Notes under the pieces: generated by a model
The model's database searches: none
Told to the model about the DNA's origin: nothing
Seen by the model: the letters and a program-made list of their open reading frames with translations, nothing else
Shown here: positions 1-64,000 of the stretch, in pieces
Layout of the letters: each line of letters opens with the position of its first letter
Numbering within the stretch: the first letter of the stretch is position 1
Made by a program: the position numbers and the translations under genes
Source: Planctomycetota bacterium
GTDB taxonomy: Bacteria; Planctomycetota; UBA1135
Reading direction: 5' to 3'
DNA length: 64,000 nt
NCBI GenBank assembly: GCA_027623295.1
Contig: JAQBXR010000008.1
Location: 53,614 to 117,613 of the forward strand

Positions 1-2581
1 CATGTGATTTGCCCGCCTCCCCCTTGCGGATGGCAGCCGTCGCTGCATATCCATCGAGCACTGGCATTTGACAGTCCATGAGCACAGCGTCGTATTTTTT
101 CACCGAGACGGCATCGCGCGCTTCCGCTCCATTGGCGGCAATGTCGACCTCGCAGCCGAGGCCTTCGAGCATCTTAGTGGCAACCTTTTGGTTCACGAAG
201 TTATCTTCGGCAAGCAAGATCCGAACACCGTTTAGTGGCCGGTAGCTCTCGGTTGCTTGAGGATTTTCCGCCTGCGGATTTCCCACGGTAGGCTTAAAAC
301 CGGGCCCTTCTCCCCGACTCAAAGCCTCTTCCGCAAGCGCGGACTCCACTTGAGCAAGTAGGGCTTCGACAGATTGGGCTTGGTCTTCTGGGGCAGGCAT
401 TTCCGCCTCAGGCTCCGGTTGAATCCTCCCCTGCACAAGCCCTTCCAGCAGGCGCGAGCGGCGCACAGGCTTCACCATGGATTCATCAATCACCTTCCGG
501 TAATCCTCAGGAAACATGGAGCGATCACATACCGATGACAGGAGAACAATCTTGATCCCAGCATAGCGCTCATCGGCACGCACGCGAACGGCAAGGCTGA
601 TGCCATCTTCATCCGGCATTTGGTAGTCCACGACCATGCGATCAAAGGCGTGACCATGGTGAGTGGACTCTTCCAACATTTGCCACGCGGCTTGCGCAGA
701 CTCCGCTTGTTTCACTTCACAATCCACCCCTTCTAGCTGCTTGCGCAATACTTTAAGATTGGTGATGTTGTCGTCCACGATGAGGGCATGCAAGCCAGCC
801 AGGGTGGCCTCCTCTCCCACGACTTCCTCAACTCCTTCCAGTGACATGCCATCGAGGCGCACGGTGAACCAAAAAGTCGAGCCCTTCCCGAACTCACTCT
901 CGACACCCATTTCACCGCCCATCAACTCAGCGAGTTGGCGAGAGATCGTGAGGCCAAGGCCGGTTCCGCCAAAGCGACGCGTGGTGGAAGCATCTGCTTG
1001 AGTGAAGGCGCAGAACAAATTGTCAATCGCTTCCGGGCGAATGCCAATCCCGGTATCAGTGACTTCGAAACGGATGCGACCCGCATCCGACTTCTTCACG
1101 CGCAAAACCACTTCTCCACTCTCCGTAAACTTGATCGAGTTACCGACTAAGTTCGAGATGATTTGGCGTAAGCGGCCTGCGTCGCCCTCGACTATTTTGG
1201 GCAGGTCTTCTTCTAGATCGAGCAAGAGCTCTAGGTTCTTTACAGCAGCGTTGGAGCTTAATGCCGTAGCCGTATCCTCCAACATGGTTGATAAAGAGAA
1301 CTGAACACTATCTAACTCTATCTTGCCGGCTTCAATCTTGGAAAAGTCCAGGATGTCATTGATGATGACCAACAATGCTTGGCCGGAATGCAAAATGGTC
1401 TGTGAAAAGTCGGCCTGTTCTTCATCCAAATCGGTCTGGGAAAGCAATTCCGCCATGCCAATCACGCCATTCATTGGGGTTCGAATTTCATGACTCATGT
1501 TGGCAAGGAATTCGCTCTTCGCCTTATTCGCTTCCGTGGCATTGCGCGTAGCATCTTCAAGCTCACCCATCTGTTGACGTATTTGCGCCGACATCCGAGA
1601 GAAAGAAGAAACAAGTTGACCGACTTCATCTTTACCTGAGTCCTGGAAGTCCACCGTGAAATCACTACTCCTGATGGAACTCTCAATCTTCGCGGCAAGT
1701 TTTCGAATGTGATCTAAACGGCGCCCAATGACCAGTAAACCTGCGATTAAGAATAAGGCACCTAACCCAGCGGTGGTCACTAAATAGTTGCGCGTCGAAG
1801 CACTGAGTGCAATCGCGTGCTGCGTGCGGTCAGCGATAACCTGTACCAGAACTCCCGTAGAACCTTCAAACAGTAAAATCTGGGCAAAACCACCATGCAC
1901 CAAGTCCTCTTGGATGCCATCCATCTCACCATCCATCATCTCCAATCGCTTCACCTCAAGGGGGTCGGTAGAAACCAACTCCCCCAGTGGAGTCGTAATC
2001 ACCACCGTGTTACCAATGCGCTCTTCAAACAATTCAATTAGGGCACCTAGGTCTGCTTGCACAGCAATCCAGCCAAGAACTTCTTGACCATCGCGCATAA
2101 CGGGCTGCAATAAAACCGGAGCGCCAGAAGCGCTAGCCTGAATTTGGGTTTTTGTGATTTGCTTTAGATCAAAGTCATCCCGCAAGAAAAACTTTTCATG
2201 TCCACCTGGACGGGGACCAATCAGGGCGGAGATGGGAGCGGTATTTGCTCCAATAATGCTCAGCTCTTCCACCGAAGAGCCCAAGGAATGGTCGCGGAAA
2301 TAGGCACTCAAATAGCGCTGCAGCCCTGGCGCATTGCCCTCTTCCAGCAAGCTTTTCAATTCCGGTTCCGCGCTAATACCTTCGACGAGGTCCATGGAAT
2401 TCCTTTCCCATTCGGTTTCCTGTCGTGACCAAAGCGCTGAATAGACCTGCGAAACCTCCTTGCTGTGCAAGGAATCCAGACGGTCATGTACAGCGTTCCA
2501 GCCAATCCACGAAATAAACGCGGTGCCTGCTACAAGGAAGCAGGCCCAAACGGCGGTTTTGAAGAGGAGGCTTTGATGCAT
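1..2581 (-). CDS. Hybrid sensor histidine kinase with two receiver domains (C-terminus cut by window edge)
   Basis: Read from the ATG at 2581, about 860 residues run without a stop to the window edge, so the C-terminus is missing. Order: TM helix near residues 8-26, an extracytoplasmic sensor region, a second TM near 264-286, a HAMP-like linker, a HisKA dimerisation helix with phospho-acceptor His ([10 protein letters not shown], about residue 362), an HATPase domain (N box [12 protein letters not shown] boxes DTGIGI and [10 protein letters not shown]), then two receiver domains ([12 protein letters not shown], about 650; [10 protein letters not shown], about 833). Such proteins sense an external signal and relay phosphate His to Asp, often on to an HPt protein. 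No HPt domain is visible before the edge. The ligand cannot be told from sequence. It is divergent from the redoxin gene at 2671. Confidence 0.95.
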
Positions 2582-2670
2582 GGGGGCCTATGGGTGTCAT
2601 TTCTATCGACACAATCGAATCCCACCCTTTAACCGCAATTTTCACCCTAAAAACGCAGGATAATGGAGCC

Positions 2671-3153
2671 ATGCGAAAAGTATTTTCTTTGCTTATCACC
2701 CTGGGCCTAGTCGCTGCGCTTTGGTGCAGCCTCTTTTCCTGCACTAGCCTCCAAGGGGAGATGGCACCCCCATTGATGGGTGGAACGCAAGTCACCGATG
2801 GCCTCATTTTGGCCGATTCAGAAACGCCTCAAACCGAATGGCGACTACTCGCCTTTTTCAGCCCCACCTGAAGCCCTTGCGTGGCCGAAGTGCCGCATCT
2901 CGTGAAGATGCAAAAAGAGTTTGGTGGAGAAGATTTTTCCGTAGTTGGACTCATGCAGGGAAACGCTCAAGCAGCCAGCCAGTTCTCCCTTGCTCAGAAA
3001 CTGAACTATCCGATCTTCGCCAACAGCAAAGACTTCGACGCCTACGATGTCATGTTCTTGCCGGTCACCTACCTGGTGGACCCCTCTGGCATGATTGTGG
3101 CCGATGACCTTGACGATGCTGAAAAAATTCTCGCGCAACGCTCCGTCCGATGA
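2671..3153 (+). CDS. Thioredoxin-like redoxin lipoprotein with in-frame UGA, predicted selenoprotein (Sec67)
   Basis: Predicted 160-residue thiol/selenol redoxin. The ATG at 2671 follows GGAG and begins a lipoprotein signal ending in LFSC. The frame is interrupted once, by TGA at 2869-2871, then stays open to 3153. The junction reads F-F-S-P-T-(TGA)-S-P-C-V-A-E-V-P, exactly the thioredoxin/AhpC-TSA active site with UGA replacing the first Cys of C-x-x-C. Downstream sequence keeps the fold, including the cis-Pro segment MFLPVTYLVD. A hairpin at 2895-2911 fits a SECIS. Known family role: periplasmic disulfide reduction or peroxide removal; substrate unknown. The stop TGA (3151-3153) overlaps the next ATG (3150), so the two genes are coupled. 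A frameshift or dead gene is unlikely because the frame is unchanged across the TGA. Confidence 0.88.
2895..2911 (+). promoter_or_regulatory. Predicted bacterial SECIS hairpin of the redoxin gene
   Basis: A perfect 6-bp stem GCATCT/AGATGC closes a 5-nt loop CGTGA. The loop begins 29 nt after the UGA at 2869-2871 and has G at its second position. Bacterial SECIS elements are small in-frame hairpins just downstream of the UGA, with a G in the first two loop bases, so position and form both fit. Sec incorporation itself is inference. Confidence 0.75.
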
Positions 3154-4961
3154 ATAGCTGCACTCCACTTCTGCTGCTTAGCGCTTTGCTTTTTGCAAAT
3201 GGAACCGATGCTGTTGCACAAAACTCCACCGAAAAGATTCGTGAAACACCAAGCACACTTGCGCAGAGTGTTGGGTCAGGAGTGGAGTGGAGGACTGATT
3301 TATCAACCGCCATTGAGGATGCAAAAAAATCTAAGAAGCCCATCTTCTGGTATGTGCATACCTTGGAAGGCAGCTTCATGGATCGACAGCCAGAGGTGGA
3401 CCGCTACATGATGGGTGGTCCTTTTAGTTGGCCCGCCATGGTCCAGTTATTGAACGAAGATTACATCCCGTTGCGTTTAGCGGCAGACCGTAAGTTGTGC
3501 AAAAAATATGACCTTGCACCCGTACAGTTCATTGAACCTGGGATTCTAGTTTTGAGCTCTAGCGGAAAGGAACAATCACGCTTGGATCGCATTACCACCA
3601 TGCACCCTGGATGGTTTCAAACGCAGTTCAATCTCCATTTAGGGGAGGTTTCTAATTTTCCTGGAAGCTTGGGAGAGGAGCGGTGCCTTCAGTTTTACCA
3701 AGAGATTCCAGCTTCGGAAACTTCTCAAGAATCATTCTCTAAGGCGCTTGCCGAACTCGATTCAACCCATCAAGCGGAAGCCACTTGGCTATACGCCGCG
3801 GGCTTGCATGACTTGCGCAAGGAGCTTGCCGCACAGGAAGTCCTGAAGGGCATGCTGAATCAATTCCAACATCACCCGCTTGCTGCAAAAGCCGCACTTG
3901 AACTGGAAGGGCAAGGACCGTACTGGAGAGGGTTCGAATCTTACGATGCCATCCCATTGGAGGCACTTGCGGCAAACAATTCGGGAACGCTTGCACCTGC
4001 TGGCGCCTTCAGCGTGAAGGGTGTGGAAGAACGCTCCGTTGCGTTTTTGGCACGCACGCAGTCAGAAGACGGTGCCTGGCGCGACAGCATCTATGACTTT
4101 GGCGGCACTGACAGCATGCCCAATGTCTACGCTGCCGTCACTGCAATCAATGCACGGGCTCTAGTGGGGAAGGCCAACGCAAGCGAAACCCTGAACCGCG
4201 CACTGAAGTACTTGGCATCGGATGACATCTTGAATCTAGAGGATCAGGACGAGCTTATCTGGGCTTACCTCTACCGAATTCGTTTGTACTGCGCCATCCT
4301 CGAGCAAAAGGGTCCACCCGCCGAGGGCATCGACAAGCTGCTCAAGCACAACGTGAGTGGGCTGGTTGCCATGCAGGCCAAAAACGGATCTTGGTCCCAC
4401 GAATATCAAAATCCTTTTGTGACTGCATCGTGCCTAATCGCTCTATTCGACGCTTCTGGGAACCGTGCAGATCCGGAGAATTTGGAGGGCATCGTTAAGA
4501 GTGCACTAATTCCACTGGAGAATTCGCGCTCCAAAAAAGGTGCTTATAGCTACAACCTTGGCAACAGTAGCTCCCCTCTTGCGGGCAGTGTAGGTCGGAC
4601 TCCGGTTGGTGAGCTTGCGCGATACTTCTGGGGTGTGTCCAATAAGAAGGACCTTTCGAATGCGGTCAGCAATAGTTTTCGCGAGCAAGAGCCACTGTTC
4701 CTTGCACGCAAATATGACGACCACACCGACATGCATGCCTACGGCGGCTTCTTCTTTTGGTACTCCATGCTCGGACGCACCGAGGCGATTGTGGAATTGC
4801 CGAAAGGAAAACAGCGCGAGCAAGCCATCGCGCAACAACAAGAACTCATTCTTGCCTTGCCCGAGATCGATGGAGTCTTCATTGACTCGCATGAACTCGG
4901 GCGTAGTTACGGCACCGGTATGGCGTTGTGGTGCTTAGACTTACTCGCTGAGAAAGACTAG
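3150..4961 (+). CDS. Exported thioredoxin-fold plus cyclase/prenyltransferase-like repeat protein
   Basis: 603 residues with an N-terminal signal peptide (residues 1-23). Residues about 45-150 resemble a thioredoxin-fold domain (DLSTAIEDAKKSKKPIFWYV, then LNEDYIPLRLAAD), but the active-site position has H-T-L-E-G with no C-x-x-C, so redox activity through that site is not expected. The C-terminal two thirds are helical with repeated motifs (FLARTQSEDGAW, LVAMQAKNGSWSHE, YGTGMALWCLDLL) like squalene-cyclase/prenyltransferase alpha-alpha barrels. The start ATG overlaps the stop of the redoxin gene (ATGA), so they are translated together and may act together in the envelope. No catalytic function can be named. 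Confidence 0.8.
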   Translation: MNSCTPLLLLSALLFANGTDAVAQNSTEKIRETPSTLAQSVGSGVEWRTDLSTAIEDAKKSKKPIFWYVHTLEGSFMDRQPEVDRYMMGGPFSWPAMVQLLNEDYIPLRLAADRKLCKKYDLAPVQFIEPGILVLSSSGKEQSRLDRITTMHPGWFQTQFNLHLGEVSNFPGSLGEERCLQFYQEIPASETSQESFSKALAELDSTHQAEATWLYAAGLHDLRKELAAQEVLKGMLNQFQHHPLAAKAALELEGQGPYWRGFESYDAIPLEALAANNSGTLAPAGAFSVKGVEERSVAFLARTQSEDGAWRDSIYDFGGTDSMPNVYAAVTAINARALVGKANASETLNRALKYLASDDILNLEDQDELIWAYLYRIRLYCAILEQKGPPAEGIDKLLKHNVSGLVAMQAKNGSWSHEYQNPFVTASCLIALFDASGNRADPENLEGIVKSALIPLENSRSKKGAYSYNLGNSSSPLAGSVGRTPVGELARYFWGVSNKKDLSNAVSNSFREQEPLFLARKYDDHTDMHAYGGFFFWYSMLGRTEAIVELPKGKQREQAIAQQQELILALPEIDGVFIDSHELGRSYGTGMALWCLDLLAEKD

Positions 4962-4964
4962 CGA

Positions 4965-5597
4965 CTAACTGTCGTCAACTTCACCGGTGAGGGTGTGATT
5001 GCCAAAGCGATCCATAGAGACGAACTCTTCGAAGTCCAACAAACCCATCCGTGGACGAGCAGCAGTCAACGCTTTGCCCAAGGTAATCATCAGTAAGGGT
5101 GGGTGATCTTCTGGTAAGCCAACGATTTCTGCGACTTTCACCGGATCAAACCCAATCATAGGGCAAGTGTCGTATCCCATGTCCTTTGCCAACAGCATCA
5201 TGGTCATGCCGGCCAGACCAATCGTGCGCGCGGCTTCATCGCGCTGAATGGCGCCGTTCGAGTAAAAACCCGGAATCATGCCGCCGAACATTTCTTTCAC
5301 TGCGTCGGAAGCTTTACGCAGAGTGCGGTCTATGTTGGTGTGGCCATTTAGATTGCCCGCGCAAATAATCGTGGCTGAAGCGTCTTTCACCTGCGCTTGA
5401 TTCCACGCTGCTGCGCACAACTCATCTTGCACTGCCTGATCGGTCACCACTACAAAATGCCAGTTCTGCATATTGAAAGAGGTTGGGGTTAGAGCGACAT
5501 GAGCCATTAGATGGCGAATCTCGTCTTCACTCAGGCGATGTTCGGAATCGTAAGCCTTTACAGACCGACGTTGACGGAGGGCATCGAGCAATTCCAT
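4965..5597 (-). CDS. Nitroreductase family FMN oxidoreductase
   Basis: 210 residues matching the NfsB/RutE-type nitroreductase fold: N-terminal RRSVKAYDSEHRLSEDEI with the FMN-phosphate-binding Arg/Ser pair, then TPTSFNMQNWHFVVV, and a C-terminal GLPEDHPPLLMITLGKA. Enzymes of this family use NAD(P)H and FMN to reduce nitroaromatics, quinones or enals; the physiological substrate here is unknown. It converges on the cyclase-like gene with 3 nt between stops. No partner gene is coupled to it; the next minus-strand sequence is an epimerase remnant. Confidence 0.9.
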   Translation of the reverse strand: MELLDALRQRRSVKAYDSEHRLSEDEIRHLMAHVALTPTSFNMQNWHFVVVTDQAVQDELCAAAWNQAQVKDASATIICAGNLNGHTNIDRTLRKASDAVKEMFGGMIPGFYSNGAIQRDEAARTIGLAGMTMMLLAKDMGYDTCPMIGFDPVKVAEIVGLPEDHPPLLMITLGKALTAARPRMGLLDFEEFVSMDRFGNHTLTGEVDDS

Positions 5598-5606
5598 GGC
5601 GGCATA

Positions 5607-5837
5607 TTAGCGTTCCCGCTTATGCCACTTCTGCAGCACTTCCGCCTCTTTCTCGGCCTTCAAGCTGCCACCAAGCGCCTTCGGATGATCTTCCCAATCA
5701 AAGGTGTCACGAATGGTTTCGCCAGAGGGGCGATAAACCAAACCTGCAGCTACTGCTTTTTCAGAGTTGGAAGTGCTGTTTGGATAAGCCTCGGGAATCC
5801 ACAGCGGCATTTCTATCCAGCAAAAATACAAATCCAA
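5607..5837 (-). pseudogene. C-terminal remnant of an NAD-dependent epimerase/reductase
   Basis: An open frame of 76 codons contains LWIPEAYPN, KAVAAGLVYRPSGETIRDT and FDWEDHP. These resemble the last part of atypical SDR proteins, where a conserved (K)AxAAGLxFRPxxET stretch precedes the C-terminus. The Rossmann domain and everything upstream is absent: the frame meets a TAG just before this segment and nothing recognisable lies between there and sodC. The ATG shown would give only the tail. I read it as what is left after a deletion; a functional small protein is much less likely. Confidence 0.6.
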
Positions 5838-6042
5838 GTCCTTTCTCGATACTTTCGTCTATCGTGGCGGCGACAGCGCCGTATCTTGGATGTACGACGG
5901 GTTCTCGCAGCTCCTAAGTGGTGGTGGACTTTCACTCGTTGTTGTCACCCTTCGCCGCACTTTGGACTGGTTCCGCACTCCGCCTCGGGCGTATGCACCA
6001 GAAACTCGAAACCCCCCAACCTGACTCTGACTCGAACTCTGA

Positions 6043-6603
6043 ATGAAAAAAATCGCACTCATCGCTGCCTGTGCAGCACCTCTTTTCGGCTCCTGCGTGG
6101 TAGCCGTCGGCAATGGCACCCACGCCAATGATTGGACGTACGACCTTGAGGTCGAGAAGGCCGTTTGCGTGATTCGCGGCACCGAGGGCAACGAAAATGT
6201 CACCGGCACGGTCACTTTCACCGAGCATAAAGACGGCGTTTTCATTGAAGCGCGCATTACCGGTCTCGCGCCGGGCGCACATGGCTTCCACATCCATGAG
6301 TTCGGTGACCTCTCGACCACCGATGGCAAGTCGGCTGGCGGGCACTACAACCCAGAAGGCCATGACCACAGCGGCCCTTCTTCCACGAAGCGCCACGAAG
6401 GCGATCTAGGCAACATTGTGGCCGATGCTAATGGGGTAGCTGAGTACTCGCGTTACGACGACGACCTCAATCTCGTCGGCAAGCACTCCATCCTCGGACG
6501 TGGTGTGATCATTCACGCCGGCGAAGATGACCAGCGCAGTCAGCCTACCGGTAATGCCGGCGCTCGCGTCGGTTATGGCGTGATTGGAATCGCTCAGCAG
6601 TAA
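6043..6603 (+). CDS. sodC: Cu/Zn superoxide dismutase, exported
   Basis: 186 residues with a signal sequence ending in a lipobox-like FGSC. Metal ligands of the SodC family are present: HGFHIHEFGD (two Cu His), GGHYNPEGHDHSG (bridging and Zn His), RHEGDLGNI (Zn His and Asp) and the late IIHAGEDD (Cu His). The active-site Arg region is GNAGARVGYG. It converts superoxide to peroxide and oxygen in the periplasm or at a membrane. Odd: the two Cys of the conserved intramolecular disulfide are missing. The first is Leu (FGDLS where FGDC is usual) and the second is Gly/Tyr (RVGYG where RxxCG is usual). The gene stands alone, with a preceding gap of about 205 nt. Confidence 0.96.
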   Translation: MKKIALIAACAAPLFGSCVVAVGNGTHANDWTYDLEVEKAVCVIRGTEGNENVTGTVTFTEHKDGVFIEARITGLAPGAHGFHIHEFGDLSTTDGKSAGGHYNPEGHDHSGPSSTKRHEGDLGNIVADANGVAEYSRYDDDLNLVGKHSILGRGVIIHAGEDDQRSQPTGNAGARVGYGVIGIAQQ

Positions 6604-6624
6604 GCGCGCGCTTTCAAAACCGAA

Positions 6625-7644
6625 TCAACGTAAATGAGCGGTGCTCCCTTGGGCACCGCTCATCCAATTCCCGTCGACGGCATGAAAGCCGGGCAACGCG
6701 GTGGAGAAGGGTGCCCAGTGCAAGCCGTCTGTAGAAACATCGGTGCCAGTTGGGCCTACTGCGATCCACTGCTTACGTCGCGGGTGCCAGGAAACTCCGG
6801 AGCGATATCCGGCCGGCATGGTCTCCGCAGCCTGCCAACTGAGACCGCCATCGGTGGTGCGCGCTGCAATCGTCAGCACCTGATTCTCTAGCTCATAATC
6901 ACCGCCCACCAGCACGCCGTTTTGCGCATCGCGGAAGGCGATAGAGAAGATCCCGCTGCCTGCAGTTCCGGCGGATAAAGGTGAGGCCTGAACCTGCCAA
7001 CTATGACCGCCATCGGTGCTGCGATAAACCCGTGCCACCGAACCACCTGTGGCAATCCAAGCTAGGTCTGCACCGGCCACCGCCAAAGAAGTGCCACTGG
7101 CAGCAAATGCGTACTCGCCATCGATGGCTTCGGGCAACCCAGCCACGGGAACCGGGGTCCAATGGCGTCCTCCATCTTCGGTACGGAGCACGGTGAGGCG
7201 GCCATCCACGGGATCGCCAACCAACAAGCCTCGGTCACGATTCCAGAAGGCAATGCCATCCCAGAAGCCCTCTGGCTCCTGATTGGTGGCACAAATTTCC
7301 CAAGAAATTCCTCCATTTTCGGTACGAAATACCCGTGATGCCCCTCCCGGACCGGCCGACATGAGCACGACCTCGTCCGCTGAGAAAGCTTCGATGTCAC
7401 GGAAATCGAGCACGTCATCGGCACTCAATTGAGGCGCACGGGAGATCCAAGTGCGTCCAGCATCGCGCGATACGGCCACGGAGGACTGACTTCCAGAAAC
7501 CCATGCGGTCCGGGAACCGACCTGGCTCAAACCTCGTAAAGAGGGAGCATTGGGAAGCTCATTTAGAACCGGTGCGGTCCCACAAGCGCTCAAGCCAAGC
7601 GCAGCTCCGGCAAGGCCCACCATCCTGAGAGTGCGGCAAAGGAG
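6625..7644 (-). CDS. YCF48/sialidase-like beta-propeller lipoprotein
   Basis: 339 residues from the ATG at 7644, chosen because it starts a lipoprotein signal ending LSAC; a longer frame to 7692 adds 16 unlikely residues. The body is a series of propeller blades with Asp-box-like motifs (SRDAGRTWIS, TENGGISWE, TEDGGRHWTP, STDGGHSWQV, TTDGGLSWQA). This resembles YCF48/HCF136-type and BNR-repeat proteins. No catalytic residues of a sialidase are recognisable. Known relatives act in membrane-complex assembly or are uncharacterised surface proteins; function here is unknown. It converges on sodC. Confidence 0.8.
   Translation of the reverse strand, partial: LLCRTLRMVGLAGAALGLSACGTAPVLNELPNAPSLRGLSQVGSRTAWVSGSQSSVAVSRDAGRTWISRAPQLSADDVLDFRDIEAFSADEVVLMSAGPGGASRVFRTENGGISWEICATNQEPEGFWDGIAFWNRDRGLLVGDPVDGRLTVLRTEDGGRHWTPVPVAGLPEAIDGEYAFAASGTSLAVAGADLAWIATGGSVARVYRSTDGGHSWQVQASPLSAGTAGSGIFSIAFRDAQNGVLVGGDYELENQVLTIAARTTDGGLSWQAAETMPAGYRSGVSWHPRRKQWIAVGPTGTDVSTDGLHWAPFSTALPGFHAVDGNWMSGAQGSTAHLR
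6634..6663. terminator. Hairpin between sodC and the convergent propeller gene
   Basis: An 11-bp perfect inverted repeat (ATGAGCGGTGC / GCACCGCTCAT) with an 8-nt loop lies 30 nt after the sodC stop and inside the last codons of the opposing gene. It has no T-run on either strand, so intrinsic termination is only a possibility; it may simply block read-through. Confidence 0.35.
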
Positions 7645-7659
7645 CATGAAAGAAAGTGA

Positions 7660-7687
7660 TTCGGGCAGCGTAAATACGCTGCCCGAA
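7660..7687 (-). terminator. Rho-independent-like terminator of the histone gene
   Basis: An 11-bp perfect stem (TTCGGGCAGCG / CGCTGCCCGAA) with a 6-nt loop starts 16 nt after the histone-gene stop on the minus strand and is followed by a pyrimidine-rich stretch (TCACTTTCTTTC). It separates the histone gene from the propeller gene. Confidence 0.65.
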
Positions 7688-7702
7688 AACACTTACAGCG
7701 AC

Positions 7703-7900
7703 TTATTTGTCGACTCCAAAGTCACGGTCCATGACCGTCTTACGCTTTCCCGACTCTGCGGTTGCGATGGCATTATCGCACATGGCGCGAATTAGCTCAG
7801 AAAGGCGTGCGGCAACGGCACCGGAGGTAGACATGCCAGACTTGGCCTTGATGTAGGCCTTAATCTTGGATTGTACGACGAGAACTTCTTGATTAGACAT
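7703..7900 (-). CDS. Bacterial single histone-fold protein (Bd0055-like)
   Basis: 65 residues from the ATG at 7900, which follows AAGGAG at good spacing; a longer upstream start is not needed. The sequence has the form of bacterial histones: VVQSKIKAYIKAKSGM, TSGAVAARLSELIRAMC, ESGKRKTVMDRDF. The RKTVM-x-RD end matches the RxTv/D loop and third helix of the histone fold, closely like Bdellovibrio Bd0055 as I recall it. Such proteins dimerise and bind DNA, and some bend or coat it. A terminator-like hairpin follows, so it is probably a monocistronic, well-expressed nucleoid gene. One Cys lies in the central helix. Confidence 0.85.
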   Translation of the reverse strand: MSNQEVLVVQSKIKAYIKAKSGMSTSGAVAARLSELIRAMCDNAIATAESGKRKTVMDRDFGVDK

Positions 7901-8044
7901 TGGGAGCTCCTTGAAAACGAAGATTGATGAGACCGTCTCCTTTTCCGTTTGGAGGCCATTAGGCAACAGCTCGTAAAAAGGGCGGGTGGACCAGTGTAGC
8001 AGCGAAATTCGGCTATGTGGCGGCTCAGCTAGATTCTGGCACGC

Positions 8045-9055
8045 CTAGAGCTTTTCCAATTGCACATCACGGGCACCCTCAAAGAAGGCCTTCCAGCGAT
8101 TTCCAAGCCAGGCCGTGGCTGGAACTTGCTCCAACTGTGAGCCTTTGAGTTCGCCAGCAAGGCACGTGCCGGTCATGCGAGACCACAGGCTGCCGGTCTC
8201 GAAATCGCGCATGAGAGGTTTGGCTCCTTCGGTTTCTGGATCGGCGGCAAGAGCCGCAAAGTGGAGTTGACGCTCTCCAATCTGACTACGAAAAGCCACC
8301 GCATAGACCGCATCTTGATCAAAGCAAACCACGAGCGGGGCATCGAGCAAAGTGGTGTCCAAAACCGGCAACCGACTGAGCAAGGAATAGCGGAACAGGG
8401 TGACGTTGCGCCCCTCCCCAACCGAAAGCCCGAAACTGGAAATCCGGTCCTTCAAGGTGAAGGTTCCCATCATGCCGCTCACCTTCTCGCCGAGCAGTAC
8501 GCCGGTGTCAGGGTGGCGCTTTTTCCAAGTCTTGTACGGCATGATCTCGGAAGGAATGAAGCCAAGCTTTTTACCTTTCAGCTCCCCCTTCAGGGCTTCG
8601 CCCGTCACATGCAACCATTTCGAATTGGTCTGCTTGTCATACATCATAAAGGAGTTACGGTAGAGCACGCCCTCGTGCCCGAAGTTCAAAACCTGTCCAT
8701 CTAGAGTGCGGCCATACACGATGGCCGTTTGGCAAAGCGGTCACCAACTCACCGCGACAGGAATTTCGCCGCAGGTGTCGTTGACTAACTCCACACCGCC
8801 CATGACCGAAATCGGATAGGCGCGCGCTTCCCCACCTAAGAAGAGGCCGATGACCGGTTCCTCGGGATCGATCTCGAGGCCAGTTTCCAGAACCGTGGCC
8901 ATGGGTGGATGATGCAAGACGGGAAACTGATCTGGCGCCATGACCTGACGCATTCCCTTGTCATAGTTGGCTTCACTGAACACATCTTCCGTCTGCGCGG
9001 AAAGTCCAGTAACGCTTGCCGCGGTAATAAAAAGAATGGTGGCGATGGAGCGCAT
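8045..9055 (-). CDS. DUF3179-family protein with in-frame UGA, predicted selenoprotein (Sec105)
   Basis: 336 residues from the ATG at 9055 (GGGA upstream, then a signal peptide ending GLSAQ). The frame carries one TGA, at 8741-8743, and is open on both sides with continuous family similarity: GGEARAYPISVMGG and VELVNDTCGEIPVAVSW before, then PLCQTAIVYGRTLDG, YRNSFMMYDKQTNSKW and RHPDTGVL after. DUF3179 proteins normally read V-x-[YW]-C-P-L-C-x-[ST]-x-x-x-[FY]; here UGA replaces the first Cys, giving U-P-L-C. A hairpin at 8709-8727 has the form of a SECIS. The family has no established biochemical function; a conserved C-x-x-C suggests metal or redox chemistry. It is exported. The next minus-strand gene is the histone. 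Confidence 0.9.
8709..8727 (-). promoter_or_regulatory. Predicted bacterial SECIS hairpin of the DUF3179 gene
   Basis: On the minus strand a perfect 7-bp stem CGGCCAT/ATGGCCG closes the 5-nt loop CGTGT, starting 20 nt after the UGA. G is at the second loop position. The loop differs by one base from that of the redoxin hairpin (CGTGA), while the stems share no sequence, as expected if SelB reads the loop. Confidence 0.8.
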
Positions 9056-9124
9056 GTGTCCCATCATAGGCCGCGAGACGTCTGTTTGACCATATTTTCT
9101 AGAAAACCACGAATTAGACCTTTC

Positions 9125-9553
9125 CTAATGCTCTTGTGCGGGGTACAGCACGCGATAAAGCGTACGCACCTGCTTTGGGTCCAAAGTGTTACGCACCTGC
9201 AGCAAAGTTTCGATGTTGTTATCGACTTCCTTATTCCGCAGCTCGCACAGCTTGGCCGCCAATGCCTTTACCTGCTTTTCGTCCATGACTTCGGCGGAAA
9301 GGGCAATCCGCAACTCATCGCTCACGGTCTGAGTATCGCGACGTAACTCATCTGCAGCATCACAGCATGCTATGCCGCAGCGATTCAGCACCCCGATTTG
9401 TGCAGGGCTGAGGTCCAGGTCTGCGTATTGCGCCGGCGGATCAACCTTGACCTGGGTCGATGCCTGGGTCGGCTTTTGGTACTGCACAACATTCAAAGCA
9501 AGGCTCGCGAGGAATGCGCCTCCCATAAAAACGATCAGATACTTCCTAACCAT
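9125..9553 (-). CDS. CnrX/CpxP-like periplasmic sensor, membrane anchored
   Basis: 142 residues from the ATG at 9553, which shares its A with the upstream stop (TAATG). An N-terminal TM/signal (VRKYLIVFMGGAFLASLALN) is followed by a helical domain with an LSPAQIGVLNRCG segment, a Cys-rich stretch (RCGIACCD) and an LDPKQ motif near the end. This resembles Spy/CpxP and CnrX metal-sensor proteins. It is the third gene of an ECF sigma, anti-sigma, sensor operon, the arrangement seen in CnrYXH-type metal responses. Likely role: bind metal or an oxidant in the periplasm and tune the anti-sigma factor. The ligand is not determinable, though its Cys residues are candidates. Confidence 0.65.
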   Translation of the reverse strand: MVRKYLIVFMGGAFLASLALNVVQYQKPTQASTQVKVDPPAQYADLDLSPAQIGVLNRCGIACCDAADELRRDTQTVSDELRIALSAEVMDEKQVKALAAKLCELRNKEVDNNIETLLQVRNTLDPKQVRTLYRVLYPAQEH

Positions 9554-9981
9554 TAGTTCGCCTCGTTGTTGGAGATGTAAGTCGCCAAAGTCACTTCCGG
9601 CCAAGGAGTGCTGTTCTGCAAGCCATCGACGTAGGCTGCTGGGTCATGCACCAAAGGCACTTCCTGACGCAGATGATCCACCAGATGCAAACCGCCCGCT
9701 GCGAGACTAGTTTTCACGGTACCGCCCGCGGTGCGAGTGACCGCTTGCTCTAGGCCGAAGAACACTAAGAAGCCAAGCATGCCTGCTGCGGCAAAGCGCA
9801 AACGGCTTTGGAAGCGTGAAACCCCTCCAAGAATTGGCGCCCCAGACTCATCCTGGGAGACCGTGAATTGAAACCTCAAAATTGCAGCTTCTTCAATGCG
9901 CTGCCACAGCCCTTCTGGGGCAGTCGGCGCATGCAGAACTTGACGCTCTTTTGAGTTGAGAATTTGGTCTTTAGGTTTCAT
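9553..9981 (-). CDS. Probable anti-sigma factor, single-pass membrane protein
   Basis: 142 residues. A cytoplasmic N-terminal part (MKPKDQILNSKERQVLHAP) is followed by one TM helix near residues 63-82 (LRFAAAGMLGFLVFFGLEQA) and a periplasmic tail. I do not recognise a zinc anti-sigma motif. The call rests on position: its start overlaps the stop of the ECF sigma gene by ATGA, and its stop overlaps the start of the sensor-like gene. Inference: it holds the sigma factor inactive at the membrane until the sensor signals. Confidence 0.6.
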   Translation of the reverse strand: MKPKDQILNSKERQVLHAPTAPEGLWQRIEEAAILRFQFTVSQDESGAPILGGVSRFQSRLRFAAAGMLGFLVFFGLEQAVTRTAGGTVKTSLAAGGLHLVDHLRQEVPLVHDPAAYVDGLQNSTPWPEVTLATYISNNEAN

Positions 9982-10553
9982 TCGTTCATCACTCCTAAAT
10001 CAATGGCGGAGCCTGAGGCAAGTTGGCGAAACTTATCTCGTGCGCGAGAAAGGCGAGACATGACGGTGCCTTGAGGGAGGTCAAGGATTTCACTGATCTC
10101 GCGGTAGCTGAAATCTTCCACTTCGCGGAGGAGGAAAATCGTGCGTGCCTCTTCGGGCATGCGTTTGAGGACATCTTGCACCAAAGCGACGGTTTCCTGC
10201 TGCTGCAGGCGTCCGCTGCCGTCGACCATAGAAGTTGGAGCAGCCTGCGGAAGCGCATCCAGCGAAGTCGCGGACTTGCGCTTGCGGCTCTTCAGTTGGT
10301 TCAGGCAAAGGTTCACGGTAAGGCGATGAATCCAGGTGGATACCTGACTCCGCCCAGCGAAGGTTCCGGCTTTGGCAAAAACGCGCAAAAACACTTCTTG
10401 AGTGGCATCTTCGGCATCTGGTTGGGAGCCGAGGACGTTTAAGCAAAGACGATAAACCTTGTCACCGAAGAGTTCAAAAAGCACACCCAGAGCCTCAACG
10501 TTGCCTAGTTGGCAGCGTTTTAGTGCTTCGGTTGCTTGTTGGTCGTCGGTCAC
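9978..10553 (-). CDS. ECF-type RNA polymerase sigma factor
   Basis: 191 residues with sigma-70 region 2 (DKVYRLCLNVLGSQPDAEDATQEVFLRVF, given here as a span of about residues 29-60; key DAEDATQEVF) and region 4 (LLREVEDFSYREISEILD then GTVMSRLSRARDKFR). Region 1.1 and region 3 are absent, as is normal for ECF factors. First gene of a three-gene operon with the probable anti-sigma and sensor proteins. It directs polymerase to stress promoters, often including its own. No promoter was identified with confidence in the 260 nt before the start. Confidence 0.93.
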   Translation of the reverse strand: MTDDQQATEALKRCQLGNVEALGVLFELFGDKVYRLCLNVLGSQPDAEDATQEVFLRVFAKAGTFAGRSQVSTWIHRLTVNLCLNQLKSRKRKSATSLDALPQAAPTSMVDGSGRLQQQETVALVQDVLKRMPEEARTIFLLREVEDFSYREISEILDLPQGTVMSRLSRARDKFRQLASGSAIDLGVMNE

Positions 10554-10818
10554 GAGGGCCTAAGGCCAGCCTATCAGGTGAAGGTCAGGGGAGCCTTCTT
10601 CTTACAGATAGGACAGCGAAATAGCCATTCTATTCCCCTGCTTTGCGCCTGAATGCGGCCGGAAGGAGAAAAAACAGATATTTCTTCGTGTCGATGGCCT
10701 TTGGTGTCGGCACGTGTGGAGATTTGCACCGCGGTTAGCATGAAATTGCTGACCGCCGTTTCAATTTCTAATCCAAGCCTAGGCCGTGCGTAATCGAGAT
10801 ATCCTGTTAACCAGCCCC

Positions 10819-11550
10819 ATGCGATTGCCACCCTCCCCTAGATTTTTCGTTCTTGCAGCCTTTTCCCTGCTTTCCGTTTTCGCATCCTGTTCCAGCGCTC
10901 CGGATCACCCAACGCTCGATTTAGCCGGCGATATTCCGCGCCTTTACGCCGCCAAGTTCACTCACGACGCTCCCAAGATTGATGGTAGCCTCGACGACCA
11001 AGCCTGGCGCGACGCCCCATGGACTGCCAATTTTGTCGCCATCGAAGGCAGCGCCACCAGCCGCCCGCGTTATCAATCACGCGCCAAAATGCTTTGGAAT
11101 CGCCAATATCTCTTCCTGGGTGTTTGGATGATTGAACCCAACCTAGAGAGCATTCCGGTTTCATCGCTGGGCTACGATGGCTTACTCACCTTCGTCACGC
11201 GTGATGCCGAAAGTGGCACCCATCTTCAGGTAAGCCTAGAGCCGGGCAACCTGTTATTGGATTCTAAATTCGTATCCGGCACTGCTGCGTTGGTCACGTC
11301 GCCGGCCTCCATTCAAGGGAAAGTCGCATTGTCCGGCACCTTGAATACTCCTGGAGATGCCGATCGCGGTTGGTGGGCTGAAATCGCAATCCCATGGGCG
11401 AAATTGGCCGATCCGGAGCACGCGACGATTCCTTCTGCCGGCGAAACGGTCCGCGTGAACTACTTTCGCAAGGGCTGGTCCTGGAGTCCCTATTACCAAC
11501 ACGACCTGCGTGATGCAGAGTTGTGGGGAAAGGTAGAACTAAAGCCTTAG
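10819..11550 (+). CDS. Lipoprotein with CBM9-like sugar-binding domain
   Basis: 243 residues from the ATG at 10819, which begins a lipoprotein signal (lipobox FASC). The mature part has the layout of carbohydrate-binding family 9 domains: KIDGSLDDQAWRDAPW at the start, ANFVAIEGS, RAKMLWNRQYLFLGVWM, and WWAEIAIPWAKL in the second half. Family 9 domains bind ends of glycans through aromatic residues. Domains of this type, alone on a lipoprotein, are common in polysaccharide-degrading bacteria. The gene overlaps the opposing lipoprotein gene at 11547 by 4 nt. No linked hydrolase is adjacent. Confidence 0.75.
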   Translation: MRLPPSPRFFVLAAFSLLSVFASCSSAPDHPTLDLAGDIPRLYAAKFTHDAPKIDGSLDDQAWRDAPWTANFVAIEGSATSRPRYQSRAKMLWNRQYLFLGVWMIEPNLESIPVSSLGYDGLLTFVTRDAESGTHLQVSLEPGNLLLDSKFVSGTAALVTSPASIQGKVALSGTLNTPGDADRGWWAEIAIPWAKLADPEHATIPSAGETVRVNYFRKGWSWSPYYQHDLRDAELWGKVELKP

Positions 11551-12137
11551 TCTTCAGCGCGGAAGTCTTCAAAGCCTTCCACGTAGCCGCGCAAAATTAG
11601 TGCTTCCTCTAAACGGCTGACGCCCTCCAGTGGATCGAACTCTTCAAAGCGCGCAAAGCCAAGCGCAATCGAGTGCGCTTCCCAAGACCAAATTTCAAAC
11701 TCATCGCCGAACGCTGCGCGAAAACTCACTACACGATCGGGATCTCCCATGATTTTCCGCGCGGTGGATTCTGAATCGCCACTTTGCAATCCCTTCAGAA
11801 TCCGCAGTCGGGAATTTAGCTCCCAACTGTCTTCCTGGAAGCGATGCACCCAGCCAAGCAATTTGTCATCCTCGAATGCGACTGGGGAGATTGAGGAATA
11901 ACGCCGCAAAATTAAGAGGTCGCGACCAACCGGGCCCACGTATTCCTTGCGTTCCCATTCGCCATCTAGCCAGGTACCTGAAATCACCTCGGCCTCGGAA
12001 GCGCCAAGGCGTAAATGCGTCAAGCAACTTGGATGAGCACAAACCGGATCACTGCTTAACAAGCTGCAGGAGCCAAAAGTTAAACAGGCGGACGCCACGC
12101 CAATGCGGGCAAAGGGTTTAGTAAACCACGCGAACAC
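11547..12137 (-). CDS. Lipoprotein of unknown function
   Basis: 196 residues. The N-terminus is a signal with a lipobox (TFGSC). The mature part includes two short motifs, HLRLGASEAEV and GLQSGDSESTARKIMGDPDRV, that recall the SmpA/OmlA-like pattern (small hydrophobic, then G-x-P). That resemblance is weak. Otherwise I do not recognise the protein. It lies 24 nt upstream of the GGDEF-EAL gene's stop in the same direction of transcription order (this gene is downstream of 12162-14066 on the minus strand), so it may be the second gene of that transcript. Confidence 0.6.
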   Translation of the reverse strand: MFAWFTKPFARIGVASACLTFGSCSLLSSDPVCAHPSCLTHLRLGASEAEVISGTWLDGEWERKEYVGPVGRDLLILRRYSSISPVAFEDDKLLGWVHRFQEDSWELNSRLRILKGLQSGDSESTARKIMGDPDRVVSFRAAFGDEFEIWSWEAHSIALGFARFEEFDPLEGVSRLEEALILRGYVEGFEDFRAED

Positions 12138-12161
12138 GCATATATTCTACCGGAGCGAACT

Positions 12162-14066
12162 CTACTCTGGTTGCCCGAAGAGGAAGCCTTGCGCATAAGG
12201 CACCTGGAAATCTTTCAGCACACTCAAGTCCTCTCGTTTCTCTACGCCTTCGGCGACCACTTCTCCGCCCCAAGTTGCGACCACCCGCAACAGACTTGCA
12301 AGTGCGCGACGCTTTGCTCCATCTTCATGAATACCTCCGACTAAGGCACGGTCCACCTTAATCACGTCGGGCTCCAACATGATGAGCGCTTCAAGACTTG
12401 AGTGTCCAAACCCAATGTCATCCAATGCAATGCGAACTCCGGCCGCACGTAATCCATCGACGGTGTGCAGCAAGCTTCGCGGATCGCGGACGGCTTCCTT
12501 TTCGCTAATCTCAATGCAGTATTGACCGAAATCGCGCTCAGCACACAAATGACGTAAAAGCTGATCCGGATGCGCCGCCTCCAAGGTGGAAGGCAAAAGG
12601 TTCAGATGGCAGTGAAGATTCGGATCGAGAGCAAAGGATGCTTTGCTGCAGGTGCTGAACGCGTGGAGATCCACGACATTGGCGACCCCAGCATCCATGG
12701 CGAAGCGCAAAAAGTCTTCTGGGCTACGCAAGGCATCGCAATGGCTTCGAGTAAGGAACTCATAACCAACGACCTCTTCATCGGAGACACGCACGACCTT
12801 ATGCTTGACCGCAAAGTAGGTCTTAGGGTCGTGGAGCTCTTCCAAAATCTCGGTAAAGCTTTTGGCACGCACATCTCCACCCCGAAACAAATTGTTCTCG
12901 TGGAAAACTTGGCCTTTGCCATAGCGCTTGGCACTGTGGAGAGCGCGCTCGGTACGCACCAGTAAGTCTTGCACCAATTCATCTTCCCGTGCCGCTGACA
13001 CCATGCCCAAACTAGCCCCAATCCTTAAATAAGGGTACTTTTGCGTGATGACGGACTCAGAAACCGCTTGGTGAATTTTATCGGCCACCGGACGCGCTTC
13101 TTCGCGATTCGTATTAGGCAAGATCACCAAGAACTCGTCACCACCAATGCGTGCAACGTGATCCGATGCGCGAACGGTCGTGCGCAAAATTTGCGAAACC
13201 GACTGCAATACTTCGTCGCCAATCGAGTAACCATAGACATCGTTTACCTTTTTGAAGTCATCAAGATCTAAGAAAAGAGCCTGCATCTTACTGCCGGATA
13301 GGCACCGTCGGTCGACTTCTCGCTCCAAGGAATTGGTAAGCCCTCTACGGTTCAGAACTCCCGTAAGAGGATCACAACCCGACAACTCTTCTAAATCTCG
13401 CTGCGCTTTTTGGCTGTCACTAATGTCTAAGCAAACTCCAAAAATGCGAAGTGGGATGCCATTGGCATCGCGGACAACGGAAGCTTGAGTACGAATATGT
13501 CGCTCAAATCCTTCTTCCCCAAAGACGCGATATTGCGTCTCCAACGGACAGTCATCCACCAACAATGAGAAAGTGGCTTTGGTAACGGCCTCCACGTCGG
13601 CCGGATGCACGCGACGAAGATAATCCTCGCGATCCATGACCACACCATGACGCTCACCGCCATGCATGGCATGAAAACGTTCATCTGCAAGCAAGGTTCT
13701 GGATTTCAAATCCCAACTCCAAGTGCCGAGTTCCGCAGCGCCGAGGATGAGGTCCAGACGCGCCTGGGAATCCTCGCCCAAAATTTCTTGCCACCCTTTC
13801 TGTAGGTGATCCGCAAAAGCTAAAAGGGTTTCCGCCAACACAAGGTTGGCTTGGCGCTCCATCAAATCACGCTGCTTGGCATCCCCCAGGGTCTCCATAA
13901 GAGTGGCAACAGCCTCTCGATGCAGTTGCTGCACTCTCTGCGCGTTTTGGTCCTCTTTCGCAAGTTTCTGACCAAAATGGCGGCAATCTTCCACCCTGAT
14001 CGTGTCACCAGCGAGGGTGGACTGAAGGAATTCCAGGTAGTCCTGGGTATTAAGTAGGGTAGGCAT
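12162..14066 (-). CDS. PAS-GGDEF-EAL cyclic-di-GMP signalling protein
   Basis: 634 residues, no TM helix seen. An N-terminal helical segment (1-105) is followed by a PAS domain (about 115-225, with PAC-type LRIFGVCLDISDSQ), a GGDEF domain with an intact IGGDEFLVILP signature (diguanylate cyclase) and an EAL domain. In the EAL domain the signature motif is E-F-L rather than E-A-L, but the other catalytic elements are present: IEISE, the DD pair in IALDDIGFGHSSL, IKVDRALV, AEGVE and QGFLFG. It may therefore make or break c-di-GMP in response to a small ligand or redox cofactor bound by PAS. The preceding 230 nt has no gene. Confidence 0.92.
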   Translation of the reverse strand: MPTLLNTQDYLEFLQSTLAGDTIRVEDCRHFGQKLAKEDQNAQRVQQLHREAVATLMETLGDAKQRDLMERQANLVLAETLLAFADHLQKGWQEILGEDSQARLDLILGAAELGTWSWDLKSRTLLADERFHAMHGGERHGVVMDREDYLRRVHPADVEAVTKATFSLLVDDCPLETQYRVFGEEGFERHIRTQASVVRDANGIPLRIFGVCLDISDSQKAQRDLEELSGCDPLTGVLNRRGLTNSLEREVDRRCLSGSKMQALFLDLDDFKKVNDVYGYSIGDEVLQSVSQILRTTVRASDHVARIGGDEFLVILPNTNREEARPVADKIHQAVSESVITQKYPYLRIGASLGMVSAAREDELVQDLLVRTERALHSAKRYGKGQVFHENNLFRGGDVRAKSFTEILEELHDPKTYFAVKHKVVRVSDEEVVGYEFLTRSHCDALRSPEDFLRFAMDAGVANVVDLHAFSTCSKASFALDPNLHCHLNLLPSTLEAAHPDQLLRHLCAERDFGQYCIEISEKEAVRDPRSLLHTVDGLRAAGVRIALDDIGFGHSSLEALIMLEPDVIKVDRALVGGIHEDGAKRRALASLLRVVATWGGEVVAEGVEKREDLSVLKDFQVPYAQGFLFGQPE

Positions 14067-14198
14067 AGAATCGGTCAGCAGATGAGTCGCTCATTTATCG
14101 GCCCATCCTGGAGTCCCCTTGAGCGCCTCTGCGGCCTCCACCCCCCCCCTTTAACCCCTAATCAGCGCTCTCAAGAGCCTGAACCAAAGCTCGAATAT

Positions 14199-14218
14199 CT
14201 TCAAGACTAGTCTTGAAG
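14199..14218. repeat. 20-nt perfect palindrome in an intergenic gap
   Basis: CTTCAAGACT followed directly by its reverse complement AGTCTTGAAG. It lies in the 230-nt gap between the GGDEF-EAL gene (starting at 14066) and the end of the hydrolase gene (14297). A run of nine C is also present at 14141-14149. There is no T-run after the palindrome, so it could be a protein-binding site rather than a terminator. Nothing else was seen in the gap. Confidence 0.5.
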
Positions 14219-14296
14219 GAAATGATGCCTGGGCGAGGATTCGCCGATGGTACGCGAGGCTTCGAGTCGCGTTGAAATCTGGTAAAGCGGAATCGC

Positions 14297-15361
14297 TTAT
14301 GAGGCGCGCGGCAGCACCACGCCGCGCGCCTTCACTAACCCGGTGAAGTATTCCACCACACGATTTTCTGACCACCACCGGTCTTCGTCTTTCCATTCAT
14401 CGGTTTCCGAGGCCTCGGCCCCAAAAAAACCATTGTGGCCACCGTATTTGGTCATCAGCAAACGCAGCTTCGGGTTCTTTTCCAGAGCCTTCAAAGAGAG
14501 CTCGTTGTAAGGCACCAACGGATCGTCCTCAGCGTGAATGATTAAGCCAGGCACATGGATTTGATCCAAGATCCGATAAGCGCTGGCCTTGTTGTAGTAG
14601 TCATCGGCACCATCGAAACCGAATGCTGGAGCCGTCCACTGGTTGTCGAAGGTGTATAAATCTTTGTAGCCTAGTGAGGCATCGTGCGGGTAAAGCTCCG
14701 GATACTGCTCGGATTTACGGCGCATGGATTTCACAAAGCCGTCGAGAAAGAGCTTCATATAAAAGCGATTCATGAACCCTGTGTGCAGTTGGCGCGAGGT
14801 GCTCACCAGATTCAAAGGAGTGGATACGGTGCACACACCAATGACATTTTCCGGAGGTTCGGTGCCCCACTTTGCAATCGTGTGTAGTGCAATAGAGCCG
14901 CCGAGAGAAAAGCCAGCAATCGCGACCGGGCAACGCGGATGGTTTTTCACCACCCAATCCACGGTGGCCTGCAAGTCCTCGGTCAACGCCGCGTTGTATA
15001 GGGTTGGAGTGCGGTGTGCCGTTTCACCGCAGTTACGGATGTTCAGGCGCAAAACCGACCAACCTGCATGAAGGGCTTTTTGCGCAGTGCCACTCATATA
15101 GGGTGAGCGCGAGGAACCGGACAAACCATGCACCAAAATCATAATCGGCGCCATGGAATCCTTCTGCCAATGCGTTTCCAAACGCACCGAGGTGTCGGCA
15201 TCGACTTCGAGCCAAAAGTCCTTCCCCAGCTCCAGGAATGGCCCAAGAGGACGTGGCAGTTTCGACCCAGCAATCGTCATCACGTGGCGATCGCGCAACA
15301 AAGGGTGCGGGTAGAAAGGGGCGTAACTGCGGGTGTCCATGAGCCGTGCGCTGGGCATCAT
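14297..15361 (-). CDS. YheT-family alpha/beta hydrolase
   Basis: 354 residues from the ATG at 15361, whose ATGA overlaps the FadE stop. The family pattern is clear: PHPLLRDRHVMTI near the N-terminus, oxyanion HGLSGSSRSPY, nucleophile elbow GFSLGGS, Asp in HAEDDPLVP and His in GGHNGFFG. YheT proteins are soluble hydrolases/esterases of uncertain substrate, sometimes linked to lipid metabolism. Coupling to fadE and its regulator supports a role in acyl-chain turnover, for example hydrolysis of esters or acyl-CoA. That role is inference. Confidence 0.88.
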   Translation of the reverse strand: MMPSARLMDTRSYAPFYPHPLLRDRHVMTIAGSKLPRPLGPFLELGKDFWLEVDADTSVRLETHWQKDSMAPIMILVHGLSGSSRSPYMSGTAQKALHAGWSVLRLNIRNCGETAHRTPTLYNAALTEDLQATVDWVVKNHPRCPVAIAGFSLGGSIALHTIAKWGTEPPENVIGVCTVSTPLNLVSTSRQLHTGFMNRFYMKLFLDGFVKSMRRKSEQYPELYPHDASLGYKDLYTFDNQWTAPAFGFDGADDYYNKASAYRILDQIHVPGLIIHAEDDPLVPYNELSLKALEKNPKLRLLMTKYGGHNGFFGAEASETDEWKDEDRWWSENRVVEYFTGLVKARGVVLPRAS

Positions 15362-17775
15362 GCCATTTCCCAACCCCCGTCGAGAGCGGTTGCGCGGTAC
15401 TCTTCGCCCGTGAAGGAATCGACCTGGATGGCATCGTTACGCAACTCTTCTGCGCGGTCGACGATATCGATCTCTTCTTGGGTGATTAGCCCACCAGCCA
15501 ACGCTTCCTGAAGCAGGGTCATTGGATTTTGACGTGGCAGCTTCTTCGCACCAATGGCTTGCTTCACCTTTGCGAGCACCTCATCGGCGGCTACACAGGC
15601 GAGGAAAGCTTGCTCTAAACGTCCCATGGCTTCTTCTGCCTCCTTCGGCAGGTAAAGGCCATTGGTTAAACGATCACGCAGTTCCCCGGGGGTTTGCATG
15701 ATGCGCGCAATACGCTGGCCGTCGACATCGCGGGGCCCCGATCCAATCGGGTTCATGCGATTCCAAAAAGCTAATGGACCACGGAATAACCACCCGAGGC
15801 CGGGAACATCGAAGTTGCGATAGATGCCATCAAAGGCCTTCTGCATTTCAGCGAATGCGTAATCCATCGACCAGCGGTAAAGGGCGTAATCCTCCTTGGT
15901 GCGCCCTTCCTCCTGATAGCGGCGCATGGTGGCCGAAGCGAGATACATCCAGGAGAAGACATCGCTGAAGCGACCGGTAAGGATTTCTTTGCGCTTCAAG
16001 TCTCCACCCAAGCTGCCCATGGCAACGTCGGCCAAAATCCCGAAACGTGCCGATGCCCACGCGACCTTTTGAAAATCACGCCGCATGATGCCTTCGACCG
16101 GAACTGATTCGGCGAGACCGCGGGTTAAGGAAAGCACCATAGAACGCGAAAGGTTGCGCACCACATGCCCGATGTGACCAAAGAAGGCGTAATCGAAGCC
16201 CTTGACATCGCCCTTCTCTAAGGCTGAGATTTCATTCTCTGCAAACGGATGGCAGCGGATGGCACCTTGGCCGAAGATCATGAGGGTACGAGTCAAGATG
16301 TTCGCGCCTTCCACGGTGATGGAAATTGGCGCGGCGAAATAAGCGTGAGCCAGCAAGTTCCGCGGGCCACGAGAAATGCCTGCACCACCGCAGATGTCCA
16401 TGGCATCGTTGACGCACTTACGCATGGTTTCGGTGAACTGGTACTTTGCAATCGCCGAGGCCACTGCAGGTTTTGCTCCCCCATCTAATCCACCGCAAGT
16501 AAAGCGACGTGCCGCTTCAAGGATGTAAGACATGCCGCCCAAGCGCGCCATGGGCTCTTCGATGCCCTCGAACTTGCCAATCGACATTCCAAACTGCTTA
16601 CGCACCACGGTGTAAGCGCCGGTAACCCGTGCCGCCATCTGACTTCCTGCGGTGGCCTGCGCGGGCAACATGATGCCGCGCCCAGCAGCCAACTGTTCCA
16701 TAAGCATGCGCCATCCTTGGCCCACCCGTTCCGGACCACCTACCAGCGCATCCATGCCAATCACTACATTCTCGCCCGAGAACGGACAGTTAAAGAATGG
16801 CACGTTAAGCGGATCATGCTGACGTCCAAGCTCCAAGCCGGGAGTGTCCGCAGGCACTAAAGCACAACAGATGCCCAACTCGACTCCGCGTTTCAGCAAG
16901 TTTTCTGGGTCGAACAATTTGAACGCCACGCCCAAAATGGTCGAACGCGAAGCCAAGGTGATGTAACGTTTTTCTAGGTCCAGGCGAATCTTCAACTCGC
17001 CCTTTTCATCTTTATAGACTTCGCCGCGTGCGCGAATTCCGCCGGCATCGGAACCGGCATGAGGCTCGGTCAATGCAAAGCAGGGAACCTCTTTACCTGC
17101 AGCAAGACGCGGCAGTAAGCGATCCTTTTGTTCGTCGGTTCCATAATGGAGCAACAACTCTGCCGGCCCCAAGGAATTGGGAAGCATGGCGGTAATGCCC
17201 AGAGGAATCGAACGCGAGCTAAGCTTTTTAATGACCGCACTCACTGCGGTCGGGGAGAACTCTAAACCACCGTACTTCTTCGGAATGATCATGCCGAAGA
17301 AACCACTCTCCCTTAAGAAAGCCCACACCTGAGGCGCCAAATCACGCTTCTGAAAGACCATCCAATCATCGGTCAGGCGGCAAACTTCTTCACATGGTCC
17401 GTTTAAGAAAGCTAGTTCCTCTTCGTTCAAATCGGGGTAGCTTTCGCGGAGCAAACGCGCAAAATCTGGCTTGCCGCTAAACAATTCACCTTCAAACCAA
17501 ACCGTTCCTGCGTCCAATGCTTCCCGTTCGGTTTTTGAAATCACCGGCAACATGCCAGCCTTTTTTAGCCAGCGCATGACGGGAGTACTTACCAAACGCA
17601 AGCGGACCGCAGGCCAATTGAAAATCAGCGCTGGAATGGCCAGCAGCAGCAGCAACCACGTGGGCGTGCCCCAACAGAAAAGGAATATGGCACACCAAAT
17701 CGTCCAACCCCACAGTGGCACGGCAAAGAAACCAAGCGCAATGAAGCCAACGACCAAAAGTAAGAGTGAGATCAT
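15358..17775 (-). CDS. fadE: Membrane-associated acyl-CoA dehydrogenase, FadE type
   Basis: 805 residues, about the length of E. coli FadE. Two or three N-terminal TM helices (residues 3-50) precede the acyl-CoA dehydrogenase core with CFALTEPHAGSDAGG (FAD/substrate loop), GITAMLPNSLGPAELL and the flavin-domain stretch MDICGGAGISRGPRN. A C-terminal helical extension is typical of the FadE branch. It performs the first oxidation step of fatty acid beta-oxidation, acyl-CoA to trans-2-enoyl-CoA. It is coupled by ATGA overlaps upstream to the TetR gene and downstream to the YheT hydrolase, so all three are co-regulated. Confidence 0.95.
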   Translation of the reverse strand: MISLLLLVVGFIALGFFAVPLWGWTIWCAIFLFCWGTPTWLLLLLAIPALIFNWPAVRLRLVSTPVMRWLKKAGMLPVISKTEREALDAGTVWFEGELFSGKPDFARLLRESYPDLNEEELAFLNGPCEEVCRLTDDWMVFQKRDLAPQVWAFLRESGFFGMIIPKKYGGLEFSPTAVSAVIKKLSSRSIPLGITAMLPNSLGPAELLLHYGTDEQKDRLLPRLAAGKEVPCFALTEPHAGSDAGGIRARGEVYKDEKGELKIRLDLEKRYITLASRSTILGVAFKLFDPENLLKRGVELGICCALVPADTPGLELGRQHDPLNVPFFNCPFSGENVVIGMDALVGGPERVGQGWRMLMEQLAAGRGIMLPAQATAGSQMAARVTGAYTVVRKQFGMSIGKFEGIEEPMARLGGMSYILEAARRFTCGGLDGGAKPAVASAIAKYQFTETMRKCVNDAMDICGGAGISRGPRNLLAHAYFAAPISITVEGANILTRTLMIFGQGAIRCHPFAENEISALEKGDVKGFDYAFFGHIGHVVRNLSRSMVLSLTRGLAESVPVEGIMRRDFQKVAWASARFGILADVAMGSLGGDLKRKEILTGRFSDVFSWMYLASATMRRYQEEGRTKEDYALYRWSMDYAFAEMQKAFDGIYRNFDVPGLGWLFRGPLAFWNRMNPIGSGPRDVDGQRIARIMQTPGELRDRLTNGLYLPKEAEEAMGRLEQAFLACVAADEVLAKVKQAIGAKKLPRQNPMTLLQEALAGGLITQEEIDIVDRAEELRNDAIQVDSFTGEEYRATALDGGWEMA

Positions 17776-18359
17776 GGATTATGGGGCTGGAGCATTTGCA
17801 CAGAGTGCTCAACGACCTGCTCAACGAAGGCCGGGGTCGAAAGGCTAACGTCCACCCGTTTTGCAAGGTGGAGTGAAATCGCACCGTGGAGCAAACTCCA
17901 AACCACAGTGGCACTAAGGATGGGGTCGAAATTGGGGTCGCCGCGACGAAAGGCAGCGATGGCATCGGCAAAAATCTGTAGATTGCGCCTTGCCCTGCGG
18001 TACTTATCGGTCGGATAGCGCATCATCTGCTCAGGGTGGAGCAGGAACATAATTTCGTAAAACTCAGGGTTCTCGAGGCCAAATTCCAAATATCCACGGC
18101 AAAGGCGACGGAAGCGGTCCTCCGGGTCCGGGAACAAAGACACCACCGTTTCAAGCTGCTCGTGAAGCCTGGTCATGCCCTCCTCGACAAGCGAGTGAAA
18201 GAGCGAGTCTTTACTGTCGAAATAGAGGTAAATGCTTGTAGGCGTGCAACCTACAGCATTTGCAATCTTGCGCATGGAGGCCTGTGCATACCCCTCAGCC
18301 AGCAGCAAACTGCGGGCTTGTTCAAGGATTTGTCGTCGTAGGTCGCCGTTTCGAGCCAT
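17772..18359 (-). CDS. TetR-family repressor of the fatty-acid degradation genes
   Basis: 195 residues from the ATG at 18359 (an upstream TTG at 18383 would add 8 residues). The N-terminal helix-turn-helix is typical: RRQILEQARSLLLAEGYAQASMRKIANAVGCTPTSIYLYFDSKDSLF, spanning about residues 8-55. The C-terminal half is the variable ligand-binding dimer domain. Its stop overlaps the FadE start (ATGA). It is divergent from the thiolase gene, and the gap holds two overlapping palindromes that make a likely operator. By analogy with FadR/PsrA-type TetR proteins the inducer may be an acyl-CoA; this is inference from context. Confidence 0.92.
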   Translation of the reverse strand: MARNGDLRRQILEQARSLLLAEGYAQASMRKIANAVGCTPTSIYLYFDSKDSLFHSLVEEGMTRLHEQLETVVSLFPDPEDRFRRLCRGYLEFGLENPEFYEIMFLLHPEQMMRYPTDKYRRARRNLQIFADAIAAFRRGDPNFDPILSATVVWSLLHGAISLHLAKRVDVSLSTPAFVEQVVEHSVQMLQPHNP

Positions 18360-18384
18360 TGGATTTGGTAGTGGATTCTCCAAG

Positions 18385-18414
18385 CTTTACACTGTAAAGT
18401 TAACATCGTTAACT
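18385..18414. promoter_or_regulatory. Double palindromic operator between tetR-fadE and thiolase-fadJ
   Basis: Two perfect inverted repeats overlap by two bases: CTTTACA-C-TGTAAAG (18385-18399) and AGTTAAC-ATC-GTTAACT (18398-18414). They fill the 69-nt gap between the divergent TetR and thiolase genes. TetR dimers bind such repeats, so this site probably governs both directions. The overlapping AT-rich palindromes would also cover any promoter here. Confidence 0.75.
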
Positions 18415-18428
18415 GAAAATTCAAGAAG

Positions 18429-19751
18429 ATGCTCTCATACTTTGCTTCCGATGGAAATCCGCGCATAGTCCTGGCCGCGGGGCTGCGCTCACCTATGGCC
18501 AAGGCCGGGGGTGCTTTTGCGCAGGAAGATGTGGGTCACCTCGGTGCCCTCATCGCGCGCGAACTCTTGATTCGCGCCAATCTCGACCCCGCGGAACTCG
18601 ATGAGGTCATAACCGGGTGCGTTGGCCCTCCCTTCGACCAGGCCAATGTTTCGCGCGTGATTGCGCTTCGTGCTGGCATTCCAGAATCCGTTCCTGGACG
18701 CACGGTGGCGCGTAACTGTGCAAGCGGCATCGAGGCGGTGACGTCGGCAGCGACCAACATCCTGGCGGGCGTGGGCGACACCTACCTCTGCCTCGGTGTA
18801 GAGGTCATGAGTTCTTATCCACTCATCTTTGGCGAGAAAATGACCAAGCTTTTTGCCGACTTGATGAAAGCTCGCAGCGCCGGCCAGAAGCTGAAGACGA
18901 TGGCGCGCTTCCGCCCCTCCTTCCTAAAGCCACGGATTGCACTTCTGGAAGGTCTGACTGACCCTGTCACTGGCATGATCATGGGCAAGACCGCGGAACT
19001 CGTAGCGCGCGATTTTGGCCTAACTCGCGAAGAATGCGACACCTATGCACTGCAGTCCCATCGTCGGGCACGGGATGCCCGCGAGCGAGGACGCTTTGAT
19101 CGCGAAATCCTCCCCGTCATGCCGCTCGGCGCACGCAAAGGCGCCTCCTCCATGCGCGCCGACGATGGCATCCGTGATGAACTGGACATGAAAGGTCTGG
19201 CCAAGCTGAAACCCTACTTTGAAAAACCCGATGGCATCGTCACCGTCGGCAATGCTTGTGGCATTACCGATGCCGCCGCAGGCCTCATTCTCACCACCGA
19301 AAACCGCGCAAAGGAACTTGGCCTCAAACCGATGGCCGCCATCCGCAGTTTTGCTTGGGCGGGATTAGATCCGAAACGCATGGGACTAGGTCCTGTCTTC
19401 TCCAGCGCACTCGCGCTCGACGCCGCCGGCGCAAGCCTCGCGGATATGGGAGTCATCGAACTCAACGAAGCTTTTGCCGCGCAGGTGCTCGGCTGCAACA
19501 AAGCTTTCGCCTCGGATGCTTACTCCAAGGAACACTTAAACCGTGACCAAGCGCTCGGTGAAGTGGATCCCGCAATACTCAACATCAATGGCGGCGCAAT
19601 CGCCCTTGGTCACCCCGTTGGCATGACCGGAACTCGGTTGCTGCTTACCCTTGCCCACGAGCTCCAAGCCTCCGATAAGGAACTTGGTCTGGCCACGCTA
19701 TGTATCGGCGGCGGTCAAGGTGGTGCTGTTGTCCTCGAACGCCTCGCCTAA
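18429..19751 (+). CDS. fadI: 3-ketoacyl-CoA thiolase, FadI type
   Basis: 440 residues with all thiolase signatures: the acyl-accepting Cys in VARNCASGIEAV (about residue 97), HLGALIARELL near the N-terminus, GHPVGMTG with the catalytic His and the late CIGGGQGGA with the second Cys. The length and the inserted LFADLMKARS region fit the FadI branch. It cleaves 3-ketoacyl-CoA into acetyl-CoA and a shortened acyl-CoA. Eight bases separate it from the FadJ-like gene, giving an alpha/beta pair of the trifunctional type in reversed order (thiolase first). Confidence 0.93.
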   Translation: MLSYFASDGNPRIVLAAGLRSPMAKAGGAFAQEDVGHLGALIARELLIRANLDPAELDEVITGCVGPPFDQANVSRVIALRAGIPESVPGRTVARNCASGIEAVTSAATNILAGVGDTYLCLGVEVMSSYPLIFGEKMTKLFADLMKARSAGQKLKTMARFRPSFLKPRIALLEGLTDPVTGMIMGKTAELVARDFGLTREECDTYALQSHRRARDARERGRFDREILPVMPLGARKGASSMRADDGIRDELDMKGLAKLKPYFEKPDGIVTVGNACGITDAAAGLILTTENRAKELGLKPMAAIRSFAWAGLDPKRMGLGPVFSSALALDAAGASLADMGVIELNEAFAAQVLGCNKAFASDAYSKEHLNRDQALGEVDPAILNINGGAIALGHPVGMTGTRLLLTLAHELQASDKELGLATLCIGGGQGGAVVLERLA

Positions 19752-19758
19752 TCGAACG

Positions 19759-21945
19759 ATGGAAATGAAAGGCTTCCCAATTCCAGAGAACTGTCCTGAA
19801 CCTGGCGCGTGCATTCGCGTCGAACGTCCGGAACCCGGCCTTGCCGTAGTGATTCTCGATCCACCGCACCGCAGTCTTGCGGTGCTCGATGCCCCTTTGC
19901 TCACGGACTTAGACAAGGTCGTGCAGGAACTCCAGGGGGAACGTGATTTGCGCGGCATCGTTTTCGCTGGCCGCGAACCTCTGCAGTTCGCAGCCGGTGC
20001 CGACGTCGACGGCATTTCGAAAATCACCGACCGCGAAGATGCACTGAGCATCGTGCGCTTCGTGCACGGAATTTTCAATCGCATTGAAAGCCTAAAAGCG
20101 ACCACCGTTGCAGCCGTCGGCGGCGCGTGTCCGGGCGGCGCCTTTGAGCTCTCGCTTGCCTGCAATTACATCATTGCCGCGGATGACCCCAAGACCCGGA
20201 TTGGGCTTCCCGAAACCCAACTCGGCATTATTCCTGGCTGGGGAGGCTCACACCGACTCCCGAAACGCATCGGCGCCCCTGGTGCACTCGACGCCATTCT
20301 CAGCGGCCGCCTTTACCCAGCGCGCACTGCGTGGAAGCGTGGCATGGTAGACCGCCTGACTTATCCGCAGCGCCTGCGGGAGCAAGCCATCGAGATTGCC
20401 ATGGGACGCCTACCTGTGAAAAAGAAAAGGCGTGGCATGGCTCGCTGGATGGTGGACCGTAACCCCATCGCCGGCGCCATCATCGGTAACAAGGTGCGTA
20501 AGCAAGTCGAATCCAAAACGCGTGGCTTCTACCCCGCACCGATTGTGGCCATGAACTTGGTACTAGAATCTTTCAGCGCCAGCCGGGACCAAATGGTGGA
20601 GCGCGAAGCCAAGGCAGTAGCCGACCTATCCGTCGGTCCAGTGTGTAAAAGCTTAGTGAGCATTTTCTTCGCATCGGAGGCCGCTAAAAAGTACGCACGT
20701 GGCACCAAGGAGTTCCGTCCGCGCAAGATGAAAAGCGGCGGCGTTATTGGTGGTGGCACCATGGGTGCTGCGATTGCTGGATCCATGGCTGAAAAAGGCA
20801 TGGACATGCGTCTCATTGACCTTTCCCGCGATGCTCTCGACGTGGCGCTTCTTGACCACGCGGCCTACATCGGCAAAAAGAAAAAGCAGCGTCGCTTGCA
20901 GCCGCATTTAGCCGATGCCGCGATTGACCGTCTCACCACATCGGAAAAATTGGATGGGTTGGAGCACGCTGACATTGTCCTGGAAGCGGTTGCTGAAAAG
21001 ATGGCGGTGAAGAAAGCGGTTTTGGGAGAACTCGCGCGCAAGGTGCCATCGAACTGTTTATTGGCGACCAACACTAGCTCGCTTTCGGTCACAGAAATGG
21101 CCCGTGACATTCCGAACCCAGAGCGCGTGGTCGGCATGCACTTTTTCAACCCAGTGCGCAAAATGCCGTTAGTCGAAGTAGTGAAAGGTGAGCAAACCAG
21201 CGAAGAGGCCGCCATAGAAATCGCAGCGCTTGCCGCACGTATGGGCAAAACTCCGGTGGTGGTGAAGGACGTCGCCGGCTTCTTGGTGAACCGCTTACTC
21301 GGCCCCTACCTAGACGAGGCCATCCGCCTATTCCTCGCTGGCGTTGAGGCCGAGCGCCTCGATCGAGTCATGTTGGACTTCGGCATGCCCATGGGACCTC
21401 TTCGCTTGCTCGATGAAGTCGGCCTGGACATTGCAACTCACGCAGCCCAATCCCTTAGCGAGGCTTACGGGGAACGCATGCTGCCGAGTGCTGGCATCCA
21501 AGCGCTGATGACCGACAAGCGCCTTGGCGCGAAAACCGGGTGGGGCTTTTACCGCCATCCGAAAGGGCGCAAGAATAAGCCCGAACTCTCTTCTGACCTT
21601 GCCTCCTACCAGCAGGAAGATTCCGCCCGCTCCATGAGTGACGATGCCATCGTCGATCGCCTCATTCTGAGCATGGTCAACGAAGCTGCGCGCTGCATGG
21701 ATGAAAATGTCACGGCTACGGCAGCCGATCTCGATCTTGCCACGGTCTTCGGCATGGGATTCGCGCCTTTCCGCGGCGGACTCCTGCATTACGCCGAAGC
21801 CGAAGGATGGGATTCCATTGTGAAGCGTTTAGAAGCCATTGCGGCTTCGCCCGATGTTCTGGGTCGTCCCGGCGGTGGAGCTAAATTCAGCCCATGCGCT
21901 TGGTTACGTTCCATGGCTAAAGGCAACAAGAAGTTGTTTGCATAA
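19759..21945 (+). CDS. fadJ: Bifunctional enoyl-CoA hydratase/3-hydroxyacyl-CoA dehydrogenase, FadJ type
   Basis: 728 residues from the ATG at 19759 (a frame open further upstream overlaps the thiolase). N-terminal crotonase domain: GIVFAG, AAGADVDGI, oxyanion GACPGGAFELSLAC and catalytic Glu in GLPETQLGIIPGWGG. The NAD-binding dehydrogenase domain begins near residue 330 with GGGTMGAAIAGSMAEKG; MHFFNPVRKMPLVEVV holds the catalytic His. Two C-terminal dehydrogenase domains follow. It performs the hydration and second oxidation of beta-oxidation; with FadE, the thiolase and the acyl-CoA ligase at 56268 the pathway is complete in this window. The dinucleotide site is G-G-G-T-M-G where G-A-G-T-M-G is usual. 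Confidence 0.94.
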   Translation: MEMKGFPIPENCPEPGACIRVERPEPGLAVVILDPPHRSLAVLDAPLLTDLDKVVQELQGERDLRGIVFAGREPLQFAAGADVDGISKITDREDALSIVRFVHGIFNRIESLKATTVAAVGGACPGGAFELSLACNYIIAADDPKTRIGLPETQLGIIPGWGGSHRLPKRIGAPGALDAILSGRLYPARTAWKRGMVDRLTYPQRLREQAIEIAMGRLPVKKKRRGMARWMVDRNPIAGAIIGNKVRKQVESKTRGFYPAPIVAMNLVLESFSASRDQMVEREAKAVADLSVGPVCKSLVSIFFASEAAKKYARGTKEFRPRKMKSGGVIGGGTMGAAIAGSMAEKGMDMRLIDLSRDALDVALLDHAAYIGKKKKQRRLQPHLADAAIDRLTTSEKLDGLEHADIVLEAVAEKMAVKKAVLGELARKVPSNCLLATNTSSLSVTEMARDIPNPERVVGMHFFNPVRKMPLVEVVKGEQTSEEAAIEIAALAARMGKTPVVVKDVAGFLVNRLLGPYLDEAIRLFLAGVEAERLDRVMLDFGMPMGPLRLLDEVGLDIATHAAQSLSEAYGERMLPSAGIQALMTDKRLGAKTGWGFYRHPKGRKNKPELSSDLASYQQEDSARSMSDDAIVDRLILSMVNEAARCMDENVTATAADLDLATVFGMGFAPFRGGLLHYAEAEGWDSIVKRLEAIAASPDVLGRPGGGAKFSPCAWLRSMAKGNKKLFA

Positions 21946-21960
21946 GCGCTGACCCGAATT

Positions 21961-22000
21961 AAAAAAAGTGACGACCGCGCCCCTAAAACGCCGTCGCCAC
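21961..22000 (-). terminator. Terminator-like hairpin downstream of the DUF6249 gene
   Basis: On the minus strand, an 8-position stem with one mismatch (GTGGCGAC / GTCGTCAC) is followed by seven T. It lies about 155 nt after the DUF6249 stop and just past the opposing fadJ stop. Apart from this, 21946-22154 holds nothing I can identify. Confidence 0.5.
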
Positions 22001-22154
22001 ACCCAAGCCAGGGGAATGTTCCTACAAAAGTTCGAAGACCCTAACCAACAAACTCTGTAACTCACCCTAGACGGAAGAATTCCTGCGTTTTATACGTGGC
22101 CTAGAGGCTCTCGGTTAGCGGGAAAATCGGAAAAACCGCTAAGGAAAAAAGAAA

Positions 22155-22538
22155 CTATTTGTCCTTTTTCTGTGCACCTGTGAAAAGGTCACTTAGGAAG
22201 AAGGCGATGCCTAGGAATAAAAGGATGGTGCCTACCACAACCATGCCATCTGCATCCTCACGGCTATAGCCTAGATTTCTGTTTACGAGCAAGGCTGCAC
22301 CAATGGCAAGCAGCACTAAACCTTTACGGAAACGCACTTTCCGTGCGGGAGGTGGCGTTAGAGCCGCTCCCTGGTTCCAAATTCGCATCACCTCTTCAGG
22401 CGAGTGTCCGGCTTCAAGGGCTTTTTCCATGACGCGTGCATTGCGTTCCTTCGACTTATTATCGAAGAAAAACCAGATAATGGGAATAGATAGACCGCCA
22501 ATAATGGCGACGAGCGCGATGATGATTCCTTCGTTCAT
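22155..22538 (-). CDS. DUF6249-like small membrane protein
   Basis: 127 residues: one TM helix at 5-25 (IIIALVAIIGGLSIPIIWFFF), a charged segment with GHSPEEVMRIWNQG, then two TM helices (VLLAIGAALLV; GMVVVGTILLFLGIAFFLS). This three-helix layout with a short acidic/His segment matches the family called DUF6249. Its function is not known. It is near, but not coupled to, a second ECF sigma locus and a 55-residue membrane protein, each with its own terminator. Confidence 0.7.
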   Translation of the reverse strand: MNEGIIIALVAIIGGLSIPIIWFFFDNKSKERNARVMEKALEAGHSPEEVMRIWNQGAALTPPPARKVRFRKGLVLLAIGAALLVNRNLGYSREDADGMVVVGTILLFLGIAFFLSDLFTGAQKKDK

Positions 22539-22587
22539 GATGCCCTTGTGACCGGTCTATAAGCGACCTGGTTGCAGGATTCGGCAT

Positions 22588-22629
22588 AAAAAAAAGCGAC
22601 GACCGGAACCCTAACCCTCGGTCGTCGCT
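22588..22629 (-). terminator. Rho-independent terminator of the 55-residue membrane protein gene
   Basis: A perfect 11-bp stem AGCGACGACCG/CGGTCGTCGCT is followed on the minus strand by eight T. It begins 42 nt after the stop of the small gene at 22671. Stem sequence resembles that of the terminator at 21961-22000. Confidence 0.85.
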
Positions 22630-22670
22630 CACCTCCCAGACGGCCGAGGCCATCGGGATTGTCCCCTTTC

Positions 22671-22838
22671 TTAATAGTTCTTTTTCGTGCTCAGGAAGTC
22701 CTGAGCGGCCATGAAGAGGCCGAAGAGGCCGACCAAAGAGAAGGAGAACACTAGCGCCAGAACTGGCGCCATGACCATTGGATCGGCGTCCTTAAGGAAC
22801 GGAAAGGCCAAGGTGACTGCGGTGTGGAGGAGAGACAT
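22671..22838 (-). CDS. 55-residue membrane protein
   Basis: An ATG at 22838 opens 55 codons ending in TAA. The protein begins MSLLHTAVTLAFPFLKD, has one strong TM helix near residues 22-45 (VMAPVLALVFSFSLVGLFGLF) and a basic C-terminus (STKKNY). There is no good Shine-Dalgarno. Support comes from the clear TM segment and from a strong terminator just downstream, which implies a transcript ending here. It is divergent from the ECF sigma gene at 22942. I do not recognise the family; it could be a small subunit or regulator of a membrane complex. Confidence 0.55.
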   Translation of the reverse strand: MSLLHTAVTLAFPFLKDADPMVMAPVLALVFSFSLVGLFGLFMAAQDFLSTKKNY

Positions 22839-22941
22839 GATTTCGTATTTGCTAGTGGCTTAGTTGCTGTTGCTTGCCACAGAGACTTACGTGCCAGGAG
22901 CAAAGTTGTAGGAGAAATTTTGCTGCAACCGAAAAGCTACT

Positions 22942-23514
22942 ATGGAGGTCGCAAGAAAGACGGTGGAAGACCAGCCCCAAAAACGAGTTGCGGATTTCCT
23001 CCCGCTCACACCTACGAACGCAAAACGTTTCGTGGAGGAGTTTTCTTCATCCATTACCGCACAAGCTATGCGTTTTCGCCTACATCAGGACCTCATACAA
23101 GATGTAGTACAGGAAACGCTGATTCGTGCACTACGTGGCCTGGAGGGGTTTAGAGGCGATTCCAAGCTAAGTACTTGGGTTTACCGCATTGCTTATCGAG
23201 AAAGTTTACGTGTCAAAGAACGGCATCAGCGCCACCAAGTAAAGGTGGCCTCTCTAGATACGACATTCGAACCCGTGTCTTCTTCACAAGAATCTCACAT
23301 GATTACTGGCCAAGAAGATGAAGTATTAAGAGTGCAACGATTCATGCAGCAACTTCCGGACAACCAAAGACTGGCTATGGGTTATCATTACATGGACGAA
23401 CTTGGCGTTTCTGAGATTGCCGAACTCATGGGCTCTACAGCGAACACCGTCAAGTCGTGGCTCAAGCGCGGCCGCGAAACTCTGCGCGAACTTTTAGGAC
23501 CCACCCCAGCATGA
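22942..23514 (+). CDS. ECF-type RNA polymerase sigma factor (second locus)
   Basis: 190 residues. Region 2: LIQDVVQETLIRALRGLEGF and DSKLSTWVYRIAYRESLR; region 4: LPDNQRLAMGYHYMDE, GVSEIAELMGSTANTVKSWLKRGRETL. The usual DAEDxxQE is D-L-I-Q-D-V-V-Q-E. It is coupled by ATGA overlap to a small two-TM protein, likely its membrane-bound regulator. It differs clearly from the factor at 9978 and lacks a sensor-like third gene. Targets unknown. Confidence 0.9.
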   Translation: MEVARKTVEDQPQKRVADFLPLTPTNAKRFVEEFSSSITAQAMRFRLHQDLIQDVVQETLIRALRGLEGFRGDSKLSTWVYRIAYRESLRVKERHQRHQVKVASLDTTFEPVSSSQESHMITGQEDEVLRVQRFMQQLPDNQRLAMGYHYMDELGVSEIAELMGSTANTVKSWLKRGRETLRELLGPTPA

Positions 23515-23882
23515 AAAACCTCGATGACATCCTTCGTGATCCACGCGCCCACCGCGCGGAGGTTTCGTGTGATCAGGTGAACGCTTGGGGCGAGGAAGTT
23601 CTAGATCGCTGGAATGCAGAGCAACTCAAATCTGCGGTTCAAGAGTCGCGCTCCTTTCGGGCCATCCTGACCGCGGTGCTGTTCTGGGGAAGCCTTACTG
23701 CAGGGGTCGTCATGCTCGGCAGCTTGTTGTGGGACCGCTTGGGAATCTCAATGGACCGCCTGCGCGAAATCCCAAACAGCCTTGGGATCGAAATGGCCGG
23801 GCACCCGTTATGGCTAGGCGCCATCGTGCTTTGCTTAGGCGTCTGGTTTACCCGACCACTGCGCGAAATGCTGCTCGACTAA
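23511..23882 (+). CDS. Small two-TM protein coupled to the ECF sigma factor, possible anti-sigma
   Basis: 123 residues starting at 23511, inside the sigma gene's stop (ATGA). A soluble N-terminal 45 residues ([21 protein letters not shown]) precede two TM helices (about 49-70, [21 protein letters not shown]; about 98-115, [14 protein letters not shown]). One Cys in the soluble part. No zinc anti-sigma motif (H-x3-C-x2-C) is present. The function is inferred only from overlap with the sigma gene. Confidence 0.55.
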
Positions 23883-23934
23883 GCCGCAGGAAGTCTCCGG
23901 TAAGGTGACAAAAGCGAGGCTAGAATCCTGCAGC

Positions 23935-25143
23935 ATGGAATCCACCCAAGCGGACATCGTAATTATCGGCGCAGGCATTGTTGGCCTGGCCACGGCTTAC
24001 CAGCTGCTCCAGCGCTACCCTGGAAAGAAGGTGCGCATTTTGGAGAAGGAGGCGAGTCCCGCACTTCATCAAACGGGGCATAACTCCGGCGTGCTGCATT
24101 CGGGCATTTACTACAAGCCTGGTTCTTACAAGGCGAAGAACTGCCGCGAAGGCAAAGCGCTCATGGAGTCTTTCTGTGAGAAGGAAGGTATTTCCTACGA
24201 GATTTGCGGCAAGGTGATTGTGGCCCTGGACGAAACCGAGCTGCCGGCCATGGAGACGATTTTCCAACGCGGACTCGAGAACGGAGTGGACTGCGAGAAG
24301 ATCACCGGGAATCAATTACGCGAAATTGAGCCACATGCTGCTGGAATCCAAGCAATCCGCGTCCCCGAAGCTGGAATTGTGTCGTACCCGCAGGTTTGTA
24401 AGCGATTCGCCGAGCGGATTGAGGAAATGGGCGGACATATTCAATACAACGCCCGCGTAACCGGCATGCTTGAGAAATCAGAAGGCACGGTGGTGCAAAC
24501 TAACCTTGGCGATGTCATCGCCAAGGTCGTGGTGAACTGTGCTGGCCTACAAAATGACCGCGTGACCAAAATGAGTGGTGCTAAGCCGCCGGCGCGCATC
24601 GTTCCATTTCGCGGAGAGTATTACGAGCTCAAGGAAGATGCCAAGCACCTGTGTAAGCATCTGATTTATCCGGTCCCCGACCCCAACTTTCCTTTCTTGG
24701 GCGTCCACTTCACGCGCATGATTGATGGCTCGGTAGAGTGTGGGCCAAATGCGGTATTAGCTTTGGCACGAGAGGGTTACACCTGGACCGATATCAACTT
24801 CCGGGATTTGGCGGGCACCTTTAGCTATGCCGGCTTCTGGAAGATGATGTCCAAGCATTGGCGCAGTGGCATGGGAGAAATGCATCGCTCCCTGTCGCGG
24901 AAGGCTTTCACTAAGGCGTTGGCGCGGCTGATGCCTGAGATTCGCGAGACCCACCTCAGAAAGGCCCCTGCTGGTGTACGCGCCCAAGCCTTGATGCCCG
25001 ATGGCTCGATGATCGATGACTTCCTCTATGAGGAGCACGGACGGGTGGTGAATGTGTGCAATGCGCCATCCCCCGCCGCGACGAGCAGTCTTTCGATTGG
25101 AAAAGCGATTGTCGAACGTGTGTCAGGGCGCTTGGAAGGCTAG
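23935..25143 (+). CDS. lhgO: L-2-hydroxyglutarate oxidase/dehydrogenase family flavoprotein
   Basis: 402 residues from the ATG at 23935; the longer frame to 23905 lacks support. The FAD Rossmann motif is [16 protein letters not shown], followed by ILEKE. The family-typical stretch [16 protein letters not shown] is present, as is the C-terminal [13 protein letters not shown]. LhgO oxidises L-2-hydroxyglutarate to 2-oxoglutarate and passes electrons to the quinone pool or oxygen. It detoxifies a side product of central metabolism and takes part in lysine/glutarate breakdown. No operon partner. Confidence 0.92.
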
Positions 25144-25450
25144 CCGACGGGCTATTGAGAGCTGTGCCGCGGGCATGGACGCCTTCCATACGTTGGCTGC
25201 AGACCGTTTATTGACGAGCGGCCCGGTGCAAACGGACTTTTTGCCCTTTACCTGGAGTATCGGGCGTGGCCGTGGCCTTATTGGCGATGGCAGGATTGGT
25301 GGTTTATGCAGCAGCCTCGGCTGCACGATCGAGGTTGCCAACAACGGCGCCGAAGCCGTGCGCATGGACGATTACATTGCGAAACCCTTTGCCATGGAAG
25401 ACATCACCGATGTGTTCCGTAATTGGCTCCCTCAAAAAATCCCCACATAG
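25144..25450 (+). pseudogene. Remnant of a (hybrid) sensor kinase: receiver-domain fragments
   Basis: In the gap after lhgO one frame encodes LGCTIEVANNGAEAV followed directly by MDDYIAKPFAMEDITDVF, ending in TAG at 25450. In a receiver domain the first segment is the strand/helix after the acidic pocket and the second is the C-terminal D-[DG]-Y-[IL]-x-K-P-[FI] loop; about 55 residues that should lie between, including the phosphorylated Asp, are missing. Just before, another frame encodes a hydrophobic stretch (VALLAMAGLVVYAAAS) that could be the end of a TM helix. I read this as a kinase gene reduced to scraps by deletion. The same type of receiver occurs in the intact kinase at 1-2581. Confidence 0.6.
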
Positions 25451-25567
25451 GCACTCCCTTGGTCAGAAATCGATTTTTTGCCCAGGAATCTTGCCGAGCG
25501 CGCACGGCCGAACCGATGGAGAGTCGCTAGAATCTTCACTTCCCGTTTGGGTCCCCCTCCAATCACC

Positions 25568-26602
25568 ATGAAAGTCCTCATTACCGGCCATCGCGGCTAC
25601 ATTGGCGCACACGCCATCGACGTCTTCCAGGCCCGCGGCCACCAAGTTATGGGAGTCGATATCGGCCTCTACGACGGTGTTGAATTCGGCACCCCAGCCG
25701 TCGCCGACGAAGACCTCACCCTAGATGTTTTCGACATCACCCCTGACATGCTCAAGGGGGTAGATGCGGTCATCCACCTCGCTGCGATTTCCAATGACCC
25801 TATGGGTGACTTGGATCCGCGCATTACCCACCACATCAACACTGGCGGCACCATGCATGTCGCACGTGCGGCCAAAGCTGCTGGTGTCCCCCGCTTCTTG
25901 TTCGCAAGTTCCTGCTCCATTTATGGCGCGGCTGGCGACACGATTCTAGATGAGGGTGCTGCGTTCACACCGGTTTCCGCTTATGCCGAGTCCAAAGTGA
26001 ATGCGGAAGCGCAACTCACCGAACTGGAGAGTAGCGATTTCGCTGTGACTTATCTGCGTAACTCCACCGCCTATGGTCAGAGCCCGCGTTTGCGCACCGA
26101 CCTTGCGGTGAACAACTTACTCGCTTTTGCAGTCAGCATTAATGAAGTGAAGTTGCTCTCCGATGGCAGCTCCTGGCGGCCGTTGGTCCACTGTCGCGAC
26201 ATCGCACGTGCCTTCTGTGCACTAAGCGAAGCCCCGATTGAAGATGTGCGTGGCTTGGCTGTGAACGTCGGCGGTAACGACGACAACTACCAAATCTGCG
26301 AGGTTGCAGAAATCGTTCACGACAATGTGAAGGGTTCTGAAATCACCATTGCAGAAACTGCGGTACCGGACCCACGCAACTACCGCGTGAACTTCGACCT
26401 CCTCACCAAGACTCTTCCTGAGTTCAAGTTGGAGTGGTCGGTCCGCTCGGCAGTACCTGTCATGTACACCGAGTACAAAGAGCGCGAGAACTTCTCGTCT
26501 GAATTTGAGAATGGGCGCTACACCCGCCTCATTACTCTTCAGAGCAAGATGGCCGACGGCGCGCTTCCTGAATACTTCACTGAACTTTCTAAGAAGAACT
26601 GA
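25568..26602 (+). CDS. NAD-dependent sugar-nucleotide epimerase/dehydratase (extended SDR)
   Basis: 344 residues from the ATG at 25568. Rossmann motif TGHRGYIGAHAIDV, active-site Ser in SSCSIYGA and Y-x3-K in YAESK. DAVIHLAAISNDPMG and LRNSTAYGQSPRLR are typical of the branch that sits with RmlC-like genes in nucleotide-sugar clusters. Three bases separate it from the RmlC-like gene, so a two-step modification of one sugar is likely. The substrate nucleotide is not evident. A terminator follows the second gene. Confidence 0.88.
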   Translation: MKVLITGHRGYIGAHAIDVFQARGHQVMGVDIGLYDGVEFGTPAVADEDLTLDVFDITPDMLKGVDAVIHLAAISNDPMGDLDPRITHHINTGGTMHVARAAKAAGVPRFLFASSCSIYGAAGDTILDEGAAFTPVSAYAESKVNAEAQLTELESSDFAVTYLRNSTAYGQSPRLRTDLAVNNLLAFAVSINEVKLLSDGSSWRPLVHCRDIARAFCALSEAPIEDVRGLAVNVGGNDDNYQICEVAEIVHDNVKGSEITIAETAVPDPRNYRVNFDLLTKTLPEFKLEWSVRSAVPVMYTEYKERENFSSEFENGRYTRLITLQSKMADGALPEYFTELSKKN

Positions 26603-26605
26603 ATC

Positions 26606-27091
26606 ATGACTGAAGACGTTTCCAAGTTGACCCAAGGGTCGAAAATTGAGGGTGTCTACGTGCAGCCTCTGCGCAAAATCTGTGATGAACGCGGCATGAT
26701 TATGCACATGTTGCGCAACGACAGCCCTATCTTCACCAAGTTCGGCGAGGTCTACTTCTCGCAGTCCATGCCTGGCGCCATCAAGGGTTGGCACATTCAT
26801 CGCTTGCAAACTCAGCATTACGCTGTGATTCAAGGCATGATCAAGTTGGTACTTTGCGACCTGCGTGAAGACTCCCCAAGCAAAGGTGTGATTGAAGAGC
26901 ACTTCCTTGGCGAAAACAACTACTGCCTGATTCGCATTCCAGTTGGTGTAGCCAATGGTTACAAGACTTATGGCACCACTCCAGCACTCACGGCAAACTG
27001 TTCTGACTTGCCACACGGTGCTCCCGAGATGGACCGGATCGATCCGTTCTCCGATGAGATCGATTACGACTGGGACCTAAAGCATATGTAG
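26606..27091 (+). CDS. dTDP-4-dehydrorhamnose 3,5-epimerase-like (RmlC-like) cupin
   Basis: 161 residues. The RmlC signature is partly kept: MPGAIKGWHIHRLQTQHYAVIQG holds the catalytic His and the neighbouring residues (within 66-90), and IRIPVGVANGYKT follows the second half of the barrel. The protein is shorter than RmlC (about 180 residues) and diverges at the C-terminus, so it may act on a different nucleotide-4-keto sugar or only at one carbon. It is the last gene before a strong hairpin at 27116. Confidence 0.85.
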   Translation: MTEDVSKLTQGSKIEGVYVQPLRKICDERGMIMHMLRNDSPIFTKFGEVYFSQSMPGAIKGWHIHRLQTQHYAVIQGMIKLVLCDLREDSPSKGVIEEHFLGENNYCLIRIPVGVANGYKTYGTTPALTANCSDLPHGAPEMDRIDPFSDEIDYDWDLKHM

Positions 27092-27115
27092 GCTCGCTGC
27101 GGCTTCCCGCCAACC

Positions 27116-27157
27116 CATCCTCCCCGTCTTGGTTAGACTGGGAGGATGTTTCGTTTT
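27116..27157 (+). terminator. Terminator after the epimerase/RmlC-like pair
   Basis: A perfect 9-bp stem CATCCTCCC/GGGAGGATG with a 15-nt loop starts 24 nt after the stop at 27091 and is followed by a T-rich tail (TTTCGTTTT). The right arm contains the ATG of the truncated frame at 27146. Confidence 0.75.
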
Positions 27158-27277
27158 GAGTTTCCAACTCTACTTATATACGTCGGCGTTTTATTCGCCA
27201 GCTTAATGGTTTATGAAACACGGCCGATCACTGGGCGGGTGATCGATGCCGATGGCAATCCAGTGTTTCATGCATAG
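27146..27277 (+). pseudogene. N-terminal remnant of a carboxypeptidase-regulatory-like surface protein
   Basis: 43 codons: a hydrophobic anchor (FPTLLIYVGVLFASLMVYE) then TGRVIDADGNPVFHA and TAG. G-R-V-x-D-x-D-G-x-P-V is the opening strand of carboxypeptidase-regulatory-like (CarboxypepD_reg) domains, the type found in the protein at 30436. The rest is absent. Its ATG lies within the terminator hairpin of the preceding operon, so it is unlikely to be expressed. I read it as a broken gene. Confidence 0.45.
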
Positions 27278-27293
27278 GTTCTTAGCCCTGACC

Positions 27294-27791
27294 TTATTGC
27301 ATTTCCAAATATGGATGCGCAGTCTTCCAGTCGCGGGCAAGCAATACCACCGTTGCGCGCCCCTCCGGAACAGCAACACCACGCACTTCGAAGGCTTGTC
27401 CCGTTTCCAAAGTTAGGAAGGTACGCTCTTCACCGGCACACTCTGCACAAGGTTTTTGCGCCAGATCACCAGAGAGATCTAAGCGGATTTCAGTAATGTC
27501 ATAGGCAGCATCGATCGCTGCGCGTTCCATGGCACTGAAGTCAATGCGTTGTGGTTCGCGTAAAGCATAGTGGGCATAACTATCTACCGTATCGAGGTAC
27601 ACTGCATCGGCACCAGCCTGGCGCCGTAAGGCTTGGTCTAAACCAAAAGCCTTATCGTTTCATATTCAGCTATCGAACAGGAGTCGCACTTTGGCGAAAG
27701 GGTTTCCATCGTCCCAGCCGGTGTCTGGGCTAAGGCTGCAACTCATCGAAACGACGGGCAGCGTGAGCAGAAGAAGGAGTAGGTATTTCAC
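27294..27791 (-). CDS. Exported HMA-like protein with two in-frame UGAs, candidate double-Sec protein (Sec42, Sec44)
   Basis: Reading from GTG 27791, 2 nt after the stop of the outer-membrane gene, there is a signal peptide (KYLLLLLLTLPVVSMSC), then AKVRLLFDS-(TGA)-I-(TGA)-NDKAFGLDQALRRQAGAD and on to the TAA at 27294. Only these two stops (27666-27668 and 27660-27662), both TGA and one codon apart, interrupt 166 codons. The pattern V-x-[LV]-x-F, thiol loop, LDQALRRQ-G, V-Y-L-D-T and FSAMERAAIDAAYDITEIRL matches heavy-metal-associated (HMA/MerP-like) domains, and the UGAs fall at the metal-site loop. A C-terminal part has CAEC. If read as Sec, a U-I-U motif results. A translation start at the TGA-free downstream GTG (27602) would destroy the domain. 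A decayed gene is the main alternative. Confidence 0.65.
27628..27653 (-). promoter_or_regulatory. Hairpin after the double UGA, possible SECIS
   Basis: On the minus strand AAGGC + UU bulge + UUGGU pairs with ACCAA + GCCUU: ten pairs with a 4-nt loop UUAG. The loop starts 18 nt after the second UGA and 24 nt after the first, a correct distance for both. The loop lacks the usual G in its first two bases. A second hairpin (GGCGCC / GGUGCC, loop AGGCU with G second) lies 40 nt after the second UGA, slightly far for a SECIS. Confidence 0.4.
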
Positions 27792-27793
27792 GA

Positions 27794-28690
27794 TTAGAAG
27801 CGAATGCCGACGGCCAGGGACACTTGGTAGTCCAGGGCTAATTGGGTGCCATGGTACGACTCAGATATCGGAACATCTACGGCAAGACTTAAGTCCCACT
27901 GCGGCTGCGGATGCCAAGCCAGCGCGACACGACCTAGCCAAACTTCACTGCCCGAATTCACGATGGGCCCACCGGCAAAAACCGATTGTGCCTGATCTCG
28001 ATACAAGAGGCCTAGTTTTACGTTTGCGCTCGGACCAGGATATTGGTCGTGGAGAAAGCGATAAGCGCCTACTAAATCAAAGGCGAAGACATCGCCCTCT
28101 TCCGTTTGTTGCGCGCCGGAATTATTGCTTTTGTACAAGGCAATGGTGTCGAAACGCCAACGATTGAGTTCCAGGTTTGCGCTCAATGAAACAAAGGGGT
28201 CCCAAGAACCGGAGCCGGGCTGCATAGATACAGGAAGTAGTGCTGCGCCTTCTTGGATTCCAGTTTCTCCAGTAGGCACCTCCACGCCGGCAGCCATGGC
28301 AAGGTGCCACCCGCTACGTGGCCAATAATCATTTGCAATCAACCACTTCACAAGGATTGCGGCATCGCCCACGCCGGAGCTAGAAGTTTTTACGCCGCCG
28401 ACTTCACTAGTCTGTTGTACAAATGGAAGTAGTGCGGTGAAAGTGAACCGAGAACTGAGACCGCGATCGAGGCTTAGGGTGGTGCGGTCTAGGGTTGAGC
28501 TTCGGTTGAGCGGATCCGCAACGCTCGTTGAGCCAGACGTAAGCCCAGATTTCTCACGATGTAAATGGGTTACGGAAACCCGCGTACCACCAGAAAACAG
28601 CATTTCCCCGGTCAAGGTTTCAATGCCACCGGATTGCGCGGCACATGGAGCTGTTAAAGCACAAAGGGCGATGATGAGACGTGATTTCAA
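27794..28690 (-). CDS. Outer-membrane beta-barrel-like protein (transporter-like)
   Basis: 298 residues from a TTG at 28690, chosen because it begins the signal peptide KSRLIIALCALTAPCAAQ and has GGGGA upstream; frames open further upstream lack a signal. The mature protein is a series of amphipathic strands ending in a C-terminal Phe (VSLAVGIRF), as in outer-membrane barrels. FTFTALLPFVQQ and VGDAAILVKW recall the Phenol_MetA_deg/transporter family. It is in an operon with the HMA-like Sec candidate (2-nt gap), so metal or thiol transport is possible. No biochemical role can be stated. Confidence 0.7.
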   Translation of the reverse strand: MKSRLIIALCALTAPCAAQSGGIETLTGEMLFSGGTRVSVTHLHREKSGLTSGSTSVADPLNRSSTLDRTTLSLDRGLSSRFTFTALLPFVQQTSEVGGVKTSSSGVGDAAILVKWLIANDYWPRSGWHLAMAAGVEVPTGETGIQEGAALLPVSMQPGSGSWDPFVSLSANLELNRWRFDTIALYKSNNSGAQQTEEGDVFAFDLVGAYRFLHDQYPGPSANVKLGLLYRDQAQSVFAGGPIVNSGSEVWLGRVALAWHPQPQWDLSLAVDVPISESYHGTQLALDYQVSLAVGIRF

Positions 28691-28798
28691 TTCCAGACTT
28701 CCCCTAGTGGACCGTGAAGGAAGGACCGCGGTGAATATAGCACTTTGCTGTCCAGGGTAACTCTTTGGAACCCCAAATCGATGAGTTAAGCTTCGCTT

Positions 28799-30391
28799 GT
28801 GAAAGGCCGCCCTACTTGCGCTCTCCTCCTTACCTTTACCTGCTGCACGATGCCCGCTCCTCCTCCCGGAAACCTTCCGCGTACCGCTGCAGAGGTCAGC
28901 CATGGCGAGCGCACTTCCACTTATGCGGAAGTCGTTGCGTTCTTGGACGACGTAAAGAATCTTCCCGAAAGTGATTTGCTTCAGTTTTCAACTTTTGGAG
29001 AAACCTCGGAGGGGCGGGCCATGCCTTTGGTGATTGTGTCGGATCCTCCACTGGCAAGCGCACCGGCTGTCATGGAATCTGGGAAACTTCGGATTTTGGT
29101 GAATGCGAATATCCACGCAGGAGAAGTGGAAGGGAAAGAAGCCGTCTTAATGATCTTGCGCGAAATGGCTTTGGGTGACCACAGCGAATTATTGAAAAAC
29201 TCCGCGATTCTGTTTGTGCCTATCTATAACGCCGATGGCAACGAACGCTTTGACCGAAAAAATCGTGTCACCCAAAACGGACCAGAGCAAGGAGTGGGTG
29301 TGCGCCCAAACGCGATGGGCCTCGATCTAAACCGCGATTTCATCAAAGTAGAGGCGCCGGAAACGAAGGCCCTGCTTGGCTTGATGCGCGATTTTGACCC
29401 GCATGTGTTTATGGATTTGCATACCACGAACGGTTCGTATCACGGCTATCACTTGACTTATTCACCGTCACTTTCCACCCATGTGGATGCTGAGTTAGAC
29501 GCCTTTAATCGAAACGTCCTGCTTCCGGAAGTGCGTGCGAACATGCAGGAGCAGTTTGACTGGCGTGTTTTTGATTATGGGAATTTCACTGAGGACGAAA
29601 CGCCAGAGTGGATTACTTATGACCATCGGCCACGGTTTGGCACCAATTATGTCGGCTTGCGTAATCGGATTAGCGTTTTATCGGAGGCCTATAGCTACTT
29701 TGACTTCCCCACTCGGATTCAGGTCACGCGCAACTTCGTGCTCGAGGTTTTGCAGAGTGCCGTGCGCCATCAAGATGAGATTAAGCAGGTCACTCAAGCG
29801 GCGGATCAGCGAGTTATGAGAGGCGAGGTGACTCTCGGCTACCAAACGCATTTAGGCCTCGCGGAAAAGGAAGGTGTTTTAGTCGGCGGCGTAGAAGACG
29901 TGGTCCTGCCGAATGGGCTTGGCACGCGCCATGTAGTCCTGCCTGATTATGAAGAGGTCGAAATGTCGGTACGCCGTCGCTTTGAAAGTGATCTTCAGCT
30001 GGACTACCCACAAGCCTGGGTCATCCCCCATCCAACGGAATCTATGCGTGCCTTATTGCTGCTGCATGGCGTTGCTTTTTCCGAAATTCCGGAAGAGGAA
30101 GAAAGGCAAGTCGAGGTGTTTTCCGTGGAGCGCATCGACCGCGAAGAAGTGAAATTCCAAGGGCACTACGAAATCCAAATATTTGGAGCTTGGGTTTCTG
30201 AATTGCGTTCCATCCCGAAAGGGAGCTTGCTGATTCAAGCCAATCAAAAACTCGCTCGGGTTGCAGCGCAACTACTGGAGCCTCTCAGTGAAGATTCCGC
30301 GAGCACTTGGGGGCGCTTAAAGGGATGGACGGGTTTGCAAGACCAAGCTCATCCGAGTTCCCCGGTTTATCGATTTCCGAAAGTGAACTAG
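28799..30391 (+). CDS. M14-family zinc carboxypeptidase, exported
   Basis: 530 residues from a GTG at 28799 with a signal sequence (ALLLTFTCC). Zinc site: NIHAGEVEGKEA (H-x2-E) and a late His in MDLHTTNGS; LNRDF has the substrate-binding Arg and SEAYSY the catalytic Glu region. The C-terminal 200 residues form a further domain. M14 enzymes remove C-terminal residues or act on peptidoglycan-type peptides; this branch, exported with an extra domain, is common in heterotrophs degrading protein. It is followed by a protein with many CarboxypepD_reg-type domains in the same direction. Confidence 0.9.
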   Translation: MKGRPTCALLLTFTCCTMPAPPPGNLPRTAAEVSHGERTSTYAEVVAFLDDVKNLPESDLLQFSTFGETSEGRAMPLVIVSDPPLASAPAVMESGKLRILVNANIHAGEVEGKEAVLMILREMALGDHSELLKNSAILFVPIYNADGNERFDRKNRVTQNGPEQGVGVRPNAMGLDLNRDFIKVEAPETKALLGLMRDFDPHVFMDLHTTNGSYHGYHLTYSPSLSTHVDAELDAFNRNVLLPEVRANMQEQFDWRVFDYGNFTEDETPEWITYDHRPRFGTNYVGLRNRISVLSEAYSYFDFPTRIQVTRNFVLEVLQSAVRHQDEIKQVTQAADQRVMRGEVTLGYQTHLGLAEKEGVLVGGVEDVVLPNGLGTRHVVLPDYEEVEMSVRRRFESDLQLDYPQAWVIPHPTESMRALLLLHGVAFSEIPEEEERQVEVFSVERIDREEVKFQGHYEIQIFGAWVSELRSIPKGSLLIQANQKLARVAAQLLEPLSEDSASTWGRLKGWTGLQDQAHPSSPVYRFPKVN

Positions 30392-30435
30392 CTCCATGTG
30401 GGTTCTTCAAATGCGCCCTGCACTACACTGAAGAC

Positions 30436-33027
30436 ATGCGCACTTGGCTTCCACTGTCCATGATTGTCCTGCTCCTTGCGGGACTGGCGGTTTTCTTACT
30501 CAGCGACGATTCCAAAGCGCCCTCGAAGGAAACCACTGCGGAAGCCATCCGTGCAGAAAACATAGACCCGGCCGAAGAACTTGCAGGCGCACCCAAAGTT
30601 GACGCGCGCAAAAGTCTCAATGCCGTCGACCCGATTCGTACCAACCTCTCGCAAGGAGAGGCTAGTGTCGAAATGGTTTATGGATCGCCTGCGGAAGAAG
30701 GAATCCTGATTTCAGTAGTCGATGCCGATACTCAGGAGCCATTGCCCCGCGCCGAGGTCATGGTTATTGATACCGGAGTGGCCGATTTAGGTGCCTTGCA
30801 AGCCGAGATGACCATGAGTGCAGATTTTGAAAAAGTCTTTGAGCACCTTGGCGTGATTTACAAAACAGATCACAAAGGGCAAGTTCGAATTCCATTCGCG
30901 GTGGATTCGCACATCATTGCTGGCCGCACTCCTACGCACTTCAACTTCTCTTTGGACGTCGATGAGGGCAGTGAAGAACTAACTCTCGAACTTAACCCAA
31001 TTGTGATCTTGCGGGTCAAGGTCGTGGACACAGATGGAAATCCGGCAGTAGGTGCCCCGGTTTCGCTGCGCATTCGTACAGAAAAAAATTCCCAAGATTT
31101 CACCACCGCTTATTCCGATGCGGATGGAATTGCAAAAATCAAACTGTTTCAGCTTCTCATGCTCGAGTTAGCCGACGATGAGGTCTACGTCGCCCTGCTT
31201 TTCCTCAGCGATACGCCTGTCGAAACGAGAGTGAACTTAAAAGAGTTGCCCGATGAGCCTCCTGTTTTAGTGGCTCCTAATGCTGGAAAACTCGAAGTGC
31301 ATATCCTGGATACGCACGGGAAACCTGCAAGCGATACCTTTCTAGTGCATGTAAATTTGTTGCTTCCAGAAGACTCCTATGACGGAAGCGAAAATTTCTC
31401 CGCTTGGAATAATCCACGTGAGCATTTGACTGGCCGCTCACAAAACGGAATCGCCCATTTTCCACTGGTGGATTACAACCAGCGATTACACGTGAGTGTA
31501 GTTTCGACTGACGGTGAGCTTCGTGCCGAAAGTTTTGGGGAAGGTCCTGTTCGCAACGGAGGGCCGGCGATCTTTACATTAGTCGCCCAAGCTGAGGACC
31601 CTGTCTTAGTTGGGAGAATCCTAAACACCGAAGGTGCAATAGGTCCGAACTTGAACTTGGAATATCGAATCGGGTACACATCGGACGGCGGAAGCAACTC
31701 CTCGCGTTCTGGACCCATTCACACGGATGCGAGTGGGTACTTTCGTTTTGTAGTGGAGGATCTTTATAAAGAGAACACGGTGCGCTCCTTAACTATCAAT
31801 CTGCGTGCCACGCGGGAAAAACCCGAGAGTGCTGTAGCGATTGACCTAAGTTACTTTCTTGCACCAGGAGAAAATGAGTTAGGCGATTTAGTTTTAGTCG
31901 TCCCTCCACTCATTGCCTCTGGTGCGGTCGTGGACGCAAACGGCGCCCCCCTTTCCAATGCGCAGGTCCGGCTGGAGAACCGAGAGACGGATCAATCGTT
32001 TGGGTGGACTGATCTTGGGGATCATCGCGCCAAGACGGACCGTGTGGGGAAGTTTGAAATCCGTGCAGACTTGGGGCCGGCCTCTTACCGTCTTACTGCA
32101 ACGCTTGACAGCTATCTTGACTCAAGCTTGCCCATTGTTCAGGGAGCAGAAAACGTTCGACTAGTCATGAACAAGTCGATTACGCTTAAGGGGAAATTCC
32201 TGTTGGATAAAGATATCGATGTCGAACGGGTTGAGGCCGTCTTGCAAACGGCAAGCTTGGAAAATGAAGATATAAAGCTGACTTTCTTCGCCAATCTTCG
32301 CGAAGACGGAAGCTTTCAACGGAAAAACCTTCCCCCTGGTCCCGCAACCTTGATTTTGCGATCCAAAGTATATAACGAGGAGCTGTATTTTCACTCGGGA
32401 TTGACTCTAATTAGCACATCGGAACCACAGATTCTCGAGGACATCGACCTGCGTGGTGTCCTTCATACGCTTCGTGTTTGGGTAAGAAACACCCGCGGGG
32501 AAATGCTCTCGAAAGTGCAAATATGGACTCACAAGAACCAATCACGGCGTTCCTTTAGTGACAACCCATATGTATCCATTACCCGAGATGCCGGGATCGA
32601 TCTAAAAGTAGCCGCACAGGGTTATCAGGTTGTAGATTTGCAGCAAGTCATTGGCGACCAAGAAGTGGTCTTGCAGGACGGTTTCCCTATTCAAGTCGAC
32701 ATTTTGAACCTGCACCTCTTGCCCGAGGATTGGCAGCTGCTAGTTTTTCTAGAACCTCTTGGTGAAGATGGACGTGCCAACCTAGACGCACGCTTGAGCA
32801 ATCAGGTTGCTGCTTTTGGGCCCACCTCCGAGCCAACTCGTTTGATGATGCACGGCGACTACCAAGTGCGCTTTTTGATCAGCCAAGAAGGTCCGAATCG
32901 GAGCGGAAATAGGCATTGGCTTGGCATGAAGGGGGTCACTATGCAAGTTGCGGACCTTGCTCCTTTGCAGAGCTTTCGTTACAGCTTGGACGAAAAAGCT
33001 GTAGCAGATGCGATCGCCTACGAGTAA
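30436..33027 (+). CDS. Large membrane-anchored protein with carboxypeptidase-regulatory-like domains
   Basis: 863 residues from the ATG at 30436. One N-terminal TM helix (LPLSMIVLLLAGLAVFLL) anchors a long outside part made of repeated beta-sandwich domains with the opening pattern V-x-D-x-x-G-x-P/A: VVDADTQEPLPRAEV, VVDTDGNPAVGAPV, ILDTHGKPASDTF, VVDANGAPLSNAQV, VRNTRGEMLSKVQ. Such domains serve as structural or adhesive modules. No enzyme domain is seen. The role is likely at the cell surface. A remnant of a similar protein lies at 27146. Confidence 0.78.
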   Translation: MRTWLPLSMIVLLLAGLAVFLLSDDSKAPSKETTAEAIRAENIDPAEELAGAPKVDARKSLNAVDPIRTNLSQGEASVEMVYGSPAEEGILISVVDADTQEPLPRAEVMVIDTGVADLGALQAEMTMSADFEKVFEHLGVIYKTDHKGQVRIPFAVDSHIIAGRTPTHFNFSLDVDEGSEELTLELNPIVILRVKVVDTDGNPAVGAPVSLRIRTEKNSQDFTTAYSDADGIAKIKLFQLLMLELADDEVYVALLFLSDTPVETRVNLKELPDEPPVLVAPNAGKLEVHILDTHGKPASDTFLVHVNLLLPEDSYDGSENFSAWNNPREHLTGRSQNGIAHFPLVDYNQRLHVSVVSTDGELRAESFGEGPVRNGGPAIFTLVAQAEDPVLVGRILNTEGAIGPNLNLEYRIGYTSDGGSNSSRSGPIHTDASGYFRFVVEDLYKENTVRSLTINLRATREKPESAVAIDLSYFLAPGENELGDLVLVVPPLIASGAVVDANGAPLSNAQVRLENRETDQSFGWTDLGDHRAKTDRVGKFEIRADLGPASYRLTATLDSYLDSSLPIVQGAENVRLVMNKSITLKGKFLLDKDIDVERVEAVLQTASLENEDIKLTFFANLREDGSFQRKNLPPGPATLILRSKVYNEELYFHSGLTLISTSEPQILEDIDLRGVLHTLRVWVRNTRGEMLSKVQIWTHKNQSRRSFSDNPYVSITRDAGIDLKVAAQGYQVVDLQQVIGDQEVVLQDGFPIQVDILNLHLLPEDWQLLVFLEPLGEDGRANLDARLSNQVAAFGPTSEPTRLMMHGDYQVRFLISQEGPNRSGNRHWLGMKGVTMQVADLAPLQSFRYSLDEKAVADAIAYE

Positions 33028-33079
33028 CGCGGACTAAGCCGGTCCCCACAAGGCATTCATGGGATATCCTTCGGAGAGC

Positions 33080-35005
33080 ATGCTTCCCCTCATTCCCCTA
33101 CTCGCACTGGCTACTTCAGCGCAATGCAGCAACATCGATGGCGATGCGATCTTTCACGATCAGTCGCCTTTGTACTGTTCGCCGCTCGAACCAATGCCCG
33201 GCGATACCGTAAGTCTGCGTATGCGCGCTGCAGCTGGGGATTTACAAACCGCCACGGTGCGGATCTGGGATACAGGACTCAACGGCGGTGCTGGCGGAGA
33301 AGTGTTGATTCCCATGTGGGTGGAAACCCAAGTCGGACCCACCAACAACTTCGATTTATGGCGCGCCGATGTCACGCTTGGCAACGACACCCTTTGGTAT
33401 CGCATTCGTTTAGAGGATCAAGGTTGCGTGAATTGGTACCAAGTCACTGGCACACTCGATAATTGGGACTTGAATGTTCGAGACTTTCAAATCCGACCCG
33501 GCTTTCAAGGGCCGGCTTGGGCGCGTGGTGCAGTCGGTTATCAAATTTTCCCTGACCGTTTCCGCAACGGCGACCCAAGCAATGATCCACAAAATGGGGA
33601 ATGGGAAATCGCACCAGGCGTAGGCATTACTGCGCACGCCTCATGGAGTGAATCTCCGATTGGTGGCTCCGATTTCTTTGGCGGAGACCTTGCCGGAATT
33701 TGGCAACGCCGAGATTACTTAGCTTGGTTGGAGGTCGACTTCATATGGCTGAACCCAGTTTTTGAGAGTCGTAGTAATCACCGTTACGACGCAACCAGCT
33801 ACGATCGCATCGATTCGCATTTGGGCAACAATGCTCAATTCCAATCTATGGTGCAAGGCTTTCGTCAACAAGGTACACGTGTGATTCTAGACGGCGTTCT
33901 AAATCACTGTAGTTCCTATAGTGAGTGGTTCGACCGCTATCACGTTTATCCGTGGACAGGTGCGCATGAAAACCCAACCACCAGCGCATTCGGCGATTGG
34001 TTTACCTTCCTGCCCGGTTTTGACCCCGTTGCAGCACCTGAAAACTACTGCAGTTGGTTCGCGATCAACTCCTTGCCTAAGCTGAACTATGCCAACCCTG
34101 AGGTGCGCGATCGCATGGTGCGGGACCCAGACAGCGTTTTGCGGGGGTGGCTTCAGTCCGGCATCGGCGGATGGCGTTTAGATGCCGCGGAAGATGTTGG
34201 TCCAGGATGTAGCGGCGGCGATCACAGCGTGTGGCGCGAAATGCGTGACTACCTAAAGGTTGACGATCCAAATGCCTTACTCATTCTCGAAGAATGGGGC
34301 GACGCACTTGCATGGCTAGATGGCGAGCAGTTCGATGGCGTCATGGATTTCAATGGCTTCCTTTTCCCAGTGCAAGACTACTGTCTCACGCGCAATGACA
34401 GCGTCGCTGATTTCCGCGAACGCATCTTACGTGGCATGCGTGCCTATCCTGCAACGGCCAATCACAGCTCCTGGCATCAACTTGGCAACCATGATTTGTC
34501 CCGAGCACTTACCCGCGCAGGTTTGAATGCAGATCGCGTGCGCGAAGCCACCTTCTTGCAGTTCACCTTGCCTGGTAGCCCGGTCCTTTATTACGGAGAT
34601 GAAATCGGCACCGCAGGCGGGAGCGATCCAGACAACCGCCGCACCTTTGACTGGAACATAGCCACCTGGGATCGCAGCACGGTCAAGCTGGTACGCCGGT
34701 TATCCCAGCTGCGGCATCAGTACTCGGCTTTACGCGAAGGCAGCTTTGACCCTTATTGGATGCATCATGCAGGCCGCATTTTGGTTTTTGCACGCGAAGA
34801 TGCGCAGGACACTTTACTCATGATTGCAGGGAGCAATGACAACGCGCAAGCCCTCAACATCCCCGTCGCCCGCTACTTCGCTGACGGTGATGTCCTGAAT
34901 GATCAACTAAGCCAAAACAGTTATATGGTGGCCAACGGGGAAATCGCCCTAATTGGAAGCATGAGTCTAGAAGCCCATGGGTACCGCATTCTGAGCTTGC
35001 GCTAG
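33080..35005 (+). CDS. Exported GH13 alpha-amylase/neopullulanase-like glycoside hydrolase
   Basis: 641 residues from the ATG at 33080 (GGAG 4 nt upstream). A signal peptide and an N-terminal Ig-like domain are followed by the GH13 barrel (GYQIFPDRFRNGDPSND; GGDLAGI). Four conserved regions: DGVLNHC, GWRLDAAED with the nucleophile Asp, ILEEWG with the acid Glu, and LGNHDLSR with the third carboxylate. The layout (N-domain, MGGxL-type loop as GGDLAGI, G-x-R-x-D) matches neopullulanase/cyclomaltodextrinase subfamilies. It hydrolyses alpha-1,4 (and perhaps alpha-1,6) glucans outside the cytoplasm. No sugar transporter is linked. Confidence 0.93.
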   Translation: MLPLIPLLALATSAQCSNIDGDAIFHDQSPLYCSPLEPMPGDTVSLRMRAAAGDLQTATVRIWDTGLNGGAGGEVLIPMWVETQVGPTNNFDLWRADVTLGNDTLWYRIRLEDQGCVNWYQVTGTLDNWDLNVRDFQIRPGFQGPAWARGAVGYQIFPDRFRNGDPSNDPQNGEWEIAPGVGITAHASWSESPIGGSDFFGGDLAGIWQRRDYLAWLEVDFIWLNPVFESRSNHRYDATSYDRIDSHLGNNAQFQSMVQGFRQQGTRVILDGVLNHCSSYSEWFDRYHVYPWTGAHENPTTSAFGDWFTFLPGFDPVAAPENYCSWFAINSLPKLNYANPEVRDRMVRDPDSVLRGWLQSGIGGWRLDAAEDVGPGCSGGDHSVWREMRDYLKVDDPNALLILEEWGDALAWLDGEQFDGVMDFNGFLFPVQDYCLTRNDSVADFRERILRGMRAYPATANHSSWHQLGNHDLSRALTRAGLNADRVREATFLQFTLPGSPVLYYGDEIGTAGGSDPDNRRTFDWNIATWDRSTVKLVRRLSQLRHQYSALREGSFDPYWMHHAGRILVFAREDAQDTLLMIAGSNDNAQALNIPVARYFADGDVLNDQLSQNSYMVANGEIALIGSMSLEAHGYRILSLR

Positions 35006-35070
35006 GGAAACAGACGAATTCCTGCAATTTGTGGGAATATATATCTCCTTATATGTTCTACACTAGTCCC

Positions 35071-35469
35071 ATGCGTTCCCTTCCTGCCCTCATCGCCATT
35101 GTGCTGTTGCTGCTCCCAAGCAGTCTTGGCGCAGTCGTGGCGGCGCAGGAAACGTGCGCAAAGATGGCAGCTATGGCAGAAATGTCTTGCTGTTGCGAGC
35201 ATCAGGCCGAGGCACCTGCAGATTTAGGTCCGTCCATTTCGCGCACTTGTTGCTGTGCTTATGATTTACCCGTCGCGCCCGCACCTTTACAGGAAGGCGT
35301 GCGCATGCACAAGGAAGGGAAATCGGATACGAGTTTGTTTGAGAGCCACTTTGCGGTGTTCTCTTTTCCAAACCTCCCTCTCCTTACATCCGTCCAACAG
35401 GCTGCGCCTGGCCCACCGCGTGCTCCGCCTCGGCCGCTGTATTTAAGTTTTCAAAGTTTTCTCATTTGA
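35071..35469 (+). CDS. Small Cys-rich exported protein heading the metal-efflux operon
   Basis: 132 residues from the ATG at 35071, a signal peptide with a long Leu run (IAIVLLLLPSSLGAV). The mature part is Cys-rich: ETCAKMAAMAEMSCCCEH and SRTCCCAYDL, with Met residues between. The rest is Pro/Leu-rich. I do not recognise the family. Because it precedes TolC/CusB/CusA-like genes in the same direction, a periplasmic metal-binding (for example copper) role is likely but unproven. The in-frame TGA at its end is followed by an open frame into the next gene, but that gene has its own signal, so it is taken as a genuine stop. Confidence 0.6.
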   Translation: MRSLPALIAIVLLLLPSSLGAVVAAQETCAKMAAMAEMSCCCEHQAEAPADLGPSISRTCCCAYDLPVAPAPLQEGVRMHKEGKSDTSLFESHFAVFSFPNLPLLTSVQQAAPGPPRAPPRPLYLSFQSFLI

Positions 35470-35472
35470 GCG

Positions 35473-35511
35473 CACAGGATTTTATTTTTCCGGTTTTGCC
35501 GGAACCCTGTG
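35473..35511 (+). other. Two-part hairpin between the Cys-rich gene and the TolC-like gene
   Basis: An outer 6-bp stem CACAGG/CCTGTG encloses an inner CCGG-TTTTG-CCGG hairpin, directly after the Cys-rich gene stop. It could attenuate read-through or stabilise the downstream mRNA. No T-run follows. Confidence 0.3.
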
Positions 35512-35532
35512 AACGACTTAAATGATGAAAAC

Positions 35533-36930
35533 ATGTACTTCCAAAAATACCTAAGCACTGCATTCCTATGCAGCCTGGTGATTGGCTGCCAGAGCACCAA
35601 TGCCTCCTCCGCGAATTCCTACGCGGAACGCTCTGGGCCACATCCTCAGATCGCTGCAACTGGTGATGAAGAACCAGGGGCACACAAAGCAGGCACCACG
35701 GAGCTTCCGCATTGGACTCCGCAAGAAGGGGTAGATGCACTCTTATTGCGTGCTGTCATCTCCAGCCCAAAAGTTCGCCAGGCTTATCAAGGCTGGCAAG
35801 TTGCGCTGGAACGGGTTCCTCAAGTGACGGCCTTGCCCGATCCTTGGCTTAGCCTCACTGGCTACGTGCAATCGGTTGAAACGCGTACGGGGCCCATGGA
35901 TGCACGTATTGGCTATACGCAAAATATCCCATGGCCTGGCAAGCTCGACGCTGCCGGCGATCAAGCTTCCGCCATGGCCGAAGTACAACGCAATCAAATA
36001 GAGGTTGCGCGCCTAGCCGTACGTCGTGCATTTCTGCGAAGTTGGGCGGAGCGCATCTACCTTCGCAAGGCCGAAGAGATTACAGCAGGCCAAGTAGCCT
36101 TGCTGGAGCACATCGAAAATGTAAGTTTGCGTTTGTACGAATCCTCACAAGTCTCCCAAGCCGAGGTCCTCCGCACCCAAGTGGAACGATTGCAAATGAG
36201 TGACCGGCTAAACACTCTTTCGCAACGCGAAGCACCATTACTTGCCATGTTGGAATCGGCAATTGGCGCACCGCTTGAGGAAAACACTTCTTGGGAGTTG
36301 CTCGATTTCTCACCCCTTCCACAACTCGCAAGTGAGGCGGAATTGGCAGCACGCTTAATCACGGAATCTCCGGAATTGCAAAAGCTGCGGGCGCGGTTGT
36401 TTGCCACGCAAGAGGCGCAAAGAATCGCTGAGTTAGAAGGACGACCGGACTTTTCCGTCGGTGCCGACTGGACCTGGATTGGATCTGGTAATCCAACCCA
36501 ACCCGATTCTGGAGACGATGCACTTTCTTTAACACTCGCGGTGGAGCTTCCTTTTGGACAAGGAAGGATTCAAGGTGGGCGACGTCAGGCTCTTGCCGAT
36601 CGCCGCATGGTGGTCGCGCAAATGGAAGCGCGTCAATGGGAGCTGCTGGCTGATTTGCAGCAAGCTCTTTCGGCCCACCAAGATGCCTTGCGTCGCATGA
36701 AGCTTTATGAAGAAAGCTTGCTTCCTCTTTCGCAACAAACCTACGAAACCACCTTGGCGGCCTATCAATCCGGTCAAGTTGGATTCCAAGAGATGCTCGA
36801 TGCAGCTCGCGTCATGTTGGACTTTCGCTTGTCCTCCGCTCGCGCATCTGCCGATGCAGCCCTGGCCATTGCCGATCTTCAAGGTCTTTTACCCGCCGAC
36901 TTACTTCTTAGCGAAACTCTAGAACGATGA
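35533..36930 (+). CDS. Outer-membrane efflux channel, TolC/CusC family
   Basis: 465 residues from the ATG at 35533, which starts a lipoprotein signal (VIGC lipobox). Two similar halves with long coiled-coil helices are typical of outer-membrane factors: PKVRQAYQGWQVALERVPQV, GYTQNIPWPGKLDAAGDQA, LARLAVRRAFLRS in half one; LSLTLAVELPFGQGRIQGGRR and LAAYQSGQVGFQEMLDAARV in half two. It forms the exit duct of a heavy-metal RND pump. Its stop overlaps the adaptor gene's start (ATGA). Confidence 0.92.
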   Translation: MYFQKYLSTAFLCSLVIGCQSTNASSANSYAERSGPHPQIAATGDEEPGAHKAGTTELPHWTPQEGVDALLLRAVISSPKVRQAYQGWQVALERVPQVTALPDPWLSLTGYVQSVETRTGPMDARIGYTQNIPWPGKLDAAGDQASAMAEVQRNQIEVARLAVRRAFLRSWAERIYLRKAEEITAGQVALLEHIENVSLRLYESSQVSQAEVLRTQVERLQMSDRLNTLSQREAPLLAMLESAIGAPLEENTSWELLDFSPLPQLASEAELAARLITESPELQKLRARLFATQEAQRIAELEGRPDFSVGADWTWIGSGNPTQPDSGDDALSLTLAVELPFGQGRIQGGRRQALADRRMVVAQMEARQWELLADLQQALSAHQDALRRMKLYEESLLPLSQQTYETTLAAYQSGQVGFQEMLDAARVMLDFRLSSARASADAALAIADLQGLLPADLLLSETLER

Positions 36931-38945
36931 ATCACTTACTCAAGATTTTACCTCGCCTCGGCACCGTTCTTCTGGTGTTGTTTCTCGGCATAGCTCTTGG
37001 CCGTTGCTTTACTCCAATGGGCAGCATGTCAGGCTCGAGTTCGCATGATCATGAAACCACCGAAGGCGTCGCAGCAAATGCAACCGAAGCTTGGACTTGC
37101 TCCATGCACCCATCCATCAAAGCTCCCAAGGAAGGGGATTGCCCGATCTGCGGCATGGATCTCATTCCGCTGGAAACCGGAACCAATACAGCTGCAGATG
37201 GGCCCAATATCTTGCGCTTGGAAGAGGGCCAAAAGGCACTCGCGGGAATTAGAACTTCCTTAGTGCGGCGTGCCGATGCAGCGCACAAAGTTCGTTTGGT
37301 GGGCAAGCTTGCCGTCGACGAAACTGCAATCGCAATCTTGTCGGCCTACGTCGGCGGACGCTTGGACCGACTCTATGTCGATTACACCGGCCTGAAAGTA
37401 CGCGCTGGGGATCACCTCGCGGAAATCTATTCACCACAGCTTTTCCATGCGCAGGAAGAGCTCATCGTCGCAGTGGAATCGGCAAAACGGTTTGGCGCCC
37501 AAAGCGATGAATCTCTCATCAAAATCTCCCACTCCACGGTAGTCGCTGCGCGTAAAAAACTAACGCTCTATGGACTCACCGAAGAGCAAATGCAGGAGAT
37601 TGTTGACTTGGGCGAGCCTTCTGAGCAAATCACCTTGTCTGCCCCCATTGGAGGTACTGTCATTCACCGTTCCGCGGTCGAAGGCCAATACGTAAAGGAA
37701 GGGGAACAGCTCTACACGATTGCGAACTTGGATCAACTATGGCTCGAACTAGATGCCTATGAGTCTGATTTGCCTTGGATTCGCTACGGCCAACAAGTCA
37801 CCTTCAGCGTAGACGCATGGCCCGGAGAAACATTTTCCGGAAGCATTAGTTTTCTTGACCCGGTCCTCGACTCCGTAACCCGCACGGTTCATGTACGCGT
37901 TGAAGTCGATAATAGCGATGGCCGCCTTCGTCCTGCAATGTTCGCACGCGCCACGGTTAGTACCCCCATCGTTGGCAATGGCCAAGCCGCTCCGGTTGAC
38001 ATGCATGGCAAATGGATTTGCCCTATGCACCCGGAAGTGATTGCCGAGGAATCTGGCATTTGTCGTATTTGTGAAATGGATTTAGAAACCGCAGAGAGTT
38101 TGGGCTTCGCTTCGGAGATGGCCGAAATGATCTCGCCACTTTTGATTCCAGCAACAGCTCCGCTCCTCACTGGAGACCGCGCCATCGTCTTTGTAGAAAT
38201 TCAAAATGTGGAGCAGCATGGCGCTTCCATTTTTGAAGCGCGCGACATCGTCCTCGGCCCACGTGCCGGCGATGATTTTGTGGTTCGAGAAGGATTAATG
38301 GAAGGCGAGTCCGTAGTCACGCGCGGCTCTTTCACCATTGACAGTGAAATGCAGCTTCGCGGTAAGCAATCCATGATGGCGCCGGATGGCGGTGGCGTGG
38401 TTGGGCATAACCATGGCGGCATGAACGGCATGAACGGCATGAAGGACATGAAGGACACGAAGGACACGCCAATGGAATTAGAGATGGCCGAGGACGATTT
38501 CCGCAAGCAGAATGGAGTCTTGCTCATGCACTTTGCAGCCCTGGGCGAATCCCTTGCTAGTGACGCACTTCATGATTCCCATTCGCAAGTCAAAAGTTTT
38601 CAAACCGCTTTGACCAACCTAAAGGGCACTAGCCTTCCAGAATCGGCTCAAGCAACGATTGGACTTTTGGAGAAAGCGGCGGAAGCTGCCACGGCTGCGG
38701 AAGACATCGAGCGGTTGCGTAAAGCCTTCTTCGCCATGCAAACTCCAATGGTCCACCTTGCAGAAAGCTATGGCTACCTTGGGGTCGAGCGTGAACTTTC
38801 CATTTTCCACTGCCCCATGGCCATGGGCGATGGCGCCGATTGGATTGACTTCACGGGCGATGGCACGCGCAATCCATACTACGGTGCAAGCATGCTTAAA
38901 TGTGGGGACGAAACCCGCGCCCTAAAGGGATTCACCCAACAGTAG
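36927..38945 (+). CDS. RND efflux periplasmic adaptor, CusB type, with extra metal-binding domains
   Basis: 672 residues, long for the family. After a TM anchor there is a heavy-metal-binding domain (WTCSMHPSIK ... CPICGMDLIP), then the barrel-sandwich and hairpin regions of membrane-fusion proteins (YVGGRLDRLYVDYTGLKV; APIGGTVIHRSAVEGQYV), a second heavy-metal-binding motif near residue 365 (WICPMHPEV ... CRICEMDLE) inserted in the barrel, a His/Met-rich linker with 9-bp DNA repeats and a C-terminal DUF3347-like domain ending FHCPMAMG ... NPYYGASMLKCG. It links pump and channel and probably receives Cu(I)/Ag(I) or Zn from the periplasm. Second gene of the channel-adaptor-pump set. Confidence 0.93.
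   Translation: MNHLLKILPRLGTVLLVLFLGIALGRCFTPMGSMSGSSSHDHETTEGVAANATEAWTCSMHPSIKAPKEGDCPICGMDLIPLETGTNTAADGPNILRLEEGQKALAGIRTSLVRRADAAHKVRLVGKLAVDETAIAILSAYVGGRLDRLYVDYTGLKVRAGDHLAEIYSPQLFHAQEELIVAVESAKRFGAQSDESLIKISHSTVVAARKKLTLYGLTEEQMQEIVDLGEPSEQITLSAPIGGTVIHRSAVEGQYVKEGEQLYTIANLDQLWLELDAYESDLPWIRYGQQVTFSVDAWPGETFSGSISFLDPVLDSVTRTVHVRVEVDNSDGRLRPAMFARATVSTPIVGNGQAAPVDMHGKWICPMHPEVIAEESGICRICEMDLETAESLGFASEMAEMISPLLIPATAPLLTGDRAIVFVEIQNVEQHGASIFEARDIVLGPRAGDDFVVREGLMEGESVVTRGSFTIDSEMQLRGKQSMMAPDGGGVVGHNHGGMNGMNGMKDMKDTKDTPMELEMAEDDFRKQNGVLLMHFAALGESLASDALHDSHSQVKSFQTALTNLKGTSLPESAQATIGLLEKAAEAATAAEDIERLRKAFFAMQTPMVHLAESYGYLGVERELSIFHCPMAMGDGADWIDFTGDGTRNPYYGASMLKCGDETRALKGFTQQ
38421..38465 (+). 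repeat. Five tandem 9-bp units encoding a Met/Lys/Asp-rich linker in the CusB-like gene
   Basis: Units: atgaacggc twice, atgaaggac twice, acgaaggac once. They encode M-N-G, M-N-G, M-K-D, M-K-D, T-K-D in frame, following HNHGG. Unit number could vary by slippage without a frameshift. Met and His content suggests metal binding. Confidence 0.8.
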
Positions 38946-38954
38946 GCCAGAAAC

Positions 38955-41900
38955 ATGGATCGCTTTCTAAGTTTCGTTTTACGGGAACGCCTACTGGTCG
39001 GCCTGATGCTTGCGGGCATCGTGCTCGGCGGCCTCATGGTTTCGCCGTTCTCAAGTGCAAAGGAAGAAGGTTTTCTTCCCCACTTTCCAGTTGCCGCCGA
39101 TGCCATTCCAGATCTCGGCGAAAATCAACAAATCGTTTTCACGCCATGGCCAGGGAACTCCCCTCGCGATGTTGAGGATCAAGTCACCTACCCTCTCACG
39201 GTGGCACTGCTGGGGGTTCCTGGCGTAAAGACCATTCGATCCAATAGTATCTTTGGATTCAGTTCGATCTATATCATCTTCGAGGAGGACATTGACTTTT
39301 ATTGGGCGCGTTCACGCATTCTGGAAAAGTTGAACAGTCTTCCTGCGGGAACTTTACCAGGTGATGTGCAACCGGGTTTAGGCCCTGACGCAACTGGCCT
39401 AGGTCAAGTGTTCTGGTACACGCTGGAAGGCCTCGACGAAGCGGGAAACCCAAGTGGTGGGTTTGACCTCGATGAACTTCGCGCGGTGCAAGATTGGACC
39501 GTTCGCTATGCGCTCACTGCGGTTTCTGGAGTGAGCGAAGTTGCGGGTATCGGTGGTTTTGAGCGGGAATACATAGTCGAAGTCGACCCCGATGCCTTGC
39601 ACGCCTTCGATGTCGACCTCAAAGAAGTGCAGGCTGCTGTACGCGGCGCCAATCAAGAAACCGGTGCTGGCGTGCTTGAGTTCAACCGCGTGGAGTACAT
39701 CCTTCGCGGCAAAGGCTGGATTAAAAGCGTAGAGGACATTGCAAGTTCTCCTATTCGTGCCCGCGATGGCACCCCCCTGCGCGTCGCCGATGTCGCGCAC
39801 GTAACGCTCGGCCCTGCTCCCCGCCGTGGCGCACTCGACAAAAATGGTCACGAAGTGGTGGGTGGCGTGGTCACTGTACGTTACGGAACCAATCCGCTGG
39901 AAGTCCTCGATAAGGTGAAAGCCGAAATCGCGCGGATTGCACCAAGCCTTCCCAAGGTGACCTTAGCCGATGGAACGGTGAGCCAGATCACCGTGGTCCC
40001 TTTTTATGACCGCACTGGCTTGATTCATGAAACGCTCAACACTCTAGAAGAGGCGCTCACTCTACAAGTCATCGTCACGATGATTGTGATTTTGCTTCTC
40101 ATGTTGCGTTTACGCGCCGCCATTTTGGTGGGCCTTTCCCTTCCGGTCACCGTACTCGGCGCCTTCGTCTTGATGAAACTCTACGGAGTCGATGCAAACA
40201 TTGTGGCCCTTTCTGGCATTGCCATTGCCATTGGCACCATTGCCGACATGGGCATTGTTTTGGCGGAGAACATCATCCAGCGGTTGAAGTCGGCGCCGGA
40301 TGGAGAGACACGTTTACAGTCGGTGCACCATGCTTCCTCAGAAGTTGCTGGTGCCGTGATGACGGCAGTCACCACCACCATCCTTGGTTTCTTGCCAGTC
40401 TTTGCGATGACCGGCGCTGAGGGGAAATTGTTTACTCCACTGGCCTTCACCAAGACCTTCACCTTGGCAGCTTCGATCGTGGTGGCCTTGTTGCTCATTC
40501 CAACCTTGGCAATGATGTTGTTTCGTAACCGCAACGAAAAAAGTCCGCGCTGGGATCGCTTGCAAGCAGTAGCCGATGCAAAACTCGGTCGCTTTCACAT
40601 GGGCCCGCGTTTACTTGCCCTTCTTATTGTCGCGTTGTTCTTGATTGAAAAGCTCAGTTCCAGGTGGGAGCCTCTTGGTCTAAATCGCGACGGAACCAAC
40701 TTCCTGTTTGTCGCACTGACTATTGGATTATTGGTCGCCATGTTCTGGCTGTTCCATCTAGTTTATGCGCGCATTCTGCGTTGGTGTTTAAGCCACAAAC
40801 TGCTTTTCCTCTCCTTTCCACTCATCCTAGTGCTCTTAGGTACTAGTGCCTGGATTGGGTTTGACCGCGTTTTCGGATTCGTCCCTAACGCTTTGGAGAA
40901 AGTCGGTGTGGACCGCGAAAAGGTTTATCAAACCGCTTTCTGGGACGATGGCACGAAAGCATTCCCAGGCTTTGGTAAAGAGTTCATGCCAACCCTGAAT
41001 GAAGGCAGCTTTCTGTACATGCCTACTACCCCACCGCATGCATCGATGCAGCAAGCAGTGGAAATGATTAGCTTGCTGGATCAGGCGATCGCGGCCATCC
41101 CTGAGGTTGAATCTTCGGTGGGTAAAATTGGGCGTGCGGAAACGGCTCTGGATCCGGCACCGATCTCCATGGTTGAAAATGTCATTCTGTATAAACCAGA
41201 ATACTCCATCAATGAAGAAGGTGAGCGTATTCGCAACTGGCGCGATGAAATTAATTCGCCAGACGACATCTGGAAAGAGGTTGTGAAAAAGGCCAAGTTG
41301 CTAGGCGTGACCTCGGCACCCAAACTTCAACCCATCGAGACGCGCTTGGTCATGTTGCAAAGCGGCATGCGCGCTCCCATGGGAATCAAAATTGCAGCTC
41401 CCGATCTGGAATCTCTAGAAGCGGCGGCTCTGATGCTCGAAATAGAGCTCAAGCAAATGCCGGGGGTGGTGCCAGAGGCCGTCTTTGCGGACCGAGTCAT
41501 TGGTAAGCCATACTTGGAAATGGATATCCGTCGCGAAGATGCGGCCCGCTACGGATTGACCGTTGCTGCGGTACAAGAGCACCTCATGGCAGCATTTGGA
41601 GGAAAGGTTGTTTCCCAATCGGTGGAAGGCCGTGAGCGCTTCAACCTGCGCGTGCGCTATCCAAAAGAACTACGTGCCGACATGGAGGACTTGCGCTCTT
41701 TGTGGATGCCGCTTCCTCAAGGAGGACACATTCCACTCGCACAAGTGGCTGACATCAGTTTCCGCCGTGGACCTCAGGTGATTAAGACGGAGGATACTTT
41801 CCTAACTGCCTACGTCACCTTTGACCGCCAAGCCAACCTTGCGGAAGTCGATGTGGTCGAAGCGGCGCAGCGTATCTTGAAGCAACGCATCGCGGATGGT

Positions 41901-42551
41901 GAACTCATTCTTCCGGAAGGGGTCACCTACAAATTTGCCGGCACTTACGAAAACCAACTCCGAGCATCGAAAACTTTGGCCATTGTGTTGCCGATCGCTT
42001 TGTTGCTGATCCTAATTGTCCTACAGCTGAACTTCCGTTCCGTCCTCACCACCCTCATCATCTTTAGCGGTGTGTTTGTGGCTTGGTCCGGTGGATTCAT
42101 CATGCTTTGGCTGTATGGCCAAGATTGGTTCCTCAATTTCGATGTCTTCGGCAACTCCATGCGGGATCTATTCCAAGTGCACCCGCTCAACTTGTCGGTT
42201 GCGGTATGGGTTGGTTTCTTGGCGCTCTTCGGTATTGCTACCGATGACGGCGTGGTCATGGGAACCTACTTGAAGAGTTCCTTCAAAAATCAAAAGCCAA
42301 AATCGCGTCAAGAAATTCGCGATGCCGTAGTAACCGCCGGCAAACGCCGCGTCGGCCCCTGTTTAATGACCACCGCAACCACCATGTTGGCTCTGCTTCC
42401 GGTCTTAACCTCCACTGGTCGCGGCGCCGATGTGATGGTGCCGATGGCCATTCCTAGTTTCGGCGGCATGTGTATTGCACTGCTAACCATGTTCGTCGTC
42501 CCCGTTCTCTACAGCGCTGTGGAAGAGCGGCGCATTACAAAAAACAAGTAA
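38955..42551 (+). CDS. Heavy-metal RND efflux pump, CusA/CzcA family
   Basis: 1198 residues, somewhat longer than CusA (about 1050) owing to a loop around residues 525-680. Features: N-terminal TM, periplasmic porter domains (EDQVTYPLTVALLGVPGV), TM4 with the proton-relay acid (IAIAIGTIADMGIVLAENI), FMPTLNEGSFLYMPTT, and the C-terminal TM block ending with FVVPVLYSAVEERR. The ADMGIVLAEN and LNEGSFLYMP motifs mark the heavy-metal (HME) branch. It exports Cu(I)/Ag(I) or divalent cations from the periplasm or cytoplasm using the proton gradient. The operon is Cys-rich gene, channel, adaptor, pump, metal-binding repeat protein. Confidence 0.94.
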   Translation: MDRFLSFVLRERLLVGLMLAGIVLGGLMVSPFSSAKEEGFLPHFPVAADAIPDLGENQQIVFTPWPGNSPRDVEDQVTYPLTVALLGVPGVKTIRSNSIFGFSSIYIIFEEDIDFYWARSRILEKLNSLPAGTLPGDVQPGLGPDATGLGQVFWYTLEGLDEAGNPSGGFDLDELRAVQDWTVRYALTAVSGVSEVAGIGGFEREYIVEVDPDALHAFDVDLKEVQAAVRGANQETGAGVLEFNRVEYILRGKGWIKSVEDIASSPIRARDGTPLRVADVAHVTLGPAPRRGALDKNGHEVVGGVVTVRYGTNPLEVLDKVKAEIARIAPSLPKVTLADGTVSQITVVPFYDRTGLIHETLNTLEEALTLQVIVTMIVILLLMLRLRAAILVGLSLPVTVLGAFVLMKLYGVDANIVALSGIAIAIGTIADMGIVLAENIIQRLKSAPDGETRLQSVHHASSEVAGAVMTAVTTTILGFLPVFAMTGAEGKLFTPLAFTKTFTLAASIVVALLLIPTLAMMLFRNRNEKSPRWDRLQAVADAKLGRFHMGPRLLALLIVALFLIEKLSSRWEPLGLNRDGTNFLFVALTIGLLVAMFWLFHLVYARILRWCLSHKLLFLSFPLILVLLGTSAWIGFDRVFGFVPNALEKVGVDREKVYQTAFWDDGTKAFPGFGKEFMPTLNEGSFLYMPTTPPHASMQQAVEMISLLDQAIAAIPEVESSVGKIGRAETALDPAPISMVENVILYKPEYSINEEGERIRNWRDEINSPDDIWKEVVKKAKLLGVTSAPKLQPIETRLVMLQSGMRAPMGIKIAAPDLESLEAAALMLEIELKQMPGVVPEAVFADRVIGKPYLEMDIRREDAARYGLTVAAVQEHLMAAFGGKVVSQSVEGRERFNLRVRYPKELRADMEDLRSLWMPLPQGGHIPLAQVADISFRRGPQVIKTEDTFLTAYVTFDRQANLAEVDVVEAAQRILKQRIADGELILPEGVTYKFAGTYENQLRASKTLAIVLPIALLLILIVLQLNFRSVLTTLIIFSGVFVAWSGGFIMLWLYGQDWFLNFDVFGNSMRDLFQVHPLNLSVAVWVGFLALFGIATDDGVVMGTYLKSSFKNQKPKSRQEIRDAVVTAGKRRVGPCLMTTATTMLALLPVLTSTGRGADVMVPMAIPSFGGMCIALLTMFVVPVLYSAVEERRITKNK

Positions 42552-42553
42552 AC

Positions 42554-43408
42554 ATGAAAACTTTCTCCGCACTCATCGCTGCCCTTTTGCTGACAGTTCC
42601 CGTTGCAGCTCAACACGGCGAGCATGGTGACCATCCTGCTGATGACGTTGTAAAAGCAAAGCAAAAAATATCGGTGCCTACCACTCTTGGTGCACAAACC
42701 ACATGCCCTATTTCAGGGGAAGAACTAGAAGACAAGGATAACTTTGTCGACTACGAAGGCCACCGCATTTACGCATGCTGCAAAAAATGCGTCAAGAAAG
42801 TTACGAAAAAGCCTGAGCAAATCGCACTTGCTATGTACCAGGACGGCATTGCTTTGGAGAACATCCAAACACTCTGCCCAGTTTCCGGTGAGGAGCTCGA
42901 GGACCGCGACACCTTCGTGAAGGTTTACAACAAGACCATCTACACCTGCTGTGAGAAGTGCGCGAAGAAGGTGAAGGCGGATCCATCCAAGTACTTAGAT
43001 GTCATGGAAGGCCGCCAATTGCAAAACACCTGTGCTTACAGTGGCGAAGAGCTAGACGCAGAAGAAGCTTTCATGCTGGAAGGATTCAATGCCGGTGCGT
43101 GTTGCCCGAAATGCGTTGCTAAAGCTCAGGCCGAGCCAGCCACCTTCTTCGCCAAGCTTGAAGAAAAAAGCATGGTGGTCGAATACGCATCCACCGATTG
43201 CTTGGTCATGCCTGGCAAGCCAGTGAATCGTTCTCACTTCGCGACCCTCGGCTCGAAGCGCTACTTCTTCTGTTGCGAGCCTTGCACCATGAAGTTCATG
43301 GAGAACACCGAAAAATTCCTCTCCGGCGAAGCCACGGCTGCCGGTCTGGAAGGTGAAATAGAATGTGCCGATTGCGGCGACGAAAAGTGCGCGGACTGCA
43401 CTGAATAA
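42554..43408 (+). CDS. Exported protein with four YHS/TRASH-like Cys-rich metal-binding repeats
   Basis: 284 residues from the ATG at 42554, 2 nt after the pump stop. A signal peptide (LLLTVPVAAQ) and a His-rich stretch HGEHGDHPADD are followed by four repeats of about 55 residues: CPISGEEL...YACCKKCVKKV, CPVSGEEL...YTCCEKCAKKV, CAYSGEEL...GACCPKCVAKA and CLVMPGKPV...YFFCCEPCTMKF. Each has an early Cys and a later C-C-x-x-C, as in YHS/TRASH-type domains. The C-terminus is also Cys-rich (ECADCGDEKCADC). Inference: a periplasmic metal chaperone or buffer that feeds the Cus-like pump. The fourth repeat is the most diverged. Confidence 0.8.
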   Translation: MKTFSALIAALLLTVPVAAQHGEHGDHPADDVVKAKQKISVPTTLGAQTTCPISGEELEDKDNFVDYEGHRIYACCKKCVKKVTKKPEQIALAMYQDGIALENIQTLCPVSGEELEDRDTFVKVYNKTIYTCCEKCAKKVKADPSKYLDVMEGRQLQNTCAYSGEELDAEEAFMLEGFNAGACCPKCVAKAQAEPATFFAKLEEKSMVVEYASTDCLVMPGKPVNRSHFATLGSKRYFFCCEPCTMKFMENTEKFLSGEATAAGLEGEIECADCGDEKCADCTE

Positions 43409-43411
43409 CAG

Positions 43412-43657
43412 CGTCAGCTCGTGGGCAATTGGGGAATACCCTCTTGCCCACAGGAGCAGCAATCGCCAGAGGTTATTCCAGGTCCTGCTGGTTTTTCCAT
43501 TCCGATCATCGATCTCGATGAGGACCTCGAGCGGCAAGCCATCGTGGACCGAGAAGAAGGGCAGTACTTAGGCCGCGTCGCAAGAAGTCCCCACGCTCTT
43601 TCCGATTACTGGCCAAGAGCAGAAGATGAGAGTCCCGCAACCAGGAGTAGGGTGTAG
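43412..43657 (+). pseudogene. Remnant of a sialidase-like exported protein
   Basis: After the metal operon one frame stays open for about 80 codons. Codons 43499-43573 encode IPIIDLDEDLERQAIVDREEGQYLG; as I remember them, sialidase/BNR-type proteins of planctomycetes and verrucomicrobia have a D-R-E-x-G-Q-Y-L-G-H-P-T segment near the start of the mature chain. Here the similarity stops right after QYLG and the frame ends in TAG soon after. No ribosome site or start is convincing. I read it as a fragment, joined near 43575-43610 to a minus-strand fragment with a signal peptide. Confidence 0.4.
43417..43457 (+). terminator. Hairpin ending the metal-efflux operon
   Basis: A perfect 8-bp stem GTGGGCAA/TTGCCCAC, extended by GCTC/GAGC across a 2-nt bulge, begins 8 nt after the last stop. 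The loop contains GGGG/CCC that may pair further. No T-run follows, so its strength as a terminator is uncertain. Confidence 0.5.
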
Positions 43658-43795
43658 ACGAGGCAGCGCATGTGAATAGCTTATCCCAAGAAGCCCAACT
43701 CCGGTTCCTTGCCTTAGGAGAACTCGTACACCAATCACGCAGCTGCCAAAAACAAAAGCTCCCAGAGCCAAAGTTAGGATCTGAGAGCTTTTCAT
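43568..43795 (-). CDS. Possible short lipoprotein, doubtful
   Basis: An ATG at 43795, 14 nt after the cytidylyltransferase stop, begins KSSQILTLALGAFVFGSC, a good lipoprotein signal. The 75-codon frame then runs through sequence overlapping the signal-peptide fragment at 43609-43671 in another frame, and is rich in residues that look accidental. Either a very small lipoprotein or the front of a decayed gene. Confidence 0.3.
   Translation of the reverse strand: MKSSQILTLALGAFVFGSCVIGVRVLLRQGTGVGLLGISYSHALPRLHPTPGCGTLIFCSWPVIGKSVGTSCDAA
43609..43671 (-). pseudogene. Isolated signal-peptide fragment, truncated gene
   Basis: An ATG at 43671 opens a near-perfect signal peptide (RCLVYTLLLVAGLSSSALGQ) that ends at once in TAA. 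No mature part follows in any frame, and within 40 nt it meets the plus-strand sialidase-like remnant. It looks like the 5' end of an exported-protein gene whose body was deleted. Confidence 0.35.
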
Positions 43796-43809
43796 TTTCT
43801 AGGAACGGA

Positions 43810-44589
43810 TTACCAAACTTTCCACGGCGCATTGCCGCTGGCCCACATCTTCTCGAGCATGTTCCACTCGCGGAAGGTGTCCATTGGAAGCCAGAAGCCT
43901 TCATGATGGAAAGCCATAAGCTGACCATCGGCGGCAAGGTTGCGCAGAGGTTCTTGCTCAAAGGTGAGGTCTTCGCGGTCATCGAGATAATCGAAGACTT
44001 CGCGGTTCAGCACAAAGTAACCACCGTTGATGGCACCCTGCCCCACATCCAGCTTCTCCTTAAACGCGGTGATTTGACCGCCATCGATTTCCAGGTCGCC
44101 GAAACGACTTGGCGGACGCACTGCGGTCAGCGTGGCAATCTTGCCGTGCGACTTATGGAACTCGACCAGCTTGTTGATATCGATATCGGCTAGGCCGTCA
44201 CCGTAGGTCAGCATGAAGACATCGTCGGTGATGTACTTCTTAATTCGCTGCACCCGCGCGCCGGTGAGCGCATCGAGACCGGTTTCAGCGAGATGCACCA
44301 CCCAATCCTTTTCATCCTCAGCTTCGTGAGCATGGGTTTCAATGGTGTTCTCGCCCAGACGCACCGTGACATCGGCCATTTTGGCGCGATAGTTCATGAA
44401 GTACTCCTTGAAATCCCAGGAGCGATAGCCGAGGCACGGAATGAACTCCCGGTGCCCAAAATGACTGTACGTCTTCATGATGTGCCAACAGATGGGAAAT
44501 CCACCAATTGGAACCATAGGTTTTGGAACATTGGCCACTTCACCCTGGATTCGGGTGCCGCGACCACCGCAAAGGATGGCAACCTGCAT
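43810..44589 (-). CDS. rfbF: Glucose-1-phosphate cytidylyltransferase
   Basis: 259 residues. Nucleotidyltransferase signature GGRGTRIQGE, then PKPMVPIGGFPICWHIMKTYSHFGH, and DAHEAEDEKDWVVHLAETG-type middle (key T-G-x-x-T-G-A-R); YGDGLADI with the metal Asp; HEGFWLPMDTFREWNMLEKMW at the end, all as in RfbF. It makes CDP-glucose from CTP and glucose 1-phosphate, the entry to CDP-3,6-dideoxyhexoses or related sugars of LPS O-antigen. It is divergent from an epimerase gene 38 nt away. The downstream CDP-glucose 4,6-dehydratase is not in this window unless one of the nearby SDRs does this. Confidence 0.93.
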   Translation of the reverse strand: MQVAILCGGRGTRIQGEVANVPKPMVPIGGFPICWHIMKTYSHFGHREFIPCLGYRSWDFKEYFMNYRAKMADVTVRLGENTIETHAHEAEDEKDWVVHLAETGLDALTGARVQRIKKYITDDVFMLTYGDGLADIDINKLVEFHKSHGKIATLTAVRPPSRFGDLEIDGGQITAFKEKLDVGQGAINGGYFVLNREVFDYLDDREDLTFEQEPLRNLAADGQLMAFHHEGFWLPMDTFREWNMLEKMWASGNAPWKVW

Positions 44590-44627
44590 GGCGGTAGTAT
44601 ATGGCCGCCTGCCTTCCTAGAACTACC

Positions 44628-45578
44628 ATGGCTGCAACACCCCCCGACCTTTCTCCCCTCGCCGATGGCCGCGTTCTTGTGGTTGGCGGTGGCGGCTACA
44701 TTGCCTCCCGCCTCATTCCGCACCTGATTGAAATCGGTTGCGAACTCGCAGTGCAGGCTTCGTATGTCGAGACGCTGAAGGGCCAAGATCTTCAAGTGTT
44801 CGAGGGACCGGTTGCCAACCCGGCAATCCAGCAAGCCATCCGTGATTTCGACCCGGCCTACGTGCTCGACTTGTCCGGCCGTACCGATCAATCGCATAGT
44901 CGCGACAATGACGATGCCATGGCTGAATCTCATTTCGCCGCCGCCCGCCACCTGGGACGCGCGATTTTGGACGGCCCTTCGCTGAAACGTTGGGTCCACT
45001 GCGGCAGTAATGAGGAGTACGGCAACAATGCGGTTCCCTTCACCGAAGACATGCGCGAGGATCCGGTTTCGGCGTATTCCGTGGGTAAAGTAGCCACTAC
45101 GCATCATCTGAAGATGCTGGCGGATTATGAAAAAGTGCCGGTTTGCATCGTGCGACCCTTCGTGATTTACGGAATTGGCCAAGAACGCGGCCTGATTCCC
45201 TTCTTGATCCGCATGGCCTTCGCCGACCAAGCTTTCGACACCACCGAAGGCAAGCAAACCCGCGATTTCCTCTGGGTCGATGACCTGGTCGATGGCATTT
45301 TGGCGGCTGCTGTGGCCGACGGCGTCGATGGCGAGATCATCAACCTGGGAGCTGGAGTCGAAACCCCGGTCCGTGAGGTGGTTGAAATGGTTTGTCGCCA
45401 TGGCGGCGGCGGGCAGCCCAACTTCGGAGCCATGCAAATGCGCGAGGGCGAGAGTCAGCGTTGCGTGGCAGATATCTCCAAGGCTAAGCGTTTACTGGGT
45501 TGGGTTCCAACCATGAACCTCGACGAAGGCCTCGGCAAAATGGTCGAAGCAGCCCGCGAAAGTTCCGCGCAAAGTTAG
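44628..45578 (+). CDS. NAD-dependent sugar-nucleotide epimerase/dehydratase
   Basis: 316 residues from the ATG at 44628. Rossmann motif VVGGGGYIASRLIPHLIE, active-site region CGSNEEYGNNAVPF and Y-x3-K in YSVGK; the arrangement RPFVIYGIGQERGLIPFLI and DFLWVDDLVDGILAA is typical of extended SDRs of the GDP/CDP/UDP-sugar type. It lies divergent from the cytidylyltransferase and upstream of a glycosyltransferase, so it probably acts on a CDP- or other nucleotide sugar for surface glycan. Substrate not determinable. Confidence 0.88.
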   Translation: MAATPPDLSPLADGRVLVVGGGGYIASRLIPHLIEIGCELAVQASYVETLKGQDLQVFEGPVANPAIQQAIRDFDPAYVLDLSGRTDQSHSRDNDDAMAESHFAAARHLGRAILDGPSLKRWVHCGSNEEYGNNAVPFTEDMREDPVSAYSVGKVATTHHLKMLADYEKVPVCIVRPFVIYGIGQERGLIPFLIRMAFADQAFDTTEGKQTRDFLWVDDLVDGILAAAVADGVDGEIINLGAGVETPVREVVEMVCRHGGGGQPNFGAMQMREGESQRCVADISKAKRLLGWVPTMNLDEGLGKMVEAARESSAQS

Positions 45579-45589
45579 GCTGGTCAGTC

Positions 45590-46537
45590 ATGAGCGAACA
45601 CCCCCGCTTCTCGGTTGTCATCCCTTCTTACGATGAAGAGCCGAACATTCAGGCCCTTGCCGAGCAACTCAAAGCGACCTTTGCCAAAATGGGCGAGGAC
45701 TCGTGGGAAGTCATTTGGGTAGAGAACGGCTCCAGCGACGGCTCTTTAGCGCTCTTGGAAAAGCTGCACAAAGAAGATACACGCTACAAGTATCTCTCCC
45801 TGTCGCGCAACTTCGGACACTCTGGCGCGGTGGCCTGTGGCTTGGACTTTGCCGATGGCGAGTTCGTAGTCATGATGGACGGCGATCTGCAAGATCCACC
45901 TTCCATGATCGAAGACTTCTATAAGAAGCTATCCGACGATGACCTAGATGTGGTTTACGGCCAACGCCTGAAGCGGGATAAGGAAGGCTTCATCAAGCGG
46001 ACGTCCATGAAGATCTTCTACCGCCTGTGGAGGCGGACGGCTTACATTCACGTGCCTCTCGACGCTGGCAACTTTTGCCTCATGCGCCGCGATGTAGTGA
46101 ATGCGCTTTGCTCCATGCGCGAACGCGGGCGCTTCGTTCCTGGCTTACGCGCCTTCGTCGGCTTCAAGCAAGACGGCATTGCCTTTGACCGCCCCGGACG
46201 TGCGGCCGGTGAAGAAAAAACCAACTTCTGGATTCTCTCCGGTATTGCGATGGAAGGATTGCTCGCGTTTTCGGTGTTCCCACTACGCTTGCTCATGATC
46301 CTCGGCATGTTCGCGATTGGCTTCGCGATTATTGCAGCCATGTTCCTGCTGATTGGCAACTGGACCAACATGCTCCACATGGGCAATGACATCTCTTACC
46401 TCACCGCCCTCATGATTCTGATTGGTGGCACAACCATGTTTGGCATTGGCGTGGTTGGAGAATATGTCGGACGCATTTATCAGGAAGTAAAGCAGCGCCC
46501 AATCTATGTGGTTAGGCGTCGCGGTATCGACGCGTGA
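45590..46537 (+). CDS. Family 2 glycosyltransferase, polyprenyl-phosphate type
   Basis: 315 residues from the ATG at 45590. GT2 core SVVIPSYDEEPNIQAL, WVENGSSDGS, SRNFGHSGAVACGLDFADGE and MDGDLQDPPSMI (D-x-D-like metal site), followed by two TM helices at the C-terminus (LLMILGMFAIGFAIIAAMFLL; LTALMILIGGTTMFGIGVVGEYVG). This is the layout of ArnC/GtrB/DPM1-type enzymes that transfer a sugar to undecaprenyl phosphate at the membrane. It follows an epimerase gene by 11 nt and overlaps the next gene. Confidence 0.93.
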   Translation: MSEHPRFSVVIPSYDEEPNIQALAEQLKATFAKMGEDSWEVIWVENGSSDGSLALLEKLHKEDTRYKYLSLSRNFGHSGAVACGLDFADGEFVVMMDGDLQDPPSMIEDFYKKLSDDDLDVVYGQRLKRDKEGFIKRTSMKIFYRLWRRTAYIHVPLDAGNFCLMRRDVVNALCSMRERGRFVPGLRAFVGFKQDGIAFDRPGRAAGEEKTNFWILSGIAMEGLLAFSVFPLRLLMILGMFAIGFAIIAAMFLLIGNWTNMLHMGNDISYLTALMILIGGTTMFGIGVVGEYVGRIYQEVKQRPIYVVRRRGIDA

Positions 46538-46845
46538 AGGTTGGCTTTGCGGTGCTTTATCGCTGGCGCTTGAAACCAGGTAAAGAAGATGCCTTTGTCG
46601 AGGCTTGGGCAAAGATGACTGAGCTCATCAAACAGGAATGTGGCGGGCTTGGCTCGCGGCTACACAAGGCAGAAGACGGCACATGGGCGGCTTATGCGCA
46701 ATGGCCAAACCGCGCTGCTTGGGCGGCTATGCAGGAAATGGACCCGATGGACAGAACGGCCTCAGTGCAAATGCGTGAGGCGGTTGAGGAATCCTTCGAG
46801 CCGGTGCTGATGTCACCAGTTCAGGATTTGTTGTTGTTCGATTAG
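46534..46845 (+). CDS. Small ABM-like (antibiotic biosynthesis monooxygenase fold) protein
   Basis: 103 residues from a GTG at 46534 that overlaps the glycosyltransferase stop (GTGA). Ferredoxin-like alpha/beta fold pattern: VLYRWRLKPGKEDAFVEAWAKMTELI, then LHKAEDGTWAAYAQWPNRAAW. These are hallmarks of the ABM superfamily, which includes quinol monooxygenases and heme-degrading enzymes, but many members have no known activity. Its link to the glycan genes is by position only. Confidence 0.7.
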   Translation: MKVGFAVLYRWRLKPGKEDAFVEAWAKMTELIKQECGGLGSRLHKAEDGTWAAYAQWPNRAAWAAMQEMDPMDRTASVQMREAVEESFEPVLMSPVQDLLLFD

Positions 46846-46946
46846 AGCATGGCGAGCAGGAGTTCGCGTCGGCTCCAAATGCCGTAATCGCTAGAAAGCT
46901 CTGTTTCGGAGGAGGATAAATGGGGTCGGCAAACGACCTCTACAAC

Positions 46947-47930
46947 CTAAACATATAAATCATCTTTTTGAAGATAACTCTGTACATAATCTTTCACTCC
47001 GTCCTCTAAGGAGGTGAAGCCGCCGTCGTATCCCGCCTTTTCGAGTTTCGACATTTCAGCTTGAGTGAAGTACTGGTACTTATCGCGAATCTCCACCGGA
47101 GTGTCGATGAACTTCAGCTGCGGCTTTGCGTTGCACGCGGAGAAGACTGCATAAGCGAGGTCGGCGAAGCTACGCGCCTTACCGGTACCCACGTTGAACA
47201 GGCCCTGGGCCTCCGGGTGGTCGAATAACCACAGCATGACTTTGACCACATCCTTTACGTAGATGAAGTCGCGCAGCTGACCGCCGTCTGCATAATCTGG
47301 GTGATGGGAACGGAACAGCTGGGCTGCCTCCCCCGCCTCCACCTTTGGCGTGAGTTGATGGACCACACTCCGCATGGAGCCTTTGTGATATTCGTTGGGG
47401 CCGTATACGTTGAAGAACTTCAGGCCGACGCACTGCGGTGGATGGCTTCCACCTTCACGTAGCAGTCGCGCAAGGCGTCGGTCGACCATGTGCTTGCTCC
47501 AACCGTAGGCATTGAGTGGGCGGAGTTGGCTAAGGGCTTCGCGCGAATCGTCGTCCGCGAAACCCTGGGAGCCATCGCCGTAGGTTGCAGCGGACGATGC
47601 ATAGATAAAGCGCGCTTTGTGCACACTGCACCAACGGTACAAATCCAAGGTGAGCCGAATGTTGTTTTCGACAATGCGGTCGACGTCGGTTTCGGTGGTC
47701 GCAGAAATCGCGCCCATGTGAAACACCGCTTGCACGTGATCGCCATCGCGGCCATCGAGGAAGGAGCGTAAATCGGCGGGGCGGATGACATCGGCCAAAT
47801 CTCGTTTGGCAATGTTCTTCCACATCTCGCCGCTGCCAAGATGGTCCACCACCACCAGCTCCCCACGTCCTTCTAGTGCGGCGAGCAAATTGCTGCCGAT
47901 AAAGCCTGCGCCACCTGTGACGATGATCAT
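46947..47930 (-). CDS. hldD: ADP-L-glycero-D-manno-heptose 6-epimerase
   Basis: 327 residues of the HldD/RfaD type: IIVTGGAGFIGSNLLAAL, FHMGAISATTETD, YASSAATYGDGSQGF, NAYGWSKHMVDR and LKFFNVYGPNEYHKGSM all fit the family. It inverts C6 of ADP-D,D-heptose to ADP-L,D-heptose for the LPS inner core, which argues for a lipopolysaccharide outer membrane. It is the last gene of the minus-strand run kamA-like, scoA, scoB, aminotransferase, hldD. The gap to the aminotransferase stop is 44 nt, so it may have its own promoter. Confidence 0.93.
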   Translation of the reverse strand: MIIVTGGAGFIGSNLLAALEGRGELVVVDHLGSGEMWKNIAKRDLADVIRPADLRSFLDGRDGDHVQAVFHMGAISATTETDVDRIVENNIRLTLDLYRWCSVHKARFIYASSAATYGDGSQGFADDDSREALSQLRPLNAYGWSKHMVDRRLARLLREGGSHPPQCVGLKFFNVYGPNEYHKGSMRSVVHQLTPKVEAGEAAQLFRSHHPDYADGGQLRDFIYVKDVVKVMLWLFDHPEAQGLFNVGTGKARSFADLAYAVFSACNAKPQLKFIDTPVEIRDKYQYFTQAEMSKLEKAGYDGGFTSLEDGVKDYVQSYLQKDDLYV

Positions 47931-47974
47931 GGGTCTATCGTAACTGAGCGAACTTCAGGAGCAAGCAATTGGGC

Positions 47975-49285
47975 TTACAGCTTGCGGAAGCCGGCTTCCA
48001 TGGCATTCACGAAGTCATCGACTTCGGCTTCACCCATGGGCGTGGAAAGTGTTCCAGCGCAGGTGTTGATCATAATGAAGCCAGATTCGAACATGTGATC
48101 GAGCTGTAGGTTCACCAAACGATTCTCTTCGGCAGAAGCGTAGGTTTCGCGATAGTTGCGCGGGGCCTGGTCCTTGAAGTGCACGCGGAACATGGAGCCG
48201 CCGCCAGTGACACACGCCGTGATTCCGGTTCTTTCAATCGCCGCTTCGAGTCCCTTGATGGTGCGTTCCGTCAACCCATTAAGGCGCTTTACGGCAACTT
48301 CATCGAACAGTTTCATGGCTGTGAACCCGGCGGTCATGGTAATCGGATTCGCCGAGAAGGTGCCGGAGTGAGGAAACAAAACCTTATCAGCGAGCGGGTT
48401 CATGACATCCATAACGTCGGCGCGACCAGCAAGTGCACCGACTGGGAAGCCACCACCGATGGCTTTCCCCATGGCAGTCAAATCGGGCTTGCAGTCGTAC
48501 CACGCCTGTGCACCGGCGAACTCCGAACGGAAGGTGACGACTTCATCGTAAACCAACAATGCGCCATTTTCTTCGGTCCACTTGCGCAACGCCAAAATGA
48601 AATCCGGCTGCGCCTTCATCAGGCCAACGCGGTGCGGCATCAGGTCGATCAAAACTGCTGCTAGCTGAGTCTTGTGTTGATCCAGAATCGCGATAGCTCG
48701 ATCGATGTCGTTAAATGGAATCACTACCACATCGTTCAATGCGGACACCGGGGTTCCGTGTGAAACGGGAACACTGTGCGGCTTATCTTCACTACCCCAA
48801 AGTTCCGGCTTGGTCGTTTGACTGACCTCGGCGTAATCGTAAAGACCATGGTAGGCCCCTTCAACTTTTGCGATTTTGGGACGTCCAGTAAACGCGCGCG
48901 AAGCTTTCAACGCGCCCATCACCGCTTCGGTGCCGGAGTTGACAAAGCGCAACTTTTCAAAGGAAGGGCAACGCTTGCACAAATATTCGGCGTACTCCAC
49001 TTCGATTTCCGTTGCGAGTGTGAAGGCCGTACCGCGATGCAGTTGCGCAGTGACCGCTGCCACCATTTCTGGATTCGCGTGACCATGCAAAAGCGAAGCC
49101 ATGTTGTTTGAGAAATCGATGTACTCCACACCTTCGATATCGCTCACCCGGAAACCAGCACCATGATCCGCGTAAAGCGGGTGCGGTTTCCGCAACACGG
49201 TATTGCGACTGACCCCGCCCGGCAGGGTGCGCAGGGCTCGTTCGTATAGTGCAGCGCTTTTTGAAGAAGTCTTGGAATTAGTCAT
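47975..49285 (-). CDS. Class III PLP aminotransferase, glutamate-1-semialdehyde-mutase/beta-aminotransferase-like
   Basis: 436 residues. PLP Lys in LTAMGKAIGGGFPVGAL, cofactor Asp in YDEVVTFRSEF, FVNSGTEAVMGALKASR and EGAYHGLYDYAEV. Annotation pipelines would call this HemL, but HemL has D-E-V-x-x-G-F-R after the Asp, and here it is D-E-V-V-T-F-R with one residue missing. Such shortened loops occur in beta-amino-acid aminotransferases of the same subgroup. The gene sits in an operon with a KamA-like aminomutase and 3-oxoacid CoA-transferase, not heme genes, so transamination of a beta-amino acid to a beta-keto acid is a good hypothesis. Confidence 0.85.
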   Translation of the reverse strand: MTNSKTSSKSAALYERALRTLPGGVSRNTVLRKPHPLYADHGAGFRVSDIEGVEYIDFSNNMASLLHGHANPEMVAAVTAQLHRGTAFTLATEIEVEYAEYLCKRCPSFEKLRFVNSGTEAVMGALKASRAFTGRPKIAKVEGAYHGLYDYAEVSQTTKPELWGSEDKPHSVPVSHGTPVSALNDVVVIPFNDIDRAIAILDQHKTQLAAVLIDLMPHRVGLMKAQPDFILALRKWTEENGALLVYDEVVTFRSEFAGAQAWYDCKPDLTAMGKAIGGGFPVGALAGRADVMDVMNPLADKVLFPHSGTFSANPITMTAGFTAMKLFDEVAVKRLNGLTERTIKGLEAAIERTGITACVTGGGSMFRVHFKDQAPRNYRETYASAEENRLVNLQLDHMFESGFIMINTCAGTLSTPMGEAEVDDFVNAMEAGFRKL

Positions 49286-49288
49286 GGT

Positions 49289-49963
49289 TCAATTTGCAGA
49301 GGGAGCAGGAATCGGAATCAACGGAGCGCCAGTACGTTGCGCAACGTATTCAAAGGACACGCCAGGGCTCAACTCCACCAGCTGAAAACCCTCCTCGGTA
49401 ATTTCAATCACCGCAAGGTCGGTGTAAATCCGATTCACAACACCGGGTCCAGTTAATGGATAGGTACACGCGTCGATCAATTTCGGATCGCCGTGTTTAG
49501 TGCAGTGTTGCGTGACGACAAATACAGATTTCACACCGGCAACAAGGTCCATTGCACCGCCGACGGCAGGGATGGCGTCGGGGCCGCCAGTAGACCAGTT
49601 TGCAAGATCTCCGTTTTGTGCGACTTGCAATGCCCCAAGCACACAAATGTCCAGGTGCCCGCCGCGAATCATCGCGAAGCTATCGGGGTGTTGGAAGTAA
49701 CTTGCGCCTGGAATCGCGGTGACTTGGCGCTTACCTGCGTTGATCAGTTCAGGTTCCCCTTCCCCTTCCGCCGGCGAAGGGCCCATGCCCAACAAGCCAT
49801 TCTCGGTGTGGTAAATGAACTCGCGACCTTCGGGCACAAATCGTGTAATGAGTTCGGGGATTCCAATGCCGAGGTTCACGTAGGAGCCATCGGGGATATC
49901 TATGGCAACACGTTGCGCCATTTCATCGCGGGTTAATCCAAGCGTGGGAGTTTCCGATTTCAT
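49289..49963 (-). CDS. scoB: 3-oxoacid CoA-transferase subunit B
   Basis: 224 residues, the beta subunit of the SCOT/AtoDA-type transferase: GSYVNLGIGIPELITRF, catalytic Glu in YHTENGLLGMG, AMDLVAGVKSVFVVTQH and TGPGVVNRIYTDLAVIEI. It forms a thioester on the Glu to move CoA between succinate or acetate and a 3-oxo acid. Start overlaps the A subunit stop (ATGA). Three bases separate its end from the aminotransferase start. Confidence 0.93.
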   Translation of the reverse strand: MKSETPTLGLTRDEMAQRVAIDIPDGSYVNLGIGIPELITRFVPEGREFIYHTENGLLGMGPSPAEGEGEPELINAGKRQVTAIPGASYFQHPDSFAMIRGGHLDICVLGALQVAQNGDLANWSTGGPDAIPAVGGAMDLVAGVKSVFVVTQHCTKHGDPKLIDACTYPLTGPGVVNRIYTDLAVIEITEEGFQLVELSPGVSFEYVAQRTGAPLIPIPAPSAN

Positions 49964-50670
49964 GGATAGGTCACTCCCGCTGCAACGAGTACCGATTCGT
50001 GCGCTGGGTTTTGCACTTGCACCACCCGGTTTACAAAGATGCCCGGTGTGACCACCACTTCGGGGTCAATCTGGCCTGGGGCAACAACACTGGCCGTTTG
50101 CACAATCGTGACCGCGCCGGCCATGGCCATCGGTGGCGCAAAGTTGCGTGCGGTTTTGTTAAAGATTAAGTTGCCGTAGGTATCTGCCTTCAAGCACTTA
50201 ATCAGCGAGAAATCGGCTTTCAGGCCGCGCTCCATTACATACTCTTGACCATCGAAGACGCGCGATTCTTTGCCTTCGGCGAGCAAGGTGCCTACGGCAG
50301 TTGCGGTGTAGAACGCTGGAATGCCTGCACCCCCCGCACGAATGCGTTCGGCCAAAGTTCCTTGCGGCACCAGCTCCAACTCAATCGCCCCACTGCGATA
50401 AAGCTCGGGGAAGACGGTCGAGTTCAGCGACCGTGGATAGGAGCAAATCATCTTCGCTACCCTCCCTGCTTTGATCAAAGCGGCAAGGCCAACCTCGCCG
50501 CTTCCAGTGTTGTTGTTGACTACGGTGAGTCCAGTGGCGCCCTGGTCGATGAGTGCATGAATCAACTCGATGGGGCTACCCGCTTCACCAAATCCGCCGA
50601 TCATGACCGTCGCGCCATCGAAGATGTCAGCAACGGCCGCGGCAACAGAGGGGACCTCTTTGTTGATCAT
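49960..50670 (-). CDS. scoA: 3-oxoacid CoA-transferase subunit A
   Basis: 236 residues: MIGGFGEAGSPIELIHALIDQ, VVNNNTGSGEVGLAALIKAGRV and GGAGIPAFYTATAVGTLLAEGKE, the alpha-subunit pattern of SCOT/AtoD. It partners subunit B to make or use 3-oxoacyl-CoA. The gene starts 4 nt after the KamA-like stop, so it is in the same transcript. Together with thiolase (18429) it could send a beta-keto acid to acetyl-CoA. Confidence 0.93.
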   Translation of the reverse strand: MINKEVPSVAAAVADIFDGATVMIGGFGEAGSPIELIHALIDQGATGLTVVNNNTGSGEVGLAALIKAGRVAKMICSYPRSLNSTVFPELYRSGAIELELVPQGTLAERIRAGGAGIPAFYTATAVGTLLAEGKESRVFDGQEYVMERGLKADFSLIKCLKADTYGNLIFNKTARNFAPPMAMAGAVTIVQTASVVAPGQIDPEVVVTPGIFVNRVVQVQNPAHESVLVAAGVTYP

Positions 50671-50674
50671 GGAA

Positions 50675-52105
50675 CTAGACCGTAAGGTTGCCTTCCGACT
50701 TTTTCTTTACGCGCGTGTAATCAAACAATCCCGCTTCATCGAAGATGACTCGATCGGCATAACCGTCGAACCAAATCGCCTCAGGGTTACGCCCCACAAT
50801 GCAAACTTTACCTCGGTCGGGTGCGTCTGCCGCATTGCGCAGAATTTTGAAAATGACCACGCCATTTTCGGCGCCTTTCACGCCTGGCATTGGCTTGTTG
50901 GTGACCGCGACCACTTCGGTTTTACCCTTGTAGTGCGTAATCGAAAGACGTGCGTGCGCTTCCACGCCGGACAAACCTTTCTGTGACTCGTTGAGGACTC
51001 TCCAAGCTTCCTCGATAGGAATGTTAAAGGCCTTGTGCGCAATAATGTCGCGGCCACAGAAGAAGTAGTGGTTGTTAGCACCAACGCGCTTCAAGGCGCG
51101 CTGCATGATGCGCAGGGCATCAGGGTCATTATTGATGTCTTTGATCAATGGGCTTTGATTTTCCACACATAACCAACCCCGTGAAACCAAACCATTCATG
51201 GCTCGTTTCGTTTCTGGGTGCCAAGCAAGCGCACCACCCTCTTCTTCCACATAGTTACCGGAGTCGTCCTTCAACAAGAACTCATCGGGGTGGTTGAAGT
51301 GAATCATGAAGCGCACACCGACCTCTGGATAGGTCTTGTGAAAGTTATCCAGCATGGCAAAGAAGGCATCGTCAAAACGCTGCGGGAAAAACGCCATCTC
51401 CTTGGTGCCTAAACGAATCGACTCAATGCCAACTTCGGCAAGTGCTCCAAACCATGCCGCAATCTTGGTGTTGTTAAGCACCATTGGGTCACCGCCAGAA
51501 AGCAGAATCTCGCGTAGTTTTTCGCGACCGGATTCAGGATGACGTCCACCGTTGGCTTCCACCGCTGCGTTGTGCTTGCGCACGTAACTGGTGATCTCTG
51601 GAATCTGCGCCATGCCTTTCTTCGCCACCGAACCATCTTGGCGCTCAATTTCTTTGCGCCCAATCAGCTCCTCGCGGTAACAAAAACGGCAGTGCGCCGA
51701 GCACGTAGAAACCACGTACATCAGCCCCATTTCGTATTTGTGCAGCAACCCTTCGACGGGGCTGTAATCCATTTGGTAGCCGGGATCTGCCGAGCCTTCC
51801 AAGTTCCCGGTTTCAGCTGGATCAGCCTTCACCAACCGACGAATCGGAGCACTCTTCTGCGCCAACTCAAAGTAGTGGCGGGTTAACTTAACTGGCATCC
51901 GCGCTTCCACATCGCGGTCGGTTCCCTTCAGTGCCAGCAGGGCTGCGAGCTCACTCTCGGAGTAAAAGCCGCGCATGTCTTCGGGCATTTTTTCATCGAA
52001 AAACGGCCGTAAACCATTAATGCTCTCGCGTTCATAACGAGGGCTTTCAACGGTATCAAGGAAGGCTTGCTCTCTCGCGGAAGGTACGTATTTGGAGTCA
52101 CTCAT
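50675..52105 (-). CDS. KamA-family radical SAM 2,3-aminomutase-like enzyme
   Basis: 476 residues from the ATG at 52105; a frame open to 52168 lacks a start signal. The radical SAM cluster motif is CSAHCRFCYR; LSGGDPMVLNN, MIHFNHPDEF and NQSPLIKDINND follow as in lysine 2,3-aminomutase (LAM). The PLP Lys lies in KGKTEVV, but the usual glycine-rich run before it (D-A-P-G-G-G-G-K in LAM) is T-H-Y-K-G-K here, so the LAM Asp that holds the lysine side-chain amine is not conserved. Substrate may thus not be lysine. It moves an amino group from C2 to C3 of an amino acid. First gene of a run with CoA-transferase and aminotransferase. Confidence 0.88.
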   Translation of the reverse strand: MSDSKYVPSAREQAFLDTVESPRYERESINGLRPFFDEKMPEDMRGFYSESELAALLALKGTDRDVEARMPVKLTRHYFELAQKSAPIRRLVKADPAETGNLEGSADPGYQMDYSPVEGLLHKYEMGLMYVVSTCSAHCRFCYREELIGRKEIERQDGSVAKKGMAQIPEITSYVRKHNAAVEANGGRHPESGREKLREILLSGGDPMVLNNTKIAAWFGALAEVGIESIRLGTKEMAFFPQRFDDAFFAMLDNFHKTYPEVGVRFMIHFNHPDEFLLKDDSGNYVEEEGGALAWHPETKRAMNGLVSRGWLCVENQSPLIKDINNDPDALRIMQRALKRVGANNHYFFCGRDIIAHKAFNIPIEEAWRVLNESQKGLSGVEAHARLSITHYKGKTEVVAVTNKPMPGVKGAENGVVIFKILRNAADAPDRGKVCIVGRNPEAIWFDGYADRVIFDEAGLFDYTRVKKKSEGNLTV

Positions 52106-52118
52106 AGTGCTGGGTGAG

Positions 52119-52138
52119 AATGTAACCGATTGGACATT
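52119..52138. promoter_or_regulatory. Inverted repeat between kamA-like and rpiR genes
   Basis: AATGT and ACATT flank a 10-nt spacer in the 75-nt divergent gap, with TGGG/CCCA further out. A plausible operator for the RpiR-type regulator, judged only from position and partial symmetry. Confidence 0.3.
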
Positions 52139-52180
52139 TCCCAGACCATAGTGTAACATCGTGGTCAAGATTCCGCCACT

Positions 52181-53005
52181 ATGACCCTAGACGAACTCAT
52201 TGCCGCCGCCAGCGAGCGCCTAACGCCAGCAGAGCGCCGGATTGCCGCTGCCGTCCTGGCCGATCCTACCCTGCTAGCCTTTGGCACCGTTTCGGATTTG
52301 GCCGCGAAAGTAGGCACCAGCCGTCCCTCGATTGTGCGTTTCGGTACAAAACTGGGCTTTAAGGGCTATGCGGCCATGCGCGAACATGCCCGGCGCAAAG
52401 TGACCGCCCAGCTCTCGCGCCCAAGCGAGCGCATTCGCCAGCAAGCAGGCTCCCTCGGACTCGCTGGTGCCACTTTGACCGAGTCCATCCGCCACCTTTA
52501 TGAAGTCATGGAAGGCGCTCCCCTCGCCACCCTCGGTACACCGCTGGTGCGCGCCAAAAACGTTTGGATCCTTTCCGGGGAGACCTCCCGCGCCGGCGCC
52601 CACGCCATGTTCAGCGGCCTCACCATGGTGCGCCCCAACGTGCATCTCATCTCCGAACACGCCAGCGGCCGCGACCTCGGGGGTGCCGCCCGCGGAGATG
52701 CCGCCATCGTTTTCGACTGCGCCCGCTATCGACGCCAAGCGGTTTCCGCCGCTCGCGCCATGGCTGAGTTTGGTGTGGAAATCGTTGCCATTACCGATGG
52801 CCCTCTATCCCCCTACGCCGGGTTGACCGATACCTGGTTCGCGCTAGATGTACCTGCGATTGGCCCCTTCGATAGCTCCGTGCCCAACGTGGTTATGGCC
52901 GAGATGCTTGTGGCGTACGTCGCAATGCAGCTGAAGGACGATGCGAAAATCCGGATTGATCGGACTGAGGCACTATGGAAAGCTACCGATACGTTTTTGG
53001 ATTGA
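52181..53005 (+). CDS. MurR/RpiR-family transcriptional regulator
   Basis: 274 residues: an N-terminal HTH (LTPAERRIAAAVLADP, TVSDLAAKVGTSRPSIVRFGTKLGFKGYAAMRE) and a C-terminal SIS domain (VWILSGETSRAGAHAMFSGL; AEFGVEIVAITDGPLSPYAG). RpiR proteins bind phosphosugars through the SIS fold. This one is divergent from the aminomutase operon and likely controls it, which would be unusual for the family unless the ligand is not a sugar. Gap holds a candidate operator. Confidence 0.9.
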   Translation: MTLDELIAAASERLTPAERRIAAAVLADPTLLAFGTVSDLAAKVGTSRPSIVRFGTKLGFKGYAAMREHARRKVTAQLSRPSERIRQQAGSLGLAGATLTESIRHLYEVMEGAPLATLGTPLVRAKNVWILSGETSRAGAHAMFSGLTMVRPNVHLISEHASGRDLGGAARGDAAIVFDCARYRRQAVSAARAMAEFGVEIVAITDGPLSPYAGLTDTWFALDVPAIGPFDSSVPNVVMAEMLVAYVAMQLKDDAKIRIDRTEALWKATDTFLD

Positions 53006-53126
53006 AGGGGTCCTGGGAGATCGCCTGCAGGAACTGAGGATCGCTCGCCCGGAATCTTTGAGTAGGGCAGTGAACTCGCTGGCTGAAGAATGCCCAAAAG
53101 CCGAATCGGCGTTAGACTAGAGCTGT

Positions 53127-53468
53127 ATGGGCTCAGATAATCCCTTTCAGAAACTGTTCGCCGAGGCTGGCCTCGTGGGCACTGGTAATTTCGATGCAGA
53201 CGGCGAGGCGCTTGATCCCGAAACGGGCCAGCCCTTTAAGCAGGTTGTACTTGGCTACGAACGACGCGGCGGCGACAAGGTCGTGACTACGGTGCGCGAC
53301 GTTCCTGAAGCACGGACCGAGGAGATTCTGGGCTTTATCAAGAAGACCTTTGGCACCGGCGGCACCCTCAATGACGACGGACTCCTGGTAATTCAGGGGG
53401 ACCGTCGTGCTCAACTCACGCGTTGGTTCGAGAAACAGGACATTCGCGTGAAGGGCCAGCGTGACTAG
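53127..53468 (+). CDS. SUI1/eIF1-like translation factor (YciH type)
   Basis: 113 residues. The C-terminal half has the SUI1 pattern: KVVTTVRDVP, EEILGFIKKTFGTGGTLNDDG and LLVIQGDRRAQLTRWFEKQDIRVKG. Bacterial YciH proteins discriminate start sites in vitro; their role in cells is not settled. It is first in a plus-strand group: SUI1, small protein, PlsC, desaturase. Confidence 0.88.
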   Translation: MGSDNPFQKLFAEAGLVGTGNFDADGEALDPETGQPFKQVVLGYERRGGDKVVTTVRDVPEARTEEILGFIKKTFGTGGTLNDDGLLVIQGDRRAQLTRWFEKQDIRVKGQRD

Positions 53469-53661
53469 CTTTTTGCTGAGCAAACGCTGCGCGGGGCTGC
53501 TTTTGGCGGACCAGCAGGACTGGGAAGTCACTATTCGCAACCCTTGGTTCGGGGATGTGCATGACTACTGGTACAGCTTGTTTGAGAATCATTCTGGGCA
53601 TCCCGACGAGGCCAAGCCGAATGCGGTCTCCAATGAATTCGCCAAGTTCTCCCCGCAATGA
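53461..53661 (+). CDS. 66-residue protein of unknown function, translationally coupled
   Basis: A GTG at 53461 overlaps the SUI1 gene end by 8 nt and the stop overlaps the PlsC start (ATGA). The protein is Trp/Tyr-rich (DWEVTIRNPWFGDVHDYWYSLF) with no TM or signal. I do not recognise it. The tight overlaps on both sides support that it is translated; a small partner of PlsC or a regulator is possible. Confidence 0.55.
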   Translation: MTSFLLSKRCAGLLLADQQDWEVTIRNPWFGDVHDYWYSLFENHSGHPDEAKPNAVSNEFAKFSPQ

Positions 53662-54446
53662 GCGAATACTCGACAGGTAGTGCACCCCTTGAATGGGAAG
53701 CACCAAAGGCAGGCGGCGCATTCCGTGGCATCGTGATGATCCTGCCGGCCTTCCTATGGGCATTCGGGCACATCACTTTCCTCATCATCGCGCTGTTTGT
53801 CGCGCCTAGATGGAGCAAAAACCATCGGCAAAGTCTGCTGCGGGCGTGGGGCCGTGGTTTGTGCTGGCTGTTTGGAATTAAGCTAGAACTTCACGGGCTG
53901 GAAAACCGCGATTTTGTAGGTGCCAAAATCCTCGCCGTAAACCACGTCAGCCTGGTTGATCTATTCGTGTGGAGTGCCATTTGGTGCCACCCAGGCAGCA
54001 TTCTCTACAAGAGAGAATTCGGACGTATCCCACTTATGGGAAGGGTGATGCGCATGCTCGGCTTCATAGAGGTCGATCGTGGAAACCGCGAGGCGGCACG
54101 CGCTAGTCTCGCTCTTGCCGCCAAACGAATTCGAGAGGAAGGCCTGACCATTTGGATCGCTCCCGAAGGCACCCGGTCTCGCCTTGGCGGACTGCAGGAA
54201 TTCAAAATGGGTGCCTTCCACCTCGCAATGCAGACCCAATCCCCCATTGTTCCTTCGATTATGCGTGGTGCTGAGAAGGTCAATCCTATGGGTAGTTTCA
54301 TTATGCGCTCTGGAACCGTCCGCATTGACTTCCTCCCACCCATCCCGACGACAGGTTGGAAAAGACCCGAATTGCGTGCTAAATCGGTTGAGGTTCGCGA
54401 ATTGTTTCTACAGTTCCTTCCGAAAGCGCCGGATATTCCGGCATAA
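53658..54446 (+). CDS. plsC: 1-acyl-sn-glycerol-3-phosphate acyltransferase
   Basis: 262 residues. Membrane helix near residues 25-47 (IVMILPAFLWAFGHITFLIIALF), the H-x4-D catalytic motif in NHVSLVDLF, and APEGTRSR for substrate binding. It acylates lysophosphatidate to phosphatidate, the branch-point of phospholipid synthesis. The gene lies 7 nt upstream of a fatty-acid desaturase, suggesting coordinated control of membrane lipid composition. Confidence 0.93.
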   Translation: MSEYSTGSAPLEWEAPKAGGAFRGIVMILPAFLWAFGHITFLIIALFVAPRWSKNHRQSLLRAWGRGLCWLFGIKLELHGLENRDFVGAKILAVNHVSLVDLFVWSAIWCHPGSILYKREFGRIPLMGRVMRMLGFIEVDRGNREAARASLALAAKRIREEGLTIWIAPEGTRSRLGGLQEFKMGAFHLAMQTQSPIVPSIMRGAEKVNPMGSFIMRSGTVRIDFLPPIPTTGWKRPELRAKSVEVRELFLQFLPKAPDIPA

Positions 54447-54453
54447 TAAGCGC

Positions 54454-55359
54454 ATGTCCAGACGCCGCCCGCTCGACAAGGTGAATACCAACTTCATCAT
54501 CATTGCCCATGTGCTCGCCGTTGTTGCGATCCTGTATATGGTCTTTTTCAAGTTTTCCTGGATGAGCTTGGGGCTCGGCGTGTTTTACGCTTGGATTTGC
54601 ACCCTCTCGATTAGCGCGGGTTATCACCGCTTGTTCTCGCACCCGACCTACCGCGCGCACGGCATTTTGCGCGCCTTGTATTTGTTCTTCGGTGGCGCCT
54701 CGATTCAAAACTCTGCGCTCAAGTGGTCGGCGGATCACCGCGTGCACCATAGTCAGGTCGATCGAAAGGATGACCCGTACAACATCCGCAAAGGATTTTG
54801 GTGGGCACACATTGGTTGGGTTTTACACGCCTCCCCGGAGCATGATCTTGCCAACGTTCCGGACTTGAAGAAAGATAAGTTGGTCATGTGGCAGCACGAC
54901 AACTACCTACTGTGCGCGATTCTTGCTTCCGGCGTTTTGCCATTAGCACTTGGATTCCTGTGGGGTGACCCGATTGGAGCGGTTCTGATTGCTGGCTTTT
55001 TGCGGATTGTGGTGAACTGGCACACTACCTTCTCGATCAACTCCATCGCCCACATAATTGGGAGTCGTCCTTACTCCTTGGCAAACTCGGCACGTGATTC
55101 CTTTATCACTGCAGTGGTCACTATGGGCGAGGGCTACCACAACTTCCACCATCGCTTCGCTAATGATTACCGCAATGGCGTGCGCTGGTTCCACTTTGAC
55201 CCAACTAAGTGGTGGGTTTGGAGTTGGTCCAAGGTCGGTCTCACTTGGGACCTCAAGCGCGCATCGCGGGAAGCCATTCTTGATGCACGCGAGAAGGTGA
55301 AGGAAGAAGTGAAGACCATGAAAAAACTGAAGAAGCTAAAGGCCGCCAACGCGAGCTAG
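54454..55359 (+). CDS. Membrane fatty-acyl desaturase (delta-9 acyl-CoA/lipid type)
   Basis: 301 residues from the ATG at 54454. Three histidine boxes: HRLFSH, HRVHH and HNFHH (YHNFHHRFANDYRNG), set among four TM helices as in stearoyl-CoA desaturases. It uses oxygen and a di-iron centre to place a double bond in fatty acids, so oxygen is used. The C-terminal 40 residues are Lys-rich and coiled-coil-like (DAREKVKEEVKTMKKLKKL). A strong terminator follows. Confidence 0.94.
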   Translation: MSRRRPLDKVNTNFIIIAHVLAVVAILYMVFFKFSWMSLGLGVFYAWICTLSISAGYHRLFSHPTYRAHGILRALYLFFGGASIQNSALKWSADHRVHHSQVDRKDDPYNIRKGFWWAHIGWVLHASPEHDLANVPDLKKDKLVMWQHDNYLLCAILASGVLPLALGFLWGDPIGAVLIAGFLRIVVNWHTTFSINSIAHIIGSRPYSLANSARDSFITAVVTMGEGYHNFHHRFANDYRNGVRWFHFDPTKWWVWSWSKVGLTWDLKRASREAILDAREKVKEEVKTMKKLKKLKAANAS

Positions 55360-55383
55360 TTGCTCCCAGCGTTTTGCCGCACC

Positions 55384-55415
55384 AAGCCTGTCCCATTTAT
55401 GGGACCGGCTTTTTT
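55384..55415 (+). terminator. Rho-independent terminator after the desaturase
   Basis: AAGCC-T-GTCCCAT and ATGGGAC-C-GGCTT form a 12-bp stem with one mismatch around a 2-nt loop, followed by a run of T. The T-run lies over the end of the opposing SDR gene. Confidence 0.85.
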
Positions 55416-56275
55416 CATGTCTGCCAAAGCCGGGACTGCGCGCCCCCCTCTCCGACGATGCGAATCGGCTTGCCTCCTTCGACACAGTTGTAGCTGTCGA
55501 AGTCTTCCAGGCCCATAAGGCTGAGGGCCGCTTCATCGGTAAGGCATTGGCCGTGCACCTTTTCAAGTGGCGCTTTCAATATAGCGAGCGTGGCATCGGC
55601 CAAGATGTCCGCACGACGCCAATCTTTCGGACCGCCTAGTCCGTGATTGATGGTTGCTTGAGATTCAATCGCAGTTGCAGGCCACAAGGCGCAACTGCGG
55701 ATCTCGCTTCCACGCACTTCCTGCGCCAACCCCACAGCCAACAAGCTCATGCCAAACTTCGATATGCAGTAAGGCGTTTTACCTGCCATCATGGCGAGGT
55801 CCATTGGCGGAGACATTTGCACAATGCAGCCGCTGCCCCGCTCCATCATGTGCGGCAGCACAAAATGCGATGTCAAGTAGGCAGCACGCACGTTGACTTC
55901 CATCATGAGATCGAAGCGTTTCGGCGGAGTCTGCACCACCGGACGCCAGAACATAGCGCCGGCATTATTCAGCAAGATGTCAATCCGGCCAAATTCCTCT
56001 AAAGCCGATGCCACCATGGCCTCGACCTCTTCGGTTTTCCGCACATTGGTTTTCACCGCCAGCGCACGGCGTCCGAGGGCGCGGATTTCATCGGCCGTTT
56101 CATGGATGCTGCCGGGCAAGCTTTCATGCGACTTCTCACTCTTTGCAGCAACCACAATGTCGGCGCCGGCTTCCGCCAAAGCCAGAGCAATCACTTTGCC
56201 AATGCCACGACTGGCACCTGTGATGAGCGCGACTTGACCGGACAAGTCTGGCAAATCGAAAGGCGTTTTATGCAT
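55415..56275 (-). CDS. Short-chain dehydrogenase/reductase
   Basis: 286 residues from the ATG at 56275, which overlaps the acyl-CoA ligase stop by 8 nt. Rossmann motif VALITGASRGIGKVIALAL, LNNAGAM, catalytic Ser/Tyr/Lys region MSPPMD and YCISKFGMS. The C-terminal part (CALWPATAIESQ; LTDEAALSLMG) resembles the hydroxysteroid-dehydrogenase-like 2 (HSDL2) branch of SDRs. It reduces or oxidises a hydroxyl/keto group; being coupled to an acyl-CoA ligase, an acyl or hydroxy-lipid substrate is likely. Confidence 0.87.
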   Translation of the reverse strand: MHKTPFDLPDLSGQVALITGASRGIGKVIALALAEAGADIVVAAKSEKSHESLPGSIHETADEIRALGRRALAVKTNVRKTEEVEAMVASALEEFGRIDILLNNAGAMFWRPVVQTPPKRFDLMMEVNVRAAYLTSHFVLPHMMERGSGCIVQMSPPMDLAMMAGKTPYCISKFGMSLLAVGLAQEVRGSEIRSCALWPATAIESQATINHGLGGPKDWRRADILADATLAILKAPLEKVHGQCLTDEAALSLMGLEDFDSYNCVEGGKPIRIVGEGGAQSRLWQT

Positions 56276-57962
56276 CGGCTTGCTGCTTGGCAATTTCCTC
56301 ATCGCGCAACTCGCGGCGCAACAATTTCATCATGGCAGACTTAGGTAGATCTTCACGGAACTCCCACTGACGTGGAACCTTATAGGCCGCCATTTCTTTC
56401 GAGCAATACTTCTTCAGCTCTTCAGCCGTCACCGTTTCGCCCGGCTGAAGGACAATAAAAGCCTTCACCGTTTCGCCGCGTTTCTGATCCGGCACGCCAA
56501 TGGTGCACGACTCAAAGACTTTCTCGTGCGCCATGAGGACGCGGTCAATCTCATCGGGATAAATGTTATAGCCCGATGCGATGATCATGTCTTTCTTGCG
56601 GCCCACAATCTTGAAGTACCCCTCTTCATCCATAGTCGCGAGGTCCCCGGTGTACAGCCATCCGTTGCGAATCGTGTTGGAGGTTTCTTGCTCGCGGTTG
56701 AGATAGCCTTGCATGACCTGCGGGCCCCTAATAATCAACTCACCAGTTTCGCCAACAGGAACTTCCGGCAAACCACCTTCAGGGTCCACAATCCGCACAT
56801 CGGTACCCGGGATTGGCAAACCAATGTGTCCAATTTTTCGCTTGCCCATGCATGGATTGGCGGTGACTACAGGGGAAGTTTCGGTCAAGCCGTAGCCTTC
56901 CACAATGATGGCGCCGGTGAGCGATTCGAACTTCGTCTGAATATCTTCCGGCAGTGGAGCAGAACCAGAGAAGCAACGCTTCACGCTGGAGAGATCTAAG
57001 TTCTCAATGTTTGGGTATTGGTTAATCGCATTGAACAGAGCGGGAAGCGCCGGGAACAGAGTTACGCGGTGCTTCACAATGCGTTTGACCATGCCATCGA
57101 TATCCCGTGGATTTGCTTGCAGAACGATGGCAGCGCCAACCGCTACCGGCCAAGTCAAACAAACCGTCAATCCAAAGATGTGGAAAAATGGCAAAGCAGC
57201 CAACAGCACTTCTTTGCCTGGCTCCAAGCCGGTAAACCAAGAACGCACTTGTTGCACGTTGTAGCTCAAATTGCGGTGAGTCAACACCGCACCCTTGGAA
57301 ACGCCAGTGGTGCCCCCGGTGTATTGAATGACTGCAATGTCATCCATGGAAATATCAACTTGCGGAGGAGCCGCAGCAGCGGAGCGCACCAATTTACGGA
57401 AGAAGTGCACACCAGGCTCCGCCTTCACTTTGGCGATGCTCGGAGGATCGGTTTTCTTCAGCTTCAGCGGCGCCAATAGGTTCAGCGGGAAGCCCAAATA
57501 TTCTGGGACTGAAGCAATGATGAACTCACGCACTGGAACCTTATCGCGAATCGCACGCACCTTTTGATCCCAGATGAAGTCCATAGTGATGGCGACTTCA
57601 ACCTCGGCATCGTTCCATTGATGCTCGATTTCCCGCGGCATGTACAACGGATTGGTCATCACTGCGTGAGCGCCAAGACGTTGAATCGCAAGAAAGGCAA
57701 TCGCGGTTTGTGGGATGTTCGGCGCCTGCACCGCAACTCGAGTTCCTTTGCGCACACCAAGACCGGCTAGTGCAGTGGCAAAGCGGTCCACCTCTTCCTT
57801 CAACTGCCGGTAAGTTAATGTGCAATTCAGGAAATGTATGGCGTTCGACTCCGGATAATTCCGAACCGCCTTTTCCAAATAGCTTGGAAGTGGGATGTCT
57901 TCAAAGTTGATGTTCTGTGGAACACCTTCTTCGTATTGGTCAAACCAGCGATGACTCTCCAT
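56268..57962 (-). CDS. fadD: Long-chain fatty-acid-CoA ligase
   Basis: 564 residues with AMP-forming adenylate signatures: YTGGTTGVSKGAVLTHRN (phosphate loop), VEGYGLTETSPV, YTGDLATMDEEGYFKIVGR and DMIIASGYNIYPDEID, PRQWEFREDLPKSAMMKLLRRELR with the C-terminal catalytic Lys. Length and motifs fit FadD. It activates fatty acids for the beta-oxidation genes at 15-22 kb. No TetR palindrome of that type was seen upstream. Confidence 0.93.
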   Translation of the reverse strand: MESHRWFDQYEEGVPQNINFEDIPLPSYLEKAVRNYPESNAIHFLNCTLTYRQLKEEVDRFATALAGLGVRKGTRVAVQAPNIPQTAIAFLAIQRLGAHAVMTNPLYMPREIEHQWNDAEVEVAITMDFIWDQKVRAIRDKVPVREFIIASVPEYLGFPLNLLAPLKLKKTDPPSIAKVKAEPGVHFFRKLVRSAAAAPPQVDISMDDIAVIQYTGGTTGVSKGAVLTHRNLSYNVQQVRSWFTGLEPGKEVLLAALPFFHIFGLTVCLTWPVAVGAAIVLQANPRDIDGMVKRIVKHRVTLFPALPALFNAINQYPNIENLDLSSVKRCFSGSAPLPEDIQTKFESLTGAIIVEGYGLTETSPVVTANPCMGKRKIGHIGLPIPGTDVRIVDPEGGLPEVPVGETGELIIRGPQVMQGYLNREQETSNTIRNGWLYTGDLATMDEEGYFKIVGRKKDMIIASGYNIYPDEIDRVLMAHEKVFESCTIGVPDQKRGETVKAFIVLQPGETVTAEELKKYCSKEMAAYKVPRQWEFREDLPKSAMMKLLRRELRDEEIAKQQADA

Positions 57963-58005
57963 GCTTCCAGCATAGCAACCCCCACCTCTCCCCTGAAACG
58001 AAAGA

Positions 58006-58036
58006 CGGGCGCCTCCCCAGGTTGGGAAGGCGCCCG
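58006..58036 (-). terminator. Terminator of the subtilase gene
   Basis: On the minus strand CGGGCGCCTTCCC and GGGGAGGCGCCCG form a 13-bp stem (one G-T pair) with a 5-nt loop, 21 nt after the subtilase stop, followed by TCTTTCGTTTC. Confidence 0.8.
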
Positions 58037-58057
58037 AAAGTGGGTAGCTCGGTAGTC

Positions 58058-60127
58058 TTAGAGAACCGTGCCGTTGATGACGTTACTCACCTGACCAGAC
58101 TGCAAGGTTTGCATCCAGTAAGAGAAGCCAGTCGCACCCGATGGGACCGAGATGACGAAGTCGGTTGCACCGCTGCTGTTGGTGGCCTGTGCGTTACCCA
58201 GCTGAGACGGGCTATCCAGACCAAGGGTGACGCCCAAAGCTCCAACGCTGAAGCTACCGGTTCCGATGGTCGAAACAGCAAGCCAAGTGGTTGCCGATGG
58301 GTTTGCGTTGCTCACACTGAAGGTTGCATTGCTGCCACCAACGACCGATGGACTAGACAGGGTCATGCTCGCGCCGGAGCTATCGTGACCGTAAAGGGTC
58401 AAAGTGAAGTTGGTCCACGTTCCGGTGGTGCCAGCATCTTGATCCTGCACGTCAATCGTCCAGTCGCCTTGGGAGCTCTCGCCCCAGTGACGCATGGAAG
58501 TAAAAATGAAGTTGTTCAGGTTGTTCGTGGTGTCGCCACGCTGCTTTGAAACAATCGAACCAATACCATTTGGGGAGTTAATCTTGATGTAAAGATCGCC
58601 CACGTTGTTGTGGCTAGCATTCATCTTCAACTCCACCGACTCCACAATGAAGTTCGCCGGAATGTTCACGGTACGGCTTAGGCCCGTGGTGTCGTTGTCT
58701 GGAATGGTTTGGTTCACAGCAACAACGCCGGTACTAGAAACTTGCTCTGGGCCGAAGTTGGTCCAGGTCAGAGCGGCTTGGGTAGCAGCATCGGCGTCGA
58801 CAGCACCAAAACCGTAGTTCAGGCTGACGTCGTAACCAGCGCCGTTGACAACCCAGTTCGCATTGTTGGGGTCGTTCTTACGAGCGGACTCGATGAGTAC
58901 ACCCTGAACATCGCGCCAGGTGAGTGCTGGGTTTGCTTCCAAAACCAAAGCGGTCACACCTGCGCCTAGTGGGCATGCAGATGAGGTTCCGCCAAAGTTG
59001 CTGGTGTAGCCATTCGATCCAGTGGTGGTAAAAATGGCGCGGTTGTTGCCGTCGGAGTGGGCTACTACGGTCATCGAACTTCCGTGCTCGTTATAGAAGG
59101 AGCGGGTGTCATTATCGCCAATCGCGCCAACCGCAATCGTCATGCGGCTGGACGCGTATGGATCGTATTCCACGCGGTCACTCAAGCCACCGTTGCCTGC
59201 AGCCCAGGTGAAAATCTCACCAAGCCCACCACGGCCACCGGAAATAGCAGTTTCAATCGCAGTACGTTCAACACTACTCATATAGGAGATGGTGCCATTA
59301 TCAGCAGGACCCCAAGAGTTGGACTTAATGTCGTTGATGTCGTTGCGATGGCCGAAGGAGTTCGCCGAAGTGCTGGAGCTACCATAGTATTGCTTGGACC
59401 ACTCTGCACCGTATGCAGCGCCAACACCGCCGGCACCATTGTTTGCTTCAGCCGCAGCGACTCCTGCACAAGAAGTTCCGTGGTTACTCGCACCACCGGT
59501 CAAACTTGCGATGGAGTTGTAATTGTCATTAAGGTCGGAGTGGCCGGTAGCGACGCCTCCATCAATGATGCCAATGACTACACCATTACCGGTAAAACCA
59601 TTGTTCCATGCAGGCTCGAGGTTAGCGTCTGCAATGGTGTTGATGTTGTTCTTCAAATGCCACTGCTGACCGAAGTCTGGATCCGTTGGAAGAGCACGCT
59701 CAGCCCATGGTCGCTTGACGTCGAGGTAAACGGCTTCATCGCCAAAGTAAGCTTCCAAATCGCGTGCGAGCAATAGTGCGTCGGCAACGTTGGCTGCGTG
59801 CACCAAGTGAAAACCAGGTGCTGCTGCGAACGGCTCCACCCAAGACTCCGCAATGGAGTTGGCGATGTCAGCAAGGGCAGCGGTTTCGTTGGTTTCGACG
59901 ATGACGGTCGAGGTCAGCTCATATCCAGGAGTCGGCGCCGGGATGACACCAGTCTTGCTGATGTGGTCATCGTTGATGCGCGTGGCGGCACTGAGATTGC
60001 CATCGACATCTGAAATCTCAAACAAGGCGCGGTCAAAACCAGCGTCGACCCATTGAAGGGTAGTTTGAGGGATTTCCTGGCCAGATTGGGCAAGGGGTAG
60101 GGCAAGGAGAATTAGGGTTTGGAACAT
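58058..60127 (-). CDS. Secreted subtilisin-like serine protease with P-domain
   Basis: 689 residues from the ATG at 60127, which starts a signal peptide (FQTLILLALPLAQSGQ). A propeptide-like region precedes the S8 domain: Asp in VIGIIDGGVATGH, His in NHGTSCAGVAAA and Ser in GGTSSACPLGAG. It is followed by a P/Homo-B domain (SRTVNIPANFIVESVELKM; GDWTIDVQDQDAGTTGTW) as in proprotein-convertase-like enzymes, and a C-terminal domain of about 90 residues ending SGQVSNVINGTVL that may be a surface-sorting or spacer domain. It degrades external protein. A terminator follows. Confidence 0.93.
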   Translation of the reverse strand: MFQTLILLALPLAQSGQEIPQTTLQWVDAGFDRALFEISDVDGNLSAATRINDDHISKTGVIPAPTPGYELTSTVIVETNETAALADIANSIAESWVEPFAAAPGFHLVHAANVADALLLARDLEAYFGDEAVYLDVKRPWAERALPTDPDFGQQWHLKNNINTIADANLEPAWNNGFTGNGVVIGIIDGGVATGHSDLNDNYNSIASLTGGASNHGTSCAGVAAAEANNGAGGVGAAYGAEWSKQYYGSSSTSANSFGHRNDINDIKSNSWGPADNGTISYMSSVERTAIETAISGGRGGLGEIFTWAAGNGGLSDRVEYDPYASSRMTIAVGAIGDNDTRSFYNEHGSSMTVVAHSDGNNRAIFTTTGSNGYTSNFGGTSSACPLGAGVTALVLEANPALTWRDVQGVLIESARKNDPNNANWVVNGAGYDVSLNYGFGAVDADAATQAALTWTNFGPEQVSSTGVVAVNQTIPDNDTTGLSRTVNIPANFIVESVELKMNASHNNVGDLYIKINSPNGIGSIVSKQRGDTTNNLNNFIFTSMRHWGESSQGDWTIDVQDQDAGTTGTWTNFTLTLYGHDSSGASMTLSSPSVVGGSNATFSVSNANPSATTWLAVSTIGTGSFSVGALGVTLGLDSPSQLGNAQATNSSGATDFVISVPSGATGFSYWMQTLQSGQVSNVINGTVL

Positions 60128-60242
60128 TCTTAAGCTAGGGAGGCACTGGTTAGAGCCACAGGTGGGGAATCTGTTCCAACAATAGTGCATGGAACCTCGT
60201 TAGATACCCCCTTTTACCGACGCCGAAGTTTATGATGGGAAT

Positions 60243-60773
60243 GTGCATCCTGCCGAAAAACCTGAAGGGGAATTGCTCAAAGAGCTTCAGTTCGAAGCTA
60301 CGCGGTCCTCAGGCCCTGGTGGCCAACATCGAAATCGCGTGGCAACCGCGATTCGGGTGACTCACGTACCGACCGGCATCACGGCGATGGCCACGGAGAA
60401 GCGCTCCCAGCTAGAAAACAAGGTCGAGGCGTTGTTTCGAATGCGGGTCAAGCTGGCGATCCAAGTGCGCTCTGAGTTGGCCGATGGGGACTTTATTCCT
60501 CCGGGTGCATACAAGCCATCCGAGTTGTGGATGCGGCGCTTAAGAAGCGCCAAAATGAAGGTCAATCCAAAACATGCCGATTTCCCAGCCTTGCTGGCCG
60601 AAGTGTTGGATCGACTGCACCTCGAGGAGGACGATTTGGGTCGTACCGCCACCGCCTTCGGGATTAGCAACAGCCAGCTCATCAAGTTCCTTGCGGTGGA
60701 CCCTTCGGTGCTTCACGCATTAAACGAGCGGCGTAAAACCAAAGGCCAACGAAGCTTGCGGACGGGCGGATAA
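60243..60773 (+). CDS. Release-factor-like protein with GGQ domain
   Basis: 176 residues from a GTG at 60243. TRSSGPGGQHRNRVATAIR is the GGQ peptidyl-tRNA hydrolysis motif and its basic surroundings; HVPTGITAMATEKRSQ follows. There is no codon-recognition domain, but a C-terminal helical extension of 80 residues (FPALLAEVLDRLHLEEDDLG; GISNSQLIKFL) that differs from the short basic tail of ArfB. It likely frees stalled ribosomes or acts on a special complex. Four bases precede the next gene. Confidence 0.88.
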   Translation: MHPAEKPEGELLKELQFEATRSSGPGGQHRNRVATAIRVTHVPTGITAMATEKRSQLENKVEALFRMRVKLAIQVRSELADGDFIPPGAYKPSELWMRRLRSAKMKVNPKHADFPALLAEVLDRLHLEEDDLGRTATAFGISNSQLIKFLAVDPSVLHALNERRKTKGQRSLRTGG

Positions 60774-60776
60774 ATC

Positions 60777-61157
60777 GTGCATCGGCAAGCCATCCGCGCG
60801 CTGCTTTTCCTGCTTGGCTTTGCCTTTTTAGCCTTGGCTGTGGTTGGGACTTTGCTCCCCATCATGCCCACGATTCCCTTCCTGTTGCTCGCGATTTGGT
60901 GTTTTGCGCGCAGCTCGGAACGCATGCATCAATGGATTCTGAACCTTCCAACCGTCGGGGTGGAGTTGCGCGCATGGGAGAAAGAAGGAGCCATTTCAAA
61001 CCGCGCAAAGATTTGGGCCACGGTGGTCATGATTGGTTTGGTTGCCATCCCCATCTGCTTCCGCCCTTTAGCGTTGTGGGTCAAACTGGTCGCGTTTCTG
61101 GTTACTCTTCTAGTGCTAGCTTTTATTCTGAGTCGACCGAAACCAAAAAGCCAATAA
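60777..61157 (+). CDS. YbaN/DUF454 family inner-membrane protein
   Basis: 126 residues from a GTG at 60777. The family pattern is clear: LGFAFLALAVVGTLLPIMPTIPFLLLAIWCFARSSERMHQWILN, spanning about 10-55, with P-T-x-P-F and C-F-x-R-S-S-x-R. Four TM segments are predicted. Function of DUF454 is not established; in some bacteria it lies with heme or stress genes. It overlaps none, 4 nt after the release-factor-like gene, so both are probably on one transcript. Confidence 0.88.
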   Translation: MHRQAIRALLFLLGFAFLALAVVGTLLPIMPTIPFLLLAIWCFARSSERMHQWILNLPTVGVELRAWEKEGAISNRAKIWATVVMIGLVAIPICFRPLALWVKLVAFLVTLLVLAFILSRPKPKSQ

Positions 61158-61224
61158 GGCGGCAATCGCCTCCTACCTTGAGAACCAGGCGTACTCAGGG
61201 TGAGTGACTGGCTGGTGGCTAAAA

Positions 61225-61602
61225 CTAAGCCGCAGTACGCACAATCCACACACCTGCGAAAAACAGGCCCATTCCCACAATCACGTTGGCGGCCACGTTG
61301 AGCATGGCCGCACCTATCGCGCCATTACGTAAGAAGTCCCCACTCTCAAAGGCGAAGGCTGAGAAGGTGGTAAAGGCGCCAAGGAAGCCAAACATGATCC
61401 AGGCGGCATTGTCTTCGCTGATGGATCCTTTCTCGCGAGCAAGGGTCAAAACCGCGCCAAAGAAGAAGCAGCCGATTGCGTTGACTGCCAAAGTCCCCCA
61501 TGGAAAGCCAGATCCAGCCCATCCACGCACCCAATTGCTGAGCCCATAACGAGCTAGGGTGCCGGCAGCACCGGCGGCGGCAAGAAGGAGCAGTCGAGAC
61601 AC
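61225..61602 (-). CDS. crcB: Fluoride channel/exporter CrcB (Fluc)
   Basis: 125 residues with four TM helices and the Fluc motif GFLGAFTTFSAFAFE (dimer Na-site and Phe-box residues), G-x-x-R-Y near the N-terminus (AGTLARYGLSNW) and GTLAVNAIGCFFFG. It lets fluoride leave the cell. I see no fluoride-riboswitch pattern in the 30 nt separating it from the divergent DUF420 gene. Confidence 0.94.
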   Translation of the reverse strand: MSRLLLLAAAGAAGTLARYGLSNWVRGWAGSGFPWGTLAVNAIGCFFFGAVLTLAREKGSISEDNAAWIMFGFLGAFTTFSAFAFESGDFLRNGAIGAAMLNVAANVIVGMGLFFAGVWIVRTAA

Positions 61603-61632
61603 GGAACGCGTATTCTATGCGGCTCGACCGCC

Positions 61633-62097
61633 ATGGACGACCCTTCCATTTTTCCTCCCATCAACGCCGCCCTAAACGGATTTGCTGGCCTGCTCCTACT
61701 TCTCGGCTTCGGCCTGATTCGAAACGGCAAAGAAACGGCGCATAAGCGAGTCATGCTTACGGCTTTCGGGTGCTCGGTAGTATTTTTAATGAGCTACCTG
61801 TACTACCACTTGAACTTTTCGATTCAAGTGAAGTACGCCGGACCGGATTGGGGCAAAACGCCTTACCTCATCATGCTGTTGGCGCACACCGTGTTAGCCG
61901 CAGCGGTTCCCTTGCTCGCCATGCGCACCATCTTCCTTGGCTTGAAAGGACGACGCGAATCGCATCGCAAGATTGCGCGGATCACTTTTCCGATTTGGTT
62001 ATTCGTTTCGATTACCGGCGTGTTGATCTACCTCATCCTTTACGTGCTCACCGATAGCGGTGCCAACGTTTTAGATGCACTGAGGACGAACTCTTGA
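61633..62097 (+). CDS. DUF420 membrane protein, cytochrome-oxidase-assembly associated
   Basis: 154 residues with four TM helices: FPPINAALNGFAGLLLLLG, HKRVMLTAFGCSVVFLMSYLYYH, LAHTVLAAAVPLLA, HRKIARITFPIWLFVSITGVLIY. Conserved His in each helix pair suits heme or copper handling. DUF420 members lie near caa3/aa3 oxidase genes (for example CtaM). Here it heads a run with cytochrome c, CtaA and CtaB; the TTG start of the next gene overlaps its stop. Role in oxidase maturation is inferred from family and location. Confidence 0.85.
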   Translation: MDDPSIFPPINAALNGFAGLLLLLGFGLIRNGKETAHKRVMLTAFGCSVVFLMSYLYYHLNFSIQVKYAGPDWGKTPYLIMLLAHTVLAAAVPLLAMRTIFLGLKGRRESHRKIARITFPIWLFVSITGVLIYLILYVLTDSGANVLDALRTNS

Positions 62098-62723
62098 AGT
62101 GGAAGCGGAACGATGTCATCGCATTGGGCCTGGTGGTCATCGCGACGGTCTTTGGTCTAAGCTTGTCGGTCACAAAGCCCTTCTTGGCGCCCGATGCAGA
62201 ACCCGTTTTCACCTTCGAGGATCGTGTCCAGGAAGAGTTATTCCGCTTGGTGGAAAACGAATTCGGTTTGTTTACCGCACCCACCATGGACGATTCTTGG
62301 CTGCCCGATGGCGCTGGAAATCTTTCCGTCGGACGTGAGGTTTATCAAGTGCAATGCATTCATTGCCACGGCAGCGATGGCAGCGCCGAAACTTACACCG
62401 CACGGATTCTGAATCCACCACCGCGCAACCTCAGTCTTGGTGCCATCGTGCACACCAGTACCGGGCCAGGCAATCCTCCCCTGCGCAATGATGTCCGCCG
62501 CTTGATTCGCGATGGCGTGCCGAACACTTCCATGAGTTCGTTTTCCGGCCTGAGTGAAGCCGAGCAAAACGCAGCCGCAGATTACGTGATGTACCTCTTA
62601 GTCCGCGGCTCCGTGTGGCACCTTGCACTGACGAAACTAGACCCACTTGCTCCGTCCGATGCTTTTGCAAACGCCGTTGCCGAACAAAAGGCGCGGTGGT
62701 CCAGCTCTGAGGTGTCCCAGTGA
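62094..62723 (+). CDS. Membrane-anchored monoheme cytochrome c
   Basis: 209 residues from a TTG at 62094, overlapping the DUF420 stop. One N-terminal TM (VIALGLVVIATVFGLSLSV) anchors a periplasmic domain with one heme site (VQCIHCHGSDG) and a likely axial Met (NTSMSSFSGL). It carries electrons to the terminal oxidase in the periplasm. The stop overlaps the CtaA start (GTGA). Confidence 0.9.
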   Translation: MKWKRNDVIALGLVVIATVFGLSLSVTKPFLAPDAEPVFTFEDRVQEELFRLVENEFGLFTAPTMDDSWLPDGAGNLSVGREVYQVQCIHCHGSDGSAETYTARILNPPPRNLSLGAIVHTSTGPGNPPLRNDVRRLIRDGVPNTSMSSFSGLSEAEQNAAADYVMYLLVRGSVWHLALTKLDPLAPSDAFANAVAEQKARWSSSEVSQ

Positions 62724-63661
62724 ACTTGCAACAAACCCATCCCTACTTCAAGTGGTTGCATCGCTTGGCGCTGGCGGGTGTGGTGGTCACGATTGCTTTG
62801 ACCTGCGGTATTGGCGGCACGATTACCAGTGCAGAAGTTGGCATGGCTTACCCGACTTGGCCGGACATCAACGGCGGCTCCTTGTTCAGTATGTTCTACA
62901 CCAAACTCGCCGATGCTTTCGGATGGGGATCGGTCGTGGAGCATACGCATCGTCAAGCCGCCAGCCTGACCGGACTCATCATCTTGGCCATGACTTTGAT
63001 TTCATGGTTCACTAAAGGTGTACCGACCAGGTTACGCACCTTAACCACCGCTTCCCTGGCCATCGTTTTAGGCCAAGGATGGTTGGGCGCTGCTCGGGTT
63101 CTAGACAATGATTACTTGGTCGCAATTTTGCATGCGCTTGGCGCGCAACTGGTGGTGCTACTACTAGTCGTTCTAGCGAAATGTACCGCACCAGATTGGC
63201 ATCGGGAGCCCATGCCCTTCCCGGCACATCGCGTGCAGCGCCTTCGCCTATGGAGTGGCGTTGGTCTGGGACTGTTGTTTGCGAACTTATTCGCCGCAGC
63301 CAGTTTGAGGCATAAACAAGGTGCCTTCGAGGGACACTTGATTCTTGCGATTACGACCTCCGTGGTGGTGTTGTTCCTAATTCAACAAATCCTGACCAAG
63401 TTCCGCGGCCAAAAACGCATGCGCCTTGTTGCACGCGGCCTGGCGCATTTGCTTGGTACGCAACTCGCTTTAGGGACAGCAGCGTGGGCTTTCTTGTTGG
63501 GCCCCTTGATAGGTACCTTCCAAAATGAAGACACCCGTTTCCTCATGCAGAGTTTACTTGCCACAGGTCATTTGCTTTGTGGGATTTTGGTGCTTGCTTC
63601 GGTGACCAGCCTGTGGATGGAAGCGCGCCACCGGATTACCGCGCGGGGAGCAAACTCATGA
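62720..63661 (+). CDS. ctaA: Heme A synthase (CtaA/COX15)
   Basis: 313 residues from a GTG at 62720. Eight TM helices with paired heme-ligand His: LHRLALAGV and EHTHRQAASLTGL in the first half, LHALGAQLVVLL and a fourth His (MQSLLATGHLLCG) in the second. GGTITSAEVGMAYPTWPDING is the quinol/periplasmic loop of the COX15 family. It oxidises heme O to heme A for aa3-type oxidases, so the host respires oxygen. Coupled to ctaB by ATGA. Confidence 0.93.
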   Translation: MNLQQTHPYFKWLHRLALAGVVVTIALTCGIGGTITSAEVGMAYPTWPDINGGSLFSMFYTKLADAFGWGSVVEHTHRQAASLTGLIILAMTLISWFTKGVPTRLRTLTTASLAIVLGQGWLGAARVLDNDYLVAILHALGAQLVVLLLVVLAKCTAPDWHREPMPFPAHRVQRLRLWSGVGLGLLFANLFAAASLRHKQGAFEGHLILAITTSVVVLFLIQQILTKFRGQKRMRLVARGLAHLLGTQLALGTAAWAFLLGPLIGTFQNEDTRFLMQSLLATGHLLCGILVLASVTSLWMEARHRITARGANS

Positions 63662-64000
63662 GCTTAAGCGGTACCCCGAAGGATTGGGCCGACCTATCCA
63701 AAGTACGTATTCAAATGTTGGCTTCGCCGGCGGCACTTATGTGCTACTGGCTTGGCGGCAACGGCACATGGGGTTGGTGGGGCGCGCTCAACCTCGTGAT
63801 CGGACTCACGCTGACCTCCTCCGCTTCGGCGATTATCAATCAAGTGATTGAGGTGGACATTGACAAGCGCATGCCACGTACCTGCAATCGACCGCTGCCC
63901 ACGGGTCGCGTGAAAAGGAAGGACGCCTGCTTGATTGCTTGGCTGGCTTCCATTGCGGGTGTGGCCTGGCTGTGGATTTTCCTCAATCCACTTACCGCAT
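63658..64000 (+). CDS. ctaB: Protoheme IX farnesyltransferase (CtaB/CyoE), cut by the window edge
   Basis: 114 residues are visible from the ATG at 63658; the rest lies beyond the window. The UbiA-family prenyl-diphosphate site is present as NQVIEVDIDKRMPRTCNRPL, in which the first Asp-rich motif is N-Q-V-I-E-V-D-I-D. Two TM helices precede it. It makes heme O from heme B, the substrate of CtaA just upstream. Confidence 0.92.
   Translation, partial: MSLSGTPKDWADLSKVRIQMLASPAALMCYWLGGNGTWGWWGALNLVIGLTLTSSASAIINQVIEVDIDKRMPRTCNRPLPTGRVKRKDACLIAWLASIAGVAWLWIFLNPLTA

Follow-up and report, generated by a model that had tools for sequence, protein, structure and literature searches.

The window analysed here, a stretch of 64,000 nucleotides from a draft genome of the Planctomycetota, contains on its minus strand a run of genes coding, in order, for an ECF sigma factor, a putative anti-sigma factor, a Metal_resist/LTXXQ-like protein, a DUF3179 protein, a histone-like protein and a YCF48-like protein. 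The features of this locus are:

9978..10553, minus strand: ECF sigma factor gene, upstream of DUF3179
9553..9981, minus strand: putative anti-sigma gene, named from its position and overlap only; no Pfam match
9125..9604, minus strand: upstream neighbour coding for a Metal_resist (28.6 bits, under the cut-off of 29.2)/LTXXQ (24.6 bits, cut-off 24.3) protein
8045..9067, minus strand: predicted DUF3179 selenoprotein gene, with its start at 9067 or 9055 (340 or 336 aa)
8996..9055, minus strand: probable signal peptide MRSIATILFITAASVTGLSA, assigned by visual inspection of the sequence
8495..8857, minus strand: first Rieske-like repeat (residues 67-187), with the Sec motif, from predicted models and the internal repeat
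8741..8743, minus strand: in-frame TGA at residue 105, predicted Sec, aligned with the conserved Cys
8709..8727, minus strand: SECIS-like hairpin of 7 bp with loop CGTGT, assessed by comparative tests
8063..8434, minus strand: second Rieske-like repeat (residues 208-331), with no CxxC, from predicted models and the internal repeat
7703-7903, minus strand: small histone-like protein matching the bacterial histone-fold structures 9qt0 (E 2.3e-9), 8cmp and 8fvx
6625..7692, minus strand: downstream neighbour coding for a YCF48/BNR-repeat protein, kept in the genus

Translation of the minus strand from 9055 to 8045 with TGA read as selenocysteine (U) gives a protein of 336 residues that has a single in-frame TGA (8743-8741), located within VSWUPLC, and ends in a normal stop codon; an in-frame ATG at 9067 provides an alternative, upstream start. 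The Pfam profile of the family (PF11376) matches this joined protein with 190.7 bits against a cut-off of 27, and the best stretch (residues 42-187) runs across the TGA, with U at the conserved first Cys of the C-P-L-C motif, which accordingly reads U-P-L-C. The original prediction had placed the gene at 8045..9055, correctly though with no mention of the strand, and had proposed that the TGA replaces the hallmark Cys in V-S-W-U-P-L-C with family similarity continuing on both sides. Our TGA-as-U reading, the alignment with relatives and the Pfam search bear out each of these points. The Pfam search found no thioredoxin domain in the window protein. No NCBIfam model matched it, none of the PDB chains showed sequence relatedness to it, and no Rfam family was found within the 64-kb window at gathering scores. 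As for its surroundings, the histone-like gene is kept beside DUF3179 in two relatives from the genus, and a Cu/Zn superoxide dismutase gene lies on the opposite strand (window 6043-6603, plus strand), such a gene being near DUF3179 also in another genome (G003).

The in-frame TGA, its hairpin and the Sec machinery

A profile search recovered DUF3179 in 138 of the 392 genomes of the phylum; a separate scan of genome contigs yielded at least one DUF3179 locus. Our row counts are based on the 150 DUF3179 rows among the matches listed, which cover 120 of these 138 genomes. Among these listed matches exactly one TGA is seen in 62 rows from 52 genomes, none in 86 and a TAG in two. Every one of the 57 TGA copies inspected, the window copy included, has the TGA as the first residue of the motif; homologs with TGA at the same place, the search for which had been proposed along with the original prediction, are thus abundant, and a chance TGA is excluded by this constancy. 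The motif reads UPLC in 27 of these copies, UVIC in 6, UPLA in 5, UPLT in 4, UVVC in 4 and otherwise in 11. At its fourth residue 46 copies have C, 6 have A and 4 have T, with one copy unread; A or T thus occupies this position in 10 of the 56 readable Sec copies. The invariant columns of alignment A2 (57 rows) comprise one Cys/Sec and two Gly. Ser is found at the first Cys in one of the 42 rows of alignment A1 with a letter at that column, and a DUF3179 member in G291 (L157) has H-P-L-S instead of C-P-L-C; some members may therefore do without the first Cys. The possibility that UAG might also encode Sec was rejected, since neither TAG row carries TAG at the motif residue: in G291 the TAGs lie beyond the end of the HPLS variant and in G272 the TAG is elsewhere in the protein.

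Downstream of the TGA, 13 nucleotides are followed by CGGCCAT, the loop CGTGT and ATGGCCG, such that 8727-8721 pair with 8715-8709. The perfect 7-bp hairpin and its loop are hence as originally described, but the distance of 20 nt given for its start needs correction, because the stem begins at the 14th nucleotide downstream of the TGA, and 20 nt separate the TGA from the loop. When the best stem at about the usual position was compared with synonymous resampling, the mean z was -2.62 for 56 Sec copies (of 57, one copy with an N having been dropped) and -0.14 for 26 Cys copies, with p 0.05 reached by 34 of the 56 and 2 of the 26, respectively. Mean stem energies were -9.63 kcal/mol for Sec and -2.28 kcal/mol for Cys copies (Mann-Whitney p 1.4e-9, an optimistic value as the sequences are related). 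The window copy taken alone gave p = 0.047 by synonymous resampling, and by folding energy alone its 54-nt hairpin region was no better folded than its shuffles (z -0.01). In a set of 43 copies (41 distinct), 92.7% of the cells are paired, as against a shuffle mean of 68.3% and none of 500 shuffles reaching the observed value; versions of the stem slid along the alignment are at most 42.2% paired, and both sides change in all seven pairs. This set was drawn from the 56 copies, the 13 omitted being the UVIC and UVVC classes and three PNYUPLC copies, mostly with different loop letters. Across all 54 distinct Sec copies each of the seven pairs is formed in 37-51. By these sequence comparisons the hairpin has the behavior expected of a bacterial SECIS, and most of the 26 Cys copies are without it.

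A tree of 80 rows (55 Sec, 25 Cys), which was prepared without short or broken loci, needs 6 changes between the Sec and Cys states versus 21.5 in shuffles. Four CPLA rows form a Cys clade that is nested, next to a UPLA row, in a clade consisting mostly of Sec forms; this arrangement suggests a Sec-to-Cys reversal. One of the four (L036 in G317) has a 10-pair hairpin (-11.6 kcal/mol) at the SECIS place though its codon is for Cys, and this hairpin is possibly a relic of such a reversal.

The genome from which the window derives has selA (472.4 bits), selB (284.9 bits, cut-off 242.25; 640 aa), selD (303.2 bits) and, 45 nt downstream of selD, a tRNA-Sec with anticodon TCA (71.0 bits). Hence selB and tRNA-Sec, whose absence would have counted against selenocysteine, are both found alongside selA and selD. 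The selD gene (L154:198-1374, G000 contig 24) is a selenoprotein gene itself, with an in-frame UGA of its own in SSGUAAK. Among the window genome and 60 relatives, selB scores above cut-off in 56 of 61 and tRNA-Sec likewise in 56 of 61. Taken together, the Sec machinery in the genome, the conservation of the TGA in relatives and the covarying SECIS-like stem make selenocysteine at the first Cys a well-supported reading of the sequence.

The original prediction knew of no description of Sec in DUF3179. In this it was mistaken: table entries in two reviews (PMC9312934, as 'DUF3179 domain-containing protein, PF11376, UxxC/T', and PMC13188914, likewise with DUF3179/PF11376 as UxxC/T) credit Zhang and Gladyshev 2007, and the NCBI record of a planctomycete relative is named 'DUF3179 domain-containing (seleno)protein, partial [Planctomycetota bacterium]'. 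Going by these tables and this name, Sec in DUF3179 is already known as a kind.

A predicted duplicated Rieske-like domain

DUF3179 was found to contain an internal duplication, i.e. a tandem repeat, and the AlphaFold models (pLDDT 92-94) show a Rieske-like fold in each half, the Sec motif being confined to the first. Rieske clusters are held by the ligands C-x-H ... C-x-x-H. Of the columns of A2 (57 rows) that are invariant or almost so, none is a His. The Pfam matches of the 57 members include no Rieske family, the probability of profile similarity to Rieske proteins in hhalign is only 1 to 21%, and Foldseek by itself returned no significant structural match for the DUF3179 models. The structural matches listed include no thioredoxin fold. 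In one example of the structural alignments, residues 46-133 of a model are aligned with 38-129 of 4nbf, Sec being residue 66 of that model. We considered that Sec might replace a Rieske cluster ligand and did not keep this idea; the aligned ranges would put Sec in a turn about 10 residues before the first ligand. Weak profile alignments disagree on this point, one of them matching the motif to the first ligand box, another matching the corresponding site of the second repeat to the turn. What may be new for DUF3179, judging from the predicted models, is a duplicated Rieske-like fold without the 2Fe-2S ligands. In the full-text collection searched, DUF3179 occurs in only three papers, and the passages retrieved contain no treatment of its fold; a further literature search showed, among the papers listed, none on DUF3179 other than the two reviews. 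To our knowledge no duplicated Rieske-like model has been published for this family.

Thioredoxin fusions, gene neighborhoods and the proposed function

A search with the DUF3179 part of P0067 revealed 13 fusions to thioredoxin/redoxin domains among the best 120 matches, and all 13, two of which are archaeal by source name, keep WCxxC. As P0067 was picked because it is a fusion, this proportion does not represent the family as a whole; the search with the window protein had 2 fusions among the 120 matches listed. In P0090 the fused domains are in the opposite order, and P0133, a fusion from a Nitrososphaerales archaeon, bears the NCBI name '(seleno)protein' yet has a plain CPLC. A table in PMC9230427 assigns a DUF3179 protein of Idiomarina to the cytoplasmic membrane.

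The likely signal peptide, the fusions, the nearly invariant Cys/Sec and the variable partner residue lead us to favor an exported enzyme with one essential nucleophile and a TlpA-like reductant. We put at roughly 70% the reading in which the TGA is read as Sec and the protein is likely to be an exported redox enzyme whose selenol is the single catalytic nucleophile. Under this proposal the UGA at residue 105 would be decoded as Sec and the protein exported; its selenol would then cycle between reduced and oxidized states with electrons from a TlpA/ResA-like thioredoxin, the kind of domain joined to DUF3179 in some relatives, and the residue at the fourth motif position (C, A or T) would only assist. 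The neighborhoods hint that the setting might be extracytoplasmic stress or metal(loid) chemistry. The full elaboration, in which a selenol/thiol redox enzyme on a duplicated cluster-free Rieske fold with a Sec/Cys hairpin and a TlpA-type partner acts in planctomycetes on extracytoplasmic arsenic or metalloids, is offered tentatively, and we think it rather unlikely to hold in all its parts.

Three other accounts of the locus have to be weighed against this enzyme. That the TGA is a real stop or a different residue, as in a pseudogene, a sequencing error or another genetic code, is hardly credible. The assembly is indeed a draft (34 contigs, 87.8% complete), but a pseudogene or sequencing error is rejected by the occurrence of TGA at one residue in all 57 copies, besides the origin of the TGA rows among the matches listed from 52 genomes and the covarying hairpin; another code is rejected because TGA terminates 13 of the 37 non-overlapping ORFs of at least 200 aa in the window, i.e. 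acts as an ordinary stop. A quite improbable account takes the protein as the sensor of the ECF-sigma operon, with an exported Sec/Cys protein that is not an enzyme informing the sigma/anti-sigma pair of the redox or metal state. Consistent with it, all three genus neighborhoods retrieved (L132, L134 and L135) have homologs of the sigma and putative anti-sigma genes close to DUF3179, and two of the three have a Metal_resist-like homolog, simple gene picking in L134 having chosen an ORF on the opposite strand where that gene would lie; sigma and anti-sigma genes, along with arsenosugar genes, are near DUF3179 also in L131, which belongs to the family of the window organism. Nevertheless, a homolog of the window sigma factor is seen in only 8 of the 19 hand-chosen neighborhoods, in three of them at a distance of 2 to 4.6 kb, planctomycetes have many ECF sigma factors, and a sensor has no need of Sec.

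The remaining alternative, which we regard as possible though doubtful, is a Sec-containing protein that binds or handles metal(loid)s, its selenolate binding or exchanging arsenic or a soft metal with no redox turnover. In its favor are the Metal_resist/LTXXQ-like and ECF sigma genes upstream in the window, and the arsenosugar-related genes that we named in the neighborhoods together with homologs of the window genes and 20 hand-picked neighbors. In 5 of 60 placed genomes with both, an ArsS-type gene (PF12345) is found no more than 6 kb from DUF3179, where genes placed at random in genomes several Mb in size would by our estimate give well under one such case; those in L131, L140 and L141 are confirmed by TIGR04167 (arsenosugar ArsS), and TIGR04282 arsenosugar glycosyltransferases are beside DUF3179 in L131 and L137. 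At the level of whole genomes, PF12345 occurs in 66 of 138 DUF3179 genomes versus 67 of 254 others (odds ratio 2.6, p 3.2e-5, with kinship ignored; one of the 133 PF12345 genomes is under the family cut-off). Against this alternative, the window genome has its ArsS-type gene on a different contig from DUF3179, so that the window itself lacks a position beside arsM/arsS genes, and 55 of the 60 genomes have no ArsS-type gene that close, in some cases hidden by contig breaks. Moreover, 10 of 56 Sec copies have A or T as the partner residue, unlike a chelating Cys pair, and the thioredoxin fusions suggest redox. The originally proposed activity, 'redox or metal active through that thiol', is accordingly plausible, with redox favored over chelation by a Cys pair on account of the variable fourth residue and the fusions, and arsenic or metalloid chemistry of DUF3179 is a lead and not a result. 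L137 also has, at 3132-5738 (plus strand), a fusion of radical SAM/SPASM and arsenite-methyltransferase-like domains, two genes before its Sec-DUF3179.

DUF3179 is a large family of uncharacterized function (at least 7410 matches among 7996 scored candidates), and its sources among the matches listed include Nitrosopumilus and other archaeal names. In this family the Sec forms single out one residue as reactive, the duplicated Rieske-like model would furnish a structural hypothesis, and the thioredoxin fusions and arsenosugar neighbors provide two functional leads that suggest assays; the natural Sec, Cys and fourth-residue variants and the proposed Sec-to-Cys reversal are material for testing the contribution of Sec. 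The Sec reading is very likely correct, though known as a kind, and the value added here lies in the structural hypothesis and the two functional leads.

Comparison with known systems

The closest precedent is the DUF3179 selenoprotein of an Olavius algarvensis symbiont credited to Zhang and Gladyshev 2007, which, as far as the table entries allow comparison, shares the Pfam family and the U-x-x-C/T motif with the window protein. The planctomycete protein with the '(seleno)protein' name (P0038) has 56% identity over 62% of the query, in a partial record without the motif region. The Cys-form DUF3179 protein P0012 (332 aa; 49% identity over 96%) has CALC, with Cys where the window protein has Sec. 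The fusions (P0067, P0122-P0128, P0131-P0134 and P0140) combine DUF3179 with CPLC and an intact WCxxC thioredoxin domain; these are Cys forms only, whereas the window protein has Sec and no thioredoxin domain. At the level of predicted structure, Rieske ferredoxins and NirD (2qpz, 3c0d and 5cxm) have a fold that each half of the DUF3179 models appears to resemble, but Rieske proteins possess 2Fe-2S ligands, whereas DUF3179 appears to be a tandem duplication of such a domain without conserved ligands.
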